Source of the DNA: Deltaproteobacteria bacterium
GTDB lineage: Bacteria; Desulfobacterota; GWC2-55-46; JADFVP01
DNA: 64,000 nt
Reading direction: 5' to 3'
Assembly: GCA_029262515.1 (NCBI GenBank)
Contig: JAJCZH010000007.1
Location: 1-64,000, forward strand
Positions 1-64,000 of this stretch are shown here, piece by piece. The first letter of the stretch is position 1. Each line of letters starts with the position of its first letter. The translations under genes and the position numbers were made by a program. The notes under the pieces were generated by a model. It was given only the letters and a program-made list of their open reading frames with translations. It was not told where the DNA came from and made no database searches.

Positions 1-141
1 TACAGTTTTGAGCTTACGGGCTTGATCAACTCTCATGCCGCCGTACTCTTTACGCCAACGGTAGTAAGTCTGTCCTGACACAGATATCTTACGGAGCATC
101 TCTTCTACAGACAGACCTTGTGACCTGCCCCTGTAAGTTGA
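1..141 (-). pseudogene. IS3-family transposase OrfA fragment
   Basis: Reading leftwards this piece encodes an OrfA-like helix-turn-helix segment, with the stretch ISVSGQTYYRWRKEYGG followed by MRVDQARKLK, typical of IS3-family first ORFs. The N-terminal 10-15 residues of the family are missing at about position 140 and the rest runs off the left edge of the window. It is therefore a truncated remnant or the start of an element lying mostly outside. Beyond about 130 the reading no longer looks like OrfA. Confidence 0.7.
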
Positions 142-145
142 TCCA

Positions 146-161
146 CCCCTAGAGTGAATAA
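146..161 (+). repeat. IS terminal inverted repeat-like end
   Basis: The sequence CCCCTAGAGTGA at 146-157 resembles the inverted copy of the element end at 5082-5097 (CCCCTATAGTGA when read inwards). It faces the OrfB fragment at 222-359, whose 3' end should lie close to an element end, so the geometry fits a surviving IS terminus. Confidence 0.45.
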
Positions 162-221
162 TTCAGCATTTGAGTGTTTCCCTAAAACCGTACCGTGCAA
201 AATGTTAGAATTCCGGCTTAC

Positions 222-359
222 CTAAGCTGTATCTCCGGCCTCCTTGGAAGCCGATATTCTGGCGTAATAATCAGGAGTCATGCTGTTTAAAGAGCTGTGC
301 GGGCGGTACTCATGTACTCTCTTCGTATACGGGCATTTGTCTTTAAACGGCTCTAGCCA
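222..359 (-). pseudogene. IS3-family transposase OrfB C-terminal fragment
   Basis: Leftward translation gives the C-terminal tail of an IS3-type DDE transposase: VHEYRPHSSLNSMTPDYYAR, matching the family pattern 'YN..RPHSSLGY.TP'. The reading frame is open to the stop codon at 222-224. Everything upstream, including the catalytic DDE residues, is gone, and the fragment runs straight into the 3' end of the chemoreceptor gene at about 353-359. The junction suggests that an insertion or deletion set the present end of that gene. Confidence 0.7.
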
Positions 360-2422
360 TTAGAGACCACCTTGAGGTGTTTATCTTCGCCCTTTCCATC
401 TTCTTGCATTTTGACCTCGTCTATATCTAACTCGTCGAGCCTGAACTGTCTGAGACCGCCCTTCAGTTCCGAAGCTAGCATAGTGAGTTCGTTAGATGAC
501 GTCGAGACATCGCATGCACTGCCATTCGTCTCTCCGGAGATATTGGCGATAAAGTCGATATCCTCGCTTATCTGCCCAGCCGCCATGGTCATCTCTTCAG
601 TGGCCGAGGCAATCTGTTGTACCATAAGCTGGAGCGAGTCGATACTGGAGACGATTCCATTGAGCGCATCACCCGCCTGTGTCGAAAGTTCGGCGCCTGA
701 CTTGACTAGCTCGATGCTCTCCTGCATCGACGTTACAACCTTTCCGGTCTCGCTCTGCATCGAATTTATCATATCGCTTATTTCTTGGGTTGAGCTTGTC
801 GTCCTCTCGGCGAGCTTCCGAACCTCGTCCGCCACCACGGCAAAGCCGCGCCCCTGCTCGCCAGCTCTTGCTGCCTCTATGGCGGCATTTAGGGCAAGGA
901 GGTTGGTCTGATCGGCAATATCGTTGATTACGTTTATGATAGCGCCTATCTGCTTAGACCGGTCTCCTAGCTTGGCAACGAGCTCGGAGGATTCTGTTAC
1001 CTTGTCCTCTATCAGCTTGACCTCATCGACGGTTTTGTCAACCACCTTCTTGCCCTCATTGGCAATACTGGTAGTCTCTTTAGTGGAGTCTGCCATCTCG
1101 GCGGCGTTTTTGGCGATGTTCTGTATTGTCGTTGACATCTGAGTGGCCGACGTCGCCACCTGGGAGGAGCGCTCCAACTGGCGTGATGCACCGTCAGTCA
1201 TCTTCTCAGAGACCACCCTTATTCCGCCCGAGGCCGCTTCTACGTTACAGGACGTATCCCGTATCCCGCATGTTACCAATAAGAACTTCTGGATCATCTT
1301 ATTGAAGGTCTTTGACATCTCGCCGATCTCATCATCACTATCGATCTCAATCGTCTTGGTAAGATCGTTCGTCTCCTCTATCTCTCTTATGGTTTCGTTG
1401 AACTTCTTTATAGGCCGTGTCACGCTGTTTCCTATGAACAGGGCAAGCAGAAGCGATATTATAGCTGTAATGACCGCAACGACTATAATCTTATTCTTGA
1501 GAGAAATGATATCTGCGAACGCATGGTCAGATTCCTGCATCACCAGTATAGTCCAGCCAAGCCCGTTGTACTCAGCGTGTCCTGTGGAGTATGCGTATCC
1601 AACAAGCATCTTCCTGCCCTTTATGTCTTCTATGGAGTAGCCGTTACCAGTCTTGGCGGCATTAGCAAAAGACTTAAGGTCTGACAGGTTCTGCTTGAGT
1701 ATGATATCTCCCTTGCTGCGCATGAATTGTGGTGCGGAGATTATATCCCCTGCGCTGTTGAGGAGTATGATATGGGCGAACTCGTCCTGCTCGTTCTGCC
1801 CAACCCGTACGCCGTCCACTATCTCGTACACCTTCTCCCAATCGAACCTGGATGTCAGCACTCCAAGCACCTTGGACTGATCGTAATCAGCCCTGATCGG
1901 GGCCGAGAAGGCCATGGCCGGAAGGCCCGTCAGATGCGAGACGCTCAGATCCTGGATATCGATAATATTCCCTGCCAGGGTATTTTGAAGCCATTGTGGC
2001 GTGCCTGATACGGAAGTATTGACAGTTGAGCCATCGGATGAAATTATACGTCCCTCCTCGTTCAGGACGTAGATACCCTGATAGGAGTCATACTCCTCCT
2101 TGAGCCTCTTTAATTCATTTTCAATGTTGCCATCGGCGTCGTCTATTAAAATGTCCTGCATGATTCCGAGCGAAGACCAGGCCTTGATGTTCTGTCTTCT
2201 CTCGTATAGGTTTCTGTCGATTTTGTTCAGCGTTTCTTCAGCCTTGCTGACCAGGTCGTTGCCTATTCTTGTCTCTATGGCGTTTTTTGCGTTGAGGTAC
2301 GCAATAGTGCCAAGAATTAAAAGTGGCACTATAGAGAGAAAAAGCCCGAAATAGAGTAGTTTCTTTTTTATCTTGATCCCCTCTATCCATGCCAAGGGGT
2401 TAAAATGAGTTTTATGAGACAT
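353..2422 (-). CDS. Methyl-accepting chemotaxis protein (dCache-HAMP-MCP signal)
   Basis: A 689-residue transmembrane chemoreceptor. Visible parts in order: a short basic cytoplasmic N-terminus; a first membrane span at about 21-43; a periplasmic double-Cache-like sensor to about residue 305; a second span ([20 protein letters not shown]); a HAMP domain starting TRPIKKF; and a long coiled-coil signalling domain with the highly conserved hairpin tip region [19 protein letters not shown]. It would relay a periplasmic ligand signal to CheA/CheW, none of which is in the window. GGAAGGAAG precedes the ATG. The gene lies 70 bp downstream of a frameshifted Cache gene and probably shares its promoter. 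Its final residues abut an IS remnant, so the extreme C-terminus may not be original. Confidence 0.93.
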
Positions 2423-2492
2423 ATTTGTAACTTCCTTCCAAGTCTTTAAGTTGAAGTTTTGTATTCCTTAACAATTTGATCAACTATAGAAT

Positions 2493-3354
2493 TTATTCAG
2501 GACGGACTACGGCAATACTCCAGTCGAAGTAGCCGAGCGGCTTAAAGACGATTGCGTACTGCTGTCCGTCGCTCGTGAAACTCTCCGTCCCTGACTTACC
2601 CTGCTTCATAGAAGTGAGTATACCATTTAGCTGAGGCGCGCTCCCGTCATCGAACTTCGCGAAGTAATCGGATGCCTTGGCGGTATCCGCATTGCCGTCC
2701 AGCTTGTAAGTCTTGGTGGAGTCCGTCCAGAGCAGGCCGTCGCTGCCGACTACAAGCAGGCGGTCATCGCTTGAAAGGCCCTTCTTCATTTCGTCTATGT
2801 AGAATGACATCGGTATCTCGTAGTGGAGTATCCCCTTCTTGGACCCGTTTGCCATGATAGGTGTTGCGTAGGCAACAACCCACCTCTCGGAGTCTGCGGA
2901 CATGTAAGGGCTTTCAACGTGCGCCTTTCTGTGCGGCATCTTAAATGAGGGATCAAAGAACGGCGCACCTGTCTCGTCAGGAGAGAGGTCAGCATCAGGT
3001 GCAACTTTGTTGAAGGTTATCCTTGAAAGTTCTACGCCCGAGTCTGCTATCAGACACATCTCGTCTACATCAAACCTCTTTTGCACGGTGAGGCTTATCT
3101 GTTCGATTTCTTTCTTTAGACTCTTTTTTTTCGGACTCACTGGTAGTTTCGAAGTATTTGGTGAAGGCCTTGTCCTGAGCGGCATTTACCAGGTTACGAG
3201 ACGCCTTCTTATGAATCCCTGAGAAGATGGCAGCCTTCTTGTTCAGAATATCTTGCATATTCGATCTGTCTGCACCAAAGGAACTGGTCGGCGACAATGA
3301 CGACATGGTGAGTGAGGCGGAAAAGAGTAGTGACCAGAAGATCTTTCTTTTCAT
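2493..3354 (-). pseudogene. Secreted Cache-domain protein, frameshifted at an A8 tract
   Basis: Two overlapping frames together encode one protein. The first starts with an ATG at 3352-3354 preceded by AAGGAG, has a signal peptide (MKRKIFWSLLFSASLTMSS) and continues as a helical segment to ESEKK. The second carries on from KKSLKKEIEQISLTVQKRFD with a PAS-like Cache fold to VVRPE. The break falls in a run of eight T on the plus strand (3124-3131, eight A in the mRNA). Removing one A restores a continuous reading frame of about 286 codons. No kinase or MCP domain follows, so it would be a free periplasmic sensor or a detached input domain for the receptor 70 bp downstream. True pseudogene, sequencing error and slippage on the A tract all remain possible. 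Confidence 0.75.
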
Positions 3355-3464
3355 TGTAGTCTCCTTGTTACGAAACGGTGCAGTTTGAGAGTTTTGGCCA
3401 GTGCCAGTGGACCTATCTTTCTTGCTAAAAGAAAAACTGCTTCCGAACACAATTTTTCATAGAT

Positions 3465-3500
3465 ATAATACTATTTCGGGAATTCTGTCCAAAAACTTTA
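3465..3500 (-). promoter_or_regulatory. Candidate promoter of the Cache/chemoreceptor pair
   Basis: Read leftwards there is TAAAGTTT (3493-3500), a 12-base spacer and CCCGAAAT (3473-3480), which resembles the sigma-28 flagellar/chemotaxis consensus (TAAAGTTT, about 11 bases, GCCGATAA). It overlaps a sigma-70-like TTGGAC-N16-TATTAT (3465-3492). The octamer is identical to that of the better sigma-28 site at 23209-23235. It lies about 110-145 bp upstream of the start codon. Confidence 0.45.
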
Positions 3501-3542
3501 ACTGTCCTTTAATGTTCACCGCCGCCATAGCACCCAGGAGAC

Positions 3543-3574
3543 AAAAAAAACCCTGAGTAGGAGACTCTCATGGG
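3543..3574 (-). terminator. Rho-independent terminator (leftward)
   Basis: On the minus strand an imperfect hairpin (CCCATGAG paired with CTCAGGG, one bulge; 551-574) is followed directly by eight U (A tract at 3543-3550). It would end transcription entering from the right, where only decayed IS sequence now lies, and so insulates the Cache/chemoreceptor promoter. Confidence 0.55.
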
Positions 3575-3716
3575 TAAATTATTCATATACTTTGTCTTTA
3601 AAACTCTATTGCAAGCTGCGCAGGCCCTGTAACCATCCCCTATAATAGTACCAGAATAGTACCAGCGCTAAATGGAGTTCTCCGATATACTGATCTTTTA
3701 TAAAGGAGAACTTGCT

Positions 3717-4011
3717 ATGAAGAAGTCGCGCTACACAGAGACGCAGATTGTTGGTATTTTGAAGGAGGTCGAAGCTGGCCGCCAGGTAAAAGAGGTCTGT
3801 AGAGAATACGGCATAACTGATTCAACATAGTACAACTGGAAGTTTAAGTGCGGCGGTATGGAGGCGTCCAATATAAAGAAGTTGAAGGATCCTCAGGATG
3901 AAAACCGTTGTTTAAAGCAGATGTATGCTGACTTGAGTCTCGAGAACTGTGCACTAAAGGATGTTATTGAAAAAAAGCTCGGAGGCCGTCGTAGAAGCGT
4001 GTGTTGGTAGA
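3717..4011 (+). pseudogene. IS3-family OrfA, interrupted by a stop codon
   Basis: Starts with an ATG at 3717 behind AAGGAGAA and reads MKKSRYTETQIVGILKEVEA, the usual IS3 OrfA N-terminal helix-turn-helix. An in-frame TAG at 3828-3830 replaces a residue in the recognition helix (ITDST*YNWK). Downstream the frame continues with CGGMEASNIKKLKD and a leucine-zipper-like segment to EKKL. The heptamer A AAA AAG at 3971-3977 is the standard -1 frameshift signal used by this family to make the OrfAB fusion. The internal stop makes the product non-functional. Confidence 0.8.
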
Positions 4012-4829
4012 CTTGATTACCGGTAAGCACTCATTGAGCCTCCGTGCGGCCTGTAGGGTTTTCAGTCTGAGTCGTACTGTTTACCACTACCAGCCCCGGA
4101 TACCACGAGAGACGAACCTGTAATCGAGGCTCTGCTTACTCTCTCAGAGCGTTTTCCGCGTTACGGCTTCCCAAAGTTTTTTGTAAGCTCCGACGGCAAG
4201 GTCACAAGTGGAACCATAAGCGTATTTACCGCATATACTGCGCGCTTAAACTCAACCTGAGGCGTAAGGGCAAGAGACGTCTTCCAAATCGTAATCCGTT
4301 ACCTTTAAGTATTCCGGCGAGCATAAACCAGTGCTGGTTGGTGGATTTCATGAGTGATTCACTCTGGTGTGGTCGTAGCTTTAGAACCTTCAATGTGTTG
4401 GATGACTATAATCGTGAGGCATTAGCTATAGAAATAGACTTGAACCTCCCGGCGTTGAGAATAATAAGAGTACTCGACAGGATAGCACTTACGCGCGGTT
4501 ATCCAAGAAAGCTTCGCCTTGATAACGGCCCGGAGCTGACTTTGGTAAGGTTGGCTGAGCGGGCGGAAGATCACGGAGTTGAACTTGGATTTTTACAGCC
4601 GGGAAAACCGATTCAGAACTCATATGTTGAACGCTTCAACCGGACTTACAGAGAAGAGATTCCCGATATGTACGTTTTTAGATACCTGAGTGAAGTACGA
4701 GAGATCACCGAAAACTGGATAACTGAATACAATGAAGAGAGGCCGCATGAATCGCTTGGGAACCTCACACCGGCAGAGTACTTATCCAAGCACCTAAACC
4801 AGGAGAACTCCATTTTAGACAGGCACTAA
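3972..4829 (+). pseudogene. IS3-family OrfB (DDE transposase), broken
   Basis: In the -1 frame after the slippery site the OrfB start is recognisable (KARRPS, stop, KRVLVDLITGKHSLSLRAA, then CRVFSLSRTVYHYQPR) but carries stops, and at least two further frame changes occur, one at a T run near 4173-4180. From about 4182 a long open frame remains, and all three catalytic acidic residues are still visible: D in LVDFMSD, D in LRLDNGPE and E in NSYVERFNR. It ends with NEERPHESLGNLTPAEYL. Family length is about 280 residues. The translated remainder from 4338 covers about 163 residues. It is a pseudogene with a nearly intact catalytic half. Confidence 0.8.
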
Positions 4830-4840
4830 AAAATGGAGGT

Positions 4841-5050
4841 TTACAGGAGGAAATTTACGCTAATGAGTATCAAAATATTGAGCATCTACGCATAAACCTT
4901 GAGCTATTTATACAGCAGTACTATAATTGTCACAGACTACACTCAGCACTCGGATATAGACCGCCTGAGGAGTTCGAACAGACCCTGCTTTCTTTAAAAG
5001 ATACCAACGGTGCAACCATCAGTTTTTTCAGATGTTCGGAGGGTTATTAA
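4841..5050 (+). pseudogene. Second IS3-type transposase C-terminal fragment
   Basis: Seventy codons in one frame encode NEYQNIEHLRINLELFIQQY then YNCHRLHSALGYRPPEEFE, the C-terminal tail of a different IS3 subgroup from the element just upstream. It has no start codon and no catalytic core, and begins within about 12 bp of the stop codon of the neighbouring OrfB. It marks the residue of an element that was disrupted by the 3717-4829 copy. Confidence 0.7.
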
Positions 5051-5151
5051 CCTGAAAACCGGCAAGTGTGCTAATTTACTTTGTATCACTATAGGGGTTC
5101 ACCCCAGGACACTGTGTAACAATGCTTTTGCACAACAGTTCTACCGGAAAT

Positions 5152-5185
5152 AAATAAAGCCCACCAGCCATAAAGACCGGTGGGC
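5152..5185 (-). terminator. Terminator of the yfhO-type gene cluster
   Basis: A 7-bp GC-rich stem (GCCCACC 5159-5165 with GGTGGGC 5179-5185) is followed on the minus strand by a U-rich tail (UUUAUUUAUUU). It lies about 75 bp after the stop codon of the leftward membrane protein gene. Confidence 0.6.
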
Positions 5186-5257
5186 CTTGTTACTTTGTAT
5201 TCTTCGTATTCTCTTTTTTAAGTCATGCAAAACTCCGCATCGTATGGAGGTTTGTAG

Positions 5258-7582
5258 TCAATTTAAAGTCCGTAAACGGACAAATATTAACCCTGCCAGC
5301 ATACAGAGACCGGTTAGCATGAGTCCGAGCCCTATAAGCACATTCCGGCTACTCCACCTAAGCTCGACCCGCTTAGCCCCTTTCGGGACAAGAACTCCCT
5401 GGACAACACCATTTACACGATAGAGTTTCGTTTCTACGCCATCAACGAAAGCACGCCAGTTCGGATACCACGTATAGGCCAAAACAAGGAACCCGCCATC
5501 CGGGGCGTTCAGGTTTACTTCAACCAAGCCGTCATTGTCATTCAGGTCCGTAATGAATGAACCAACAGGCCAAAGGGTGCTGGGGAGTCCTTCCACATAG
5601 GACTTATACGGGCTTGCTTTGTATGATGACATCCATGACAAGAAGTCTCTTTCGTTAAACTCGACGGTCTGGGTAGCGAAAAACGCTCGCCTGTTTGTGT
5701 CGCTGCGTTCGTAGACATAGACTAGCGGAAGTTCTTTTATCCGTCTGTAACGCGGGGTATTGTTAAGCGCGGTCAGTAGCGCGGAGTCTTGTTTCGCTAC
5801 GATGAAGTACCGGACATTGAGCGAACTGAGGAACGGCCCGGTGAGAAGTGCCCGGTACGATGATTTCCGTACAAGCCCGTAAACATCACTCGGAATATAG
5901 CGGGTGTACCACTTGGGGATAAGATCCGTGGTGCAGCCGGTCAGGCTGTAGTAGTTGTTTGATGTGGCGGACTGGAACATTCCATGCTCCTGCATGGCCG
6001 AAGGCACGGATGGAGCCCATTTGTGCCGGCTGAGCGGCATGACCCTGTACTCATCGGTTATGCCTAGCGCCTCTTTTCCGACCGTTGCGTACGACTCGGA
6101 ATAAGTTTTCAGATTCAATCTGTGCGTTATAGTAACCACACCTATGGCTGAAACAGAGATAGCTATCAGCAAAACGGCTGAACTCCATTTGTGATGGCTC
6201 CAGAGCACCGTTACTGCCACCAGCAAGGAAGCGGCAAATGTAAGCGGTACGATAAGAGATGTGCTCTGCACGGTGCCCACCATGTACAACCCTGTAAAGG
6301 TAGCGGCAAACAGTACGGTAGTTATGACGACCCGAAGGCGCCTGGAAAGAACGGCGGGGTTTCTCAGGTATGATTCAAGTCCGATAGCGCTTGCAAGGGT
6401 CAGCGCAACCATGGCAAATGGAATGAATTTGTGCGGCCAACGAAAGGAGCTCCATACAGGTACTCCGTGCGTAAGGGCGTAGATCCCTCCCCATTTTCCT
6501 AAAGAAAAGAGCAGCATAAGTATTCCGGTGAGGGCAAAAGCCGCAAAGCCCGGAACAAGGGTGCTCTGTCCGTCCCTCAGCCTGTTTTTATAATAGAAAA
6601 GGATTAGAAGCCCGAGCGCAAGAGAAGGAAGAATCCACGCGCCGGCATAAAACATAATCGAGGCGCCTGAAACGATAAAACCGTTGTTTACTGCGAAGGC
6701 CGGGTTTATTAACCCCCAAAGGGCCTGGGGAATAGCCCCGTAGGCAATGAATGCCTCTTTTGTGAAGGATGCCTCGCGAGAGGTGTATGGCAGTAACCGT
6801 ATGACGGAAATGATTGACGGCGCGGAAAGAAGAGCGGCAGAGATAAAAGAGAATAGCAGAGCAGGAAGTTGTTGAAAGCTTCTGTCGAAGAGCAGATGTC
6901 CCAATGTAAAGAGACCGAGCGTGAACCACGCATACGCAGTGAACTGGGGGTGACCGACGTAACCGATCATAGCCATGCCGCCGACTAGCAGAAGAACACC
7001 TGCGATAGACGATCTCTTCGTAAAGAGAAGCAAAACCCCGAGCAGTGCATAAGGCAGCCATGTAAAGACCGGCACAACAAATATCCAGACACTGCTTATT
7101 GCAACAAGGTACCCGGAGAAAGTAATGCTTATGGATGAGAGCCAAGACAGGTGGGGCCGTACACCGAGAGAGCGTGTAAGGAGGTAAAAACCGAGCGCCA
7201 TAATAGGCAGGTGCGTTAAAATTACGGTCAGGCAGAAATTCGTGTCCATAATTCCGAAAAGGGCCATTAATGCCGTGATAATCGTATATGGAAAATAGAA
7301 GACAGACGGCTGACCGCTTGCAAGCAGCGGTTCACCCATATGCTGGTGCGGGTTCCAGAGGGGCACGATGCCTCTAAGCCACTGTTTGTGGGCCTCAAGC
7401 ACGGTCGGAGTATGGTACTCGAAGTTGTCCCAGCGATTGTAGTCGAACAGGGGCGAGAGCTCATATGAGATGAGAAGCACAAGTAGTGTGCAGAGGGGTA
7501 CAGCAAGGGCCCAGAGCAGTGATACTTCCTTGCCTGCAATCTGTTTGTACCAGCTGGCCGGTATCCGGTTTTGGATTTTCAT
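5258..7582 (-). CDS. YfhO-family multi-span membrane protein (GT-C-like)
   Basis: A 774-residue integral membrane protein of the YfhO type, a family known in Firmicutes to act in sugar modification of lipoteichoic acid and other surface glycans, probably as a GT-C glycosyltransferase. It has a dozen or more hydrophobic spans over residues 20-480. The first periplasmic loop carries acidic residues (NRWDNFEYHTP) and the HMGEPLLASGQP motif, as in YfhO proteins. The soluble C-terminal part has the typical YTWYPNWRAFVDGVE signature, and a last membrane span closes the protein. It is the last gene of a three-gene leftward cluster with a glycosyltransferase and a methyltransferase, so it probably uses a polyprenyl-linked sugar made by the neighbouring enzyme. 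The acceptor is unknown. Confidence 0.85.
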   Translation of the reverse strand: MKIQNRIPASWYKQIAGKEVSLLWALAVPLCTLLVLLISYELSPLFDYNRWDNFEYHTPTVLEAHKQWLRGIVPLWNPHQHMGEPLLASGQPSVFYFPYTIITALMALFGIMDTNFCLTVILTHLPIMALGFYLLTRSLGVRPHLSWLSSISITFSGYLVAISSVWIFVVPVFTWLPYALLGVLLLFTKRSSIAGVLLLVGGMAMIGYVGHPQFTAYAWFTLGLFTLGHLLFDRSFQQLPALLFSFISAALLSAPSIISVIRLLPYTSREASFTKEAFIAYGAIPQALWGLINPAFAVNNGFIVSGASIMFYAGAWILPSLALGLLILFYYKNRLRDGQSTLVPGFAAFALTGILMLLFSLGKWGGIYALTHGVPVWSSFRWPHKFIPFAMVALTLASAIGLESYLRNPAVLSRRLRVVITTVLFAATFTGLYMVGTVQSTSLIVPLTFAASLLVAVTVLWSHHKWSSAVLLIAISVSAIGVVTITHRLNLKTYSESYATVGKEALGITDEYRVMPLSRHKWAPSVPSAMQEHGMFQSATSNNYYSLTGCTTDLIPKWYTRYIPSDVYGLVRKSSYRALLTGPFLSSLNVRYFIVAKQDSALLTALNNTPRYRRIKELPLVYVYERSDTNRRAFFATQTVEFNERDFLSWMSSYKASPYKSYVEGLPSTLWPVGSFITDLNDNDGLVEVNLNAPDGGFLVLAYTWYPNWRAFVDGVETKLYRVNGVVQGVLVPKGAKRVELRWSSRNVLIGLGLMLTGLCMLAGLIFVRLRTLN

Positions 7583-7708
7583 AGCTGCATACTATAAGAG
7601 TTTAAATGACAGGGTAGGCCGCCGTCTATTCGTTAGAGACCTAAGAGGTAAAAAGCAGCGTCACGGGTTTCTGTTTGTGCGAATCATACAATCACCATAT
7701 CTGTCTAA

Positions 7709-8476
7709 TCAGAATCTTTTTCGGGGAAAGTGGAGATATGAAAATATTCTGAACAGCTCAAAAGGCGCCATGAGAAAATCTCTTATCTTAAGTTTGGAAC
7801 CCTCGACATCATGCCAAACCTCAAGCGGATATTCGACTGCCGAATCTTCGACACTCCACTTTCCGGTGGATTTGCCGAGCAGAATAAACCGTGCCAGAAT
7901 CTCAACATCAAATATCCAGTTCACCATAAAAGGCTGTGCGAAGACGGTTTTTAGCTCAGGTATGTTCTTGAATATCTTTGCTCCGCACTGCGTATCATAG
8001 ATTTTCAGATGGAGCACCAGGCTGGCAAGGGTAGCAAAAATACGTCCGAGATAATGTCTCATTGCTGTTCTGTTAATCTTGTGATTTAGAAGCTTTACAC
8101 GAGACCCGAAAGCCATAAGTATCTCTGGGGACTCAAGCTTCTCGGTAAGTTTGGTAATCGCGTTGAGAGGTGTTGAGAGGTCCGCATCCCAGTAACCGAT
8201 ATTTTTGAAATTCATCGATTCCATACCTATTGCTTTTAGAACCCCCTGTCTGACAGCTTCAGCTTTACCTGTATTTGTTTCAAGAGAGGTGCTGAACATC
8301 TGATTGCCGTTCGACTTGCAGATACTATCTATTACGAGCATTGTGTTGTCGGTACTGCAATCATTGACGAAGAGAAAGAAGGTGTCGGGAAATTTTTTTG
8401 CGAAATTTTGAAATTCCTCAACATTCAAACGTTTTTCTTCATTAAAACAAGGAACGACTATTACTGTTTTTTGCAT
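7709..8476 (-). CDS. Family 2 glycosyltransferase (DPM1/GtrB-like)
   Basis: A soluble glycosyltransferase of about 255 residues with the GT-A signatures VPCFNEEKRL near the N-terminus, NDCSTDNT for nucleotide binding and a DAD metal motif in GYWDADLSTP. Similar enzymes move a sugar from a nucleotide donor to dolichyl or undecaprenyl phosphate. The start MQKTVIV at 8476 is preferred over the upstream ATG at 8485, since GT2 proteins begin just before the first beta strand. Its 5' end overlaps the 3' end of the methyltransferase gene, so translation is probably coupled. The product may supply the lipid-linked sugar for the YfhO-type protein downstream (inference). Confidence 0.85.
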   Translation of the reverse strand: MQKTVIVVPCFNEEKRLNVEEFQNFAKKFPDTFFLFVNDCSTDNTMLVIDSICKSNGNQMFSTSLETNTGKAEAVRQGVLKAIGMESMNFKNIGYWDADLSTPLNAITKLTEKLESPEILMAFGSRVKLLNHKINRTAMRHYLGRIFATLASLVLHLKIYDTQCGAKIFKNIPELKTVFAQPFMVNWIFDVEILARFILLGKSTGKWSVEDSAVEYPLEVWHDVEGSKLKIRDFLMAPFELFRIFSYLHFPRKRF

Positions 8477-9210
8477 AATGACCACGCGGAGAGTCCGGGT
8501 ATTTTCAACCCCAGCCTGTTTAGAAATAATGAGATACAGTTGTCGGTCACGAGGGCAAGCTCTATGAATTTAGAGAGCATTGTGCCGTGCTTCCATGCGC
8601 CGACGCCTCTGTTCTTTATTTTTAAATTTGTCAAACGTTGAAAGTATACCGTTAAGAACCTGACAATCAAGAGCGTAAAAAAGAGATAGCCCGACTCGAC
8701 GACCTTTAACCCTGCCAGATTAAGTACATCTTTCAGTTCATCCGTATTATAACGCCTGATATGCCCGAGAAACGAATCATGGGAGCTGTAAAGAGTGTTA
8801 AATGCAGGAACGGTAATTAAAATCAGCACTTCAGGTGCAGCATGTCTCCCGGTTATTTCAGTAAGAAATGCTACGGGATCTTCAACGTGTTCTATAACGT
8901 CCTGGGCAATAATAGTGTCGTAAAATCCTGTCTTGAGATTATCATACTTGGTATATACCGAAATGCCCCTATGCTTTGCGAACTCTGAGGCCTGTTCTTC
9001 GCTCAGGTTGACATCAATCGCATCGATCCTGGACAAGTCGGTATCCTTGAAGAGTTCGGTAATTGCAAAGCAGTCACCGCAGCCTACATCTAGAATCTTC
9101 CGGTTCTTTCTATCTATATACTTGGCAAGAATTCTTTTTATCGCTTTAACCCTGGAAGTCTCCCATGGGTGTCTGGGCATTCCTTCTTTTTGGAATTCGA
9201 CTAAATCCAC
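8461..9210 (-). CDS. SAM-dependent class I methyltransferase
   Basis: A 249-residue methyltransferase with a Rossmann-type SAM-binding motif I (ILDVGCGDCF), an acidic end of strand 2 (IDAIDVN) and the motif AQDVIEHVEDP typical of the UbiG/Methyltransf_11 group. The C-terminal 70 residues are hydrophobic and basic, suggesting membrane association and a lipid or lipid-linked substrate. It is the first gene of the leftward glycan cluster. The substrate cannot be read from the sequence. Confidence 0.85.
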   Translation of the reverse strand: MDLVEFQKEGMPRHPWETSRVKAIKRILAKYIDRKNRKILDVGCGDCFAITELFKDTDLSRIDAIDVNLSEEQASEFAKHRGISVYTKYDNLKTGFYDTIIAQDVIEHVEDPVAFLTEITGRHAAPEVLILITVPAFNTLYSSHDSFLGHIRRYNTDELKDVLNLAGLKVVESGYLFFTLLIVRFLTVYFQRLTNLKIKNRGVGAWKHGTMLSKFIELALVTDNCISLFLNRLGLKIPGLSAWSLCKKQ

Positions 9211-9686
9211 AACCGTTATTCCTCTGTTTTTACCGAGAAGTGACTGCCCGCTCTTTATTCTGCCACCCTAAGAGTATTTTTTTGCCGTTCATGACAGGCC
9301 CGTTCTCTTCGGTCCCAGTGCACGTAACTGGTGCACATAAATCGAGGCGCCGGAGAGTCGCATTGTAATAGCTGATTGTACTCTCGCCTCCACCGTTGCG
9401 TCAACATATTACCAATACTGAAGTACCTGTTAAGGTAAAATACCGTGTGGTCGGTTGTTAAGTGCGTACAACGAATAAAAGCCGGTAAATCGTTAGCGCG
9501 TTGTTGTTTTGCAATATATCGTACGTATTGAGCCGAAGCTTGAGCCCGTCTTTGTTGAAGATGTCGTACCTGCGAAAGAGTTTATTTAAATAGCTCTGTT
9601 TTTTTATAAGTTTAGATTCTTAAGGTCATTTATGGTAAATATTGCTATAAAGGGCACCATACTATAGTCGTTTCTGTTATATATAA
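9211..9686. other. Intergenic region between divergent units, no gene seen
   Basis: About 475 bp separating the leftward glycan cluster from the rightward channel gene. I see no ORF with a credible start, no tRNA and no strong hairpin-U terminator. It must hold the promoters of both units, but no pair of hexamers stands out. Confidence 0.5.
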
Positions 9687-10949
9687 ATGAAAGTTAGAAT
9701 GATAGATATTGAGATCATAGGCAAATGGCTTGAAGGGGTTGGGCTCGGCTCCGAGCTTTCCGAACTCGTTATAAGGGGCGGACTTCTTCTCGTCGTCATA
9801 CTGCTCGGTATTATCGCCAATATTGTCGCCAAGCGTTTCGTACTCATGGGCGTTAAGTACCTTGTCGGAAGAACAGAGACAAAGATCGACGATATATTTC
9901 TAGAGCGCAAGGTCTTTACCAAGCTCTCGCACTTTGCCCCCGCCATCGTCATTTACCTGCTCTCTCCACTGGCCATCGGTGAATTCGAGCAGCTATCGGG
10001 CCTGATAACCCATGCGGCCATGATCTATATGGTTGTCGTTGGGTTGATCGTAATAGACTCCTTCCTTAATGCGGTCCTCGATATCTACAGGACCTTCGAG
10101 GCATCCAAAGAGATACCGATAAAGAGCTTCATGCAGATATTGAAGATAGTGATCTACTTCTTCGCTCTTATCTTCATCATCTCCATAATGCTTGACAAGA
10201 GCCCAGTCTATTTAATCAGCGGACTTGGCGCACTAACTGCCGTGCTGCTCCTGATTTTCAAAGATTCCATCCTCGGCTTTGTCGCCGGTATACAGCTTAT
10301 CAGCAATAAGATGATCTCGCACGGAGACTGGGTCGAGATACCGAAGTACGGCGCGGACGGTGACGTTTTAGAGATTACGCTGACTACCGTAAAGGTTCAG
10401 AACTTCGATAAGACGATTACCACGGTGCCGACATACGCGCTTATCAGTGACTCTTTCAAGAACTGGCGCGGCATGGAGCAGAGCGACGGCAGAAGGATAA
10501 AGCGCTCCGTCTATATAGACCTGTCCACGATCAAGCTCTGCAGCGAAGAGATGCTCGAGCGTTTCTCCAGGATTGATGCCATAAAAGGTTATATAGAGAG
10601 AAAGAGGAGTGAGGTCGATGAGTACAACAAGGCCAACTCGATAGACGATTCCGTGCTCGTGAACGGGAGGCGCCTTACGAATGTCGGCACATTCAGGGCG
10701 TATCTTGAGAGCTACCTCAAGGGGCACCCGATGATCAATAAAAAGATGACGCTGCTCGTACGCCAGCTCGCGCCTACCGAGTTTGGATTGCCGATTGAGA
10801 TATACGTCTTTAGCAGCGACAAGAACTGGATCAACTACGAAGCTATTCAGGCCGATATCTTCGACCACATTCTCGCAGTCGTTCCGGAGTTCGGTCTCGG
10901 AGTTTTCCAGAACCCTTCGGGCAGCGACTTTAAAGCTCTTTTAAGTTAA
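9687..10949 (+). CDS. Mechanosensitive channel, MscS family (YbdG-like)
   Basis: A 420-residue protein with about five hydrophobic spans in the first 200 residues, followed by the MscS pore and beta domains: the pore helix region GLGALTAVLLLIFKDSILGF, the strand motif GDWVEIPKYGADGDVLEI and TTVPTYALISDSFKNW. The length and the insertion in the C-terminal domain (around SSVDEYNKANSIDDS-like acidic/basic stretch, residues 300-345) fit the YbdG/MscM branch, which opens on mild osmotic downshock. The start may be the ATG at 9687 or the internal ATG five codons later. It is monocistronic, followed by a convergent gene. Confidence 0.9.
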   Translation: MKVRMIDIEIIGKWLEGVGLGSELSELVIRGGLLLVVILLGIIANIVAKRFVLMGVKYLVGRTETKIDDIFLERKVFTKLSHFAPAIVIYLLSPLAIGEFEQLSGLITHAAMIYMVVVGLIVIDSFLNAVLDIYRTFEASKEIPIKSFMQILKIVIYFFALIFIISIMLDKSPVYLISGLGALTAVLLLIFKDSILGFVAGIQLISNKMISHGDWVEIPKYGADGDVLEITLTTVKVQNFDKTITTVPTYALISDSFKNWRGMEQSDGRRIKRSVYIDLSTIKLCSEEMLERFSRIDAIKGYIERKRSEVDEYNKANSIDDSVLVNGRRLTNVGTFRAYLESYLKGHPMINKKMTLLVRQLAPTEFGLPIEIYVFSSDKNWINYEAIQADIFDHILAVVPEFGLGVFQNPSGSDFKALLS

Positions 10950-11002
10950 GAGTAAGAGTGCATAAGAGCTTCATGCGCCCTTTTCAGCCGATATTACGAC
11001 TG

Positions 11003-11344
11003 TTACCCTTTCTTTTCGGCACACTCAATGCAGGTTAGGATAGTAGGAATCAACTCAAGCCGCTTTGGCGCTATCGGCTCTTCACATTTGATACACTCTC
11101 CGTATTCGCCAGCCTCTATCCGTTTTAGCGCCGAACCGATTCTGATGAGTTCGTCTTTGCGCCGTTGCTCAATCGCCATGGCCATTGCCTGGGCCTGCAT
11201 GGCGTCCATGCGTGAGAGGCGGCCTACGCTTGCCTGGTCGAGTGTTACGGGTTTAACGGACTCTTTCGATACCTCAAGCGAGTCGAGTATCTCCTCGCGT
11301 TTTTTCTCTAACAAGTTTTCATAAAGGGTCAGGTCGGGTTCCAT
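11003..11344 (-). CDS. DksA/TraR-type zinc-finger transcription factor
   Basis: A 113-residue member of the DksA/TraR family, which binds in the secondary channel of RNA polymerase and alters promoter kinetics, often with ppGpp. It has an N-terminal helical hairpin, the segment VGRLSRMDAMQAQAMA at the coiled-coil tip and a C-terminal C4 zinc finger (CIKC 16-residue loop CIEC). It is shorter than E. coli DksA (151 residues) and more like the compact DksA homologues common in deltaproteobacteria. A good promoter lies 60-90 bp upstream. It is convergent with the channel gene. Confidence 0.88.
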   Translation of the reverse strand: MEPDLTLYENLLEKKREEILDSLEVSKESVKPVTLDQASVGRLSRMDAMQAQAMAMAIEQRRKDELIRIGSALKRIEAGEYGECIKCEEPIAPKRLELIPTILTCIECAEKKG

Positions 11345-11402
11345 ACAGTTTCCTCATTTCAAAAAAATCATATGAGCCTTTCTTTTCTCTTGAAACTGTT
11401 GT

Positions 11403-11432
11403 ATTGTATCACGGTTATGTAGGTTCGATCAA
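11403..11432 (-). promoter_or_regulatory. Sigma-70-type promoter of the DksA-like gene
   Basis: Leftward TTGATC (11427-11432), an 18-base spacer and TACAAT (11403-11408). Its distance to the start codon at 11344 gives a leader of about 50 nt. Confidence 0.55.
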
Positions 11433-11693
11433 AGACCGGTTACCCGGGGTCCGTATTTAATCCGAGGTGCCTCCAGCCCCGTTCGGCTTCTTTTTAACAA
11501 CAGTGTTTGCCTTCATACAAATCGTCAAGATCAAGTAAAATCAATTACCGATAAGTTCTAAGCCGGTATCGACCCCTCTCTTCAGTATGGCCATGGGGTT
11601 TGACGGGTTTTTGTCTTTTACCGTTTATTTGTAGTATTTTCGGAATGCGCGGCCCGTAACGGTCGTATGGAAAAAATAGTTGAGGTTATACTG
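11433..11693. other. Intergenic region upstream of sulP
   Basis: No gene is visible. A GC-rich segment at about 11460-11500 (GAGGTGCCTCCAGCCCCG followed by a T run) might form a weak terminator, but the pairing is poor. The remaining sequence should hold the promoter of the SulP gene; no clear hexamers were found. Confidence 0.4.
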
Positions 11694-13175
11694 ATGTATC
11701 TATTACGCCTTAAGCAGGAGTGGTTTTCAAATATTCGAGGCGACCTTCTGGCCGGTATGGTCGTTGCGCTCGCGCTTATACCCGAGGCGATCGCCTTTTC
11801 GGCGATCGCAGGGGTCGATCCGAAGGTCGGGCTCTACGCCTCTTTCAGCATGGCCGTAGTTATAGCGTTTACCGGAGGGCGGCCGGGCATGATTTCGGCG
11901 GCAACCGGTGCGATGGCCCTGCTGATGATAACCCTTGTAAAAGATTACGGGCTCGAGTACCTTCTGGCGGCGACCATTCTTACGGGCGGTCTGCAGATAC
12001 TTGCCGGACTCTTTAAGCTTGGCGTCGTGCTACGGTTCGTCTCGCGCTCGGTCATGATCGGTTTTGTCAACGCCCTTGCTATCCTGATCTTTCTGGCGCA
12101 GTTGCCTGAGTTTATAGGCACGGGCTGGCAGATGTACGCTCTGGTCGCCTTCGGACTTGCTATTATCTATATTTTGCCGCGTTTTACCAAGGTCATTCCC
12201 TCTCCACTGGTCTGCATTGTAGTGCTTTCTATCATTAGTATACTGGCAGGACTCGATGTTCGGACCGTCGGAGATATGGGCGAGATCCCGACTCAGCTTC
12301 CGGTCTTCTTTCTGCCACAGATACCGTTGACCTTTGAGACCCTGATGATTATCTTTCCGTACTCGCTTACCCTTGCGGTGGTTGGCCTGTTAGAGTCGTT
12401 AATGACGGCGTCGATAGTCGATGACCTTACGGATACGGAGAGCAATAAGAATCGTGAGTGCGTCGGGCAGGGCACGGCGAACATAGTGACCGGCCTCTTT
12501 GGCGGCATGGCCGGTTGTGCGATGATCGGCCAGTCGGTTATAAATGTAAAGTCCGGCGGGCGCGGCAGGCTCTCGACCTTTTTTGCGGGTTCTTTCCTTC
12601 TTTTTCTGATAATAGTACTTGGAGCGTGGGTAAAGCAGATACCTATGGCGGCTCTTGTTGCGGTAATGATAATGGTCTCTATAGGAACCTTTAGCTGGTC
12701 GTCACTGAAAAACCTGCGAAGCCACCCCAAGAGCTCGAGTATCATAATGGTCTCTACCGTTATAGTCGTGGTAGCCACGCACGACCTTGCAAAGGGCGTC
12801 TTTGTCGGTGTCCTGATGAGCGCGCTCTTCTTTGCTCGCAAGATCTCGCGGCTTCTCTCCGTAGAGTCCAAGCTCGACGACGATGGGGCCGAGCGTACCT
12901 ACAGTGTTTACGGTCAGGTCTTCTTCGCTTCGGCGGATTCCTTTGTTTCGGCCTTTGACTTCAAGGAGGCAATAGAGCGGGTTCGCATCGATCTTACGGC
13001 CGCGCACTTCTGGGACATCTCGGCGGTCTCGGTGCTCGATAAGGTAGTCTTTAAGTTTAGAAGAGAGGGCGCTGTTGTTGAACTCGTTGGGCTCAATGAG
13101 GCGAGCGCAACCATAATAGATAAACACGCGGCACATGACAAGACCGATGCAATAGAAGAAGCTATGAACCATTAG
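11694..13175 (+). CDS. SulP-family inorganic anion transporter with STAS domain
   Basis: A 493-residue SLC26/SulP carrier. The N-terminal part has the signature [20 protein letters not shown] and about 10-12 membrane spans, and the C-terminal 100 residues form a STAS domain ([13 protein letters not shown] then [19 protein letters not shown]). Family substrates are sulfate, bicarbonate or other anions; the STAS domain shows no clear clue. The ATG at 11694 is chosen because GAGG stands eight bases before it, while the ATG nine codons earlier has no ribosome binding site. The next gene, a universal stress protein, has its ribosome binding site on the stop codon of this one, a pairing common in proteobacteria. 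Confidence 0.92.
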
Positions 13176-13184
13176 GAGAGGTTG

Positions 13185-14039
13185 ATGAAGAAGATACTTG
13201 CCTGTATAGACGGTTCGAGTTATACGCCGAGCGTCTGCGAGCATGCGGCCTGGGTAGCTGAAAGAGTGGGCGCTGCAATAGAGCTGCTTACGATTTTGCC
13301 TGCGACCCCGGAGGGAGAGGCTCTTTCGGATTTAAGCGGCGCTATCGGGGTGGACGCGAGTCTCGGTCTCATGGATCAGCTTACCGAACAGGACGAAGCC
13401 CGCGGGCAAAAAGAGCTTCGACAAGGGCGCCTGATACTGAAAGAGGCGCAAGAGCTGCTGCTGGCTGCGGGCGTAGAGGATGTAAGCTCACTAAAGAGAA
13501 GGGGAGAGCTTGTGGAGACGATTTGCGAGTTCGAAGGCGATAAAGAGGTAATAGTTATCGGCAAGCGGGGTAAGCTTGCCGATGATTATGCGACACACAT
13601 AAGTCCGAATCTGGAGAGAATAGCGCGAGGTGTGCATAAACCGTTGCTGGTCGCCCCTGACCGGTTCGCACCCGTTCAGAAGTTCCTTCTCGCCTTTGAC
13701 GGAGGCGCGACCTCGACCCGGGCGCTTGAGTATATTATCAGCAACCCGCTCTTAAAAGGCATAGAGTGCCATGTTATTGCCGTGGGGCGCCAGGACGGTG
13801 CGCTCCGCATGGCGCTTGAGTCGGCGGTGTCTGAGCTGAAAGAGGCCGGCTTTGATGTTCACCACAGCATTGAGGATGGTACGGCCGATGAAGTGATTCA
13901 GGCGTATGTGGAAACCCATAATATCGACCTGCTGGTGATCGGCGCCTACGGTCATTCGCGCATCAGAAGCATCATAATAGGCTCTACCACTACCTCGGTG
14001 CTCATGTCCTGCCGTATCCCGTTGCTGCTCTGCAGGTAG
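13185..14039 (+). CDS. Tandem UspA universal stress protein
   Basis: 284 residues with two UspA domains: the first begins KKILACIDGSSYTPSVCEHA and the second FLLAFDGGATSTRALEYI. The second ends with the ATP-binding loop GAYGHSRIRSIIIGSTTTS, the complete G-2x-G-9x-G(S/T) motif; the first has only a degenerate version (GKRGKLADDY). Tandem Usp proteins often keep one working nucleotide site. The start ATG at 13185 follows GGAGAGG, which overlaps the sulP stop codon, so the two are co-translated. It may modulate the SulP carrier (inference from pairing). Confidence 0.9.
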   Translation: MKKILACIDGSSYTPSVCEHAAWVAERVGAAIELLTILPATPEGEALSDLSGAIGVDASLGLMDQLTEQDEARGQKELRQGRLILKEAQELLLAAGVEDVSSLKRRGELVETICEFEGDKEVIVIGKRGKLADDYATHISPNLERIARGVHKPLLVAPDRFAPVQKFLLAFDGGATSTRALEYIISNPLLKGIECHVIAVGRQDGALRMALESAVSELKEAGFDVHHSIEDGTADEVIQAYVETHNIDLLVIGAYGHSRIRSIIIGSTTTSVLMSCRIPLLLCR

Positions 14040-14330
14040 CGGGGTAGCTTACCTGGTGGAAGTGTCACCGTATTTAAAGGCTAGGTACTCTTGAGTACAT
14101 TCTTTGTATATTACACTCTGCCAACTCCTACTTCCAATTTATAATCACTTCGCCCGTAACTCTTCCCCAAACGCCCTGAATTCCAAAATCATCACAAAAA
14201 AAGGGCCTTCTGTGCTTGCTTGTTTAAAAATTTAAGATAGGGTAGACTGACTACATCCGACTTATGACTGTAATGGCCATTTTTTTACTTTTAAGACTCT
14301 TGTTCTGTTCAGACTGGGTAATAAAAACAT
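14040..14330. other. Intergenic region, no gene seen
   Basis: About 290 bp between the stress protein and the hybrid kinase. No ORF or RNA was recognised. It is AT-rich and should contain the kinase promoter. Confidence 0.4.
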
Positions 14331-15860
14331 ATGGCTATACTTGTAGTAGACGACTCGCGGGACTTTCGGGACCTCATAGAAAAGATATTGACTGAGGCCG
14401 GTTACTCGTCTTTGCTCTTTGCCGAGTCTGCTAAACAGGCTTTCGAGGTTCTCGGTATGGGTCCCGTAGACGGAGAGCGAAGTACCTATGAGGTAGACCT
14501 TATACTGATGGACAGGAGCAGTGCGGGTACAGACGGCATAGAGGCCACGCAGAGGATTAAGGCGGTAACAGCGCTGCACGACATACCGATAATACTCTTG
14601 ACCTCCGACTCTGACCTAAGCCACCTCGATGCCGCTTTTAAGGCCGGAGCCAACGACTTTATAGTCAAACCGCCAGAAAGCGTAGAGCTTTGCGCCCGAG
14701 TCCGTTCGGCCCTTACGCTCAAGCTGGAGATAGATGCCAGAAAACTTGCCGCCAACGAACTGCGCAAGCTCTCTTACGTGGTTGAGCAAAATCCGGCTTT
14801 TATCATGATACTCGATACCGAACAGCGCATAATCTATGTGAACGGCGCCTTTACCGAGGATATGGGTTACTGCTCTGATGATGTTCTTGGCCGTAGCATA
14901 GAGGTATTGAAGTGCGGGGGACATGACGAAGAGTTCTATGATGAAGTATGGGAGACCGTGAGAGCCGGCAAGGTATGGCGCGGGGATGTCTGTCTGAAAG
15001 CCAAGAGCGGAAAAAATGTCTGGCAGCTGCAGAGCATGATTCCTATTGTAGGCTCCAACGGCGGCATATCGCACTTTGTTGCCGTAAAGGTAGACGATAC
15101 CGAGCGAAGGCTTGTGGAAGAGTCTTTGTGGGAGAGGGAGGCGGAGCTTGAGCTGCTCAATTCCGAGCTTCACGAACTTACTATCGAGATGTCGGAACTC
15201 GAAGACAGGGAGAGGAAGAGTTTTGCTGACATACTGCACGAAGATATCGGACAGAACCTTGCGACCATGCAGCTGATTCTTGCCAACCGTTTGGCAGATG
15301 TGGAGGCGGGCCCGGACGGGGAGTCTTTCTCGGAAGCGCAAAGCGCCGCCATCAATGAGTTCCTCAGCTTGTTTGATACCTTAATCAGTTCCTCAATAAG
15401 GGCTACACGCACCCTGACTTCGGAGATCTACCCGAAGGTTCCTTACGGTACCGGCATAACCGATGCCGTACAGTGGTACGGCAACCTCTCTTTAAAGCAG
15501 AGCGGAGCCAGGCTCAAGGTAGAGCTGGATCCCGGTTTTGACGTGTTTGATGAGAAGGTTAAGGAGGTTCTTCTGCGCGTCATACGCGAATCTCTTCAAA
15601 ATATAAGGAAACATTCCGAAGCCTCGGAGGTAGAGGTCTCCGGGAGTCTTTCGCTAAAGGGGCTTGTCTTGAGTATACAAGATAACGGAATCGGATTCTC
15701 TGTGGATAAGATCAGGGGAAAGAAGGGGCGCGGCATAGGAACGCTCTTAATGCGTGAAAGGGTCAAAGGGCTCGGGGGCAGCCTCAATATCTTGTCAGAG
15801 CCGGGCTTAGGAACCACTGTGACCGTAAATATAGGTATGGGTGAGCTGAGTTCGAAATGA
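14331..15860 (+). CDS. Hybrid sensor kinase: REC-PAS-HisKA_3-HATPase
   Basis: A 509-residue soluble kinase. Residues 1-125 form a receiver domain (VVDDSRDFRDL, phospho-acceptor in LILMDRSS, lysine in NDFIVKPPES). A PAS domain follows (VVEQNPAFIMILDTEQRI) with a PAC-like end, then a coiled coil and a NarX/DegS-type histidine box, FADILHEDIGQNLATMQ, with the predicted phosphorylated His in ILHED. The HATPase domain has RESLQNIRKHSEASE, DNGIGF and GRGIGTLLMRERV. There are no membrane spans, so the signal is cytoplasmic or comes through the N-terminal receiver. The cognate NarL-type regulator starts 38 bp downstream. Confidence 0.92.
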   Translation: MAILVVDDSRDFRDLIEKILTEAGYSSLLFAESAKQAFEVLGMGPVDGERSTYEVDLILMDRSSAGTDGIEATQRIKAVTALHDIPIILLTSDSDLSHLDAAFKAGANDFIVKPPESVELCARVRSALTLKLEIDARKLAANELRKLSYVVEQNPAFIMILDTEQRIIYVNGAFTEDMGYCSDDVLGRSIEVLKCGGHDEEFYDEVWETVRAGKVWRGDVCLKAKSGKNVWQLQSMIPIVGSNGGISHFVAVKVDDTERRLVEESLWEREAELELLNSELHELTIEMSELEDRERKSFADILHEDIGQNLATMQLILANRLADVEAGPDGESFSEAQSAAINEFLSLFDTLISSSIRATRTLTSEIYPKVPYGTGITDAVQWYGNLSLKQSGARLKVELDPGFDVFDEKVKEVLLRVIRESLQNIRKHSEASEVEVSGSLSLKGLVLSIQDNGIGFSVDKIRGKKGRGIGTLLMRERVKGLGGSLNILSEPGLGTTVTVNIGMGELSSK

Positions 15861-15898
15861 GTCGGTTCCGTTAAAGAGGCAAACCAAGGAAAATTGGA

Positions 15899-16546
15899 AT
15901 GGAAGAAGTAAGAATTTTAATAGCGGACGATCATGAGCTGTTGCGCGAGGGGCTTAAGGGGACCTTTGCAATGATTCCCGGTTACTCGGTGGTGGGAGAG
16001 TCGGATAATGGAACGGATACGATCAGGCTGGTGGAAGAGTTGAGGCCGGATATAGTGATTATGGACATTACTATGCCGGGTCTCGATGGTATTTCCGCTA
16101 CAAAACGGCTGTCCAAGGACTCTCCTTCAGCCAAGGTTATTATACTCTCAATGCACAATGAGAGCATCTATGCGGTCAACGCATTCAAGGCCGGGGCAAT
16201 GGCCTACGTGTTAAAGGGCATGGCTGCCGAAGAGGTGGTACAGGCGATAGAGAGTGTTCGCAAGGGTGACAGGTACGCAAGTCCGACTATGGCCAACGAG
16301 CTGTTAGGCAGTTTTGTAGATATCTTGCAAAAAGATGTGCCTGTAAGCCCGGTAGATACTCTTACCACAAGGGAGAAGGAGGTTTTAACCCTTATAGCTT
16401 TTGGAAGTACGAATAAGGAAATAGCCGAAAAACTCTTCATTGCACTGTCGACGGTTAAGACGCACAGGGTTAACATAATGAACAAACTAGATGTGCATGA
16501 TGTTGCAGGGCTCACCAGAGTTGCCATTGAGAAGGGGTTGGCCTGA
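15899..16546 (+). CDS. NarL/FixJ-family response regulator
   Basis: 215 residues: a receiver domain with acidic pair (IADDHELLREGL), phospho-acceptor Asp in IVIMDITMPGLDG and Lys in AYVLKGMA, then a LuxR-type helix-turn-helix with LTTREKEVLTLIAFG and NKEIAEKLFIALSTVKTHR. It is the expected output partner of the HisKA_3 kinase directly upstream, since that kinase class pairs with NarL-type regulators. Target genes are not evident; none of the neighbours carries an obvious repeated operator. Confidence 0.93.
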   Translation: MEEVRILIADDHELLREGLKGTFAMIPGYSVVGESDNGTDTIRLVEELRPDIVIMDITMPGLDGISATKRLSKDSPSAKVIILSMHNESIYAVNAFKAGAMAYVLKGMAAEEVVQAIESVRKGDRYASPTMANELLGSFVDILQKDVPVSPVDTLTTREKEVLTLIAFGSTNKEIAEKLFIALSTVKTHRVNIMNKLDVHDVAGLTRVAIEKGLA

Positions 16547-16826
16547 GGTTACTCAAGATATTACCGGACTATTTGGTTATGCCCTTCTCTTCCACTATCT
16601 TCACGTCATGACCAGTAGAGCAACAAAATTCGCTTTTTCATACCTCCCCTTCGTTCTTTTTTGTCAGGGGGGTCGAGAAGTATGTAGTCACTTTTCAGCT
16701 CATATATAGACCCTAGGCCCGATTGCTAGTTGTGAGTAAATCTTCTATGATAATTATAGGTAGCTATCGGTAGCGCACGCACATCTGGAGATTCCGGCTT
16801 AATAAAAGGGTATATGGGAGGTATAA

Positions 16827-17243
16827 ATGATGCTCAGGTATGGTACGACTCTAAAGAGGATGTTAGAGTTCGGCAATCTCAAGAATACGACCCAGCTCGC
16901 GTCGGTGCTCGGCATAACTCCGCAGGCTTTATCGAATTATAAGCGCAATGGTAAGATGCCGGTAAAACTGGTATTTAAATTTGCCGATCTGTATGACGTC
17001 TCCATGGACAGGCTTGTTGCCGAAGAGATCGAGTTCAAAAGTTCTGAAAACGATAACGAAGCGAATGCTGCTATGGCACAAGAGTTGCTTGCCGGAAACG
17101 GCACCATCAAAGAGTATAATTTGAGCGAAGAAGAGCGTATTTACGTAGATAAACTGCTCTATATACTTCGCGGTAATAACGAGACATTTAAGAACGTAAT
17201 CATGCTGGGTCTTGATCTCGAATATCGTAAGGAAGAGGTTTAG
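16827..17243 (+). CDS. Helix-turn-helix protein, phage CI-repressor-like N-terminus
   Basis: A 138-residue protein. Residues 5-65 match the HTH of CI-like repressors (LASVLGITPQALSNYKRNGK, then FKFADLYDVSMDRLVAEE). The C-terminal part is acidic and helical with no peptidase motif, so it is not a self-cleaving repressor. GGGAGGT stands before the ATG. The gene is alone between the two-component system and the reductase. No phage genes are near, so it is probably a chromosomal regulator; the target is unknown. Confidence 0.75.
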   Translation: MMLRYGTTLKRMLEFGNLKNTTQLASVLGITPQALSNYKRNGKMPVKLVFKFADLYDVSMDRLVAEEIEFKSSENDNEANAAMAQELLAGNGTIKEYNLSEEERIYVDKLLYILRGNNETFKNVIMLGLDLEYRKEEV

Positions 17244-17366
17244 CTGTAATTGAGTAAATCGAGTATTGTTATGCTTTTCATCTCTATGTTATTCCGGGGG
17301 CGGCAACACCTCCAGGGATCGAGTAGAAACCACGCAGTATAGTTTACGGTTGTAGTAGTACCTGCC

Positions 17367-17395
17367 TTGACAACTTCTTGAAATAAAGTGACAAT
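17367..17395 (+). promoter_or_regulatory. Sigma-70-type promoter of the reductase gene
   Basis: TTGACA at 17367-17372, 17-base spacer, GACAAT at 17390-17395. It places the transcript start near 17402, which argues for the internal GTG start of the reductase gene. Confidence 0.55.
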
Positions 17396-17475
17396 ATACT
17401 CTGTTATTGGCTCTGTCTACAGCAAGAGTCCGGGTGCTGATCTGTTTATTGCGTGTTACGGTTATAAGAGAGGGT

Positions 17476-18291
17476 GTGGTGGTAAAGCTTAATGCGGTAG
17501 TGAACCAGAGGGTCGATGTTTCGCCGTATCTTCTTATTCTAAGGGTCATGCCTAATGGTTGGCAGTTGCCGGAGTTTACTCCGGGGCAGTTCGCGGTGCT
17601 CGCGCTGCCCGGTTACGCACCGAGGTGCTACTTTTCAGAGCCTGAGAGTGAAGTCCCTGAAGCCAACAAGCTTATAAAACGAGCCTACTCCATCGCCTCT
17701 TCTTCCGTTGATCGAGAGTATGTTGAGTTCTATATAACTCTTGTCCACTCGGGCGGGCTGACACCTCGCCTCTTTGCGCTCGAAGTCGGCTCACGTCTCT
17801 GGATATCAGAGACGTTTACCGGTCTTTTTACCATAAATGATGTCCCTGAAGAGGTGAATGTAGTCCTGATAGCCACCGGCACCGGCCTTGCCCCGTATAT
17901 GAGTATGCTCAGGACCTCTCTTCGGTGTTCTAACCCATCGCGCCGTATCGCCGTTGTTCACGGCGCGCGCCACTCGTGGGACCTCGGTTACCGTTCGGAG
18001 TTATCGACCATGCAGCGTCTCTGTTCCAACTTTATGTATTCCTGTGTGATAAGTCGACCTAGAGAGGAGCCGTATGAGTGGAAAGGGCCGAGCGGTTACG
18101 TGCAGGATTTCTGGAAGAGCCCGGAACTTGCGGCCTCTTTAGGTTTTGAGCCGGACCCGGCAACGACACATATATTTCTCTGCGGAAATCCCGGCATGGT
18201 CGAGTGCATGGCCTCCGACCTTGAGGCCGGGGGTTTTGTAGAACAGACAAAGAAGCAACCCGGTAACCTCCATATAGAAAAGTACTGGTAG
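17476..18291 (+). CDS. Ferredoxin/flavodoxin-NADP+ reductase family protein
   Basis: About 271 residues in the FNR fold. The FAD domain has the motif KRAYSIASSS (canonical RxYS in a family that binds FMN/FAD) and GGLTPRLFAL, and the NAD(P) domain has IATGTGLAPYMSMLRT and the conserved end FLCGNPGMVECM, with a C-terminal aromatic (KYW) as in bacterial Fpr. It would pass electrons between NADPH and ferredoxin or flavodoxin. The GTG at 17476 is preferred, after AGAGAGGG; upstream in-frame codons begin almost on the promoter's predicted start site. A segment at about residues 45-65 (YAPRCYFSEPESEVPEANK) is a family-variable insertion. Confidence 0.85.
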   Translation: MVVKLNAVVNQRVDVSPYLLILRVMPNGWQLPEFTPGQFAVLALPGYAPRCYFSEPESEVPEANKLIKRAYSIASSSVDREYVEFYITLVHSGGLTPRLFALEVGSRLWISETFTGLFTINDVPEEVNVVLIATGTGLAPYMSMLRTSLRCSNPSRRIAVVHGARHSWDLGYRSELSTMQRLCSNFMYSCVISRPREEPYEWKGPSGYVQDFWKSPELAASLGFEPDPATTHIFLCGNPGMVECMASDLEAGGFVEQTKKQPGNLHIEKYW

Positions 18292-18451
18292 GGCTGGGTA
18301 AATGCTGCCCGGCTCGTTCTTATCCTGATTTTTCCCGAAAAGTCCGTTACTACTCCTGCCCATTCAAAATCGCAAGAGCGCTTCGCAGTTATATATTCTT
18401 GAGCTATTCTTTGTGCCCGGATAACCATTGGCACCTATACTCCGCTTACGC

Positions 18452-18480
18452 TTGACATTACAAGCCTCTAAGTGTACGCT
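18452..18480 (+). promoter_or_regulatory. Promoter of hflKC
   Basis: TTGACA at 18452-18457, 17-base spacer, TACGCT at 18475-18480. It lies 25 bp before the hflK start, which carries a strong AGGAGGAA ribosome binding site. Confidence 0.5.
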
Positions 18481-18504
18481 CTCTTTCAGGAGGAACAAAA
18501 ATTT

Positions 18505-19563
18505 ATGGAAAGACCAGGCGGCGGTGGAGGCACCGGGGGCGGCGGTAACGGAACAAGAAGGCCCCCGAACGTTATAAACTTTAAAAATCCAGCAGATATA
18601 ATTAACGACCTTAAGAAGAACGGAAAGTCTTTCGTGCTTCTTATTGTCGTTGTTGCGGTACTTCTGATTCTCTTCGGCTCCTTTTATACGGTCGGCCCGG
18701 AAGAGGTCGGTGTTGTAAAGAGATTCGGCAAGGTGGTAAGGACGGTTCAGCCGGGCCCCCACTTTAAGATTCCCCTTATAGAGACTGTCCTCCGGCCGAA
18801 GGTAACGAAGGTACACAGGGTCGAGGTCGGGTTCAAGACGATCGATCCGGGCCCACCGGCCCGTTACGCCGCTATCAAGAAAGAGGCGTTGATGCTTACC
18901 GGCGACGAGAATATCATTGAGGTCGAGTTTATTGTTCAGTATAAGATAAAAGACCCGGTGGCTTTTTTGTTCAATATAAGGAACCAGAAGAAAGCGATAA
19001 AAGATGCCAGCGAAGCCGCGATGCGCGAGGTTGTAGGAAAGACCTTGATAGACGCGGTGCTTACCGAGGGCAGGTTCGAGGTGCAGCAGGAGATGAAGCT
19101 GTTGCTGCAAAGTACTCTCGACCTGTACGACTCCGGTATAGCTATTGTGGCGGTGCAACTACAGGACGTGCTTCCGCCGAATCAGGTGGTAGATGCCTTT
19201 AAAGACGTGGCGAGCGCTCGAGAGGACAGGGAGCGCTCTGTGGAGCAGGCCGAGGGTTACAGGAACGACCTTATCCCTAAGGCGAAGGGGCAGGCCGAAC
19301 AGATGATAAACGAGGCCATGGGTTACAAAGAGGCGCGGATAAATCAGGCCAAGGGAGACACAAGCCGCTTTACCCAGGTTCTCAGTGAGTATGTAAAGGC
19401 GCGCAACGTAACGCGCAAGAGGATCTATGTCGAGACAATGCAGGAGGTTCTCGGAAGGATGGAGAAGACCATAATAGAGGGCGCACCGGCAAAGAATGTT
19501 CTGCCGTATCTGCCGCTCGGCGCTCCCAATAAGGCCGGATCCAAGTCGAAAGGGGAGAGATAA
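18505..19563 (+). CDS. hflK: HflK, membrane protease regulator (SPFH/band 7)
   Basis: 352 residues. It has a glycine-rich cytoplasmic N-terminus, one membrane span (VLLIVVVAVLLILFGSFYTV), the SPFH domain (GPEEVGVVKRFGKVV, PGPHFKIPLIE) and a long coiled coil ending in an AP-rich tail. With HflC it forms the large periplasm-facing cage around FtsH that limits its proteolysis. The ATG at 18505 follows AGGAGGAA; the open frame extends upstream but without a ribosome binding site. It overlaps hflC by one base (TAATG). Confidence 0.95.
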   Translation: MERPGGGGGTGGGGNGTRRPPNVINFKNPADIINDLKKNGKSFVLLIVVVAVLLILFGSFYTVGPEEVGVVKRFGKVVRTVQPGPHFKIPLIETVLRPKVTKVHRVEVGFKTIDPGPPARYAAIKKEALMLTGDENIIEVEFIVQYKIKDPVAFLFNIRNQKKAIKDASEAAMREVVGKTLIDAVLTEGRFEVQQEMKLLLQSTLDLYDSGIAIVAVQLQDVLPPNQVVDAFKDVASAREDRERSVEQAEGYRNDLIPKAKGQAEQMINEAMGYKEARINQAKGDTSRFTQVLSEYVKARNVTRKRIYVETMQEVLGRMEKTIIEGAPAKNVLPYLPLGAPNKAGSKSKGER

Positions 19564-20420
19564 TGAAAAAAGGCTCTTCACTACTCGGCATAATAGTCGT
19601 CGCTATAGTAATACTGGTCTCTCAGTCCTTCTTTAAGGTGGACCAGACCCAGAGCGCGCTCGTTATTCAGCTAGGTAAGGCGGTAAAGACGGTCGAGACT
19701 CCGGGGCTCAACTTCAAGAAGCCGTTCGTGCAGAAGGTCGTCTACTTCGACAAGAGGCTCCTGATCTACGATGCCACGCCTTCGGTTATTATCACCAAGG
19801 ACAAGAAGAACCTTGTGGTCGATAACTACGCAAGGTGGAGAATAACCGACCCGTTAAAGTACTTCCAGACCATGCGCAACGAGACAGGCGCCCAGGCGCG
19901 GCTCGACGACATAATCTTCTCGAACGTCAGAGAGGAGCTCGGTCGAAGAAACCTTATACAGATAGTCGCCGAGGCGCGTGCCGAACTTATGGAGAAGGTG
20001 ACCGAGAAGACCAATATCAAAGCGAAGGAGTACGGCATTGAGGTCCTCGACGTCAGGATAAAGAGAGCTGATCTGCCTCTTGAGAACGAGCGGGCGGTCT
20101 TCGAGAGAATGAGGGCCGAGCGCCAGAGAGAGGCCAAGAAGTACAGGAGTGAGGGAGAAGAGAGGGCGCTAGGTATCAGGGCGCAGGCCGATAAGGACAA
20201 GACCATAATTCTCTCCGAGGCGAAGAGGAAATCCCAGGTTGTAAAGGGTGAGGCCGATGCGGTTGCCACGCGCCTCTATGCTTCGGCCTACAACAAAGAC
20301 CCGGAATTCTTCTACTTCTTAAAGACCATGGAGGCGTACAAGGAGTCGATAGATAAAGATGATACGCTCATCGTATCGCCGGATGCGGAGTTCTTCCGGT
20401 ATATGAAGAGGTCTAAGTAA
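19563..20420 (+). CDS. hflC: HflC, membrane protease regulator (SPFH/band 7)
   Basis: 285 residues with an N-terminal membrane anchor (SLLGIIVVAIVILVSQSFF), SPFH domain (DQTQSALVIQLGKAVKTVE, LNFKKPFVQKVVYFDKRLL) and a charged coiled coil rich in E and R (RMRAERQREAKKYRSEGEE). It is the obligate partner of HflK and shares a TAATG overlap, so it is translationally coupled. Length matches the family (about 290-330). Confidence 0.95.
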   Translation: MKKGSSLLGIIVVAIVILVSQSFFKVDQTQSALVIQLGKAVKTVETPGLNFKKPFVQKVVYFDKRLLIYDATPSVIITKDKKNLVVDNYARWRITDPLKYFQTMRNETGAQARLDDIIFSNVREELGRRNLIQIVAEARAELMEKVTEKTNIKAKEYGIEVLDVRIKRADLPLENERAVFERMRAERQREAKKYRSEGEERALGIRAQADKDKTIILSEAKRKSQVVKGEADAVATRLYASAYNKDPEFFYFLKTMEAYKESIDKDDTLIVSPDAEFFRYMKRSK

Positions 20421-20468
20421 ACTGGAATACGCGGAATAAGGTCTCGGTTCTAACCGGTATGAAATACA

Positions 20469-20505
20469 AGACCCGCCTCAGGCAACCTGTGGCGGGTCTG
20501 CTTTT
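20469..20505 (+). terminator. Terminator after hflC
   Basis: A perfect 9-bp stem (AGACCCGCC 20469-20477 with GGCGGGTCT 20491-20499), an inner CAGG/CCTG stem and a short T-rich tail (GCTTTTG). It separates hflKC from the convergent cytochrome gene. Confidence 0.75.
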
Positions 20506-20533
20506 GTCGTAATTATTGTGCTCTTGCATCCAC

Positions 20534-20839
20534 CTACATGCCCCGTTCCCTCGCATGCTTTTGAAGGTAGCCGAGTATTACCTCGGCCTCTTCATTCGTT
20601 AACGGCTCACGCACCCCTGTTGCCTTAACCTTCTTCTCCATCCTCTTGATTATATAACCCCATGTCTTTTTGTCGAGCAGCTTCGGGCTATAGACAGGGT
20701 GGCAGAGGTTGCACTTCTGCTCATAGAGTTTGAATGCTATGCTCTCGGGTTCGGGAATCGGCATTGAGCAGCCTGCGACGGCCAGCCCAACGGCAGCTAT
20801 TAACGGCGCGGTTAGAAATTTCTTAAAGCTAAATTCCAT
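20534..20839 (-). CDS. Monohaem c-type cytochrome lipoprotein
   Basis: 101 residues from the ATG at 20839, which follows AGGGG. It has a lipoprotein signal (AVGLAVAGC, lipobox LAVAGC with Cys about residue 24) and one haem-binding motif CNLCH, then a helical C-terminus with LTNEEAEVILGYLQKHARE, typical of small cytochrome c domains; a possible axial Met lies downstream (KRMEKK). It would be anchored to a membrane on the periplasmic side. A TTG codon at 20854 overlaps the stop codon of the psiE gene, so both are on one transcript. Electron partners are not shown by the neighbours. Confidence 0.8.
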   Translation of the reverse strand: MEFSFKKFLTAPLIAAVGLAVAGCSMPIPEPESIAFKLYEQKCNLCHPVYSPKLLDKKTWGYIIKRMEKKVKATGVREPLTNEEAEVILGYLQKHARERGM

Positions 20840-20850
20840 GGCTGCCCCTG

Positions 20851-21318
20851 TCAAAGAGTAGTCTTATCTCCGTTTTTTCTGTTGGACTTGCTGTAGATAA
20901 GATGGGAAGTAATTAGTATGAGCACGAGTATGCCGTGAACTATAAGCTGCGCAACGCCCTCTTTCCATTCCACCTCACCCATCGAAAGGCTCATCTGAGT
21001 AAGCAGTATTCCGCGTATGCTGGCGATAATACCTATGTAGAGAAACGGGTTGAGCGAGAAGCTGTGGCGGACTATCTGGCGCATCACCTGCCGGAAGAGC
21101 TCCATTATTATCAGTACGAACATCATATCCGAGATGATATGCGGTATCGTATGGGCCGAGAAGTAGAAGACGTCGGTAGCCCCTTCGATAAGCAGCATAA
21201 TCGCAACTGCGATAATGCCTATCGCAACGGCGATCAGAATAAGATCGTCGATAATTACAAAACCCGAGTTTACATATCGCATTAATCCGGTACGTTTCAT
21301 CTTTTCGTTCTCTGCCAT
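20851..21318 (-). CDS. PsiE-family membrane protein
   Basis: 155 residues, four hydrophobic spans: VIIDDLILIAVAIGIIAVAI, ISDMMFVLIIMELFRQ, FLYIGIIASIRGILL and LIVHGILVLILITSHLIY. It matches the PsiE (phosphate-starvation-inducible) family; the function of that family is unknown. AAGGAG precedes the ATG by eight bases. It overlaps or abuts the cytochrome gene downstream, an unusual partnership. Confidence 0.8.
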   Translation of the reverse strand: MAENEKMKRTGLMRYVNSGFVIIDDLILIAVAIGIIAVAIMLLIEGATDVFYFSAHTIPHIISDMMFVLIIMELFRQVMRQIVRHSFSLNPFLYIGIIASIRGILLTQMSLSMGEVEWKEGVAQLIVHGILVLILITSHLIYSKSNRKNGDKTTL

Positions 21319-21402
21319 CGGAGCACTCCTTTCCGGTGGAATAGAGTCAATTATGACTCTATTGTAAATGGTGTATCTCTATTCTATCTGTGTGAAGTTA
21401 AA

Positions 21403-21441
21403 AAGTAAAGGAGGGAGGCTAGCGCCGTCCCTCCTTTACTT
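21403..21441 (-). terminator. Terminator of the tiny membrane protein unit
   Basis: A perfect 14-bp stem (21403-21416 with 21428-21441, containing AAAGGAGGGA/TCCCTCCTTT) and an 11-base loop. On the minus strand it is followed by UUUUUAAC. It separates the two tiny genes from psiE. Confidence 0.8.
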
Positions 21442-21474
21442 ATACTCTCTTTCTATAATTTTGCATCTCTATCA

Positions 21475-21561
21475 TCAAGTAAGGGCTATTGCGCCTACTA
21501 TGGTTACTATCAGTACGGTTACCGCTATAATGTCCGCTGCGAATGAACTTTTTGTCTTCAT
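21475..21561 (-). CDS. Tiny single-span membrane protein A (28 residues)
   Basis: A 28-codon ORF with ATG at 21559-21561 and a good GGAGGT four bases before it. The product has a short basic head (MKTKSSF) and one hydrophobic helix, AADIIAVTVLIVTIVGAIAL, ending LT. It is clearly homologous to the ORF 59 bp upstream: DIIA.T.L.VT..GA is shared, about 12 of 20 residues. The single Asp at the start of the helix is conserved. I do not recognise the family. Single-span regulators of membrane complexes and type I toxins are both of this size; neither can be chosen from the sequence. Confidence 0.7.
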   Translation of the reverse strand: MKTKSSFAADIIAVTVLIVTIVGAIALT

Positions 21562-21620
21562 CTTTACCTCCACTGGCTGTACTGTCCTTTTACTAATAAA
21601 TTGATTGACTGAAAAACTTA

Positions 21621-21722
21621 CTATAATACAAGCACCAGAGCGCCTATAACGGTTACCGCCAAGAAGGTCAGTGCTATTATATCTACAGCAAGATCGTAAA
21701 TACCGAAAGACAGAATCTTCAT
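21621..21722 (-). CDS. Tiny single-span membrane protein B (33 residues)
   Basis: A 33-codon ORF with ATG at 21720-21722 behind GGGGGGAGGT. The product has a head MKILSFGIYDL and one hydrophobic helix VDIIALTFLAVTVIGALVLVL. It is the first gene of the unit and the paralogue of the 28-residue ORF downstream. Both keep the Asp-Ile-Ile-Ala start, Thr at the same two helix positions and Gly-Ala near the end, which argues for selection at the protein level. A -10/-35 pair lies 43-71 bp upstream and a hairpin holds the ribosome binding site. The function is unknown. Confidence 0.72.
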   Translation of the reverse strand: MKILSFGIYDLAVDIIALTFLAVTVIGALVLVL

Positions 21723-21753
21723 AGCATTACCTCCCCCCAAGAAAAAATGCTAT
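21721..21753 (-). promoter_or_regulatory. Hairpin presenting/masking the ribosome binding site of ORF B
   Basis: In the mRNA, AUAGCAUU (21746-21753) can pair perfectly with AAUGCUAU (21721-21728). The 17-base loop contains GGGGGGAGGU, and the 3' arm includes the first two bases of the start codon. Such an arrangement could control initiation (inference). Confidence 0.5.
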
Positions 21754-21764
21754 ATATCAAAAAA

Positions 21765-21793
21765 ATATTAGAGCAAACGCTATTAGTACTCAA
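21765..21793 (-). promoter_or_regulatory. Sigma-70-type promoter of the tiny ORF unit
   Basis: Leftward TTGAGT (21788-21793), a 17-base spacer and TAATAT (21765-21770), giving a leader of about 35 nt that begins just before the ribosome-binding-site hairpin. Confidence 0.6.
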
Positions 21794-21925
21794 AACAATA
21801 ACAGGCTTAACCGACCCTCTTATTCTCTCTATTATACTTATTAGAGATTAAAGGCCGGTTAATAGGGTAACACTTTTTCTTGGGTGGTCTGTCGGTAGGT
21901 ATGGTTTGTATTGAGAGCGAGAAGG

Positions 21926-22699
21926 TTACTTGCCGCAGCACTTCTTGTACTTTTTATTGCTTCCGCATCTGCACGGATCGTTTCGGCCTATCTTGGCGCC
22001 GGGCTCTTCGGTTGCTCCCTTGCTGAGTGAGGGGTGGAGCCTGACGAACTCCGTAACTTCGGCCATAATCTTGTCGGCGGCCTCTTCAGCGCTCCCGACC
22101 CCGTTTGCAAGGTGCTTCGCGCTCACTTCACGTTCTTTCTTTATCGCTTCAGTTATAATAGACTCGTTGTCGGTATTAGCTTCGGTGCCGGCTTCATAGA
22201 TTATCCGGCAGTAACCCTTCTCTCCTGGCCCGACTCCCGGTACGCCTAGAAAACCGCACTGGTCCGGGCGAATGTCTCTACCTGTTTCGGGGGTTAGCGA
22301 CGGATGTATTTCGCACTCCTTGTTTTCTCCGAGGTAGCGGCACCTGAAGGCGAACATGGCGAGCACTGAGAGCACAAGCGCGCCCTTCTCCTCTTTTATA
22401 CTCTGGACCGATACTCTGTACCGTTCAGGAGAGGCGAAGAGGGATCTGGGACGGGCCTCTTTAGTGACGTAGGCGCGTCTTATACGCCCTTCACGCTCTT
22501 TGATGGAGTTGAGCAGAACCTTGCGCCAAGCCGGCAGGTTTGCCACTCCGTCCGGTTTAACGAGCGGGTAGGAGATAATGCCCCACCATGGGTCGCAGCA
22601 GGCTCCGCCGCACGCCTCCGTGCAGATGCGCGAATAGTGCGCTTCACTTTCTCTGTTTGCTTTCATTCCCGATCTCTTGTCTTTATGTTTTCGTGGCAC
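21926..22699 (-). CDS. YkgJ-like Cys-cluster protein with C-terminal SEC-C motif
   Basis: 257 residues. The N-terminal region has a cysteine cluster (CTEACGGACCDP) and further cysteines at CRYLGENKEC and DQCGF, a layout like YkgJ/Fli B-type CxxxCxxCC proteins that bind zinc or iron. The last 20 residues are a textbook SEC-C zinc motif (GRNDPCRCGSNKKYKKCCG), as found at the SecA C-terminus. The partner and role are unknown. The shorter starts at MKANRES (22666) or the ATG at 22699 are both possible. It is monocistronic. Confidence 0.75.
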   Translation of the reverse strand: MPRKHKDKRSGMKANRESEAHYSRICTEACGGACCDPWWGIISYPLVKPDGVANLPAWRKVLLNSIKEREGRIRRAYVTKEARPRSLFASPERYRVSVQSIKEEKGALVLSVLAMFAFRCRYLGENKECEIHPSLTPETGRDIRPDQCGFLGVPGVGPGEKGYCRIIYEAGTEANTDNESIITEAIKKEREVSAKHLANGVGSAEEAADKIMAEVTEFVRLHPSLSKGATEEPGAKIGRNDPCRCGSNKKYKKCCGK

Positions 22700-22841
22700 G
22701 TAATTTTATAGTATAACCCGTAGCGCGCAGTCGAGTCCAACCCTTTTACTGCCATAAATACGGATGCGCAGCAGCGTGTGGGCCTGGCGAGGTTGTACGT
22801 CTGTATAGAATACGTTTTTTGATTGGCGGTTAGAAGAAGGG

Positions 22842-23186
22842 TCAGGCGAGAATATCTAGTATGGTTTGGTGCATCTCTTCTGCGGTCTTGAAGGCTGCTA
22901 CATTGACATCCATGAGGTTGCGCGCCATCATTTGGTTTACCATCTCATGTGCTATGTTAACGTTGGAGCTTTCGGCGATTGATCCGTTTTCGGCAAGGTA
23001 GTATGCCCCGGTATTATTATCGGTCTCGACATTGGTGCTGACGCCGCCGTTCTCATTCTCCGAGAAGGTGACCTTTTTGGCTTTGAATCCATCTGTGTTG
23101 AGGTTGGCCGTGTTGTTGGCCGAGACATCGTTCATTTTGAAGGCGGCATTCATACCGGATATGGAAGAACCGACTGGTGAAATCAT
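22842..23186 (-). CDS. Orphan flagellar basal-body rod-like protein (FlgC/FlgG type)
   Basis: 114 residues. The N-terminus (SPVGSSISGMNAAFKMNDVSANNTAN then LNTDGF) matches the rod/hook N-terminal motif with the conserved ANxxTxGF-like box, and the C-terminus (SNVNIAHEMVNQMMARNLMDVN, FKTAEEMHQTILDIL) matches the flagellar basal-body rod C-terminal domain. The middle domain is very short, so it is smaller than FlgC (about 135). A strong AGGAGGAG and a sigma-28-like promoter lie directly upstream. No other flagellar gene is next to it, so it may be a rod paralogue outside the main cluster. Confidence 0.8.
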   Translation of the reverse strand: MISPVGSSISGMNAAFKMNDVSANNTANLNTDGFKAKKVTFSENENGGVSTNVETDNNTGAYYLAENGSIAESSNVNIAHEMVNQMMARNLMDVNVAAFKTAEEMHQTILDILA

Positions 23187-23208
23187 CTACGCACTCCTCC
23201 TTCTAATC

Positions 23209-23235
23209 TTATCGCTTTAGGGCGGGGAAACTTTA
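23209..23235 (-). promoter_or_regulatory. Sigma-28 (FliA)-type promoter
   Basis: Leftward TAAAGTTT (23228-23235), exactly 11 bases, then AGCGATAA (23209-23216). This agrees with TAAAGTTT-N11-GCCGATAA at 14 of 16 bases. It sits 22 bp before the flagellar rod-like start codon, so sigma-28 control of that gene is likely. Confidence 0.75.
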
Positions 23236-23379
23236 GCTTTTTTTCGTCTTTTTTATAAAAAAATTTATTTTCCGTGAGTTTGCTTTAATGAATACGTTAA
23301 CTAGTTGTATTTATTGTATTTTTCTTGATGGACGAAGTGAGCGTGCTTTTGATGTGGCAGGTCTATAAAATGAGGATTT

Positions 23380-24012
23380 TTAACCGATAGCCTCAAGTTC
23401 GTCTTTTGTAACTGCTCCGGGGCGCAGAATCAGAGCTCTGTTGCCTGTAAGGTCGAGCAGTGTTGATGGTGGTCCGCCGGGCAGGGTGCCGCCGTCTATC
23501 AAGACGTCTATAGTGCCGCCAAAGAAGTCGATAACCTCTTTGGCTGTTATAGGCGGCTTTTCACCTGACGGGTTGGCGCTTGTGGCCGTTACCGGGGTTG
23601 AAAGCTCTGCCGCAAAGCGGCCGGCAACCGGGGAGCTGGATACCCGTACGCCGACCGTACCGGTACCTGCTGTAATGTTGGGTGGGATGCTCTCGACGGC
23701 CTTTACGACTATAGTAAGCGGGCCCGGCCAGAAGCGTCGTGTCAGTTTTATAGCTGCCACCGGAAGCTCATGCGTAACGGTTCTAAGAACGCAGGTGTCT
23801 TTAATGATTAACGAGATCGGTTTACCGGCGGGCCGGCCCTTGAGTTCAAAGAGCCTTTCTACGGCCTCGGTGTTGAAGGGGTCTACGCCGAGTGCGTAGT
23901 ATGTTTCTGTAGGGTATGCAACTATTCCGCCACGTCTGATAGCCTCTACGGCAGGGGCGAGTGCGGAGTTTTTTTCGAGTATAAGAGGTCTGTTCTCTTT
24001 CTGCTTTATCAC
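23380..24012 (-). CDS. tsaC: L-threonylcarbamoyladenylate synthase (Sua5/YciO/YrdC)
   Basis: 210 residues. It has the YrdC fold: GGIVAYPTETYYALGVD, the KxR(x)2 signature FELKGRPAGKPISLI, TRRFWPGPLTIVVK and the SANPSGEKP loop. It makes threonylcarbamoyl-AMP from Thr, bicarbonate and ATP for the t6A base of ANN-decoding tRNAs. There is no Sua5 C-terminal domain, so this is the short TsaC type. It is the last gene of the leftward purH-purD-purE-tsaC series, 29 bp after purE. Confidence 0.93.
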   Translation of the reverse strand: MIKQKENRPLILEKNSALAPAVEAIRRGGIVAYPTETYYALGVDPFNTEAVERLFELKGRPAGKPISLIIKDTCVLRTVTHELPVAAIKLTRRFWPGPLTIVVKAVESIPPNITAGTGTVGVRVSSSPVAGRFAAELSTPVTATSANPSGEKPPITAKEVIDFFGGTIDVLIDGGTLPGGPPSTLLDLTGNRALILRPGAVTKDELEAIG

Positions 24013-24041
24013 CGGCGTTAACGATTTCCTGATTATTTAGA

Positions 24042-24560
24042 TTAGATATTTTTCATTTTTATGGATGCTTCAACCCTGCTCGCCTTCTCTTCCACCTTGA
24101 GAGCCATTTTTTTACGCATGTTCTTGAGTTTGGTGCGAAGGCTCTTGTCGGAGGTGGCGAGTATCTGGGCCGCAAATATCCCGGCGTTGCGAGCACCAGC
24201 TTTGCCTATAGCCATTGAGGCGACCGGAACTCCGCCAGGCATCTGTACCGTCGCTAAAAGGGCGTCCATTCCTTTTAGCGGGCTAGAGTCTATAGGTACT
24301 CCTATAACAGGCAGCGTACTCTCTGCGGCGATAAAGCCGGCCAGGTGCGCCGCGCTTCCGGCTCCTGCGATTATTACCCGTATGCCGCGCTTTTCTGCGG
24401 TTTTTGCATATTCGGAGGTGCGTGCCGGAGTACGGTGCGCCGAGCTTACGGTTATTTCAAAAGGAACACCGAGCTCTTTGAGCACGTCGGCGGTTTCGTC
24501 CATTACGCCTAAATCCGAGTCGCTGCCCATAAGGATGCCTACAAGTGGTTTTTGTGCCAT
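24042..24560 (-). CDS. purE: N5-carboxyaminoimidazole ribonucleotide mutase
   Basis: 172 residues from the ATG at 24560 (MAQKPLVGILMGSDSD). Class I PurE motifs are all present: GSDSDL, SSAHRTPARTSEYA, AGAGSAAHLAG and SMAIGKAGARNAG. It converts N5-CAIR to CAIR in purine synthesis. The open frame reaches into purD but GGAAAGGACATGAC just before 24560 gives the expected start. purK is not in the window. Confidence 0.94.
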   Translation of the reverse strand: MAQKPLVGILMGSDSDLGVMDETADVLKELGVPFEITVSSAHRTPARTSEYAKTAEKRGIRVIIAGAGSAAHLAGFIAAESTLPVIGVPIDSSPLKGMDALLATVQMPGGVPVASMAIGKAGARNAGIFAAQILATSDKSLRTKLKNMRKKMALKVEEKASRVEASIKMKNI

Positions 24561-24610
24561 GTCATGTCCTTTCCAGTTCAAAATAGAGTAGCTCTCGGTT
24601 TTGCGGAGCC

Positions 24611-25885
24611 TTATACCGTCTTTAAAGCCTTTGCGCCGATATCGGTTCGGTAGTAGACTCCGTCCCACTCTACGCTCTCTACTGCGCTGTATGCCTTTGT
24701 GATCGCCTCTGCGGTAGAGGTCCCAAGAGCCGTTATGCCGAGGACTCGTCCGCCGTTAGTTACTATTGCGCCGTCTACCTCTTTGGTTCCTGCGTGAAAG
24801 GCCATGACGTCCGGTATGCCGGAGAGCTTTTCAAGGCCTGAGATCTCGAAACCCTTTTCGTACTTCTCCGGATACCCTCTGGCTGAGAGCACAACGCAGA
24901 CTGCCGAGGAGTTACTCCAAGACAGGCTTACCTCATCGAGTTCTTCTTCCGTGGCGGCTAAAAGGAGTTCAAAGAGGTCGTTTTCGAGGCGCATGAGCAC
25001 CGGTTGGGTCTCCGGGTCGCCGAAGCGGCAGTTGTACTCCAGTACCTTAACCTCCCCGTCTTTGACCATTAACCCGGCGTAGAGAACGCCGGTGTAGATG
25101 CGGCCTTCATCCTCCATGGCCTGTACGGTAGGCTCCAGGATATTTTCGAGTATATCCGCCTCCATGGCAGGAGTGAGTAACGGGGCCGGGGAATAAGCGC
25201 CCATGCCTCCGGTATTCGGTCCCTTGTCGTTGTCGAAGATAGCCTTGTGGTCCTGGGCCGGGGCGAGTGGTATTATGGTGGTCCCGTCGGTTATGGCGAG
25301 TATTGAGACCTCTTCGCCTTCGAGGAACTCCTCTACTATTATAGTCTCTCCGGCCTCTCCGAAGGCGCGCTCTTCCATAAGCAGCTCAATCGCCGCGTCG
25401 GCTTCTAAAGACGTATGGCAGATGATTACACCTTTGCCTGCGGCAAGCCCGTCTGCCTTGATAACAAGAGGCAGCCCCTCGGCCCTGATATACTCTTTTG
25501 CGGCCTCGGCGCTGGTGAACTTCTCGTACCTTGCGCTTGGTATGTTGTACTTCTTCATCAGGTCTTTGCAGAAGGCCTTTGAGCCCTCTATCACCGCTGC
25601 TGCACGGTCGGGCCCGAAAACTCTCAGGCCTTCTTTGCGGAACTCGTCCACTATGCCGAGCGTGAGCGGAAGCTCGGGGCCGACCACGGTCAGATCTATA
25701 CCGTTAGCGCGCGCGAACTCTACGAGCGCAGGAATGTCGTCGGCGGCAATGTCGACGTTTGTGCCTATGGCGGCGGTTCCCGCATTACCGGGAGCGATGT
25801 ATATTTTATTTACCCTGCCGCTCTTGGAGAGCTTCCAGGCGAGTGCGTGCTCTCTGCCGCCCGCCCCGATAACCAGTACCTTCAT
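24611..25885 (-). CDS. purD: Phosphoribosylamine-glycine ligase (GAR synthetase)
   Basis: 424 residues with the ATP-grasp fold. MKVLVIGAGGREHALAWKLS at the N-terminus, PGNAGTA, KADGLAAGKGV (ATP binding), EEFLEGEEVS, GGMGAYSPAP and EYNCRFGDPETQ are all family landmarks. It joins glycine to phosphoribosylamine in the second step of purine synthesis. It lies 42 bp after purH and 50 bp before purE. Confidence 0.97.
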   Translation of the reverse strand: MKVLVIGAGGREHALAWKLSKSGRVNKIYIAPGNAGTAAIGTNVDIAADDIPALVEFARANGIDLTVVGPELPLTLGIVDEFRKEGLRVFGPDRAAAVIEGSKAFCKDLMKKYNIPSARYEKFTSAEAAKEYIRAEGLPLVIKADGLAAGKGVIICHTSLEADAAIELLMEERAFGEAGETIIVEEFLEGEEVSILAITDGTTIIPLAPAQDHKAIFDNDKGPNTGGMGAYSPAPLLTPAMEADILENILEPTVQAMEDEGRIYTGVLYAGLMVKDGEVKVLEYNCRFGDPETQPVLMRLENDLFELLLAATEEELDEVSLSWSNSSAVCVVLSARGYPEKYEKGFEISGLEKLSGIPDVMAFHAGTKEVDGAIVTNGGRVLGITALGTSTAEAITKAYSAVESVEWDGVYYRTDIGAKALKTV

Positions 25886-25927
25886 TAAAAATGTCCTCTA
25901 ATAACAAAAATAGTATGGGTGAAAAAA

Positions 25928-27502
25928 CTAGTGCCTGAAGTGCCTGATACCGGTAAATATCATCGCGATATTGTGCTCGTTTGCCGCAGCGATGACCTCA
26001 TCATCGCGGATCGAGCCTCCGGGCTGAATTATAGCGCGTACGCCCTTTTCTGCCGCCAGGTCTACGTTGTCCCTGAATGGGAAGAAGGCGTCGGATGCGA
26101 GCACGGATCCTTTGACTTCAAGTTCCGCATTGGCAGCTTTCATAAAAGCGAGCTGCGTGGAGTCTATTCGCGACATTTGCCCCGCTCCTATGCCGACGGT
26201 CCTGGAGCCGGAGGCGAGTATTATCGCGTTGCTCTTTACGTGGCGCCCGATGTTCCATGCAAAGAGCAGGTCTTTCAACTCTTCTTCATCCGGGCCCCGC
26301 TCTGTTACGGTCTTTAGTTCCGAGGCGCTACCGGTGTCGAGCGACTGGAAGAGCACACCTCCCGAGACCCTCTTGATATCGAACTCCGATAGCTCGGTCG
26401 CCTCTTTTGTGGGTCCAAACTCTTTGGCGGCCATAAGTCTCAGGTTCTTCTTGCTCTTGAGGATTTCGAGCGCATCTTCATCAAAACCCGGAGCTATTAT
26501 AGCCTCCAGGAATATCTTGTTCAGCTCTTCGGCCACGTCAGCTGTTACGGTTCTGTTGATTCCGACAATGCCGCCGAAGGCCGATGTGCTGTCGCACGCG
26601 AGGGCATGCTTATATGCATCGAGTACCGATTTTGTCGAGACCGCGGCCCCGCACGGGTTGTTATGCTTGATGATAACTACGGCAGTTTCCGAGAATTCGC
26701 CTGCAATCGAGAGCGCGGCGTTGACGTCGAGTATGTTGTTGAAGGAGAGGGCCTTGCCGTGGAGCTGTGCCGCACCAGCGAGTCCGCAACCTGAGCTTGC
26801 GTAGAAGGCCGCTTTCTGGTGCGGGTTCTCGCCGTAGCGCAGATCCTGAATTTTGGAGAACTGCAGCGTACAGGTATCCGGAAAGCTCTTTCTGTCCTCA
26901 ACGTCCGGCATCTCAGGCAAAGAGCCTAGGTAGTTCGAAATGGCGGCATCGTAGCGCGCGGTAAGGCTGAAGACCTTCTTTGCGAGCTTCAGGCGCGTAT
27001 CGTTACAGAGCGTGCCTCCCTTTGCTTCCATCTCTTCAAGTATAGCGGCGTAGTCCGCAGAGTCGGTTACCACGGCTACGTCGTTGTAGTTCTTTGCCGC
27101 AGCGCGTATCATCGTGGGGCCGCCGATATCTATATTCTCTATCGCCTCGGCCATCTTGCAGCCTTTTGCTATCGTATCCTCAAATGCGTAGAGGTTGACG
27201 ACTACCATATCGATCGGCGGTATTCCGTGGTTCGTCATCTCTTTCTGGTGCTCGGCGTTATCTCTCATTCCGAGTATTCCGCCGTGGATCTTCGGATGGA
27301 GGGTCTTGAGCCTGCCGTCGAGCATTTCGGGAAAACCGGTGTACGAGTCAATTGGGATTATCTCAACCCCGGCATCCTGTATCATACGGCCGGTGCCACC
27401 TGTTGATACGATCTCGACACCCATGCCAGAGAGCCTGCGAGCAAACTCTATTACGCCCTCTTTGTCAGTAACGCTTATTATAGCCCTTCTTACTTTCTTC
27501 AT
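25928..27502 (-). CDS. purH: AICAR transformylase / IMP cyclohydrolase
   Basis: 524 residues. The cyclohydrolase domain is at the N-terminus ([45 protein letters not shown]-like stretch) and the transformylase domain follows ([54 protein letters not shown]). It carries out the last two steps to IMP and is the first gene of the purine series. The upstream 220 bp carry no clear promoter hexamers. Confidence 0.97.
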
Positions 27503-27680
27503 TTTCTAACCCTTTCAAACCTTGCCGAAGTAGAATTGATGTATAGACAAGCCATACGTCTATCGAAAACGTATAGCTATTTAAGCCATATTGTAAGACC
27601 TGAAATTATATACGCCTGCTGTTGTAACCGGGTTGTATGGAGACAGAGACTCCTATAACTTCTGCTTGACGTAGAAGCAA

Positions 27681-27717
27681 TAAAAAGACCCGGTTCAAGA
27701 GGTGTATTTATACACCT
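27681..27717 (-). terminator. Possible terminator after the RACo-like gene
   Basis: On the minus strand a 7-bp stem (AGGTGTA/TACACCT, 27700-27717) stands directly after the stop codon and a U run (UCUUUUUAUU, at about 27679-27688) comes 12 bases further on. The separation makes it weaker than a standard terminator. Confidence 0.4.
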
Positions 27718-27724
27718 TTACGGT

Positions 27725-29026
27725 CTAAAAATCCATGTATTTCATGAAATCGCGCTGAAAATGGGCACTTCCGGACAGAGAGAGGTACTTGGCCTCTTCA
27801 GCCATCTTTTCCACTTCGTCTCTTCTCTCACTGGAGAGTGCCAGGATCGCTCCGTCGAGCGCGGCATCTCCCACGAACTCTATCTTTTCTATCCACTCAG
27901 GTTCTATCAACCCGATTGCCGCGAGCGGAGTCACACTCAAGTGGCTGCCGAAGGCCCCCGCTATATAGATTTCATCTACCTCCGAGTCCTCTAAGCCCGC
28001 GTGGCGCAGAAGTATCGAGATGCCGGCTCTTATTGCTGACTTTGCCACCTGTAGCGAGCGTATGTCGGTCTGGGTGAGTGCAATCTCGCCTGCCGGGGTT
28101 ATTGAGAAGACGAACCGGTTTTCGGTGCCGTCGGATTTGATCTTTGCGCTCAGGTTGTTCTCTATCTCGTCAGGGTCAACCATACGGCCATGCCTGTCGA
28201 GTATACCTGATTTGATGAGCTCGCTTGCCGCCTCCACGAGTCCGGAGCCGCAGATGCCTTTTGGCGCCGTGCCCCCTATTACTCTCAGTTCAACAATATC
28301 GTCCTTGATAGTAACACCCTCGATTGCGCCGGGCGCAGCGACCATGCCGCAACCGATCTCTCCGGCCTCGAAGGCCGGGCCTGCGGCAGCAGAGGTGGCT
28401 GACAGGGTACCACGGTCGCTGAGCAGTATCTCCGAGTTCGTGCCGAGGTCTATGGCGAGCACTCTCTTGTCTGTCTTGTTGAGTCCTAGCGCGAGCGCAA
28501 CGGCTGCTGCGTCACCGCCGACAAAACCGCCTATTGTCGGCAAAGTATAGAGCGTCGCACCGGGTGCGATGTTGTTTGGACTTTGTTTGTCACCAGTGTC
28601 AGCTCCAATTCCGGCTTTATTGGCGTCGAGTAAACGGGCCTCTTTAAAGGCCGGTTTGTATGGCACTTTACCGAGCGGGGCAGGGGAGACGCGTAGAAGA
28701 ATGTGCGTCATAACGGTATTGCCGGCTGCGGTAATGGCGCTGATCTTTGCGCCCTGGTGGAAGGAACACAGAGAGGCAATCATCTGGTTGCATTCGTCCA
28801 GCACGGCGTCCGAGAGTCTCTTCAGTCCATCTTCTTCGGTCGTAGCGAAGCGGACCCTGGCCAGCAGGTCGGCCCCCCATTCTCTTTGCGGGTTCGGCGC
28901 AGAGACGGTCTGAAGCGTCTCTGCGTTCGATAGGTCGATAAGGGAGGCGGCAATGCTGGTGGTGCCGATATCGAATGCGACGCCGAACTCTCTCTTTTTC
29001 ATAACCGTTGTCTCTTCTTTATTCAT
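27725..29026 (-). CDS. RACo-like ASKHA-domain protein (DUF4445), no ferredoxin domain
   Basis: About 425-433 residues. It has ASKHA ATPase motifs: phosphate-1 FGVAFDIGTTSIAASLIDL, AAGNTVMTHILL, phosphate-2-like LAIDLGTNSEILL, SAAAGPAFEAGEI and the adenosine site YIAGAFGSHL. It corresponds to the C-terminal ATPase part of RACo, the reductive activator of corrinoid proteins, but the usual N-terminal [2Fe-2S] ferredoxin domain is absent. No corrinoid protein or methyltransferase is in the window. The start may be at 29026 or at MKKREFG (29002). It follows mlaD by 63 bp and may be in the same transcript. Confidence 0.8.
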   Translation of the reverse strand: MNKEETTVMKKREFGVAFDIGTTSIAASLIDLSNAETLQTVSAPNPQREWGADLLARVRFATTEEDGLKRLSDAVLDECNQMIASLCSFHQGAKISAITAAGNTVMTHILLRVSPAPLGKVPYKPAFKEARLLDANKAGIGADTGDKQSPNNIAPGATLYTLPTIGGFVGGDAAAVALALGLNKTDKRVLAIDLGTNSEILLSDRGTLSATSAAAGPAFEAGEIGCGMVAAPGAIEGVTIKDDIVELRVIGGTAPKGICGSGLVEAASELIKSGILDRHGRMVDPDEIENNLSAKIKSDGTENRFVFSITPAGEIALTQTDIRSLQVAKSAIRAGISILLRHAGLEDSEVDEIYIAGAFGSHLSVTPLAAIGLIEPEWIEKIEFVGDAALDGAILALSSERRDEVEKMAEEAKYLSLSGSAHFQRDFMKYMDF

Positions 29027-29089
29027 TCTTCAAATTTAAATATTTAAGCTTATGCAAGAAGGTTTCTGTAAGAAGGGGTAAAAAAGTGA

Positions 29090-30643
29090 CTAGAACGATA
29101 TTGGGGGCGCCGCGCTAAAAAGGTACTTGAGGTCGTCGTCTTCAAACCTGAGACCGAGCCCCATGTATATCGATTCCATATTGGCGTCAGAGATAATGTC
29201 GTCCATTCCTGCCGAAAGATAGAAGTACCGTGTAAAGTAAAGGGTGGCTCCGGCCTTCAGGTGCGGGTTATCGACCTTGTCGAAGTCGAAGGCCTCGAAA
29301 GAGATCTGAACCCTGTTGTTGAAGAACTCGTAGTCGAGCCCGACGCCTCCGGTACTCTCTATCATGCCGCCGCGTACGGTAAGTCCGTGAAACTTCTTTG
29401 CCGCCTGCAGGCTGAATTTGAACGTGTCTGAGGTTTTTACCTCTGTAGTCGTTGTCGTGGTCGCTCCTACGGTAATGTCGCGTGTCTCTGTGGTACGCGA
29501 GCCGCGCGGGTCGTCAACGACCTCGAAGAGGTAGAACTTGTCGGACGACGGCTGGAGTTTTAGAGATATGTAACTCTTGGTCTCTTCGGCGTCGAAGATA
29601 TACTCGCCCCTGTAGCCGATATAGGTCTTAATCGACTCAGCCCTCTCTATGAAGTTATTTATGCCTGTTACCGTCTTGTTGATGTTGGTGTGCAGGCTTT
29701 CGTCATTTACCAGTTGCCCTATAGTACCCTCTCCTGAGTCGATCTTCTGGGTTATGCTGCCGACGTAGTCGACGGTGTCGGAGATGCGCGGGCCGATATC
29801 GCTGGTCAGTTTGTTGATATTGTCCATCGCTTCGTGCAGTTTTAAAGAGGCGAGCTTGAGGTTCTCTACCCCTTCGGAGAGGTTCTCTTTATTGTCGTTG
29901 ATCAAGGCGTTAAGGTTATGCGTGGTCGTCAGCAGCCCTTCGTTCAGGTTGTCGACCGCGGCCTTCAACCCCATGGATATCTGCGGGCCGTCGTCGCGCA
30001 GCAGCGTGGAGAATTGGTTGAGATTGTGGATTATGCTGTTGAGCTTTTCATCGTTTTTCTCAATCAGGCGGCTGACCCTGTAGGAGACCTCCTCCATGTT
30101 GGTCATAATATTTTTGAGCGTCGCCTCGCCTTCGGCTCCGCCGAAGACGTTGCCGAGCGTGGTGCTGACCTTTTTGATGTCCAGAGAGACGTCGCTCATG
30201 ATCGTTATGAGCTTGTCCATGTCGGCGTACGAGGTCGTGCGTGTAAGCGTATCGCCGTCTTTAAGTGTCGGTGCGTTGGGGGAGCCGACCAGAAGCTCCA
30301 TGTATCTCTCTCCCAAGAGCCCCTTGGTGGTGAGAACGGCGGTGAAGTCGCTTCCGATCTCGATGTCGGGTTTGATTCTGAGTGTGAGCTTGGCGCGGCT
30401 CTCTTTGAGAGAGATGTCGGTTATCTTGCCGACTTCCACACCGGCAACGCGTACGCTGGCGTCCTTGTCGAGCCCTGCGGCATTGGCGAAGCTGACGTAG
30501 AGCGTGTAGCCGTCATCACTACCGATGCTGAAGCCGCCGATCCTGAGCGACATATAGACGAGCAGACAGAGGCCGAACAGGACAAATAGCCCTACCTTCG
30601 CTTCCGGAGTTAATTTAAAAATAGCTGTTTTTTGCTCTGCCAT
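29090..30643 (-). CDS. mlaD: MlaD-like MCE protein with long coiled region and beta-rich C-terminus
   Basis: 517 residues, far longer than E. coli MlaD (183). It has a cytoplasmic head, an N-terminal span (VGLFVLFGLCLLVYMSL), one MCE domain (YTLYVSFANAAGLDKDASVR then VAGVEVGKITDI, ending LLGERYMELLVGS), helices to about residue 335 and then a C-terminal part of alternating beta-type segments (FKFSLQAAKKFHGLTVRGG, GVGLDYEFFNNRVQISFEAF, AGATLYFTRYFYLSAGMD) ending in Phe. The last 170 residues look like an outer-membrane beta barrel. It is the substrate-binding periplasmic part of the lipid transporter made with MlaE and MlaF just upstream. Confidence 0.88.
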   Translation of the reverse strand: MAEQKTAIFKLTPEAKVGLFVLFGLCLLVYMSLRIGGFSIGSDDGYTLYVSFANAAGLDKDASVRVAGVEVGKITDISLKESRAKLTLRIKPDIEIGSDFTAVLTTKGLLGERYMELLVGSPNAPTLKDGDTLTRTTSYADMDKLITIMSDVSLDIKKVSTTLGNVFGGAEGEATLKNIMTNMEEVSYRVSRLIEKNDEKLNSIIHNLNQFSTLLRDDGPQISMGLKAAVDNLNEGLLTTTHNLNALINDNKENLSEGVENLKLASLKLHEAMDNINKLTSDIGPRISDTVDYVGSITQKIDSGEGTIGQLVNDESLHTNINKTVTGINNFIERAESIKTYIGYRGEYIFDAEETKSYISLKLQPSSDKFYLFEVVDDPRGSRTTETRDITVGATTTTTTEVKTSDTFKFSLQAAKKFHGLTVRGGMIESTGGVGLDYEFFNNRVQISFEAFDFDKVDNPHLKAGATLYFTRYFYLSAGMDDIISDANMESIYMGLGLRFEDDDLKYLFSAAPPISF

Positions 30644-30669
30644 TCAGACTGCCCAACTTTGGGTTTCGG

Positions 30670-31416
30670 TTAATAGACCGTTATCGGCCCCTGTGCCCTG
30701 CCTTCGAGAAACTGGCGCACGACCGGGTCAGTACTCTCCTTCATCTCCGTAACCGTGCCGGTGGCAATAATCTTACCTTCGTGCAGCATGGCTATCTTAT
30801 CGGCAATTTTATAGGTAAATGGAATATCATGCGTAATGAGTACGTATGTGGTGTTAAGCGCCTTCTGAGTGTCGAGCACGAGGTCTGCGATAGAGTCGCT
30901 CATGATTGGGTCGAGACCCGTAGTCGGCTCGTCGAAGAGGACTATCTCCGGGTCCATTACGATTGCGCGGGCAAGCCCGACACGCTTCTTCATGCCGCCG
31001 CTCAATTCATCCGTAGCCATCCGCTCAACACCCTTGAGCCCGACGCGTGTCAGCTTCTCGCGAACGATCTTAGCTATGTCGTCGTCTTGCAGTCCCGTAT
31101 GCTCCTTCAGTGCGAAGCCGACGTTATCGGCGACGTTCATGGAGTCGAAGAGTGCGCCGCTTTGAAAGAGCATGCCGAAGCGTTTTCTAACTTCATTCAG
31201 TTCGCGCTCTTTGAGCGTAGTTATGTCGAGCCCGTCAAGTTTAATGCTGCCCGAATCCGGTTTCAAGAGTCCGATGATGTGCTTGATCAGTACGCTCTTG
31301 CCCTCTCCGCTGCGGCCAATTATGACGGTAATCTTCGACTGTTCGATATCGAGATTGAGCCCGTCGAGTATCTTTTTTCCGTTGAAGGCTTTTCGTAAGT
31401 TTCTAATTTCTATCAT
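30670..31416 (-). CDS. mlaF: MlaF-like ABC transporter ATPase
   Basis: 248 residues. ATPase motifs in order: Walker A GRSGEGKSVL (a Glu/Gly variant of GxxGxGKS), Q-loop FQSGALFDSM, signature ELSGGMKKRVGLARA, Walker B EIVLFDEPTTGLDP and the H-loop TYVLITHDI. It powers phospholipid transport by the MlaFED complex at the inner membrane. It is 20 bp after mlaE and 26 bp before mlaD. Confidence 0.95.
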   Translation of the reverse strand: MIEIRNLRKAFNGKKILDGLNLDIEQSKITVIIGRSGEGKSVLIKHIIGLLKPDSGSIKLDGLDITTLKERELNEVRKRFGMLFQSGALFDSMNVADNVGFALKEHTGLQDDDIAKIVREKLTRVGLKGVERMATDELSGGMKKRVGLARAIVMDPEIVLFDEPTTGLDPIMSDSIADLVLDTQKALNTTYVLITHDIPFTYKIADKIAMLHEGKIIATGTVTEMKESTDPVVRQFLEGRAQGPITVY

Positions 31417-31436
31417 ATTTAACCAGTTTTTTCAAG

Positions 31437-32210
31437 TTACCCAAGCACTGTTGAAAGCAGGTAGTCGGATACAAGAATCATTACCGATGCCGTTACGACC
31501 GAGGTGGTGGCCGCCCGCCCGACGCCTTTTGCTCCTCCGGTCGTGTAGAAGCCGTTATAGCAGGCCACAAGCGTCATTATGAGGCCGAAGACGAGCGACT
31601 TGTAGAGTCCTGTAGCAACGTCCTCTATGGTTACGAAGTCTATGGTGCGCCCTATGTAGACACCGGAGTTGATACCGAGCAGTTTTACCCCGACGAACCA
31701 GCCGCCGATCACCCCGACAAAGTCGGTTATGATGGTGAGAATCGGAAACATAAGTATGCCGGCCACTATGCGCGGCACCACGAGGTATTTAACAGGGTTT
31801 ATGCCCATTGTAGAGAGCGCGTCTATCTGCTCAGTGACGCGCATGGTGCCGAGTTCCGTGGCCATTGCGCTGCCGGCACGCCCTGTGACCATGAGGCCTG
31901 CGAGCACGGGGCCGAGTTCGCGGGCCATGCTGAGCGCCACCGTTGGCCCGACCATGCTCTCGGCGCCGAACCTCTTGAGCGCGTTGAAGCTCTGGAGTGC
32001 GAGGACCATGCCGGTGAAGGAGCCGGTCAGGATAACGACAAAGAGCGACTCTATGCCGACAAACTCCATCTGTTTGAACATGTTCCTCACCTTTATCGGA
32101 GGGGTGAGGAGGAGCATAGCGGAACTGATGAGCATCATCATCATCAGTCCTATAGAGTTGATGACGGCTTGAGCGTAGAGGCCGAGTCTTTCCAGAGAGT
32201 CTTTAAACAC
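31437..32210 (-). CDS. mlaE: MlaE-like permease
   Basis: 257 residues with five to six membrane spans and the family motifs MARELGPVLAGLMVTGRAGSA and MGINPVKYLVVPR. It is the transmembrane subunit of the Mla phospholipid ABC transporter, first in the mlaE-mlaF-mlaD series. MlaC, MlaB and MlaA homologues are not in the window, and the long MlaD may replace the periplasmic shuttle (inference). Confidence 0.95.
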   Translation of the reverse strand: MFKDSLERLGLYAQAVINSIGLMMMMLISSAMLLLTPPIKVRNMFKQMEFVGIESLFVVILTGSFTGMVLALQSFNALKRFGAESMVGPTVALSMARELGPVLAGLMVTGRAGSAMATELGTMRVTEQIDALSTMGINPVKYLVVPRIVAGILMFPILTIITDFVGVIGGWFVGVKLLGINSGVYIGRTIDFVTIEDVATGLYKSLVFGLIMTLVACYNGFYTTGGAKGVGRAATTSVVTASVMILVSDYLLSTVLG

Positions 32211-32288
32211 GTTTTGATTCCTGTTTGTTTCCGGTCGTTATGAAAAAAATAGATGTTACCCGGCATTTATATCGAATGCGGGTGGAGC

Positions 32289-33473
32289 CTAAATATAGAC
32301 TCTCGGTACGCGCTTGGAGATCGAGCAGAAGACTTCGTAGGAGATTGTCCCGGTCTTTGCGGCAACATCTTCAGCCCTGATCTTTTTATTACCTCTACTG
32401 CCGATTATGACTACCTCATCGCCGGCCTCAACCCCGTCTATGTCGGTTACGTCGCACATTGTCAGGTCCATGCAGATGGTTCCCGCAATCGGCGCTTTTA
32501 CTCCGCGCACTATTACGTCGCCTCCGTGGGAGAGGGAGTGCGGGAGCTGGCCAGTTGATGAAAGCGCTCTGGGCAGCCCGTCGGCATAACCTATAGGCAG
32601 TGTTGCTATCAGGCTTTCACGTTTGGTGGTAAAGGTACGGTTATAACTTATAGTGGTTCCTTTAGGCACCGACTTGATCTGGAGTATGCGGGTCTTAAGC
32701 TCAAGGGCCGGTCTCAGGTTGATAGACCCGGCAAATTGAGGCGCGGGGTAGGCGCCGTAGAGCATTATGCCGGGGCGCACGAGGTTGAAGTGCGAGCTCT
32801 TTATACCGACAATACCTGCGCTGTTTGCCATATGGATGTATCTGGGCCTGAAACCGTAAGAGTGTGTGGCCTCGAATGCGGAGCGGAAGAGTGAGAGCTG
32901 GGAGCCGGAGAATGTTTTGTCCGGGTTGTCCGTCTCCGCAAAGTGAGAGAGCAGTCCCTCAAGCTCTATATTGGCAGTCGTCCTCAAGTGAGAGAGTAAC
33001 GCTTCTATCTCTCCTGGCTCCTGGACTCTTGCCCCTAAACGGCCCATGCCGGTATCTACCTTCAGGTGTATCTTCTTTACGATGTTTAACTCTTTAGCTC
33101 TTCTGTCAATTGTATCGATTGTCTCGATATCGTAAACGACCGGGGTGAGATCGTGTCTGAAGAGGGAATCTACCTGTTCAGGGAATACTCCGCCGAGTAC
33201 GACTATAGGGACGGTTACTCCGGCCTCTCTAAGCTCTGCGCCTTCTGCTGGCAGCGCCACGCCCATGAGGCGTGCTCCGAGGGATTCAAAGAGGCGCGCA
33301 GCTTCAATTGCGCCGTGGCCATAGCCGTCGGCCTTAACGACGGTCATTATTCCTGTGTCGGGGCTGGTGATCGAGCGAATTGCGGCAAAGTTGTGCCTTA
33401 AGGCGGAGGTATCTATTACCGCTACCGTCGGTCTCTCAATTAATTTCGGGTTGCTCTTCAGAGTACTGTCCAT
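32289..33473 (-). CDS. alr: Alanine racemase
   Basis: 394 residues. It has a PLP barrel with the catalytic lysine in MTVVKADGYGHG, IHLKVDTGMGRLG, ANSAGI, RPGIMLYGAYP and the conserved second-domain segment SYNRTF with its base Tyr, then PIGYADGLPR and CMDLTMCDVTD. It makes D-alanine for peptidoglycan. It precedes the mla genes by about 80 bp on the same strand and could be co-transcribed. Confidence 0.96.
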   Translation of the reverse strand: MDSTLKSNPKLIERPTVAVIDTSALRHNFAAIRSITSPDTGIMTVVKADGYGHGAIEAARLFESLGARLMGVALPAEGAELREAGVTVPIVVLGGVFPEQVDSLFRHDLTPVVYDIETIDTIDRRAKELNIVKKIHLKVDTGMGRLGARVQEPGEIEALLSHLRTTANIELEGLLSHFAETDNPDKTFSGSQLSLFRSAFEATHSYGFRPRYIHMANSAGIVGIKSSHFNLVRPGIMLYGAYPAPQFAGSINLRPALELKTRILQIKSVPKGTTISYNRTFTTKRESLIATLPIGYADGLPRALSSTGQLPHSLSHGGDVIVRGVKAPIAGTICMDLTMCDVTDIDGVEAGDEVVIIGSRGNKKIRAEDVAAKTGTISYEVFCSISKRVPRVYI

Positions 33474-33815
33474 TGTACGGTTTATCGGTATTTTAATAGT
33501 TGAACATTAGAGTAAAGCAAAGTACGTCACACTTGTACCATCCTAGCATGTAAGCATCAGGGTAAAGCTATACGAATATATCACAGACAGGGTGTGGAGC
33601 ACAATTTTTTGCACTCCTGTGAAGTGTTGTTTTTATATGGATGATGGCATGTAGGCGTGTCGCGTAAGGTCTGCCGTAAAGAGTGCAGGGTAAGATAAGA
33701 GTAGATTGAATAAAAATTTTATGCGAGGGGGAGGTACAGAGCTTGGGGCCGGTATTATGTCTGTTTGAAACAGGTCCCGCCGAGCCCGGCTCCGCATTTA
33801 TATGGTGCGTCCACG
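33474..33815. other. Intergenic region with hairpins, no gene seen
   Basis: 340 bp between trhP and alr. Near the trhP stop two short palindromes stand side by side, CTGTTT-G-AAACAG (33761-33773) and GAGCC-C-GGCTC (33782-33792), but neither has a U run after it. A further weak wobble-paired hairpin is at about 33601-33625. No ORF or known RNA was recognised; the alr promoter should be here. Confidence 0.45.
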
Positions 33816-35150
33816 TTAGTCCAGCTCTTTTAATAGCAGGGCGTACTCCTTAGGAATATCGCCTGAATCGTAACCTAAGGCAGAACCTGAAACGGAATAT
33901 AAAACAGAATCTAACGACGATAACGGAATCTGAACCCGGGTACCGGAACCGGGAGAGACCGTTCTCTGAACACCTTCGAGCGTATTCATGGCGGTCAATT
34001 CAAAACCCCGGTTTCCTTCTGGAGTCATCAGCTCCATCCGGTCTCCTACGCTAAACTTGTTCTTAACCTCCACTGTTATTTTACCATCTGCCCGGTCGAC
34101 GCAGAGCACCTCTCCGACCAATTGCCGAACACCATGCTTTGAAGAGCCGCTTTGGTAGTTTTGATAATCTTCCGGGGCATGGCGCCGGAAGAAGCCTTCC
34201 GTATAACCCCGGCTGGCCAGGCCGTCTAGTTCGGTCATCATATTAAGGTCGAACGGGTTGCCTGCAATCGCGTCATCAATAGCTCGGCGATAGATCTGGG
34301 TGGCGCGGGCGGCGTAGTAGTGGGATTTGGTGCGGCCTTCGATCTTAAGGGAATTGATGCCTATCGCCGCCAGACGGGCGACGTGCTGCACGGCGCGAAG
34401 GTCTTTGGAGTTCATGATGTAGGTTCCGTGCTCGTCCTCATAGGCCGGCATGAATTGGCCGGGCCGCTCTTTCTCTTCGAGCAGAACCGGGAGCACGCTT
34501 TTGGGGCGCAGTTCGCCTGTTTCGTCACGTTCGGCTTCGTGGGCCTTGTAGTCCCAACGGCACGAGTTGGTGCAGGCGCCCTGGTTGGCGTCTCGATGAT
34601 TCATATAACCCGAAAGCAGGCACCTGCCTGAGTACGCAATGCAGAGCGCTCCGTGGATAAAGACCTCGAGTTCTATCTCCGGGCAGCGCTGGCGGATATC
34701 CTCTATCTCCTCAAGGGAGAGTTCCCGGGAGAGAATGATCCGGGTTATGCCCATCTGTTGCCAGAACTTTACCGTGGCGAAGTTGACTACGTTGGCCTGA
34801 ACCGAGAGGTGGATGTCCATCTCAGGCCAGCGTTCCCGTACCATTGAGATCAGACCCGGGTCACTCATGATCAGGGCGTCGGGCGACATGGCGATCACCG
34901 GCTCCATATGGGCCATGTATGTTTTTACCTTGTTGTTGTGGGGAGATAGGTTACTGGCGACATAGAATCGCTTGCCCTGTGCGTGGGTTTCTCTAATGCC
35001 GCGATCCAGCTGGGCCAGATCGAAATCATTTTCCCGCACGCGCAGACTGTAACGGGGTTGACCTGCATAGACCGCATCGGCGCCGTAGGCCAGGGCGTAG
35101 CGCATATTGCGATAGGTTCCGGCAGGAGAGAGAAGTTCGGGCTTTTTCAC
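33816..35150 (-). CDS. trhP: Peptidase U32-family tRNA hydroxylation protein (TrhP/YegQ-like)
   Basis: 444 residues with the U32 signature region EVFIHGALCIAYSGRCLLSG and clustered cysteines (CTNSCRW, CLLSG) that bind an Fe-S cluster in the family. The N-terminus KPELLSPAGTYRNMRYALAY and the stretch EDEHGTYIMNSKDLRAVQHV are close to E. coli YegQ (TrhP), which takes part in forming 5-hydroxyuridine at position 34 of tRNAs. The close likeness to the gammaproteobacterial form is unusual beside its neighbours. It is probably monocistronic. Confidence 0.88.
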   Translation of the reverse strand: MKKPELLSPAGTYRNMRYALAYGADAVYAGQPRYSLRVRENDFDLAQLDRGIRETHAQGKRFYVASNLSPHNNKVKTYMAHMEPVIAMSPDALIMSDPGLISMVRERWPEMDIHLSVQANVVNFATVKFWQQMGITRIILSRELSLEEIEDIRQRCPEIELEVFIHGALCIAYSGRCLLSGYMNHRDANQGACTNSCRWDYKAHEAERDETGELRPKSVLPVLLEEKERPGQFMPAYEDEHGTYIMNSKDLRAVQHVARLAAIGINSLKIEGRTKSHYYAARATQIYRRAIDDAIAGNPFDLNMMTELDGLASRGYTEGFFRRHAPEDYQNYQSGSSKHGVRQLVGEVLCVDRADGKITVEVKNKFSVGDRMELMTPEGNRGFELTAMNTLEGVQRTVSPGSGTRVQIPLSSLDSVLYSVSGSALGYDSGDIPKEYALLLKELD

Positions 35151-35283
35151 GGAGTGAGTCGCTTATCTGTCAGTAAGGTGGTCTGCAATAAAAATGGCAT
35201 TATGGGGAGTAGCCGACATAAGAAAACGGCCCTTTGTAAAAATAGCTTCTTGGAAAAATGGCCGCGTGGAAGAATGGCCCGGA

Positions 35284-36087
35284 TTAGGCTCCGGAGGGCA
35301 GAATGTTGGTTACGGAGTCTCTTGTGCCGAGAATTTTTTTGAGTTTTTTGAGTGCGCCCGCCTCTATCTGGCGTACACGTTCTCTGGTGAGGCCGAGTTT
35401 TTCACCGATGGCCTGCAGACTCAGCGGTTCTTCCGCCATGACCCTTTCGGATATGATGAGACGTTCGCGATCATTGAGAGACTGTATGGCTACACCGATC
35501 CCTTTCGTGACAACTTGGGCCTCTTCGATCTCGCCGATAATCTCTTCCTGCCCCGGCCCCTCTTCTTTCAGGAGGTCGAGGTGGGTGGTGGTACCGTCGG
35601 CTATTGCGGCATCGAGTGACATATCTATAGAGAGGTTTATGGTCTCGCTTCTATCCGTAACCGTGCCTGGTTCGTCAAGCTGCTTATCCTGCTTGTAGAA
35701 GAGGGCCTTCTTCATAGCCTTGGAACCGCTGCGTACCAGCCCCTTGGTCTTGACGATATAGTCCTGCATGTACGCCTTGATCCACCAGGTTGCGTAGGTG
35801 ATAAGGCGGAACCCCTTGTGCGGGTTGAACTTCTTTACCGCGACCATAAGCCCCATGTTGCCTTCCTGTATGAGGTCGGCGAGCTTGACTCCGTAGCGGC
35901 TGAACTCCATGGCTACTTTAATGACGTAACGGAGGTTCGATGTAACGAGTGTATGCGCGTCATCTACCTTGCGCTCATTCCAGTACCTTTCGGCTACCGT
36001 GAATTCGTCTTTGGCGCTTAGAAGCGGATATCCGTTTACCTCAGAGAGGTAACGCTGTATAGAGTCGGCTAATACCGGTAATGCCAC
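35284..36087 (-). CDS. rpoH: RNA polymerase sigma-32 factor
   Basis: 267 residues from a GTG start 9 bases after AAGGAGA. Region 2 is clear (LVTSNLRYVIKVAMEFSRYG, DLIQEGNMGLMVAVKKFNP, FRLITYATWWIKAYMQDYI), followed by an RpoH-box-like segment (KAMKKALFYKQDK) and region 4 (LSLQAIGEKLGLTRERVRQIE). The length and lack of region 1.1 fit RpoH, the heat-shock sigma factor. A consensus promoter lies about 55 bp upstream. An Hsp20 gene is at 60.4 kb in the same window. Confidence 0.92.
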   Translation of the reverse strand: MALPVLADSIQRYLSEVNGYPLLSAKDEFTVAERYWNERKVDDAHTLVTSNLRYVIKVAMEFSRYGVKLADLIQEGNMGLMVAVKKFNPHKGFRLITYATWWIKAYMQDYIVKTKGLVRSGSKAMKKALFYKQDKQLDEPGTVTDRSETINLSIDMSLDAAIADGTTTHLDLLKEEGPGQEEIIGEIEEAQVVTKGIGVAIQSLNDRERLIISERVMAEEPLSLQAIGEKLGLTRERVRQIEAGALKKLKKILGTRDSVTNILPSGA

Positions 36088-36142
36088 CGTTTAAGTCTCC
36101 TTAAAAGAGTTAGCAGCTCATGGAACTAGTTCTTAATACTAT

Positions 36143-36171
36143 ATTATAGGGTCTGCGGCCTAAAATGTCAA
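36143..36171 (-). promoter_or_regulatory. Consensus sigma-70 promoter of rpoH
   Basis: Leftward TTGACA (36166-36171), 17-base spacer and TATAAT (36143-36148): a perfect match to the housekeeping consensus, which is rare in this GC-rich context. Confidence 0.8.
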
Positions 36172-36262
36172 GTAAAGGGTGTTCTGCTGTGAGCCTAACC
36201 TATTGACTTCTATGTGAAAAATAACAGGTAAAATATTTTTATTGTGCCTGGCGCCGCCGGGG

Positions 36263-36307
36263 AAAAAGAGAGGGCAGGCCCAGGGCTGTTACCTGGATCT
36301 GCCCTCT
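36263..36307 (-). terminator. Terminator after atpB
   Basis: A 9-bp perfect stem (AGAGGGCAG 36269-36277 with CTGCCCTCT 36299-36307), an inner CCAGG/CCTGG stem, then CUUUUU on the minus strand. It ends the atpZ-atpI-atpB unit about 45 bp after the atpB stop codon. Confidence 0.85.
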
Positions 36308-36353
36308 GTATGCTTTTCGTCAATAAGGCCCGTTTCTTTAGAGTGCTTTTTCT

Positions 36354-37013
36354 TTAATGGGCCTCTTCGAGCGCGCCGCCAAGGTACATCATGGAGAGCA
36401 GCGCAAAGATGAATGACTGAATCAGGATTACGAGTACACCGAGTGCGGTTGAGAGCGCGAGCAGCGGGTAGGCCGCAGGCATCAGGATCAGGAGAACGGT
36501 TACTATCTGCTCGTGGCCCATCATGTTTCCGAAGAGCCTGAGCGAGAGAGATACAGGGCGCGCTATATGACCGATGATCTCAATAGGTATCATCAGCGGC
36601 GCAAGCCACCAGACCGGGCCGACAAAGTGCTTGAAGTATTTGAGGCCGTGCTCTTTTACGCCGATTACATGGGTTGCGAAGAAGACGAGCAGCGCAAGTG
36701 CGACCGTTGTATTGATATTAGCGGTCGGCGGAAGCAGCCCGGGTATCAGGCCGAGCACGTTTGCAAAGAAGATAAAGACGGCGAAGGTCATTATAAAGGG
36801 AAAGTATTTTCTGCCCTTGGGGCCCATCGACTGGTCTATCAGGCCTAAGAAGGCATCGACCAGCAGTTCCATGATGCTCTGGGTCTGTCCGGGTACCATC
36901 TTGAGCCGCTTGGTGATCAAAAGGCCAAAGATAGCGAGTCCGATGATTATATAGATCATCAGTATGGTATGGACCTGAAGACCGAAAGTGGGCAGTATAA
37001 TATCGTGATGCAC
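36354..37013 (-). CDS. atpB: F-type ATP synthase subunit a
   Basis: 219 residues from the GTG at 37011-37013, two bases after the atpI stop codon and with GGAGG in the atpI coding end. The open frame extends upstream through atpI, but that part is not AtpB-like. The proton half-channel is visible: LRLFGNMMGHE with the essential Arg in the helix SLSLRLFGN, and the last helices ALGVLVILIQSFIFALLSMMYL. It forms the stator channel next to the c-ring. The c-subunit gene (atpE) does not follow; a terminator does. Confidence 0.95.
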   Translation of the reverse strand: MHHDIILPTFGLQVHTILMIYIIIGLAIFGLLITKRLKMVPGQTQSIMELLVDAFLGLIDQSMGPKGRKYFPFIMTFAVFIFFANVLGLIPGLLPPTANINTTVALALLVFFATHVIGVKEHGLKYFKHFVGPVWWLAPLMIPIEIIGHIARPVSLSLRLFGNMMGHEQIVTVLLILMPAAYPLLALSTALGVLVILIQSFIFALLSMMYLGGALEEAH

Positions 37014-37015
37014 TG

Positions 37016-37411
37016 TTACTCTTCCTCCGCTTGAATTGATAGTACCATCGCTCCGATGGATACGAATATTGCCGTGCTGAGTCCCGCGACCATCGGCCAC
37101 GGCTCCATAATTCCTCTTGTAATAAGCAGTATAAGAACGACTGCCGTCAGTAGAAAACGGATATAGTAGTTTCTCGCCACTATTCGGCCCGCAGCGAAAG
37201 CCGGCAGCCTCATAGCTCGCCTTGCGATGATAAAGAGCCAGACGAGGTTTAGAACACCCATGAGGTATCCGGCGGCGAAGTCCGGGGCTAGCGAACCGTC
37301 TACAAGGGCCGTTACTCCGGTGCCGACAGCGCCTGCTGCCATGTTGAACCCGGCCATTCTATAAAGAGTTCCGGGGGTCGGGTTCAGCCTGTTAAGAGCA
37401 CTTGTCGCCAT
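37016..37411 (-). CDS. atpI: ATP synthase subunit I family protein (AtpI)
   Basis: 131 residues with four hydrophobic spans (GYLMGVLNLVWLFII, FLLTAVVLILLITRG, LSTAIFVSIGAMVLS). It belongs to the ATP-synt_I group that helps assemble the c-ring or imports Mg2+. The start overlaps the 3' end of atpZ by 20 bp and the end is two bases from atpB, so the three genes are translated as one unit. Confidence 0.8.
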   Translation of the reverse strand: MATSALNRLNPTPGTLYRMAGFNMAAGAVGTGVTALVDGSLAPDFAAGYLMGVLNLVWLFIIARRAMRLPAFAAGRIVARNYYIRFLLTAVVLILLITRGIMEPWPMVAGLSTAIFVSIGAMVLSIQAEEE

Positions 37412-37616
37412 ATTCTTTCGCTATCTGGTAAATATTTTTAAAACCTGCCGCTATACCGAAGAGCAGAAAGAGTATAGTTAGCCATGGTTTTGTACCGAAG
37501 TACCTGTCGAGGTAGACTCCGATACCGAGGCCGATAAAGGTCGTAGCCGCCATCATGATGCCCATGGAGCTTATCTTATAGAGGCCTTTGAGGGCGCCGT
37601 CCTCTTTTTTTTTCAT
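37392..37616 (-). CDS. atpZ: AtpZ/AtpI-type small membrane protein
   Basis: 74 residues, two spans (MGIMMAATTFIGLGIGVYL and TILFLLFGIAAGFKNI) with the conserved GxYLDRYFGTKPW motif. AtpZ forms a complex with AtpI that carries Ca2+/Mg2+ and helps ATP synthase assembly. It is the first gene of the unit. Confidence 0.85.
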   Translation of the reverse strand: MKKKEDGALKGLYKISSMGIMMAATTFIGLGIGVYLDRYFGTKPWLTILFLLFGIAAGFKNIYQIAKEYGDKCS

Positions 37617-37669
37617 CTCTTAAAAGTAGGCTTTTGCAAAGTCGGCTTATTTTCATAGAATCATCAAAT

Positions 37670-37699
37670 TTTTTACCATGCAGAGCGGTAAAAAGTCAA
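37670..37699 (-). promoter_or_regulatory. Possible promoter of atpZIB
   Basis: Leftward TTGACT (37694-37699), 18-base spacer, TAAAAA (37670-37675), in the short gap between tyrS and atpZ. Confidence 0.4.
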
Positions 37700-37732
37700 T
37701 TTTTTTGTTTTGTTCGACAAAAAAGCGAGTAT

Positions 37733-38938
37733 CTATTCTTTTTCAAGCACTATATGCCTGAAATGTCTCTTTCCGGCCTGCAAGAGATATGTCGCTCCGA
37801 TCTCCAGCGTCGCTTTCGGGTCTGTTACTTTAATTCCGTCTACCTTGACGCCGCCCTGGGTTATCATACGTCTGCCGTCCGAGGTCGATTTCACCAGGTC
37901 TGCTTCTGCCATCGCTTTTGGCAGCCAGATAGACCTGTCGGGGGTGGTTACGGTTATCTCTTCTATGTCGTCCGGTACTTCCTTCTTTTTAAAGAGCGCT
38001 CCGAAGGCGATTTTTGCTTGCTCTGCGTCCGCTTCTGAGTGGAAACGAGCAGTCAGTTCTCCGGCGAGAGCCTCTTTGGCTGCTTTAGGGTGGATACTCT
38101 TGGAGCGGATACTCACTAGCTCTTCACCCGTAACGTCGCTGAGCAGTTCGTAGTACCGCAGCATGAGCTCGTCGGAGATGGACATTATCTTGCCGTAGAT
38201 TTCGTTCGGACTTTCAGAAATGCCTATGAAGTTATTATAAGACTTGCTCATCTTCTGCACCCCGTCCGTGCCTTCAAGCAGCGGCATGGTGAGCACGCAT
38301 TGCGGGCTTTGGCCCATTTCGCGCTGCAGGTCGCGCCCTACGAGCAGGTTGAAGAGCTGGTCCGTGCCGCCGAGTTCGACGTCGGACTTCAAGACCACGG
38401 AGTCGTAACCCTGAACGAGCGGGTAGAGGAATTCGTGTATGGCTATCGGGCGGCCATCCTTGTACCGTTTGGAGAAGTCGTCGCGCTCGAGCATGCGAGC
38501 CACAGTGTACTTTGATGCAAGCGATATCATGTCGGTCGGGGTCAGGCGCTCCATCCACTCCGAGTTATAGACCACCTCCGTCTTGTCAGGGTCGAGTATC
38601 TTGAAGACCTGTTCCGTATAGGTTGCGGCATTATGCTTTACGTCCTCTTTTGTCAGAGGCGGACGGGTCTCGTTTTTGCCAGTGGGGTCGCCGATCATGC
38701 CGGTAAAGTCGCCGATAAGAAGAAGCACGTGATGTCCGAGGTCCTGAAAGTGTTTTAATTTTTGTATTAAAACTGTGTGCCCAATGTGAATATCAGGGGC
38801 CGTGGGGTCGAAACCTGCCTTGATGCGAAGCGGTTTATTCTCTTTAATAGAGATGGTCAGCTTCTTGACAAGCTCCTCTTCGGAGATTATCGCGGTGGAG
38901 CCCCGCCTGATTACTTCTAATTGTTCCTGTACGTTCAT
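37733..38938 (-). CDS. tyrS: Tyrosyl-tRNA synthetase
   Basis: 401 residues from the ATG at 38936-38938. It has the class I motifs of the type 2 bacterial Tyr[21 protein letters not shown] (HIGH) and QKMSKSYNN (KMSKS), and a C-terminal S4 RNA-binding domain ([19 protein letters not shown]). It charges tRNA-Tyr. A longer open frame in the same phase upstream is only the shadow of ymdB. Confidence 0.96.
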
Positions 38939-39009
38939 TACTCTCTTTTCTGAAAAGTCTTTATTGTTGTTAAAATAGTTTTTGAATAATCGCTCCGGCG
39001 CGTAGTCGG

Positions 39010-39813
39010 CTAACGCGGAGTTAGCGGCTCTTTTATCCGCTCTATTGCCGTTGCCTTGCCGCTTGTGGTATCTACGGTAATGATAGCGCCTTGAAGCTCG
39101 AGGCCCTTTGAGGCGACCTCGAAGCGGTTCGGCATGCCCGTTAGAAAGCGGTCGAGTACCAGCTCTCTCTGCATTCCGATTACCGAGTCTACGGGGCCTG
39201 TCATTCCGGCGTCGGTTATAAAGGCAGTACCGCCGGGCAGCAAACGTTCGTCTGAGGTCTGTACGTGAGTATGCGTGCCGACGACCGCGCTCGCCTCCGA
39301 GTCTAGGTACCAGCCGATGGCCGACTTCTCGCTTGTCGTCTCGGCGTGCATGTCTATAAAGATAATCGGCGTGATCTTTTTTATCTCGGCAATCGCGCTG
39401 CGCGCCGCTATGAACGGGCAGTCGATATTCTGCATGAAGACCCTGCCCTGGAGGTTGAGTACTCCGACCTTGATTCCGGAAGGCGTCTCCTTGATTACCC
39501 AGCCCGGTCCCGGAGTTCCTTCCGGGTAGTTGGCAGGCCGGATAATCTCGGCTGCCCCGCCTTTGAAGAGGTCGATAACCTCTTTTCTGTCCCATACATG
39601 GTTGCCGGTAGTGATAACATCTATGCCGCTACGCAGAAGCTCATCGTAGATGGAGATCGTGATGCCGAAGCCGCCTGCCGCGTTCTCGCCGTTTGCGATT
39701 ACCATGTCCGGGCAGTGGCGCGAAACGACCTTCGGCAAGAGTTCCTTAATTACGGTTCTGCCCGGTTTGCCGATTATGTCGCCTACAAAGAGAATTTTTA
39801 TGGTTTCGCTCAA
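39010..39813 (-). CDS. ymdB: YmdB-type metallophosphoesterase
   Basis: 267 residues. It has the binuclear metal motif set: [48 protein letters not shown] and [12 protein letters not shown]. The family (TIGR00282) hydrolyses 2',3'-cyclic nucleotides and in Bacillus affects biofilm and sporulation decisions. It lies just downstream of rny, the usual pairing in many bacteria. Confidence 0.94.
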
Positions 39814-39925
39814 ATTTTCTCAGTTCTATTCTTGTTTCGGCTGTCAGCTTACCGGTATATAGACAATAATACCTGTACTACAACCTAGTGGATTTATTCT
39901 AATATCCGCCCCGACGCGCAGTCGG

Positions 39926-41494
39926 TCAGCGGGCGTAATCGACGGCTCGTGATTCCCTGATGACCGTAACTCTGATCTGGCCCGGATAGCTCAGCTCCTG
40001 CTCTATCTTCTGCGCAATATCCTTTGAGAGTACCACCGCGCCCTCGTCATTGATCTTGTTGTTCTCCACCATTACGCGGATCTCGCGCCCTGCCTGCAAC
40101 GCGTAACATTTGTCTACTCCGCGGAAGCTCGTTGCTATATTTTCGAGATCGTCGAGCCGTTTTACGTAACTTTCGAGCATCTCTCTGCGGGCTCCGGGCC
40201 GCGCAGCCGACAGCGTATCGGCGGCCTGAACGAGAACTCCGTAGATTGTGTCCGGGCTGTCGTTGTGGTGAGAGCCGATGGCCGAGACGATCTTCGGCGC
40301 CTCGCCGTACTTCTTGGCGAGCTCGGCGCCGATTGCGGCGTGCGGCCCCTCAACCTCGTGGTCCACGGCTTTTCCTATGTCGTGGAGCAGCCCGGCCCTG
40401 CGTGCGGTCTTGGTAGATATGCCGAGCTCGGAGGCCATGATGCCGCAGAGGAAGGCGACCTCTATGGAGTGGGAGTAGACGTTCTGGGCGTAACTGGTAC
40501 GGAATTTGAGCCTTCCTACGAGCCTCTGTACCTCTTTGTGTATCCCGTGCAGTCCGGTGTCGAAGATGGCTCTCTCGCCGGACTCCATGATAGATTTGTC
40601 GACCTCGGTCTCGACCTTTTTGACTATCTCTTCTATACGTGCCGGGTGTATCCTGCCGTCGGTTATAAGCCGCTCAAGCGAGAGTTTGGCTACTTCGCGC
40701 CTTACGGGGTTGTGGCCAGAGAGGATGACCGCCTCCGGAGTATCGTCAATAATTATGTCTATGCCTGTGGCGGCCTCTATTGCCCTGATGTTGCGTCCTT
40801 CACGCCCGATAATACGGCCTTTCATCTCGTCGCTCGGAAGATTAACTACGGAGACCGTCCGCTCCATGACGTACTCTCCGGCGTAACGTTGTATGGCAAG
40901 GCTAAGAATATCCTTTGCCTTTTTCTCCGACTCGTTCCGCGTCTCTTCCTCTATTCTCTTGAGCAGCTTTCCGGCCTCTAATTTCGCTTCGGCCTCCATG
41001 GTCTCAAGGATCATCTGCTTTGCATCATCGGCAGAGAGGTTGGAGATGCGTTCTAGTTGTTGACGCTTCTCTGCCTCTATGGCCTGTATCTCGGCCTCTT
41101 GCTCCTTAATTCTCTTTTCCTGGTGGTTGAAGGAGCGCTCACGTTTTAAGAGTTCGCTTTCGCGCCGATCGATCGACTCGTACTTCCTGTCGAGGTTCTC
41201 TTCCTTCGAGAGCACCCTCTGTTCCATGGCCTGAAGTTCTTTCTTTCTTGCGCTCGATTCCGCCTCAAAGTCGGCCTTGCCCTGAAAGAGCGTGTCCTTG
41301 GCCTGCAGATCGGCCTCTTTATTGATGTTTGCGGCCTCCTTCTCGGCCTCTTTTATAATCGAAGCCGCCGAAGTCCTGGCTGCTTCGCTGCTCGCTTCTA
41401 CCGTCTTTTTTCTTAAGATATAACCTATTACAAGTCCAATTACTATTGATGCTACTGCCACTACAGCAACTATGATACTCGTTGAAATACCCAT
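39926..41494 (-). CDS. rny: Ribonuclease Y
   Basis: 522 residues. It has an N-terminal membrane anchor ([21 protein letters not shown]), a long coiled coil rich in E and K (about 30-200), a KH domain ([20 protein letters not shown]) and an HD domain ([13 protein letters not shown] and SHHND). It starts mRNA decay by endonucleolytic cuts at the membrane. Its presence is typical of Firmicutes and of many deltaproteobacterial-type genomes without RNase E. Confidence 0.96.
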
Positions 41495-41631
41495 AGTGAA
41501 GATTCCCCCATTGTGACTCTATATGTTGAGGCGGAATGGATAACATGTACATTCCGCCGAGTGTAGGTCTGTTTTTGATTGACCGGAGTTTCCTTGAGGT
41601 CTCGGTGCCTGCCTCCCACGGCCTGTCAACT

Positions 41632-42228
41632 TTACATCTTCGATCTGTTACCCGAAAGGTCGATAACCCTCTTTTCGGTTACTATCATTGATACAGGCAT
41701 ATCGTGCTTTTCTGTCGGTATCCACCCGGAGACCACCTGAAATTCGTAGGCGAGGGCCACTATTATATCAGCCCTCAAGCCCGGTAACGCCCTGTCGTAG
41801 TACCCTTTGCCGAACCCGATCCTCGTGCCGGCTTCATCGAAGGCTACGCCCGGCAGCACTACCATATCGAGCTCGGTAGCCGGGGAGACGGTACAGACCT
41901 TATTTGTATCCGGCGCCAAAATACCGTAGGGACCTGAAACTAGCTCGCTAGCGGCACGAACCCTGTAAAAACTTAATGACTCTTCACAGAGTGCGGGATA
42001 GTAGACCTCTTTTTGTAACTCTAAAGCCCTTAGCAGAAGGGCCTCGGTCTTTACTTCCATGTCGTGGTCTGCGTAGAGCGCAATGCTTCGAGCCGAGATA
42101 AAGCTGCTCGATGTTATAAGCCGCTCTGTTATTAAGTCGCTCATACTCTTTACGGTACCGGTTGACAGGTTCCGGCGGGCCTTGAGGAGCTGTCTTCTAA
42201 GAGTCGCTTTGGTTTGAGTCTTATTCAT
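41632..42228 (-). CDS. 5-formyltetrahydrofolate cyclo-ligase
   Basis: 198 residues. It has the ATP site segment KATLRRQLLKARRNL near the N-terminus and the family signature GVAFDEAGTRIGFGKGYYDRAL. It converts 5-formyl-THF to 5,10-methenyl-THF using ATP. In many proteobacteria the homologue (ygfA) lies just after the 6S RNA gene, as appears here. Confidence 0.93.
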   Translation of the reverse strand: MNKTQTKATLRRQLLKARRNLSTGTVKSMSDLITERLITSSSFISARSIALYADHDMEVKTEALLLRALELQKEVYYPALCEESLSFYRVRAASELVSGPYGILAPDTNKVCTVSPATELDMVVLPGVAFDEAGTRIGFGKGYYDRALPGLRADIIVALAYEFQVVSGWIPTEKHDMPVSMIVTEKRVIDLSGNRSKM

Positions 42229-42672
42229 TTATGGTAACCTCTTCAACCGGTATAGAGAAAGTTACGCTATAGGGATCGAAGAGCCGCCGGGCTATCGGCT
42301 AAATTCGTTTTAAAGAGGGTGTGGCGAGTGGAGCTTCGCTTCGGTTGTGGAGAAGTGGGAGGGTAAAAAAAGACGGTACTGGATAAAAAATAGAACGGGT
42401 CTCGGTAGAGCAAGTTGAGTCGGTACAATCGAACGGGTTAGACAGGCGGCCCTGTTTTCTTTAAGTTGCCACTATAAGCGCGAGGGTGGCTGCATTTTTC
42501 TGTAAAGGCCTCTGATACAGCCGTTTCGATTATCTATCTGTATACTAAGTTGTATACAAGCACCAACTGTATAAGAGCAGGTATACGGGTGCAGTTACCC
42601 GGTCTGCTCTGCTGCCTGTTCAACTCCGATTTTCCGGTTCTGACAATTATGGTTATTGCCCCAAGGCCGGTA
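42229..42672. other. Intergenic region between the 6S candidate and the cyclo-ligase gene
   Basis: No gene was recognised. The stretch contains small palindromes such as GTATAC at several places around 42540-42590. A leftward promoter for the cyclo-ligase may lie here; no consensus pair was found. Confidence 0.4.
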
Positions 42673-42716
42673 CTCTAAAAAATGGCCCGGTTTATGTCCT
42701 CAATATTGTTCCCGGG
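42673..42716 (-). terminator. Weak terminator downstream of the 6S candidate
   Basis: Minus-strand stem CCCGG/CCGGG (42712-42716 with 42686-42690), large loop, then AUUUUUUA. It lies 17-60 bp past the predicted 3' end of the RNA. Confidence 0.4.
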
Positions 42717-42732
42717 TTGATGTCACATTTAA

Positions 42733-42914
42733 AATACCACGACCGCTTGCCCGAATATTGGCTTCGGGTTATATAAGAAACTTCCCCCCGCAATTGCCGT
42801 GTCGACCGAAATTCGAACCTGTCTGACAGGTGGGTGCCTTGTGCGTTGTTTCCGATTTCCCTCCGGGGGCATGTCGTACGCAACGAGAGAAAGCTCCCTG
42901 GTCGAATAACATTG
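42733..42914 (-). ncRNA. ssrS: 6S RNA (candidate)
   Basis: About 182 nt between zapA and the 5-formyl-THF cyclo-ligase gene, the classic ssrS location. A closing stem forms between the 5' end (AAU, bulge GUU, AUUCGACC; 42900-42913) and the 3' end (GGUCG, bulge U, GGUAUU; 42733-42744). The 3' half contains the small side hairpin CCCGAA-loop-UUCGGG near 42757-42775, and an apical hairpin ACCUGU-CAG-ACAGGU lies in the middle at about 42818-42832. Size, end pairing and the 3'-strand hairpin agree with the 6S layout that mimics an open promoter and binds the sigma-70 holoenzyme. A consensus TATAAT precedes it. A covariance search was not possible. Confidence 0.65.
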
Positions 42915-42921
42915 GTTCTGA

Positions 42922-42927
42922 ATTATA
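42922..42927 (-). promoter_or_regulatory. -10 element of the 6S candidate
   Basis: A consensus TATAAT on the minus strand, eight bases before the start of the predicted closing stem. No good -35 hexamer stands 16-18 bases upstream. Confidence 0.5.
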
Positions 42928-42961
42928 CATGTCGATCACAAACAGAGCAGGGGAGAAGCTT

Positions 42962-43237
42962 TTAAGCCTGTCCGATCCGTCTGTTTATCTCTTTGTTCAT
43001 CTGTTGAGACCTCTTCCCTATCTTGATGACGGTCTCTTTTGTCTTTATTACCTCTCCGGTTATGTTCAAGGCCGCTAATAGTGCCAGGTCGAGCGTTGAC
43101 GCGGCCTTGGTATTCTCCTTAACCTCCTCTATCTTATTGTTTAGGTAATCTTCAACACTTCTCAGGTGTTCGTCGCCTTCGGCGCTTTTGACGACCAGTT
43201 TATGACCGTTAATCTGAATTTCCATTGCTTTCTTCAA
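42962..43237 (-). CDS. zapA: Cell division protein ZapA
   Basis: 91 residues (or 87 from MEIQING, 43225). It has the ZapA fold: MEIQINGHKLVVKSAEGDEH then VEDYLNNKIEEVK and a C-terminal coiled coil. It cross-links FtsZ protofilaments at the division ring. The TTG at 43237 is preferred because AGGTG, five bases before it, overlaps the zapB stop codon and so couples the two genes. Confidence 0.9.
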   Translation of the reverse strand: MKKAMEIQINGHKLVVKSAEGDEHLRSVEDYLNNKIEEVKENTKAASTLDLALLAALNITGEVIKTKETVIKIGKRSQQMNKEINRRIGQA

Positions 43238-43245
43238 AAATTCAC

Positions 43246-43470
43246 CTAAGCGCTTTGCGTAAGTCCTTCTATCTTCTGCAAGATGCTGCTTACCTTATCA
43301 CGGGCAACCGTTTTTTCGGCATCGAGTCTTTCGATTCTTTCCTTAAGGCTTTTGAGTTCAAGTTCCTTGAGGCTTAACCTGCTCTTGAGGTCAATATTTT
43401 CCGCATATAGCGTATCGAAGTTGCTGAGTAGAAGGGTCAGTCGTGCTTCAAGATCGTCGAAGTTTTTCAC
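43246..43470 (-). CDS. zapB: ZapB-like coiled-coil division protein
   Basis: 74 residues, almost entirely one coiled coil (DDLEARLTLLLSNFDTLYAE, IDLKSRLSLKELELKSLKER). Position directly before zapA and its character fit ZapB, the Z-ring-associated filament protein. The GTG at 43468-43470 is chosen: GGAGG lies nine bases before it, whereas the ATG eight codons earlier sits at the predicted transcription start. Confidence 0.75.
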   Translation of the reverse strand: MKNFDDLEARLTLLLSNFDTLYAENIDLKSRLSLKELELKSLKERIERLDAEKTVARDKVSSILQKIEGLTQSA

Positions 43471-43498
43471 CAGAAATAACCTCCATTTTGACATCTAT

Positions 43499-43527
43499 AT
43501 ATTACTTTTTAGTCCTCTTTATGTCAA
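43499..43527 (-). promoter_or_regulatory. Sigma-70-type promoter of zapB-zapA
   Basis: Leftward TTGACA (43522-43527), 17-base spacer, TAATAT (43499-43504). The start point would be near 43492, giving a leader of only about 22 nt to the GTG start. Confidence 0.75.
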
Positions 43528-43653
43528 GGGGTTAATGGGGAAGGCGGTATGTGCGGGTATTGTTGGCGCCGAGAGTGATGCTTAGATTTAACTACTTGAT
43601 TTAACGGCTTTTGTAGAGTGTTTTTTTGTTACGGTATTTGGCTTGGCATGTAA

Positions 43654-43684
43654 AGAAAAAGGGCTGTCCGGTTTCGGACAGCCC
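43654..43684 (-). terminator. Terminator of the glutamate synthase operon
   Basis: A perfect 10-bp stem, GGGCTGTCCG (43661-43670) and CGGACAGCCC (43675-43684), with a 4-base loop, then UUUUUCUUU on the minus strand. It lies 40 bp after the stop codon of the GXGXG subunit gene. Confidence 0.9.
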
Positions 43685-43723
43685 ATATAAAAGCGTGTTC
43701 TTTGTGAGAAAAAGTAAAAAAGA

Positions 43724-44461
43724 TCAATAGGCGTAGAGGTTTCCGTACGGTCTCGATGAGACCGGGATCAGTTTTTTGAACGGGCGGCTCATGACCGAGT
43801 CGTAATCGAGGTTGAGGTCCGCGCAGTACTCCTTGAGCAGCTTCTCTAGCACCTTTTTGTCCTCGGCATCTGTATCTATTACCCCGACTTCGGCGCCGCA
43901 GTACTTCTGTTCAACCGGGCCCCGTATGTAGATGGCGCCGCCGTGCATGCCGGTGCCGAGGTAGTCGCCTACTATAGAAGAGTTCTCGGGGCTGTCGAGA
44001 CCGAGCAGTATCAGCACTCCGCCGGCCATGTACTCGCCGAAGAAGTCGCCTGCCGTGCCTCCTGCGATTATTGTCGGGCTCTGCCGTTTTACGCCCTTCA
44101 TGTGGATACCTACCCTGTAACCGACGTCGCCCCGTATGTGCAGTTTGCCTCCACGCATCCCGTACCCAAGCACGTCGCCCGCGTTGCCGTGGATGATGAT
44201 CTTGCCTGCGTTCATGGTATTTGCGATATTGTCCTGAGCATTGGCGCTGATGGTTACGGTGGGCCCGTCCATGAAGGCCGAGAGGTCGTTGCCAGGCACG
44301 CCTTCAACGCTCAGGTCAAGTTTGCCGCGAAGCCCTGTGGCAATGTAGTACTGTCCGTTAACGTTTTTAAGGCTGATCTCTTTTTCGCCTTTATCCACTG
44401 CCGCGCGAACCATATCGTTAAGGTCGCGGTAGTACTGGTCTTTTGCATCGATTTCAAACAT
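43724..44461 (-). CDS. Glutamate synthase GXGXG-domain subunit (GltB3-like)
   Basis: 245 residues. It is the right-handed beta-helix domain found at the C-terminus of full-length GltB, here a separate protein: repeats GDVLGYGMRGGKLHIRGDVG and GDYLGTGMHGGAIYIRGPVE show the GxGxG pattern. The domain links the amidotransferase and FMN domains structurally. It is the last gene of a leftward operon with the other two glutamate synthase parts, 67 bp after the core subunit gene. Confidence 0.9.
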   Translation of the reverse strand: MFEIDAKDQYYRDLNDMVRAAVDKGEKEISLKNVNGQYYIATGLRGKLDLSVEGVPGNDLSAFMDGPTVTISANAQDNIANTMNAGKIIIHGNAGDVLGYGMRGGKLHIRGDVGYRVGIHMKGVKRQSPTIIAGGTAGDFFGEYMAGGVLILLGLDSPENSSIVGDYLGTGMHGGAIYIRGPVEQKYCGAEVGVIDTDAEDKKVLEKLLKEYCADLNLDYDSVMSRPFKKLIPVSSRPYGNLYAY

Positions 44462-44528
44462 TCGGTCCTCTTGTTGTCAGAAAAATTTTGCTCAATAACC
44501 TGCTCAACCGGTTAAGCCGGAGAAAAAA

Positions 44529-46037
44529 TTATCTTCCGGCCGGTTTTACGCCGAGCATGTCGAGTGTCTGGGCGTCGAGTCCTACGCCGCGAAGCCTTTC
44601 GCGGCTGCCCCGGAGGCTCTCTATTGCGTTTACGCCGAGCGCGCCGAGTACTTCCATCAGTTCGTGAACCCAGGCGCGTATAAGATTGCTTAAGCGTACT
44701 GCGTAGACCTCGGGGTCGAGCCTTACGGTAAGCTCAGGCCTCTGGGTCGTAATGCCCCAGGAGCAGTTCCCCGTGTAACACTTTCCGCAGAGCGTACAGC
44801 CCATTGTCATTAGCGCTGCCGTGCCTATCGCTACGCAGTCGGCTCCGAGAGCGATCGCTTTTGCCGCGTCAGCTGCAGAGCGGATTCCTCCGGCAGCGAC
44901 TATAGAGGCCTCGTTCCGTATGCCCTCCTGACGCAGCCGGTCGTCAACTGCGGCGAGCGCGTGTTCGATCGGAATACCGAGATGATCGCGTATTATGCCT
45001 GGCGCTGCGCCCGTGCCTCCGCGGAATCCGTCGAGGTATACGATGTCGGCGCCTGCGCGAACTATTCCCGAGGCGATAGCAGCGACATTATGCACTGTGG
45101 CGATTTTTACAGAGACCGGTTTGTAATTCGTGGTCTCCTTGATGGCGTAGATAAGCTGCCTTAAGTCCTCGATCGAGTAGATGTCGTGTTGAGGAGCCGG
45201 GCTGAGGGCGTCCGTGCCGACAGGGATCATGCGGGCCTTGGCGACCTCGAGCGGAATCTTTTCACCTGGCAGGTGGCCGCCGATACCAGGCTTTGCACCC
45301 TGTCCGATCTTGATCTCTACAGCAACGCCGGCGTTGAGGTACTCGGGGTTGACGCCGAAGCGGCCCGAAGCTACCTGTACTATTATATTTGACGTATACG
45401 GCTTAAGGTCTTCGTGCAACCCGCCTTCACCTGTATTCATCAATATACCGCATTCCTTTGCGGTGCGCGCCAGTACCTTCTGGGCGTTGAGGCTGATAGA
45501 GCCGTAGCTCATGGGCGAGAAGATTATCGGGGCCGCGAGTTCGAGATTCGGCGGCATCTTTGTGGCGAGCTTGCGCTTGCCGTCTTTGCCCTTGGTGAAC
45601 TCAAGCTTCGACGGCTTCTTGCCTAAAAAGGTCTTTAGCTCCATCGGTTCGCGTAGCGGGTCGATCGACGGGTTTGTGACCTGGCAGGCGTCGAGCATAA
45701 GGTGGTCGAAGAGTATGGTGCCCTCTCTGTCGCAGCCCATTCCCGTAAGCGGTATGCCGCCGGTCTCTGCCTGGCGTTTGATGTTTCGGATATGGTTGTA
45801 ACTCCAGTAGCCGTTCTCCTTGAAACGCGTCTCTTCCTTAAGAATCTCTATCGCTTCTGTCGGGCAGTAGTGATAACATCTTAGGCAGCGCACGCACTTC
45901 GATGTCTCTATCTGCACGCGGTCTCCGCCCCAGTCGTAGACTGACCAGCCGCAGTTCTGTATGCATCTCTTGCACCGGATACATTTATCCGTATCTATCG
46001 TCGCCCGGTATTCAGGCGGCGCCTGACTTTTAAACAT
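44529..46037 (-). CDS. Glutamate synthase FMN/Fe-S core subunit (archaeal type)
   Basis: 502 residues. The N-terminus has two ferredoxin-like [4Fe-4S] motifs (CIRCKRCIQNC and CVRCLRCYHYCP), followed by the GltS barrel: FSPMSYGSISLNAQKVLA, GEGGLHEDL, KIGQGAKPGIGGHLPG, YLDGFRGGTGAAP and the cluster segment CTLCGKCYTGNCSWG. It reduces the iminoglutarate intermediate with electrons that enter through the added clusters. This N-terminal ferredoxin arrangement is that of the split archaeal-type enzyme. It lies between the amidotransferase and GXGXG genes. Confidence 0.93.
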   Translation of the reverse strand: MFKSQAPPEYRATIDTDKCIRCKRCIQNCGWSVYDWGGDRVQIETSKCVRCLRCYHYCPTEAIEILKEETRFKENGYWSYNHIRNIKRQAETGGIPLTGMGCDREGTILFDHLMLDACQVTNPSIDPLREPMELKTFLGKKPSKLEFTKGKDGKRKLATKMPPNLELAAPIIFSPMSYGSISLNAQKVLARTAKECGILMNTGEGGLHEDLKPYTSNIIVQVASGRFGVNPEYLNAGVAVEIKIGQGAKPGIGGHLPGEKIPLEVAKARMIPVGTDALSPAPQHDIYSIEDLRQLIYAIKETTNYKPVSVKIATVHNVAAIASGIVRAGADIVYLDGFRGGTGAAPGIIRDHLGIPIEHALAAVDDRLRQEGIRNEASIVAAGGIRSAADAAKAIALGADCVAIGTAALMTMGCTLCGKCYTGNCSWGITTQRPELTVRLDPEVYAVRLSNLIRAWVHELMEVLGALGVNAIESLRGSRERLRGVGLDAQTLDMLGVKPAGR

Positions 46038-46194
46038 TCAATTCTCTCCTGCCCCTCTGTCCCCAAAGTTCGGAGGGGGCGTTTATTGTCTGTGAAGGTC
46101 CGTGATGGCCGGTCCGGTTCTGCCCGGTTCGACCGTCAATCTGCCTGTCTATAAAAGGCCCAGGTTTTACAAAAGGCCCAGGTGGCCCGGTAAG

Positions 46195-47271
46195 TCAGTT
46201 TTCGAGTTCTACTATAACAGGCTCACCGGCCCTCGGCGCCCATACCGTGTCGGGTGCGGGGCAGATCGCCCTTATCGCCGACTCTTCGCTCGCCATGTAG
46301 ACCATATCGTCTTTTGTTGCGGCTACTAGCGGACGGAGTTTGATCCTGTCGTTAATTCCCACAAGGCCGTTCTGGTGGCCGAAGAGCAGAGAGAAGGGGC
46401 CGTTCAGCAGTGCGCTGGAGTAGGTCTGCCTGAGCGCGGTTATCGCCTCTTTTTCATCCGCGTCGAGGTCCTCGATATCTTTCCAGAAGGGGGCTGCCAG
46501 GATCGTACAGGCTGTAGCCACATCTAGACCGTGGCGGCGTATGAGAAGGTCGAAGAGGTATGCGACCACTTCGGTATCCGTGAGCAGCGCCAGTTTATAA
46601 CCGAACATCTCGAGGTATCTTTTGTTTATACCGTAGGATGAGATCTCGCCGTTATGGACTATCGACCAGTCGAGCAGAGTAAACGGATGCGCTCCGCCCC
46701 ACCAGCCGGGCGTGTTGGTCGGAAAGCGAGTGTGGCCCGTCCATATGTGCCCTTCGTACTCGTCGAGCCTGAAGAATTCTGCTATTACCGACGGGTTGCC
46801 GACGCCCTTGAAGGCCCCCATGTTTTTGCCGGAGCTGAAGACGTAAGCGCCGTCTATCTCGGAGTTGATCTTCATTATGGCGTTTACAACAAAGTCTTCA
46901 CCGTTGCCGTCACCGGTTATGCTCCCTTTCGAAGGTGAGATGAAGTACCGTACCAGAAGCGGGTTTATTGCTATCTCTTTAACCGGCGTGGTCGGGATCT
47001 CTTCTACCTTCTCGACATGGAAGTGCTCTTTTATGTACTCTTCAACGCTGAAGCGCGCGCTCTGCACGTCGTACATAATGTGAAAGGCGTAGAAGTCCGC
47101 GAAGTCGGGGTAGATACCGTAAGCCGCGTATCCGGCGCCGAGCCCGTTGCCTCTGTCATTCATGAGCGTGAGCGACTTTGCTATGATGCTTCCGCTTACC
47201 CGCTCGCGTTTCTTGCTGATGAGGCCGGTAAGGCCGCATCCGGCGATATCTTTCTGAAAATTGTGATCCAC
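46195..47271 (-). CDS. Glutamate synthase class II amidotransferase subunit (GltB1-like)
   Basis: 358 residues of class II glutamine amidotransferase type. The expected N-terminal nucleophile is Cys 12 in IAGCGLTGLIS, so an 11-residue leader would have to be removed. Other family landmarks are GHTRFPTNTPGWWGGAHPF, VHNGEISSYG, TDTEVVAYLFDLL and the ammonia-channel side GPFSLLFG. It releases ammonia from glutamine for the core subunit. Between it and the core gene lie 157 bp with a 13-base direct repeat (AAAAGGCCCAGGT, 46153-46183). Confidence 0.88.
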   Translation of the reverse strand: MDHNFQKDIAGCGLTGLISKKRERVSGSIIAKSLTLMNDRGNGLGAGYAAYGIYPDFADFYAFHIMYDVQSARFSVEEYIKEHFHVEKVEEIPTTPVKEIAINPLLVRYFISPSKGSITGDGNGEDFVVNAIMKINSEIDGAYVFSSGKNMGAFKGVGNPSVIAEFFRLDEYEGHIWTGHTRFPTNTPGWWGGAHPFTLLDWSIVHNGEISSYGINKRYLEMFGYKLALLTDTEVVAYLFDLLIRRHGLDVATACTILAAPFWKDIEDLDADEKEAITALRQTYSSALLNGPFSLLFGHQNGLVGINDRIKLRPLVAATKDDMVYMASEESAIRAICPAPDTVWAPRAGEPVIVELEN

Positions 47272-47439
47272 TTGTGTCCTCTCAGGTAGTTAAAAAATCC
47301 TGTAAAGTTTCCCGTTCTAAAAGTTTTCCTGTAAAAGATCGAATGCGGAAGATCTTTCTTTAAGCCGCTACGATAAACCCGGTGTCACGAATCTATTTAA
47401 GATTTTCCGGGCAGATCGCTCAAACCAAACCCGTGCCGA

Positions 47440-47913
47440 CTACTCGTCGTCCGTGCCGGTCTTTTTTTCGTTCTCTGCTTCGCGCGCCTTTAAGACGAGT
47501 TCGTGCAGTTTCAGAAACTCGTCCTTGCCGGACTTTTTCGGTTCCGGAAGCCCGAGTTTCTTTCTTGCCGGCATGGCGGGGTCTCCGAGGCGCGAGCTCT
47601 TGGCAAACATGTCCCAGCCCCGCTTGACCTGCGGCGGGAACTTGCCGCGCTTTGTGGCTATGGTTCTAAGCGCAGTCATGGCGTTTTCGAATCCGTAGTG
47701 CTGGTAGCACATCTCAAGGCAGTAGTGGCACTCGAGGCACTGCCATATATGCTTCGACTCGAGCCATTTCTCGAACTCTCCGGCTAAAATGTCTTTTATG
47801 ACTTCACGCGGATCGTAACCGGGTATGGTTATGCACGACGGGCAGATGGAGAAGCAGGCTCCGCAGCCGGCGCATTTTTCGAGCAGTTTAAGGTCGAGAT
47901 CAGATTTTATCAT
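47440..47913 (-). CDS. HdrC-like 2[4Fe-4S] protein
   Basis: 157 residues with two cluster motifs, CAGCGACFSICPSC and CLECHYCLEMCYQ, in the HdrC layout, and a charged C-terminal tail. HdrC passes electrons between HdrB and HdrA in heterodisulfide reductases; no HdrA is near. It lies between the hdrB-like gene and the glutamate synthase amidotransferase gene on one strand, so it probably brings electrons to that enzyme (inference). Confidence 0.85.
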   Translation of the reverse strand: MIKSDLDLKLLEKCAGCGACFSICPSCITIPGYDPREVIKDILAGEFEKWLESKHIWQCLECHYCLEMCYQHYGFENAMTALRTIATKRGKFPPQVKRGWDMFAKSSRLGDPAMPARKKLGLPEPKKSGKDEFLKLHELVLKAREAENEKKTGTDDE

Positions 47914-48029
47914 CTTTATTCCCCGGTTTATTCCCCGGTATTTTTCCGGTATCTCAGATTATTAAACCCGTGCTGTCGGCCTTCGGGTTCTGTCTGTTTT
48001 AGAGCGTTCCCTTTTATTTACCCAATCGG

Positions 48030-48968
48030 CTAGAGAGTTCCGGTCGCATTGAGTCCGGAGTTGATCTCTTCCTGGTTGTCGGCTGTAAGCGAGGCCCATT
48101 TCTTCAAGAAGGGCTCTGCTGAGACGCGGTGCAGGTCGAGTCCGAGCTCTTCTGGGGTATGGCCGAGGGCGAGTCCCAGAAGCTCTGTGAAGTAGATTAC
48201 GGGTAGGCCCAGTTTTTCGCCTTCGCGCATCATAAGGAACTGGTTGTTGTCGAACTGCAAAAAGCATGACGGGCAGCAGACGGTAAGTGCGTCGGCCCCG
48301 GCCTTTATCAGTTCCTTTAGCTTCATGCGCGCCATGTGCAGCGCATTGTCGTGCTGGTCCACCCTGTCGAGTCCCTGGCCGCAGCACATCAACTTTGTGT
48401 CGGTCTCAACGCTCTCGGCTCCGAGCGTGCGAATAAGGTTGTCGTACTTTACGGGATCTATCGGGTCGTCATTTCTGAGGGCATGAGAGGGGCGTATCAT
48501 GTGGCAGCCGTAATGGGCCGATATCTTCATGCCGTTGAAGTTTTTCTTTATGGTCTGCTTTATCTTGTGCGATCCTACGGAGTCGTGGAAGAAGGGCACG
48601 AGATGGCTCAGCTTTGCGCTTCCTTCGAACTCACGGCCAACCTCACCCAAGAGCGAGTTGACGGTATCCTTCTCTTTCGGGTTCGACTCCAGCTCGCCCT
48701 TTACGGTTGCGAGGTTCGAGACACAGCCGGTACAGGGGCTGACTATATCCACTTTATTTTCATCGGCAAGTGCCACGTTGCGGGCCGCAGTAACGACGAA
48801 CATCTCGTGGTCAACGTTATCAATAAGCGATTTTTCCGGGCAACATGTGAAACCGTCTATCTCTTTATACGGCAGAGAGAAGTCATCAAAGACGATACGG
48901 CTCGACTTTTCAAGAAACGGAAAACGGGCCTGAATGGTACAGCCCCAGAATACGGCGAAATCTTTCAT
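48030..48968 (-). CDS. HdrB-like subunit with two CCG domains
   Basis: 312 residues. Two cysteine-rich CCG domains are visible: GFTCCPE with SPCTGCVSNLA, and AHYGCHMIRPS, KLMCCGQGLDR and VCCPSCFLQFDNNQF. This is the HdrB pattern, which in methanogens ligates two noncubane [4Fe-4S] clusters that split a disulfide. The true substrate in this organism is unknown. It forms a block with the hdrC-like and split glutamate synthase genes downstream and a ferredoxin upstream. Confidence 0.88.
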   Translation of the reverse strand: MKDFAVFWGCTIQARFPFLEKSSRIVFDDFSLPYKEIDGFTCCPEKSLIDNVDHEMFVVTAARNVALADENKVDIVSPCTGCVSNLATVKGELESNPKEKDTVNSLLGEVGREFEGSAKLSHLVPFFHDSVGSHKIKQTIKKNFNGMKISAHYGCHMIRPSHALRNDDPIDPVKYDNLIRTLGAESVETDTKLMCCGQGLDRVDQHDNALHMARMKLKELIKAGADALTVCCPSCFLQFDNNQFLMMREGEKLGLPVIYFTELLGLALGHTPEELGLDLHRVSAEPFLKKWASLTADNQEEINSGLNATGTL

Positions 48969-49083
48969 CGTGCGGACTTTCTTTTATTTAGCGACAAAGA
49001 GGGCTCGGAACCGGGAGAGCTGGCTTTTCAGGTGCTGCCGGTCTGTTTTAACGTGAGCCTGTCGGGTTTTGGCGTGGTGTCAA

Positions 49084-49130
49084 TTCTCTATACTCTCCTC
49101 GCCTGTTACAGGCGAGGAGAGTATAGAGAA
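49084..49130 (-). repeat. 22-bp perfect inverted repeat between ferredoxin and hdrB-like genes
   Basis: 49084-49105 is the exact inverse complement of 49109-49130, with a 3-base loop (TTA). It is a very stable hairpin in RNA from either strand. On the minus strand no U run follows (UUGACACC), so it is not a standard terminator; it could be a processing or stability element between the ferredoxin cistron and hdrB. Confidence 0.85.
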
Positions 49131-49248
49131 ATCTGTTCTGAAGTTTACGCCGGTGTTGATGCGGCAGGTCTTAATCCCGGGTCCGATGTTAAGAAAAGTA
49201 CGAATCTCTGGATGCAACCTGCAAAGACGCAAGGCAGAAGAAAGCTAC

Positions 49249-49434
49249 TCAGGCAGGTACGCAAGCGTCGGTCGGACAGACCTCGGCGCATTTCGGCTCG
49301 TCAAAGTATTCTTTGCACTCTACACATACTGCCGGATCTATTACGTAGATATCGCCTTCGGAAATTGCTTCTACCGGGCACTCGGGCTCACATACACCAC
49401 ACGCTACACAGTCTTCAGTAATTGTTAGTGACAA
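49249..49434 (-). CDS. 2[4Fe-4S] ferredoxin
   Basis: 61 residues with motifs CVACGVCEPECP and CVECKEYFDEPKCAEVCP. The second has the seven-residue insertion between the second and third Cys that marks the Alvin/YfhL-type ferredoxins. It lies upstream of the HdrBC-glutamate synthase series with a 280-bp gap that holds the inverted repeat, and probably shares its transcript. It is a likely electron donor for the synthase. Confidence 0.92.
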   Translation of the reverse strand: MSLTITEDCVACGVCEPECPVEAISEGDIYVIDPAVCVECKEYFDEPKCAEVCPTDACVPA

Positions 49435-49702
49435 GACGTACCACCTCCGTTTTTTCTGGTTTGACCTCTTTTTTTATTAAAGAACCCTGTTTGTTAATGA
49501 ACCGCAGGCTCAGTGATACGGTAGTAAAAAAAGAGCTATTCTTTTGTATACAGTATACTATACTACTCGTCTACAAAAGACAAGTTTTTTTTGGGGCCTA
49601 CCCGCCCCTTCCATTATGCCGGACCTTTTTACAGATCAGCACCCTCCGGCTCATGGGTGCGTTTACGGGTAGACGAGAAAGAGTTACCCCGTAAATCTTA
49701 TA

Positions 49703-51172
49703 CTACGGCTTCTGCATTACAAGCAACTTAGGCTCACACATCTCCTCCATTGCAAAACGTACGCCCTCGCGGCCGAAACCGCTCGACTTTACTCCACCGT
49801 AAGGCATGTTGTCGGACCTGAAGGTCGGTATGTCGCCGGCTATCAGGCCTCCGACCTCTAGTCTCTCGTACGCCTTTAGGATTGAGTTCATATTATTGGT
49901 GAAGAGGCCGGCCTGAAGCCCGAAGGGCCCCGAGTTGACGGCGTCTAGCACTCTGTCGAAGTCGTCGAACGGTTCCAAGATGACAACAGGGGCGAAGAGT
50001 TCGTCGATGCAGACCTTCATGTCAGGCGTAGTTCCGGTCAGTACGGTCGGCGTAAGGATCGAACCCTCGCGCTTGCCTCCCGTCAATAGCGTTGCGCCGG
50101 CATTTATTGCCGCGTACACCCACTCAAGCGTCTTCTCTATCGAATCCGAATCTATCATCGGACCGAGTTCGGTTGCAGGGTTGGCCGGGTCACCGGTAAC
50201 TAGACTCTCGGCCTTGGTTATAAAAGAGTCCCTGAAGTCATTGAAGATACTGGTATGGACGTAGATTCTTTGTACCGAGATGCAGACCTGGCCCGCGTTG
50301 GCAAAGGCCCCGGTAATACATCTGGAGCTGGCCTGTTCTATGTCTGCGTCGTCCATTACTATCACACCGGCGTTGCCGCCGAGCTCAAGCGTTACCTTTA
50401 TGGTGTTGGCCTTTTTCTTCAGCATCCACCCGACTTCCGGGCTGCCAGTGAAGGTCAGTTTTTTTATACGGTGATCGTCTAAGAGCGTGCCGGCCACAGG
50501 GCCTTCAGACGGAATCACGCTCAGCGCACCAGGTAAAAGCCCGGCGTCTATTATAATCTCAGCGAGCATCAGCGCGCTTATCGGCGTCTGCGAGGCCGGT
50601 TTTATTATTATGGGGCAACCGACGGCAAGGGCCGGGGCGACCTTGTGGGCCACAAGGTTGAGCGGGAAGTTGAAGGGCGAGATGCCGAAGACCGGGCCTA
50701 TGGGAAAAGAGCGCAATAGACCGAAGCGACCCTCGGCGCCGGGCGCGACGTCGAGCGGTAAGACCTCTCCGCCCATTCTTGTGGCCTCTTCCGCAGCAAT
50801 GCGAAAAGTCCCCTCTGCCCTTGTTACCTCGCCTCTCGCCTCTTTAATCGGTTTTCCGGCTTCAGCCGAGATTATGGCCGCAAGCTCGGCGGCCCTTCCG
50901 GCGATACCGTCCGCAATCTCTTTTAAGAGACCAGCCCGTTTATGGGCGGGCCATTCTTTAAGCTCTTCGAAGGCCACTGTTGCCGCTTTAGCCGCCTTTG
51001 AGAAGTCGGAGGCAGAGCCGAGCCACGTTACCCCGACAAGAGCAGAGTTGTACGGGGAGCGGACCTCTAAAGAGGAACCGGTCTCAACCCACTCGCCACC
51101 GACCAGTATCTTTTTCGCCTCGGTCATTTCTCTCTCAGGTGTACTTCTTTTAAGACTGTTTTTTTCTGCCAC
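49703..51172 (-). CDS. Aldehyde dehydrogenase family protein
   Basis: About 489 residues. It has the NAD(P) fold, the general base Glu in VTLELGGNAGVIV and the nucleophile Cys in NAGQVCISVQRIYVH, with IPTFRSDNMPYGGVKSSGFGREG at the C-terminus. The layout is of the lactaldehyde/non-phosphorylating glyceraldehyde-3-phosphate dehydrogenase branch; the substrate cannot be fixed. The start may be the GTG at 51172 (GGGAG before it) or MTEAKKILVGG at 51127. A promoter is 40 bp upstream. Confidence 0.92.
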   Translation of the reverse strand: MAEKNSLKRSTPEREMTEAKKILVGGEWVETGSSLEVRSPYNSALVGVTWLGSASDFSKAAKAATVAFEELKEWPAHKRAGLLKEIADGIAGRAAELAAIISAEAGKPIKEARGEVTRAEGTFRIAAEEATRMGGEVLPLDVAPGAEGRFGLLRSFPIGPVFGISPFNFPLNLVAHKVAPALAVGCPIIIKPASQTPISALMLAEIIIDAGLLPGALSVIPSEGPVAGTLLDDHRIKKLTFTGSPEVGWMLKKKANTIKVTLELGGNAGVIVMDDADIEQASSRCITGAFANAGQVCISVQRIYVHTSIFNDFRDSFITKAESLVTGDPANPATELGPMIDSDSIEKTLEWVYAAINAGATLLTGGKREGSILTPTVLTGTTPDMKVCIDELFAPVVILEPFDDFDRVLDAVNSGPFGLQAGLFTNNMNSILKAYERLEVGGLIAGDIPTFRSDNMPYGGVKSSGFGREGVRFAMEEMCEPKLLVMQKP

Positions 51173-51211
51173 AGTCGGCTCCCGTAGATGTTCCGTCTTT
51201 ATTATTTTTAT

Positions 51212-51240
51212 ATTTTAACCGGAAAAGGGCTGATAGTCAA
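51212..51240 (-). promoter_or_regulatory. Sigma-70-type promoter of the aldehyde dehydrogenase gene
   Basis: Leftward TTGACT (51235-51240), 17-base spacer, TAAAAT (51212-51217). Confidence 0.65.
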
Positions 51241-51481
51241 TCTCGTCCCACTATAATAGGGAACCCTGCTTTTAGCTCTACGATCTCTTTCTTCCATGCG
51301 ATTGTTCTATTGTGTTATATTTATAAAAAGCCGGGTCCGGCATTAAAGGGCGGCTCTTGTTAATGAGTAGCTCAGTATTAAAGAACAGCGGGATAACTTT
51401 TCGGGTGACTCGAAAAAATTAGATCTCTTTGCCAAGGTTGAGGCGGGCCTAAAGTAAGAAGCAGAGCAGGTATGAAAATAT
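51241..51481. other. Intergenic region between divergent aldehyde dehydrogenase and hflX genes
   Basis: AT-rich with no credible gene. It must hold the hflX promoter; TATAAA-like elements around 51325 are not paired with a clear -35. Confidence 0.4.
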
Positions 51482-53269
51482 GTGAGCGCCTTGCCTGGGC
51501 ACCAACAAAAGCACCAACAAAGAAATTGGCAGAAAGAGCAGTTTTTTATATATGGGGGTAGTACCATTCCGCAATTATACGGCAGCACCAAAGGGCTCAA
51601 ATCGAGCCAGATCAAACGTCTTGAGCGCATCTACAAGCGCAGAACCCAGCGCGAAGAGCTTATAGCACCTGAACTCGCAAGGTATTTAACAGAACTTTCC
51701 GCCGATATACGCCGCCAGATAGGTATTATAATCAACCGTAAAGGCGCGGTCGTGGCTGTGATGGTAGGGGATGAAAAGGAGATTACCATACCGGTTCTCT
51801 CCGACTACCCGTTAGGCAGGCGGCTGCTTCGAGGTGTCTGCTGTATCCATACTCATCTAAAGGGCGAACCTATAACCGAAGACGATCTAACGGACCTTGC
51901 GATCTTAAGGCTCGATATGATGGCGGTGATAGGCATAGGTCCTGACGCTCTTCCGGCTACCGTACAGACGGCGCACCTTTTGCCGGTAAATCCGTCCGGA
52001 GAGCTCTATGAGGTGAGTGAGCAGATCAGATTTCACGACCTCGACCTCGAGTACTCCTCTTTTATAGAGTCGCTTGAGGAGGAACTCGGCAGGGAGAGTT
52101 TAAGGGATGTAAGGGATGAGCGTGAGCGCGCTATCCTGATTTCGGTCTCTAAAGAGAGTAAGAACATACAGGAGGAGTCGCTCGAAGAGCTGGCAGAGCT
52201 TGCGGCTACGTCAGACGTTGTGGTGCTCGACAGGATTACCCAGAGGCCGGCCAAGATAAATCCGAAGTACCTTATGGGCAGCGGCAAAATTCGCGACGTC
52301 ATTATACGAGCACTTCAGCGAGAGGCGACGATGCTGGTTTTCGACTCCGACCTTACTCCTGCGCAGGTGCGCGAGATTTCCGCAGTAACCGAGATGAAGG
52401 TAATAGACAGGACCCAGCTGATACTCGATATCTTTGCGCGCAGGGCGCATTCGAGGGACGGTCGCGTGCAGGTGGAGCTTGCGCAACTCAAGTACATGCT
52501 GCCAAAACTGGTCGGCAAGGGGGTAACGCTCTCGCGCCTGATGGGAGGAATCGGCGGAAGGGGCCCGGGTGAGAGCAAGCTGGAGGTCGACCGCAGGCGC
52601 GTGGGCGAGCGGATCTCAAGGCTCGAGGCCGAGCTTAAGGCGCTTAGCCGGGGCAGAAAAGAGCGCAGAAGAAAGCGCGCCACGGGTAACGTGCCGATAA
52701 TCTCGATTACCGGTTATACCAATGCCGGCAAGTCTACACTTTTGAATGCGCTTACCAGCAGCTCTACGCTTGTCGAGGATAAGCTCTTTGCTACGCTCGA
52801 TACTGCAACGCGCAGACTCCGTTTCCCCAGAGAGCGAGACGCTGTTATCACCGATACTGTCGGTTTCATAAGAAAACTGCCGGAAGAGCTGTTAAAGGCC
52901 TTCAAAGCGACGCTCGAAGAGATGGAGGATGCTGACCTGCTGCTCCACCTGGTCGATCTTTCAAATCCTCACTTTAAGGCGCGTATGGAGACTGTGGAGT
53001 CTATACTGCTTGAACTCGGCCTCGGTGAGATACCCCGGTTGCTGGTCTTTAACAAGGTGGAGCTCTGCGAGGCGGAAACGGTAGAGAATCTCTGCGATAT
53101 GTACGACGCAATAGGTATCTCGGCCCTTAAGCTCGATACGCTCGTGCCGCTTCTTGCTGCGCTGGAAGCGCGGCTCTGGCCGGGCGGTAATGGCGGTTAT
53201 GAAAGTGTCGAAAATGATGGTGAGGGGGCATGGCTCTCTGACAACGGCGCTACGGATGAAGAACAGTAG
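51482..53269 (+). CDS. hflX: Ribosome-associated GTPase HflX
   Basis: 595 residues from a GTG, longer than E. coli HflX (426) because of an extra N-terminal domain of about 190 residues. That domain (KGLKSSQIKRLERIYKRR then IGIIINRKGAVVAVMVGD) is usual in HflX from deltaproteobacteria and related phyla. Then come the HflX N-terminal domain (DVVVLDRITQRPAKINPKYL, MGSGKI, DRTQLILDIFARRAHS, GGIGGRGPGESKLE) and the G domain: GYTNAGKSTLLNAL, DTVGF, NKVE. It splits stalled or stressed ribosomes. The conserved start could be further in, near MG/KGLKSSQ. Confidence 0.93.
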   Translation: MSALPGHQQKHQQRNWQKEQFFIYGGSTIPQLYGSTKGLKSSQIKRLERIYKRRTQREELIAPELARYLTELSADIRRQIGIIINRKGAVVAVMVGDEKEITIPVLSDYPLGRRLLRGVCCIHTHLKGEPITEDDLTDLAILRLDMMAVIGIGPDALPATVQTAHLLPVNPSGELYEVSEQIRFHDLDLEYSSFIESLEEELGRESLRDVRDERERAILISVSKESKNIQEESLEELAELAATSDVVVLDRITQRPAKINPKYLMGSGKIRDVIIRALQREATMLVFDSDLTPAQVREISAVTEMKVIDRTQLILDIFARRAHSRDGRVQVELAQLKYMLPKLVGKGVTLSRLMGGIGGRGPGESKLEVDRRRVGERISRLEAELKALSRGRKERRRKRATGNVPIISITGYTNAGKSTLLNALTSSSTLVEDKLFATLDTATRRLRFPRERDAVITDTVGFIRKLPEELLKAFKATLEEMEDADLLLHLVDLSNPHFKARMETVESILLELGLGEIPRLLVFNKVELCEAETVENLCDMYDAIGISALKLDTLVPLLAALEARLWPGGNGGYESVENDGEGAWLSDNGATDEEQ

Positions 53270-53274
53270 GCTTG

Positions 53275-53324
53275 AAAATTAACAGGGCATACGGCCTTAA
53301 ATAGCCGTATGCCCTGTTAATTTT
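53275..53324. terminator. Bidirectional terminator between hflX and the convergent gene
   Basis: A perfect 21-bp stem (53275-53295 with 53304-53324), with A-rich and T-rich outer ends that supply a U run in both directions. Confidence 0.9.
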
Positions 53325-53347
53325 TCATCTACTTAAGTAAGAGCGGT

Positions 53348-53707
53348 TTACTTCTTGTCTTTTTTGCCTTTGTGGTGCGCTCCGTCTTTTTCCCACATCT
53401 CACACTTGGCGAGCGAGTCGTCGAGCTTTTCTATGTAGGCGTTGAGTCTCTTCTTCTGCTCTGCGGACGGTTTGTGGTTCAGGTCCCTCAGTATCACCAT
53501 CACTTCGCGCATCATGCCCATGTGCTCTTTTTTCATTTTGTGGTGTTTTGCCTTGCGCTCTTCCATGGCGCACGGATTTTTGTCACCCATACTCATGCCA
53601 CACGGGTTTTTTGCGCACGGGTTTCCGGCCAGAGCCGGTGAGGCCATCAACGACACTGATATCACCGCAGCTCCGAGGGCTGCTCCTATGGTTGCAGGTA
53701 ACTTCAT
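53348..53707 (-). CDS. Secreted Cys/His/Met-rich protein of unknown function
   Basis: 119 residues with a cleavable signal peptide (MKLPATIGAALGAAVISVSL, cut after ALA). The mature N-terminus holds three copies of an NPCxM/K-type motif: NPCAKNPCGM and KNPCAM. The middle is rich in H, K and M (KHHKMKKEHMGMMREV) and the C-terminus ends HHKGKKDKK. The composition suggests periplasmic metal binding. No family is recognised. It is monocistronic. Confidence 0.75.
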   Translation of the reverse strand: MKLPATIGAALGAAVISVSLMASPALAGNPCAKNPCGMSMGDKNPCAMEERKAKHHKMKKEHMGMMREVMVILRDLNHKPSAEQKKRLNAYIEKLDDSLAKCEMWEKDGAHHKGKKDKK

Positions 53708-53724
53708 TTCGTCTCCTTCTGATT

Positions 53725-54130
53725 GAAAAATTGATTTTTTAAAAAAAGTTAGTTATACGCTCTTTTGCCGGTTGTTATATAGGTATTAACAGTATATCAC
53801 TCTTTTAGATAATTACAGGGCAGGCGGGGTGATTTTATCAAATTTGTACATCCCCGCGTCCGGAGATGTTTCAGAGACCGCGGCGCTCATGCGCCTGCAG
53901 GTTACCTTTTATCATGTTAGACGTTACGTAGGATGTCAAATATAAAGCCTTGTTGGCCGTATACGCCACTGTTCGGCACAAAGGGTTTCGCGGGCCTAAA
54001 GAGATGAATACCCTTGCTTAATATGGCCCTTTATTGTACTATTTAGCAAATTTCACAGACTCTCTTGAGTTAAGTTATCGGTATATTCAAGGGGCTCTGG
54101 CGTTGCCCGTACCGGAACGGAGTCGTAACA
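53725..54130. other. Intergenic region, no gene seen
   Basis: About 400 bp between the divergent secreted-protein gene and tmk. No RNA or ORF was recognised. The left part is AT-rich and should contain the secreted-protein promoter. Confidence 0.4.
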
Positions 54131-54787
54131 ATGGGACTTTTTATAACATTAGAAGGCATAGAGGGCTCCGGCAAGAGCACCCAGATATCGAAACTCTCCG
54201 AATACCTTACCGACAAGGGTATCTCTACCTTGGCCGTAAGGGAGCCGGGCGGTACTCCCGTTGGCGAGAGGGTGAGGGCCATTCTGCTCGAGCGGCCCGA
54301 AAAGTCATCCGAGGCCCTCGATATAACCCCTTTGACCGAGCTTTTTCTCTATGAGGCGTGTCGCGCTCAGCTTGTGCAAGATGTTATAATCCCCGCGCTT
54401 GATGCCGGTTCTACCGTAATCTGCGACCGTTACGTCGATTCGACGCTCGCTTATCAGGGTTATGCGCGCTCAATCGATCTCGGTGCGGTGGCTGCAATCA
54501 ATGCGAGGGCAGCCAGTGGTCTGATGCCCGACGTCACTATCTTAATAGACCTGGAGCCTGAAGAGGGGCTTAGAAGGGCTACGGCGCGAATGAGCGGGGT
54601 TACGGGGGTTAAGGAGGACAGGTTCGAGGCCGAGGACATACTCTTTCACAAGAGGGTGCGCGACGGTTTTCTCTCTATAGCCGAATTCGATCCGGGAAGG
54701 GTATATGTGGTTGACGGCAGAGGGGAAATCGCTTCTGTTCACGACTCTATCTGTGTTATCATAGATAAAGTGCTTGAGAGTGTTTAG
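54131..54787 (+). CDS. tmk: Thymidylate kinase
   Basis: 218 residues with a P-loop (LEGIEGSGKSTQISKL), the DR(Y/H) motif in ICDRYVDSTLAYQGYAR and the LID region (RRATARMSG). It phosphorylates dTMP to dTDP. It is the first of the tmk-holB-ricT-metG-tatD series found in many bacteria. Confidence 0.96.
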   Translation: MGLFITLEGIEGSGKSTQISKLSEYLTDKGISTLAVREPGGTPVGERVRAILLERPEKSSEALDITPLTELFLYEACRAQLVQDVIIPALDAGSTVICDRYVDSTLAYQGYARSIDLGAVAAINARAASGLMPDVTILIDLEPEEGLRRATARMSGVTGVKEDRFEAEDILFHKRVRDGFLSIAEFDPGRVYVVDGRGEIASVHDSICVIIDKVLESV

Positions 54788-54904
54788 GCCTCTGTTGCGC
54801 CTTTGTATGTTACAGTAGTCGATTTTTTTCAGTTATTTTGCCGCTTTTATGGCTTTAGAATATACTTATGGCCTCTTGATATATATGGCCTTTGGATAAT
54901 AGAA

Positions 54905-55924
54905 ATGCCATTTAAAGATATTTCAGGCCATACCAGAGAGATTTTGGCGTTAAAGAACGCCGTTGCCGCCAACAGGGTGGCGCATGCCTATCTCTTTTCG
55001 GGCCCGGGCCGTTCGGGCAAGGGGCTCGTTGCAAAGACCTTTGCAATGGCGCTCAACTGTACTGTAAGCTCTCCAGAGCCGTGCGGTCTCTGCTCCGACT
55101 GCGTTCGTATAATCGACTCCTCGCATCCTAACTTGACAGAGATTGGCCCGAGCAATAAAGACGGCGCCCCTGACCCTGGCGGCCTTATACGGATCGCAGA
55201 GGTGCGCCGTCTTCAGGGGGCTCTCAGGTACAGGGTTGAAAACGGCATGAAGGTGGTTATAGTCGACTCTGCCGACAGGCTTCAGCCGCAGGCCGCGCAC
55301 GCATTCTTAAAGACTCTTGAGGAGCCGCCGCCTGATTCCGTACTGATTCTGGTCTCCGCGCGCGCCTCCGCTCTTTTGCCGACCGTACTTTCGCGTTGCC
55401 AGAGGGTTAACTTCCGTCCTCTTGAAGAGTCCGTAGTGCGGGACTTTCTCGTAAACCGAACAGGGCTCGGGGCCGAAGAGAGCGCACGTGTGGCTCATCG
55501 CAGCGCAGGTTCGCTCGGCATCGCTCTTGAGTATGTTGAGAGCGATCTTTATTCGGAGCAGATGGAGATCGCTTCGAGGGTAGAGGCCCTCGGCCCGAAC
55601 GAGACCATGCAGGCGATGAAACTGGCCGATGAGCTCTCCAAGATGGACGGGCTGGCCGGTCTTTTAGAGTTTCTAAAACTTAGGTGCCGCGACAGGGTAG
55701 CTAGTGTAAGCGGCGCTCGCGGGCTTGCGGTTACCGAGGTGGTTTTCGGGCAGAAGACCGGAGTAGAAGAGTTGGTAGAGGCGTATTCATTAATAGAGGC
55801 GGCGCGTGTCGATATTGCCTCTCCCTGTAACATTAACAGGTTGCTGAGGCTTGAGGCGTTGTTCTTTTCTCTTATGGAGCTTTCTTCAGGCTGCTCCGGT
55901 CACAGTGCACAGGCCGCAGTTTGA
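54905..55924 (+). CDS. holB: DNA polymerase III delta-prime subunit
   Basis: 339 residues from the ATG at 54905. It has the clamp-loader AAA+ fold: AYLFSGPGRSGKGLVAKTFA (P-loop variant), a C4 zinc knuckle (CTVSSPEPCGLCSDC), SADRLQPQAAHAFLKTLEEPP and sensor 1-like VLSRCQRVNF. It helps load the sliding clamp. The open frame extends 34 codons upstream without similarity to the family. Confidence 0.92.
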   Translation: MPFKDISGHTREILALKNAVAANRVAHAYLFSGPGRSGKGLVAKTFAMALNCTVSSPEPCGLCSDCVRIIDSSHPNLTEIGPSNKDGAPDPGGLIRIAEVRRLQGALRYRVENGMKVVIVDSADRLQPQAAHAFLKTLEEPPPDSVLILVSARASALLPTVLSRCQRVNFRPLEESVVRDFLVNRTGLGAEESARVAHRSAGSLGIALEYVESDLYSEQMEIASRVEALGPNETMQAMKLADELSKMDGLAGLLEFLKLRCRDRVASVSGARGLAVTEVVFGQKTGVEELVEAYSLIEAARVDIASPCNINRLLRLEALFFSLMELSSGCSGHSAQAAV

Positions 55925-55977
55925 GCGGACACCGGCCCTGCTGGGTCGATTCTTTATATTCATGAGGTTTAGCTGTA

Positions 55978-57051
55978 ATGAGTCAGCGTTTAGTATACGG
56001 CGTACGTTTCAAGAAGGCCTCGAGGGTCTTTGAATTTGACGGTACGGATCTCTCCCTTTCGCACGGCGATCTTGTGATAGTCGAGGTCGAGAAGGGGCTC
56101 GGCATGGGTACGGTGGTAAACGGTCCGAGAGAGCCCGTAAGGCCCGGTAGAAAGATCAGAAAGGTTATACGCAAGGCCGATACCACTGATGTAGAGCGGT
56201 TCAACTTCAATACCGAGCGGGAGACCGAGGCCTTTCGTATCTGCAAGCAGAAGATTGCGAAGTACAAACTGCCTATGAAACTCGTCTGCGTTGAGAACCT
56301 CTTTGACTCTTCCAAGGCGATCTTCTACTTTACCTCGGATACTCGCGTGGACTTTCGCGGGCTCGTCAAGGACCTCGCTTCGATCTTCCATACTAGAATA
56401 GAGATGCGTCAGATCGGGGTCAGGGATGAGGCGAAGATGATAGGCGGGCTCGGGCCATGTGGACGTGCTTTCTGCTGCGCCTCATTTCTTTCTGATTTTG
56501 AGCCGGTTACGATAAAGATGGCAAAGGACCAGAATCTTGCGCTCAACCCTGTTAAGATCTCCGGGGTCTGCGGCCGTCTTATGTGCTGCCTCAGTTACGA
56601 ACATGAGGCGTATAAGAAGGGCGGAAGCGCGCATGGTTGCCATAAAGGCGGTCATAAGGGTGGAGGTAGTAAACATTGCGGAGCGCACGGGCGTTCTTCC
56701 GAGCCCAAGCCTCAAACAGGCTCAGAGTCCTGTTCCCAGCCTTCTCAGGAGAAGCAGGAGAGAGGTAACAAGAACAGGCCGGAGAGGCAGGGCCGGAACC
56801 GGTCGGGCAGGTCCCGGCAGGGTAGAGCGCGTTCTGGCGGGGCGCCGGAGGGCGGTAAAGCAACTGGGGCCGACAGCAAGCCGGCCGGCGAACAGTCCAG
56901 GAGCAAGGGTTCGGAAGGCGGCAACCAGAGCAACAGGCCCGATAGGCCGGACAGAAACAGGCAGGGCAGGGACAGGCAGGGCAGAGAGCGGTCCGGCGGC
57001 AGCTCTTCGGGTGAAGGCGGCAACTCTCAGGGCAACAAGCGGGATAAGTAG
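55978..57051 (+). CDS. ricT: RicT/YaaT-type PSP1-domain protein with long disordered tail
   Basis: 357 residues. Residues 1-215 are the PSP1 protein with conserved Cys residues (GGLGPCGRAFCCASFL and GRLMCCLSYEHE), like Bacillus RicT, which holds Fe-S clusters and with RicA/RicF affects RNase Y. RNase Y is at 40-41.5 kb here, so a link is reasonable (inference). From about residue 218 to the end comes a low-complexity tail very rich in G, R, S, Q and N. The tail is absent from most homologues. It lies between holB and metG. Confidence 0.88.
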   Translation: MSQRLVYGVRFKKASRVFEFDGTDLSLSHGDLVIVEVEKGLGMGTVVNGPREPVRPGRKIRKVIRKADTTDVERFNFNTERETEAFRICKQKIAKYKLPMKLVCVENLFDSSKAIFYFTSDTRVDFRGLVKDLASIFHTRIEMRQIGVRDEAKMIGGLGPCGRAFCCASFLSDFEPVTIKMAKDQNLALNPVKISGVCGRLMCCLSYEHEAYKKGGSAHGCHKGGHKGGGSKHCGAHGRSSEPKPQTGSESCSQPSQEKQERGNKNRPERQGRNRSGRSRQGRARSGGAPEGGKATGADSKPAGEQSRSKGSEGGNQSNRPDRPDRNRQGRDRQGRERSGGSSSGEGGNSQGNKRDK

Positions 57052-57106
57052 AGTAAAACTATGGAGCGGTAACGGCAAAGAGGTGGCTGATAAAGAGATG
57101 GCTGAC

Positions 57107-58672
57107 ATGAAGAGCTTCTACATAACGACCCCGATCTATTACGTCAACGACGTGCCTCACATAGGCCACGCCTATACGACCGTTGCTGCGGATGTGCTCG
57201 CGCGGTATAAGCGGTTAAAGGGGTATGACGTCTTCTTTTTAACTGGAACCGACGAGCACGGTCAGAAGGTTGAGAAGGCGGCAAAGAGCGCGGGCGTTGG
57301 ACCCGAAGAGTTCGTTGACTCGATCGTGCCCCGTTTTCGTGCCCTTTGCGAGGCGCTAAACAGCTCCAACGACGACTTTATCCGTACCACCGAGACCCGC
57401 CACAAGAGGGCGGCAACGGCGTTATGGAACTCGATATCGAAGAGCGGGGATATCTATCTTGGCGAGTATGAAGACTGGTACTGCACGCCGTGCGAGAACT
57501 TTCTGACCGAGGGGCAGCTTGTTAATATGAAGTGCCCGGACTGCGGACGCGAGGTCGAACGGCTAAAAGAGCAGAGTTACTTCTTCGCTCTTTCGAAGTA
57601 CGGTGAAAAGCTCAAGGCGTATATAGAGGCTAACCCCGGTTTTGTCGCGCCGAAAACAAAAAAGAACGAGATACTCTCCTTTATAGACGAAGGACTGCGC
57701 GACCTCTCGGTTTCACGCACTACCTTTACCTGGGGCGTGCCAGTTCCAGGCGATGAGAAGCATATTATGTATGTCTGGATAGAGGCGCTGACAAACTATC
57801 TTACGGCTACGGGTTTTCCCGATGAGACGTATCTGAAGTACTGGGGAGGAGTTGAGAGCGGACATGAGGTTGTCCATATTATCGGTAAGGACATACTCCG
57901 TTTCCACTCGGTCTTCTGGCCCGCTTTTCTAATGAGCGCCGGGCTGCCGCTTCCGACTCGTGTTTTTGCGCACGGCTGGTGGACAGTAAACGGGGCTAAA
58001 ATGAGCAAATCGACCGGTAACGTAGTAGACCCGTTTGCCGTTATCGAAGAGTACGGCGTCGACCAGTTCAGGTATTTCATGCTTCGCGAGGTGAGGTTCG
58101 GCCTCGACGGGGATTTTTCGATACCCGCGCTCGTAAGGCGTATAAACTCAGAGCTTGCAAACGATCTCGGTAACCTGCTGAGCCGTACGGTCTCGATGAT
58201 AGAGAAGTATACCGACGGGGTGATCCCGGCGTGCGGACAGGGACGCGAAGAGTTCGAGGGCCCGGTGGACGCGCTTTTCAGCAATCTCGGCGCCGAAGTC
58301 GAAGAGTGCATGGAGAAGCTCGATTTCTACGAGGCTCTGGTAAAGATATGGGAACGGGTTCGCGAGGTTAACGGCTACGTGGAGAAGAGCGCGCCGTGGA
58401 AACTCGCCAAAGAGGGCGACGCCGCGCTGCCGACCGTACTCTATAAACTCGCCGATACGCTGCGTGTTATCGGGTTATCCATCTATCCGTTCATGCCTGG
58501 CTCTGCCACCGGTATCTGGACGCAGCTCGGCATAAAGTCAGATATTGAAGAGAGTCTATTTGACTCGGAGATCGCTTTGGGTTCAATAGATATATCGGGG
58601 CTTAAGGTAGATAAAGGCGCGCCGCTCTTTCCGAGAGTCGATGAGCCGAGTATTGATGTGGAGCCTGCGTAG
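57107..58672 (+). CDS. metG: Methionyl-tRNA synthetase
   Basis: 521 residues. ATG at 57107 (KSFYITTPIYYVNDVPHIGH, HIGH-type motif), zinc knuckle CTPCENF...KCPDCGRE, and KMSKSTGNVVDP. It lacks the C-terminal tRNA-binding dimerisation domain, as in the short MetRS. AAAGAG lies before the start; an ATG three codons upstream is an alternative. A far longer open frame in the same phase to 56537 is a by-product of the tail of ricT. Confidence 0.96.
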   Translation: MKSFYITTPIYYVNDVPHIGHAYTTVAADVLARYKRLKGYDVFFLTGTDEHGQKVEKAAKSAGVGPEEFVDSIVPRFRALCEALNSSNDDFIRTTETRHKRAATALWNSISKSGDIYLGEYEDWYCTPCENFLTEGQLVNMKCPDCGREVERLKEQSYFFALSKYGEKLKAYIEANPGFVAPKTKKNEILSFIDEGLRDLSVSRTTFTWGVPVPGDEKHIMYVWIEALTNYLTATGFPDETYLKYWGGVESGHEVVHIIGKDILRFHSVFWPAFLMSAGLPLPTRVFAHGWWTVNGAKMSKSTGNVVDPFAVIEEYGVDQFRYFMLREVRFGLDGDFSIPALVRRINSELANDLGNLLSRTVSMIEKYTDGVIPACGQGREEFEGPVDALFSNLGAEVEECMEKLDFYEALVKIWERVREVNGYVEKSAPWKLAKEGDAALPTVLYKLADTLRVIGLSIYPFMPGSATGIWTQLGIKSDIEESLFDSEIALGSIDISGLKVDKGAPLFPRVDEPSIDVEPA

Positions 58673-58695
58673 CCGGTAGCCGGGTTGCAGGTGTG

Positions 58696-58773
58696 AAAAA
58701 GCAGAACCGGAGTAGAAGCCGTTTGGGAGGTCGTGCCGAGTCTGGAGACGCCGGGTGCGGCTTTTTCTTTTTT
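58696..58773 (+). terminator. Probable terminator after metG
   Basis: GAAAAAGC (58696-58703) pairs with GCTTTTTC (58760-58767), enclosing further GC-rich pairing (CCGG/CCGG), followed by TTTTTT. The long loop makes it less typical. Confidence 0.5.
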
Positions 58774-58807
58774 GAGTTAGAATAAGAGAGTGGCAAAGAG
58801 AATTTTT

Positions 58808-60265
58808 ATGGATAAGCGAATTTTTATAGATACGCATGCGCACCTGGACGACCCGAGACTCTTCAAAAATCTCGGTGCCGTTATAAAACGTGCTGGGGAG
58901 GCCGGGGTCACCCGTATGGTAACGGTCGGCTGCTGGAGTAAAGAAGGCGGTTTTGACCGTGTTGTTGAGATTCTTGGCGCCAAATCAAATATCTACGGTG
59001 CGCTCGGCGTTCACCCGCATGAGGCTAAAGAGGTGGTCGATGCGACTCCTTACGACTCTATTAGAGAACTTGTTACCTCTGTCGATCCTGCCATTAAAGG
59101 CAGAATCGTAGCGATAGGGGAGACTGGGCTCGACTTTCATTACGACAACTCTCCGAGAGAGAAGCAGAGAGAAGTCTTTATCGCCCAGATACGCCTGGCA
59201 AAAGAGTTCGGACTGCCGCTGATCGTGCATACGCGCGAGGCCGAGGCCGAGACCATTGATATACTGCGCGCCGAGGGTCTGGGCCCGGCAGGCGGCGTTT
59301 TTCACTGCTTTTCCGGTAGCGCGGAGCTGGCTCGCGAGGCTCTGGACATGGGGTTCTATATCTCGTTATCCGGGGTAGTGACATTTCCGAAAGCGACCGC
59401 CTTGCAAGAGGTTGTTAAGACGGTACCTATCGAGAAGATTCTGGTAGAGACCGACTGCCCGTATCTGGCTCCGGTGCCGGTGAGGGGCAAAACCAACGAA
59501 CCGGCCTATACCGTTCACACAGCGGAAAAGGTGGCGGAGATAAAGGGACTGAGCCTCGACGACGTGGCGCGCATAACGACGTTAAACGCAGAGCAGCTGT
59601 TCGGTCTCGGCGCGGGGACTGCCGGTTCCGGAGTAGGGGCTGAAGAGGCTACGGAACGCCATGCGAAGGTCGCCTACGCCATACGGAACTCGCTCTATCT
59701 CAATATTACAAACAGGTGCTCCAACCGGTGTCACTTCTGCGCCAAATTCACCTCCTATACCGTCAAGGGGCACTATCTTAAACTCGCTGGGGAGCCGGAC
59801 TTCGATATGGTCCTGGAGGCTATAGCCGAGCTGGGCCGTGAGCCGACAGAGTACGACGAGGTCGTCTTTTGCGGTTTCGGAGAGTCGCTTATACGGATCG
59901 ATCTCGTCAAGGAGCTCGGTATGTACTTAAAGCGGATGGGTTGCAAGATAAGGATAGATACGGACGGCCTCGCGAACCTCTTCAACAAAAGGAACGTGCT
60001 GCCGGAACTGCACTTTGTGGACTCGATTTCCGTGAGCCTCAACGCACCGGATTCCGAGACGTACCAAGAGCTGATAGATACCCCGTTCGGGGATGACGCC
60101 TACCCGGCTATTCTCTTCTTCCTGAAAGAGGCGAAAAAGCATATCGCATTTGTTACCGCAAGCGTTGTCGGCGTGCCGGGGCTCGATATAGAGGCGTGCA
60201 GGCAAGTGGCCGAAGACGAGATTGGGGTCGGCTTCAGGGTGCGCGAGTACAATTCTGTAGGCTGA
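58808..60265 (+). CDS. TatD-family deoxyribonuclease fused to a radical SAM domain
   Basis: 485 residues. The N-terminal half is TatD: FIDTHAHLDDPRL, GVHPHEAKE, AIGETGLDFHYD, LIVHTREAE, FHCFSGS and VETDCPYLAPVP, all metal-binding landmarks. The C-terminal half (from about residue 290) is a radical SAM domain with CSNRCHFC, FCGFGESLI and SVSLNAPDSETY. This domain is known as a separate 'TatD-linked' radical SAM protein in other genomes; here both are one polypeptide. The substrate of the radical SAM part is unknown. The first codons contain a duplicated KRIFMD/KRIFID, which makes either a GTG at 58790 or the ATG at 58808 possible. Confidence 0.9.
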   Translation: MDKRIFIDTHAHLDDPRLFKNLGAVIKRAGEAGVTRMVTVGCWSKEGGFDRVVEILGAKSNIYGALGVHPHEAKEVVDATPYDSIRELVTSVDPAIKGRIVAIGETGLDFHYDNSPREKQREVFIAQIRLAKEFGLPLIVHTREAEAETIDILRAEGLGPAGGVFHCFSGSAELAREALDMGFYISLSGVVTFPKATALQEVVKTVPIEKILVETDCPYLAPVPVRGKTNEPAYTVHTAEKVAEIKGLSLDDVARITTLNAEQLFGLGAGTAGSGVGAEEATERHAKVAYAIRNSLYLNITNRCSNRCHFCAKFTSYTVKGHYLKLAGEPDFDMVLEAIAELGREPTEYDEVVFCGFGESLIRIDLVKELGMYLKRMGCKIRIDTDGLANLFNKRNVLPELHFVDSISVSLNAPDSETYQELIDTPFGDDAYPAILFFLKEAKKHIAFVTASVVGVPGLDIEACRQVAEDEIGVGFRVREYNSVG

Positions 60266-60376
60266 AGCGCTTAACGGCTCTGTATATCTGTATAGTAGTT
60301 TTTATTCTGTCCGGTCAGCCTGTTTTAGGTTTTGCGAGGAGAAGGTTCAAGAAGTAAGAGTTTTAAATCCACAGAT

Positions 60377-60417
60377 AAAAAAAGCCCATCGACCTTGCCG
60401 GCCGGTGGGCTTTTTTT
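60377..60417. terminator. Bidirectional terminator between tatD fusion and hsp20
   Basis: An A7 run, stem AGCCCA/TGGGCT with inner GC pairs, and a T7 run, so it can end transcription from both sides. Confidence 0.85.
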
Positions 60418-60433
60418 ACGGTTGGAATTTTTC

Positions 60434-60907
60434 TTAAGATACCTCGACCTTTACCTTCTTGTCGCCTTTATCTTTAAGCTTCGGCAGGTGAATTGTAAGC
60501 ACTCCGTTTTTGAGTGCCGCCTTTATTCCCTTTTCGTCAACTTTACACGGTAGGGTGAGGGTTCTTGAGTATGAGGCGCTGCTCCTCTCCGAGTAGAAGA
60601 AGTTTTCGTTCTTCTCCTTATGCTCCTCATGTGTCTCGCCCTTGATGCTGATGTCCGCTTCGTTATCGAGAGAGATATCTATATCTTCTTTCTTTACACC
60701 CGGCATGTTGGCCCTCAGCACAAATCCGTCCCCGTTATCGAGCAGGTCTATCGCCGGGGCGTTTGGACCGAGCCCCGTAGCGGTTCGGATAAAGGGTGTG
60801 CCGGTCACTGCGCGTCTCGATGTCGGGAAGAGATCGTCCCACATGCGGTCCATATCACCTCTTACCTGCTCAAAATCCCTAAAGGGGTGCCATATTTGAA
60901 TGCTCAT
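60434..60907 (-). CDS. Hsp20/alpha-crystallin small heat-shock protein
   Basis: 157 residues. It has a hydrophobic N-terminal arm (HPFRDFEQVRGDMDRMWDDL), an alpha-crystallin domain (AIDLLDNGDGFVLRANMPGV, with FSYSERSSASYSRTLTLPC-like end strand) and the motif ALKNGVLTIHLPK, followed by a basic tail. It holds unfolding proteins in solution under heat stress. An Ile-X-Ile/Val anchor is not obvious at the C-terminus; the end is KVKVEVS. Confidence 0.93.
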   Translation of the reverse strand: MSIQIWHPFRDFEQVRGDMDRMWDDLFPTSRRAVTGTPFIRTATGLGPNAPAIDLLDNGDGFVLRANMPGVKKEDIDISLDNEADISIKGETHEEHKEKNENFFYSERSSASYSRTLTLPCKVDEKGIKAALKNGVLTIHLPKLKDKGDKKVKVEVS

Positions 60908-60929
60908 TATATTACCCTCCTCATTTTTT

Positions 60930-60958
60930 TACATAGACACTCTTTCTGCTCACTTCAA
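60930..60958 (-). promoter_or_regulatory. Possible promoter of hsp20
   Basis: Leftward TTGAAG (60953-60958), 17-base spacer, TATGTA (60930-60935). The -35 is close to the CTTGAA core of sigma-32 promoters, but the -10 is not of the CCCCAT type. Confidence 0.35.
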
Positions 60959-61425
60959 TCTACACTTTAAATATAGTTACCGCGCTTATGGCTGTCAAGG
61001 GGTCGGGGCATGCCGCAGTGGACATGCAAAGCCTCTTGTAGAGTTTCTTATCGATGAGAGAAAGAAGCGAGAGAAGTAAGTGGGGGAAAGAAGAGGGAGC
61101 CTGAAAAGGGCAAGGGCCGAAGCCCCCGCAGCAGGAGTGACTTCGACCCTTATTTTTTTGGACGTGCAATACTATAAAAGGCCACCGCAGGATGTTCGAT
61201 ACTACTAATACTTGTCGGATAGTCCGTGCAGCGCTGTTTCGTTTGCCTATGTATTAGGTATAGGTGCGGTTCGGGTGGATGTCAAGCGGGGGAGGGGATT
61301 TTTTGTGCTGTTTGTGGAAAAAGTTAAAAAGTTGTATGGTGTTGTTTGAAAATGGTGGATTTGATTGGTGGGTAGGGCGCGAGCGAAATTGAACTTACGG
61401 AGCTTTGTAAAATAGGATATTCGTC
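60959..61425. other. Intergenic region before the PIN-like gene
   Basis: About 470 bp. No gene or RNA was recognised. The base composition shifts from mixed to T-rich at about 61300, which may mark the left border of a foreign segment. Confidence 0.4.
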
Positions 61426-62358
61426 ATGCGTAATATGCGAGTTTATATAGACCAAAACATTATTGGATACCTTCGAGATGGAATACTTGATTTTAGTGAA
61501 ATAGAAAAGGTGGATTGGATATATTCAAGTGAGCACTTTAATGAAATTTCTCGGGGTGGAGACACTACCTTTCTTTCTGTTTTGGAGACACTTAAAGCTC
61601 AAGAAATTGAACTATTGCTTGATGGAAGTTTTAAGATGACGGGTGAGGCTCAAATTCATGCATATAGTTGTCCGCATGATAGATTCGAGCGCTATAAGGA
61701 GTCTATAGAGGGGTTTGTTCCTTGTATGGAGCTTCATGACCCATTGATAGCCCGTTTGTGTGGTGCTGATAATTACGATGAAGTTAGTAAATTACCTGAG
61801 ATAACAAAAAGAGAGATAGGTGATATGCTTCATTCTGTTGGGGTATCTGGTGGCGCTATCGACCAGTTGCTGGAGGATGTAGCAACTGGATTTGATGATG
61901 GGTTTATAGCAAACCTTGTTGAAGCTCGGTCACTGGAAAGTACGAGAAAGAGTATGGGCATTGAAAAGGGTAAAGCCGGACAAGTGGAGGAGGCTAATCC
62001 GATTAAAGAGATTTGGGCGTTGATAAAAGACAATTGTGAAGGCTTGAAGGGTATAAGCTGTGATCAATTTTTTGGTTTTGATTCGCTTGCTAAGCAAACC
62101 TATGAGGTTGAGTCTACCTATATGGGGATTGTAGGGTGTTATACAGTTTTGAATATGATGGGATACCGGACAGATAAAGGAATTGCGCAGCAAGATAATG
62201 TAAAGAATATTGCAAGTGATGCCAGCCACGTAGGGTATGCGGCTTTTTGTGATGGGTTGATGAGTGCAGATCGAAGGTTAATTGCGAAGGCTAAGGCAAT
62301 ATATGCTTATAAGGGGTTGAAGCGTTGTTTGATGCATGTAAAGGCAAAAGCCTTGTAG
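61426..62358 (+). CDS. AT-rich PIN-domain-like protein, unknown
   Basis: 310 residues, distinctly more AT-rich and with different codon use from all neighbours. The N-terminus VYIDQNIIGYLRDG begins with a beta strand and an Asp, the next segment has WIYSSEHFNEISRG and the C-terminus has DASHVGYAAFCDGLMSADRR then LIAKAKAIY. This D-E-D/H-D arrangement, ending in the 'xxAD.RLI.KA' strand-helix, is like PIN-type nucleases. The middle is unlike common PIN domains. No antitoxin or partner ORF is beside it. It looks like recently acquired cargo; a toxin or defence nuclease is possible but not shown. Confidence 0.6.
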   Translation: MRNMRVYIDQNIIGYLRDGILDFSEIEKVDWIYSSEHFNEISRGGDTTFLSVLETLKAQEIELLLDGSFKMTGEAQIHAYSCPHDRFERYKESIEGFVPCMELHDPLIARLCGADNYDEVSKLPEITKREIGDMLHSVGVSGGAIDQLLEDVATGFDDGFIANLVEARSLESTRKSMGIEKGKAGQVEEANPIKEIWALIKDNCEGLKGISCDQFFGFDSLAKQTYEVESTYMGIVGCYTVLNMMGYRTDKGIAQQDNVKNIASDASHVGYAAFCDGLMSADRRLIAKAKAIYAYKGLKRCLMHVKAKAL

Positions 62359-62369
62359 GTTCTGCCCCC

Positions 62370-63434
62370 CTACACATACCCGCTCTTGCGCACTATCTCG
62401 CTCCTCGGGCCCCGGAAGAAGAGCAGCAGCAGCATGCCGATTACAAGCACTGCGGAGCCGGCGATTATGAGATAGATGCCGGGGTCTCTGTTTATATTGA
62501 GTACCACGTACTCGCTCATTGCGTAGTCTATCAGTTGCGCTTCTATGGTTTGGCCCTCGTCGCCATGTAGCTCTACTCTCGACCCCGGGTAGGCTACCGA
62601 GAGGTAGGAGGCGGCGCCGCCGGGCGAGAGAACAGTAATATACGGGTTGTTGTACTCGGACGAGCGGCTTGCAGGTCTTCCGTCTGCCGTCAGAACGAAG
62701 TCCGGGTAGATGGCACCGAGCGAGTAACCGGGCACTCCGCCGAGCGTAAAGTCCGAGTAGAACGGAATCTCTTTAAACTCGCCATTTGACTCCAGAACAA
62801 GACCTGTCGGAGTTACGCCCTGGTTCATATGGTAGAAGGCGATGCCGTTATGGATGAGCGGTGAGTTTATCTCTATGTCTCCGGTCCTTATTTCCATCAT
62901 TCCTTTTTCGGTATCTTCAAAGAGCGTTAAACGCGAGCGCAGCATATCCGGCGGGTTATTGCCAGACTGTCTCACCTCGAACTCGTCGAGGCGCATGCTG
63001 AGCCCCGGAGTCTCCGGTACCGGTACTACGCTGTCTTTGTATAAGATGTTGCCCGGAGCCTTGAAACCCCAGACGCTTCCGACAAGGTGCCCCAAGACCG
63101 CTATCAGAAAGCCGACATGGACTATGTGCGGAAAGAGCGCCTGAACAGGCCTTCTGTTCTTGAGTATAGCGACCACTTTATCTGCCGTGCAGACGACCGT
63201 GTTAAGGGTAAAGAGGGTGGTGAGGATTATGAGCGCCCAGACCCAGAGCGTCAGGCGCAGCTCACTCGTGCCGAGCTCTAAGAGGCTGGGGAAGAGCACC
63301 GAGGTATCGAGCGCGGAGAAGAAGCGCTGGTTGGCGACCGTAATTAACGAACCCACGGCCGCTACAAGACAGATAGCGGCCGCGAGAATTATCGTTAATG
63401 TTATTGAGGCGAGAAAGTCCCAGGCTCTTTTCAT
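62370..63434 (-). CDS. resB: ResB-like cytochrome c biogenesis protein
   Basis: 354 residues. It has membrane spans at the N-terminus (ITLTIILAAAICLVAAVGSL, LTLWVWALIILTTLFTLNTVV, FPHIVHVGFLIAVLGHLVG), a large periplasmic region of beta strands and a last span (GIYLIIAGSAVLVIGMLLLLF). It is a compact ResB (CcsB/Ccs1) of system II cytochrome c maturation, which with ResC/CcsA brings haem across the membrane. The ccsA partner is not in the window; the gene is last of a leftward unit that continues beyond the right edge. Confidence 0.88.
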   Translation of the reverse strand: MKRAWDFLASITLTIILAAAICLVAAVGSLITVANQRFFSALDTSVLFPSLLELGTSELRLTLWVWALIILTTLFTLNTVVCTADKVVAILKNRRPVQALFPHIVHVGFLIAVLGHLVGSVWGFKAPGNILYKDSVVPVPETPGLSMRLDEFEVRQSGNNPPDMLRSRLTLFEDTEKGMMEIRTGDIEINSPLIHNGIAFYHMNQGVTPTGLVLESNGEFKEIPFYSDFTLGGVPGYSLGAIYPDFVLTADGRPASRSSEYNNPYITVLSPGGAASYLSVAYPGSRVELHGDEGQTIEAQLIDYAMSEYVVLNINRDPGIYLIIAGSAVLVIGMLLLLFFRGPRSEIVRKSGYV

Positions 63435-63459
63435 ACAGTAGTCACTCTGTCTCTATTAT

Positions 63460-64000
63460 CTATTTCTTCGAGCTGTTCTTGAACCATTTTACGATGTTCT
63501 TGCCTAATGTCCTGTTCTCGGCCGTATTGTAGAAGAGGTTTGCGAACGGCGCGTCGTCAGCAACCACTAAGACATTACCGTGCCCTTTTTTGTTCGATGC
63601 TATAAGAGTGTACTGACCCTTTTCCTCGTTTTCGTCGTAGACCCTGTTGCGGTTGCTGTCGGCCCACGCCTCTTTCGAGGTGCTCGCAATGCTGGTGGCG
63701 TCGGCTTCGGCCAAGAGACCCCATGTGCCGTAGACTGCTATCCGTTTGATTCCTTTTGTAACCGGATGCTTTTTAAGGCGCGTGACGTAGAAGTCCTGAC
63801 TCTCTTCCTTGATAGTGTCAACGCCCTCTGAGATGACCGCGTTAGAGACGAGTATATTGAAGCTCTCGGTCAGGCGCGCAACAGGGCTCGATATGTGGAG
63901 CAGGACCAGCAGGTTGCCGCCGTTTGCCACGTACTCGTGGAAGGCGCCGATCTCAGCGTCGGTAAACTCCTGTGTAGGTCCGGCAATAACGTAGGTATTG
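63460..64000 (-). CDS. GldG/DUF4350-like protein, partial (5' end outside)
   Basis: The leftward frame is open to the right edge. It reads NTYVIAGPTQEFTDAEIGAF, then VANGGNLLVLLHISSP and TLIASNKKGHGNVLVVADDA, and ends WFKNSSKK. This is the Rossmann-like flap of the GldG/DUF4350 families, which are linked to ABC exporters or secreted partner proteins. At least 179 residues are visible. It lies 25 bp upstream of resB and so may be co-transcribed. Confidence 0.65.
   Translation of the reverse strand, partial: NTYVIAGPTQEFTDAEIGAFHEYVANGGNLLVLLHISSPVARLTESFNILVSNAVISEGVDTIKEESQDFYVTRLKKHPVTKGIKRIAVYGTWGLLAEADATSIASTSKEAWADSNRNRVYDENEEKGQYTLIASNKKGHGNVLVVADDAPFANLFYNTAENRTLGKNIVKWFKNSSKK

Follow-up and report, generated by a model that had tools for sequence, protein, structure and literature searches.

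The locus considered here raises the question of whether two very short open reading frames, lying in tandem and each predicted to encode a single hydrophobic helix, are genes at all and, if they are, what such proteins would do and under what control. Ordinary gene finders tend to miss genes of this size, and the single-helix proteins of 25–35 residues that are known come mostly from a few model bacteria, with one gene each time. The present case concerns a multi-copy tandem family, served by regulators of several recognisable kinds, in a lineage that appears to be uncultivated. Below, we describe the two genes (P1 and P2), the family to which they belong, their promoters and neighbours, and the functions that might be assigned to them. 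The positions of the features are collected in Table 1, where the window is the whole 64,000-nucleotide stretch of DNA that was analysed; genomes are referred to by G numbers.

Table 1. Features of the P1–P2 locus, with positions in the window.
Feature	Position	Strand	Basis or remark
DHC-family (dihaem) cytochrome c, downstream neighbour	20534..20854	(-)	PF09626, E 2.1e-6
PsiE-family protein, downstream neighbour past the terminator	20851..21318	(-)	PF06146, E 1.3e-10
Intrinsic terminator of the P1–P2 unit (stem 21441-21403, then rest of T run)	21399..21441	(-)	Folding
P2, 28-aa single-helix membrane protein, P1 homologue	21475..21561, stop codon included	(-)	Alignment, family profile
P2 ribosome-binding site GGAGGT	21566..21571	(-)	Sequence and SD scan
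P1, 33-aa single-helix membrane protein	21621..21722, stop codon included	(-)	Sequence, family profile, AlphaFold
P1 ribosome-binding site GGAGGT	21729..21734	(-)	Sequence and SD scan
Promoter named in the preliminary description, TTGAGT-N17-TAATAT	21765..21793	(-)	Best sense sigma70-like site of the P1 region
Candidate promoter element ATTAAC-CGGCC-TTTAAT-N10-TATAAT	21831..21863	(-)	Only exact match in 64 kb
SEC-C motif protein, upstream neighbour	21926..22699	(-)	PF02810

The P1 and P2 genes

P1 (MKILSFGIYDLAVDIIALTFLAVTVIGALVLVL) and P2 (MKTKSSFAADIIAVTVLIVTIVGAIALT) are real protein-coding genes. The preliminary description of this DNA had recognized them as homologous frames of 33 and 28 codons, each with a strong ribosome-binding site, and on both counts it was right: the same Shine–Dalgarno sequence precedes both, and the two peptides align with 12 identities in 22 positions (E = 2e-6 for the pair). 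The alignment score exceeds that of all 5,000 composition shuffles, and of all 5,000 shuffles that keep hydrophobic classes apart from other positions. Because the identical residues are in many cases specified by different codons, the conservation is at the level of the protein. P1 is modelled by AlphaFold as one helix comprising residues 8–32, with a core pLDDT of about 95.

A family of tiny membrane helices

When P1 was the sole query only P2 and noise were recovered, and two-sequence, then larger, profiles were needed. The profile of the pair gave weak matches in short frames elsewhere, which on inspection turned out to be peptides with strong ribosome-binding sites, and its iteration led to 11 members in five genomes, designated family A, with E-values of 1e-7 to 4e-15 per genome. 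Five of them belong to the genome considered here (P1 and P2 at C7, and one copy at each of C5, C12 and C20); two congeners have two each, and two genomes of another family in the same order have one each. Matches inside long frames (e.g. L047, L058-L061) were excluded, and L048 (MTFSADIYEIAVLIIALAFLALV...) was rejected as a member because its reading frame continues and resembles another protein. There was no convincing match in the rest of the 63 genomes searched in the class, or in 395 genomes sampled evenly across the phylum, and none in viral contigs, a search for which the 11-row alignment is too variable; among the genomes searched, the family is absent from most of the order. Pfam, NCBIfam, PHROGs, PADLOC and the PDB likewise gave no significant profile match (best E 0.13), and family A is previously unnamed and uncatalogued in the protein-family libraries searched.

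The members, of 25–33 aa, have a common layout: a short head, an invariant Asp and an uncharged tail that runs to the stop. From the Asp to the stop there are 18 uncharged residues in 10 of the 11 members and 19 in P1, and the GRAVY of the tail is 2.3–3.0. The head and the Asp are conserved, as is the tail length; the tail sequence drifts among hydrophobic residues. All members are below 50 aa and consist of essentially one transmembrane helix, as expected of the descriptive class of small stress-regulated membrane proteins.

For the closest orthologue pairs, dN is 0.12–0.15 versus a dS of 1.6–2.2, and the resulting dN/dS of about 0.07 is an estimate from 28 codons, with dS saturated in many pairs; judged by these comparisons, the orthologues are under purifying selection. 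The preliminary description had argued from protein-level conservation to real genes, and had named a lack of conservation, or frame-breaking changes in relatives, as the outcome that would speak against it; instead, the nine further members are open in frame and their dN lies well below dS. A suspicion that P1 and P2 are chance hydrophobic ORFs could appeal to their shortness and to the fact that a tiny hydrophobic ORF with a Shine–Dalgarno sequence occurs within 320 nt of about 4.6% of random positions, but it is refuted already at the family level by the profile E-values and dN/dS, together with the recurrence in five genomes and the terminators and shared promoter element described below. 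We give it hardly any credence.

The transcription unit and its promoter

Coding genes, membership of a family, a terminator and a promoter element shared with relatives can all be read from the sequence of the P1–P2 locus. A scan for terminators downstream was positive for 10 of the 11 members of family A, the exception being P1, which shares the terminator of P2; for the G038 member the hairpin of the scan is weak, yet the sequence shows a GAAAGCCCCGGC...GTCGGGGCTTTC stem. The stem behind P2 has 17 pairs (-28.9 kcal/mol, z = -7.6) and was correctly described beforehand, although it lies beyond the range then given. Short ORFs that are succeeded by a strong terminator and, past it, by a co-oriented gene might also suggest the leader peptides of an attenuator acting on transcription of the downstream psiE. 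This is very improbable: in the C12 and C5 groups the terminator is not closely followed by a co-directional gene, there are no regulatory codon runs, and the protein sequence is conserved across unrelated loci.

The proposal that the pair forms a complete unit thus holds for a two-gene transcription unit with its terminator, but not for the promoter originally named. TTGAGT-N17-TAATAT is present, but with p = 0.47 versus shuffles it is no better than chance, and is probably weak and not the main promoter. To judge from its sequence, a much stronger promoter candidate is TTAAC-N5-TTTAAT-N10-TATAAT, located at 21862-21831, about 64 bp past the SEC-C stop codon and 109 bp upstream of P1. Its half-sites (21863-21858 and 21852-21847) have an 11-bp period and are followed by a -10 box at 21836-21831. 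Two half-sites with this period next to a -10 box, conserved across genomes, are what is expected of promoters of the OmpR/PhoB family, and the geometry fits an activator of that family. The resemblance to the PhoB Pho box and to other OmpR-family direct repeats extends to the two half-sites, the 11-bp period and the place beside the -10 box, whereas the half-site itself, YTTAAY, is unlike the Pho consensus; such a direct repeat resembles the PmrA, PhoP and CtrA (TTAA-N7-TTAA) boxes. A CTGTCAT-type Pho box 10 bp upstream of a -10 is absent from the 64-kb window.

Promoters of the paralogues

The pattern YTAAY-N5-YTTAAY-N10-TATAAT is common to the window pair, the C5 group (three genomes) and G030, and a degenerate version can be made out by eye in G038. 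The C12 copy and its two orthologues each adjoin a divergent cytochrome b561 gene, and in all three genomes TGTGACYCAGGCTACTT precedes TATAGT at a distance of exactly 20 bp. If it is read as TGTGA-N6-(C)TACT, the site has its centre at -41.5 in the three genomes; class II CRP/FNR sites are centred at -41.5, and we consider it a putative CRP/FNR-type regulator site. A CRP/FNR-type site (TGTGACTTAGGTTACTT) was also seen in two congeners (L099, L100; G001:C66, G000:C2:74216) upstream of a gene for a secreted protein that is cupredoxin-like by eye.

The C20 copy has a Pho box, CTGTCATATTCTATCAAC, 10 bp before TAGTAT, and the adjacent gene, for an OprO/P-type porin, has CTGTCATATTCCCTCAAC 10 bp before TACCAT; the porin gene is followed by those for a PstS-like phosphate-binding-type protein and a PhoB-like response regulator. 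The Pho box consists of two 11-bp repeats with CTGTCAT (PMC2648988), and among the sequences scanned it was found only at this paralogue and its porin neighbour. It should be noted that psiE of E. coli is apparently not a PhoB target (PMC10294691), so that the name of the gene downstream of P2 is not evidence of phosphate control.

In three genomes a soluble ORF of 57–60 aa (MAR.D...LELL...IF...NA) precedes the tiny gene of the C5 group, behind the same promoter element (L087 5467-5294, L090 6575-6396 and L091 2228-2046, all on the minus strand). It is present in one copy per genome and has no family match; AlphaFold gives a helical model for the 57-aa form, with a pLDDT of 67.

The element as a predictor of further genes

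Across six genomes there are 75 sites with at most two mismatches to the element, versus 16 for the reversed pattern (10–15 versus 1–4 per genome). A tiny membrane ORF with a Shine–Dalgarno sequence lies within 320 nt downstream of seven of the 11 exact sites, against the background of 4.6%; the corresponding p of about 1e-7 is inflated because five of the seven had served to define the motif, the definition having drawn on about half of the exact sites. For sites not used in the definition, with at most one mismatch, a tiny membrane ORF follows four or five of 24 (p = 0.02 or 0.004, respectively). Stronger evidence comes from two tiny membrane ORFs that were found without the motif and that carry exact half-sites, N10 or N11 from the -10 box; one is directly upstream of PsiE in G009 and the other adjoins a SEC-C gene in G003. 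In the latter genome the element heads two consecutive tandem-pair cassettes with terminators, plus a third pair elsewhere. The peptides from G003 and G009 (family B) have the consensus GxGLNxxV..IV. No homology to family A is detectable (hhalign probability 3.9), and none is claimed; size, tandem layout, promoter and neighbourhood are all that the two families have in common. In each of the two consecutive cassettes (L150; G003:C47:1903-2834) two tiny membrane-protein genes stand between element and terminator, and the second peptides have MGRITEFEVYCGLGLNLAVIA in common.

Other genes behind the element are those for cytochrome b561, a 65-aa soluble protein and a lipoprotein that is PCYCGC-like (E 0.015, which misses the curated cut-off), and there is a putative small RNA. 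That these targets are met again in several genomes speaks for a real regulon of membrane or redox flavour. The RNA candidate comes from three loci, L135 101-330 (G000:C5:58832 onward), L107 619-932 and L114 482-755, at which an exact element has no ORF behind it; a stretch of about 200–280 nt, ending TATCCTGCCGTAAGCGGAGGGGC...GCCCCTCCGTCCTCCTTTT, is conserved there in three congeners and has no Rfam match. This stretch probably encodes a small RNA that belongs to the regulon and has UCCUCC, an anti-SD-like sequence, as its tail.

It is possible, although we advance it only tentatively, that the order possesses a conserved response-regulator circuit which has tiny membrane helices among its main outputs, families A and B being exchangeable, and a small RNA in its regulon. 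If so, two non-homologous families would fill the same promoter, size, tandem layout and SEC-C/PsiE neighbourhood, and function would depend on how a short helix behaves physically, not on its sequence; the question raised is whether very different helices can fill one regulated role. The element helps to predict further members, and the family opens a sequence-based route to such genes where annotation fails.

Two minor observations concern single loci. At L106 415-600 (G030:C57) an exact element stands before DVFYIVAQLALAVAMVSAIAVS, a tail like those of family A whose frame differs from that of the best start; this may reflect a frameshift, an assembly error or a pseudogene. Downstream of the tiny gene of G001 there are two tandem cobalamin riboswitches (L092 1400-1583 and 1721-1902).

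Neighbouring membrane proteins as possible partners

The nearest partner was originally sought in the PsiE–cytochrome pair downstream, and P1 and P2 could indeed belong to a neighbouring membrane complex as small dedicated subunits, or regulate it; the complex would be that of PsiE, the cytochrome or, at C12, cytochrome b561. The window pair adjoins PsiE and cytochrome c, the C12 copies are divergent from cytochrome b561 in three genomes, cytochrome b561 genes also lie behind element sites, and in G009 the unrelated tiny membrane gene with the same element is directly upstream of PsiE. However, a tiny ORF of this kind is missing upstream of nearly all the PsiE genes scanned in relatives, and this weakens the partnership with PsiE; G009 is the clear exception, G016 offers a weak candidate that lacks a ribosome-binding site, and the contig of G001 ends too early to tell. 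A general link of tiny ORFs to PsiE was accordingly rejected as a rule. Moreover, a terminator stands between the pair and psiE, and the neighbours of the paralogues vary among a porin gene, a DUF218 gene, and an EAL/GGDEF gene accompanied by those for TetR and efflux. The link to PsiE, as far as the gene order tells, appears to be positional only, and a fixed subunit role is in our view unlikely, though it is the strongest of the alternatives.

CydX and KdpF are single-helix small subunits that act on membrane partners, and AcrZ, MgtS and MgrB are single-helix proteins that do likewise; family A differs from all of these in having no constant neighbour gene and several paralogues at unrelated loci. 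Small regulatory subunits acting on membrane partners have been illustrated elsewhere (PMC12719787). The place that P1 and P2 had been given among small membrane regulators can be kept; the partnership with PsiE and the cytochrome is not supported.

On the upstream side, the SEC-C homologue of G003 (L032) likewise adjoins a tiny membrane-protein gene. Orthologues of the exact P1–P2 pair are out of view because the same-genus contigs break at the locus, that of G001 about 35 nt before psiE and that of G002 inside the SEC-C gene; a similarity search with the DNA of the whole region against G001-G003 gave noise only. The nearest named relative of the PsiE protein outside is in a groundwater ‘Deltaproteobacteria’ MAG.

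Comparison with type I toxins

Membrane-associated toxins of type I toxin–antitoxin loci are hydrophobic, have fewer than 60 aa and contain a putative transmembrane helix (PMC8309996). The members of family A, small hydrophobic proteins below this length, resemble Hok, TisB, Ibs, Fst and ZorO in these respects, and it had been suggested that P1 and P2 might be such toxins, which would be repressed by an antisense RNA. Their single helix, multi-copy occurrence and restriction to one lineage would agree with this, as would a perfect TATAAT, 15 bp from a weak -35, that points antisense across P1 (p = 0.06–0.07) and a P1 start region that is mostly paired by prediction, even though accessibility of the ribosome-binding site, taken as a test for toxins, gave mixed values. 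The other members, however, have no antisense promoter better than chance, so that none is conserved. Conservation among the C12 orthologues is limited to the regulator site, -10, Shine–Dalgarno sequence, ORF and terminator stem, leaving no RNA-sized antisense region; leaders in this group are only 17–26 nt, and the synonymous sites have diverged. In contrast to the known toxins, family A has no supported antisense RNA and no charged C-terminus, and its promoters resemble activator-dependent stress promoters. We regard a toxin function as improbable.

Proposed function

The explanation that we favour, with a little better than even confidence, is that P1 and P2 form one two-gene unit for stress-induced small membrane proteins, similar to YohP, and that several regulators deploy the family. 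Paralogues under different regulators, and unrelated helices under the same promoter, argue for a short-helix role and not for a fixed subunit of one complex, and the control sequence shared in the lineage makes the proteins probably stress-response membrane modulators.

The mode of action is something we infer by analogy. An OmpR/PhoB-family response regulator would bind the direct repeat TTAAC-N5-TTTAAT beside the -10 box and switch P1 and P2 on. Each peptide would then insert as one helix, its short head, cationic in most members, lying in the cytoplasm and its free C-terminus at the outer face, and would act physically in the membrane by packing against the other peptide and against membrane partners. 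Such packing might alter the state of the membrane or the activity of proteins during stress, in the manner of YohP in E. coli. The paralogues would be wired to other signals, namely phosphate limitation through the Pho box and whatever is sensed by a CRP/FNR-type regulator.

YohP, a protein of 27 aa, lowers the membrane potential of E. coli without killing and induces metabolic silencing (PMC12719787). The likeness, which is drawn from size and layout with no claim of a sequence relationship, lies in the one helix, the near absence of a soluble part and the link to stress or starvation; family A differs in being multi-copy, in its tandem pairs and shared promoter element, and in having paralogues under different regulators. 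The topology also differs, since YohP is reported to be mainly N-out/C-in, whereas family A is predicted to be N-in from its cationic head, a prediction that is weak for P1.

Elsewhere in the window, a 6S RNA is found at 42781-42956 on the minus strand.
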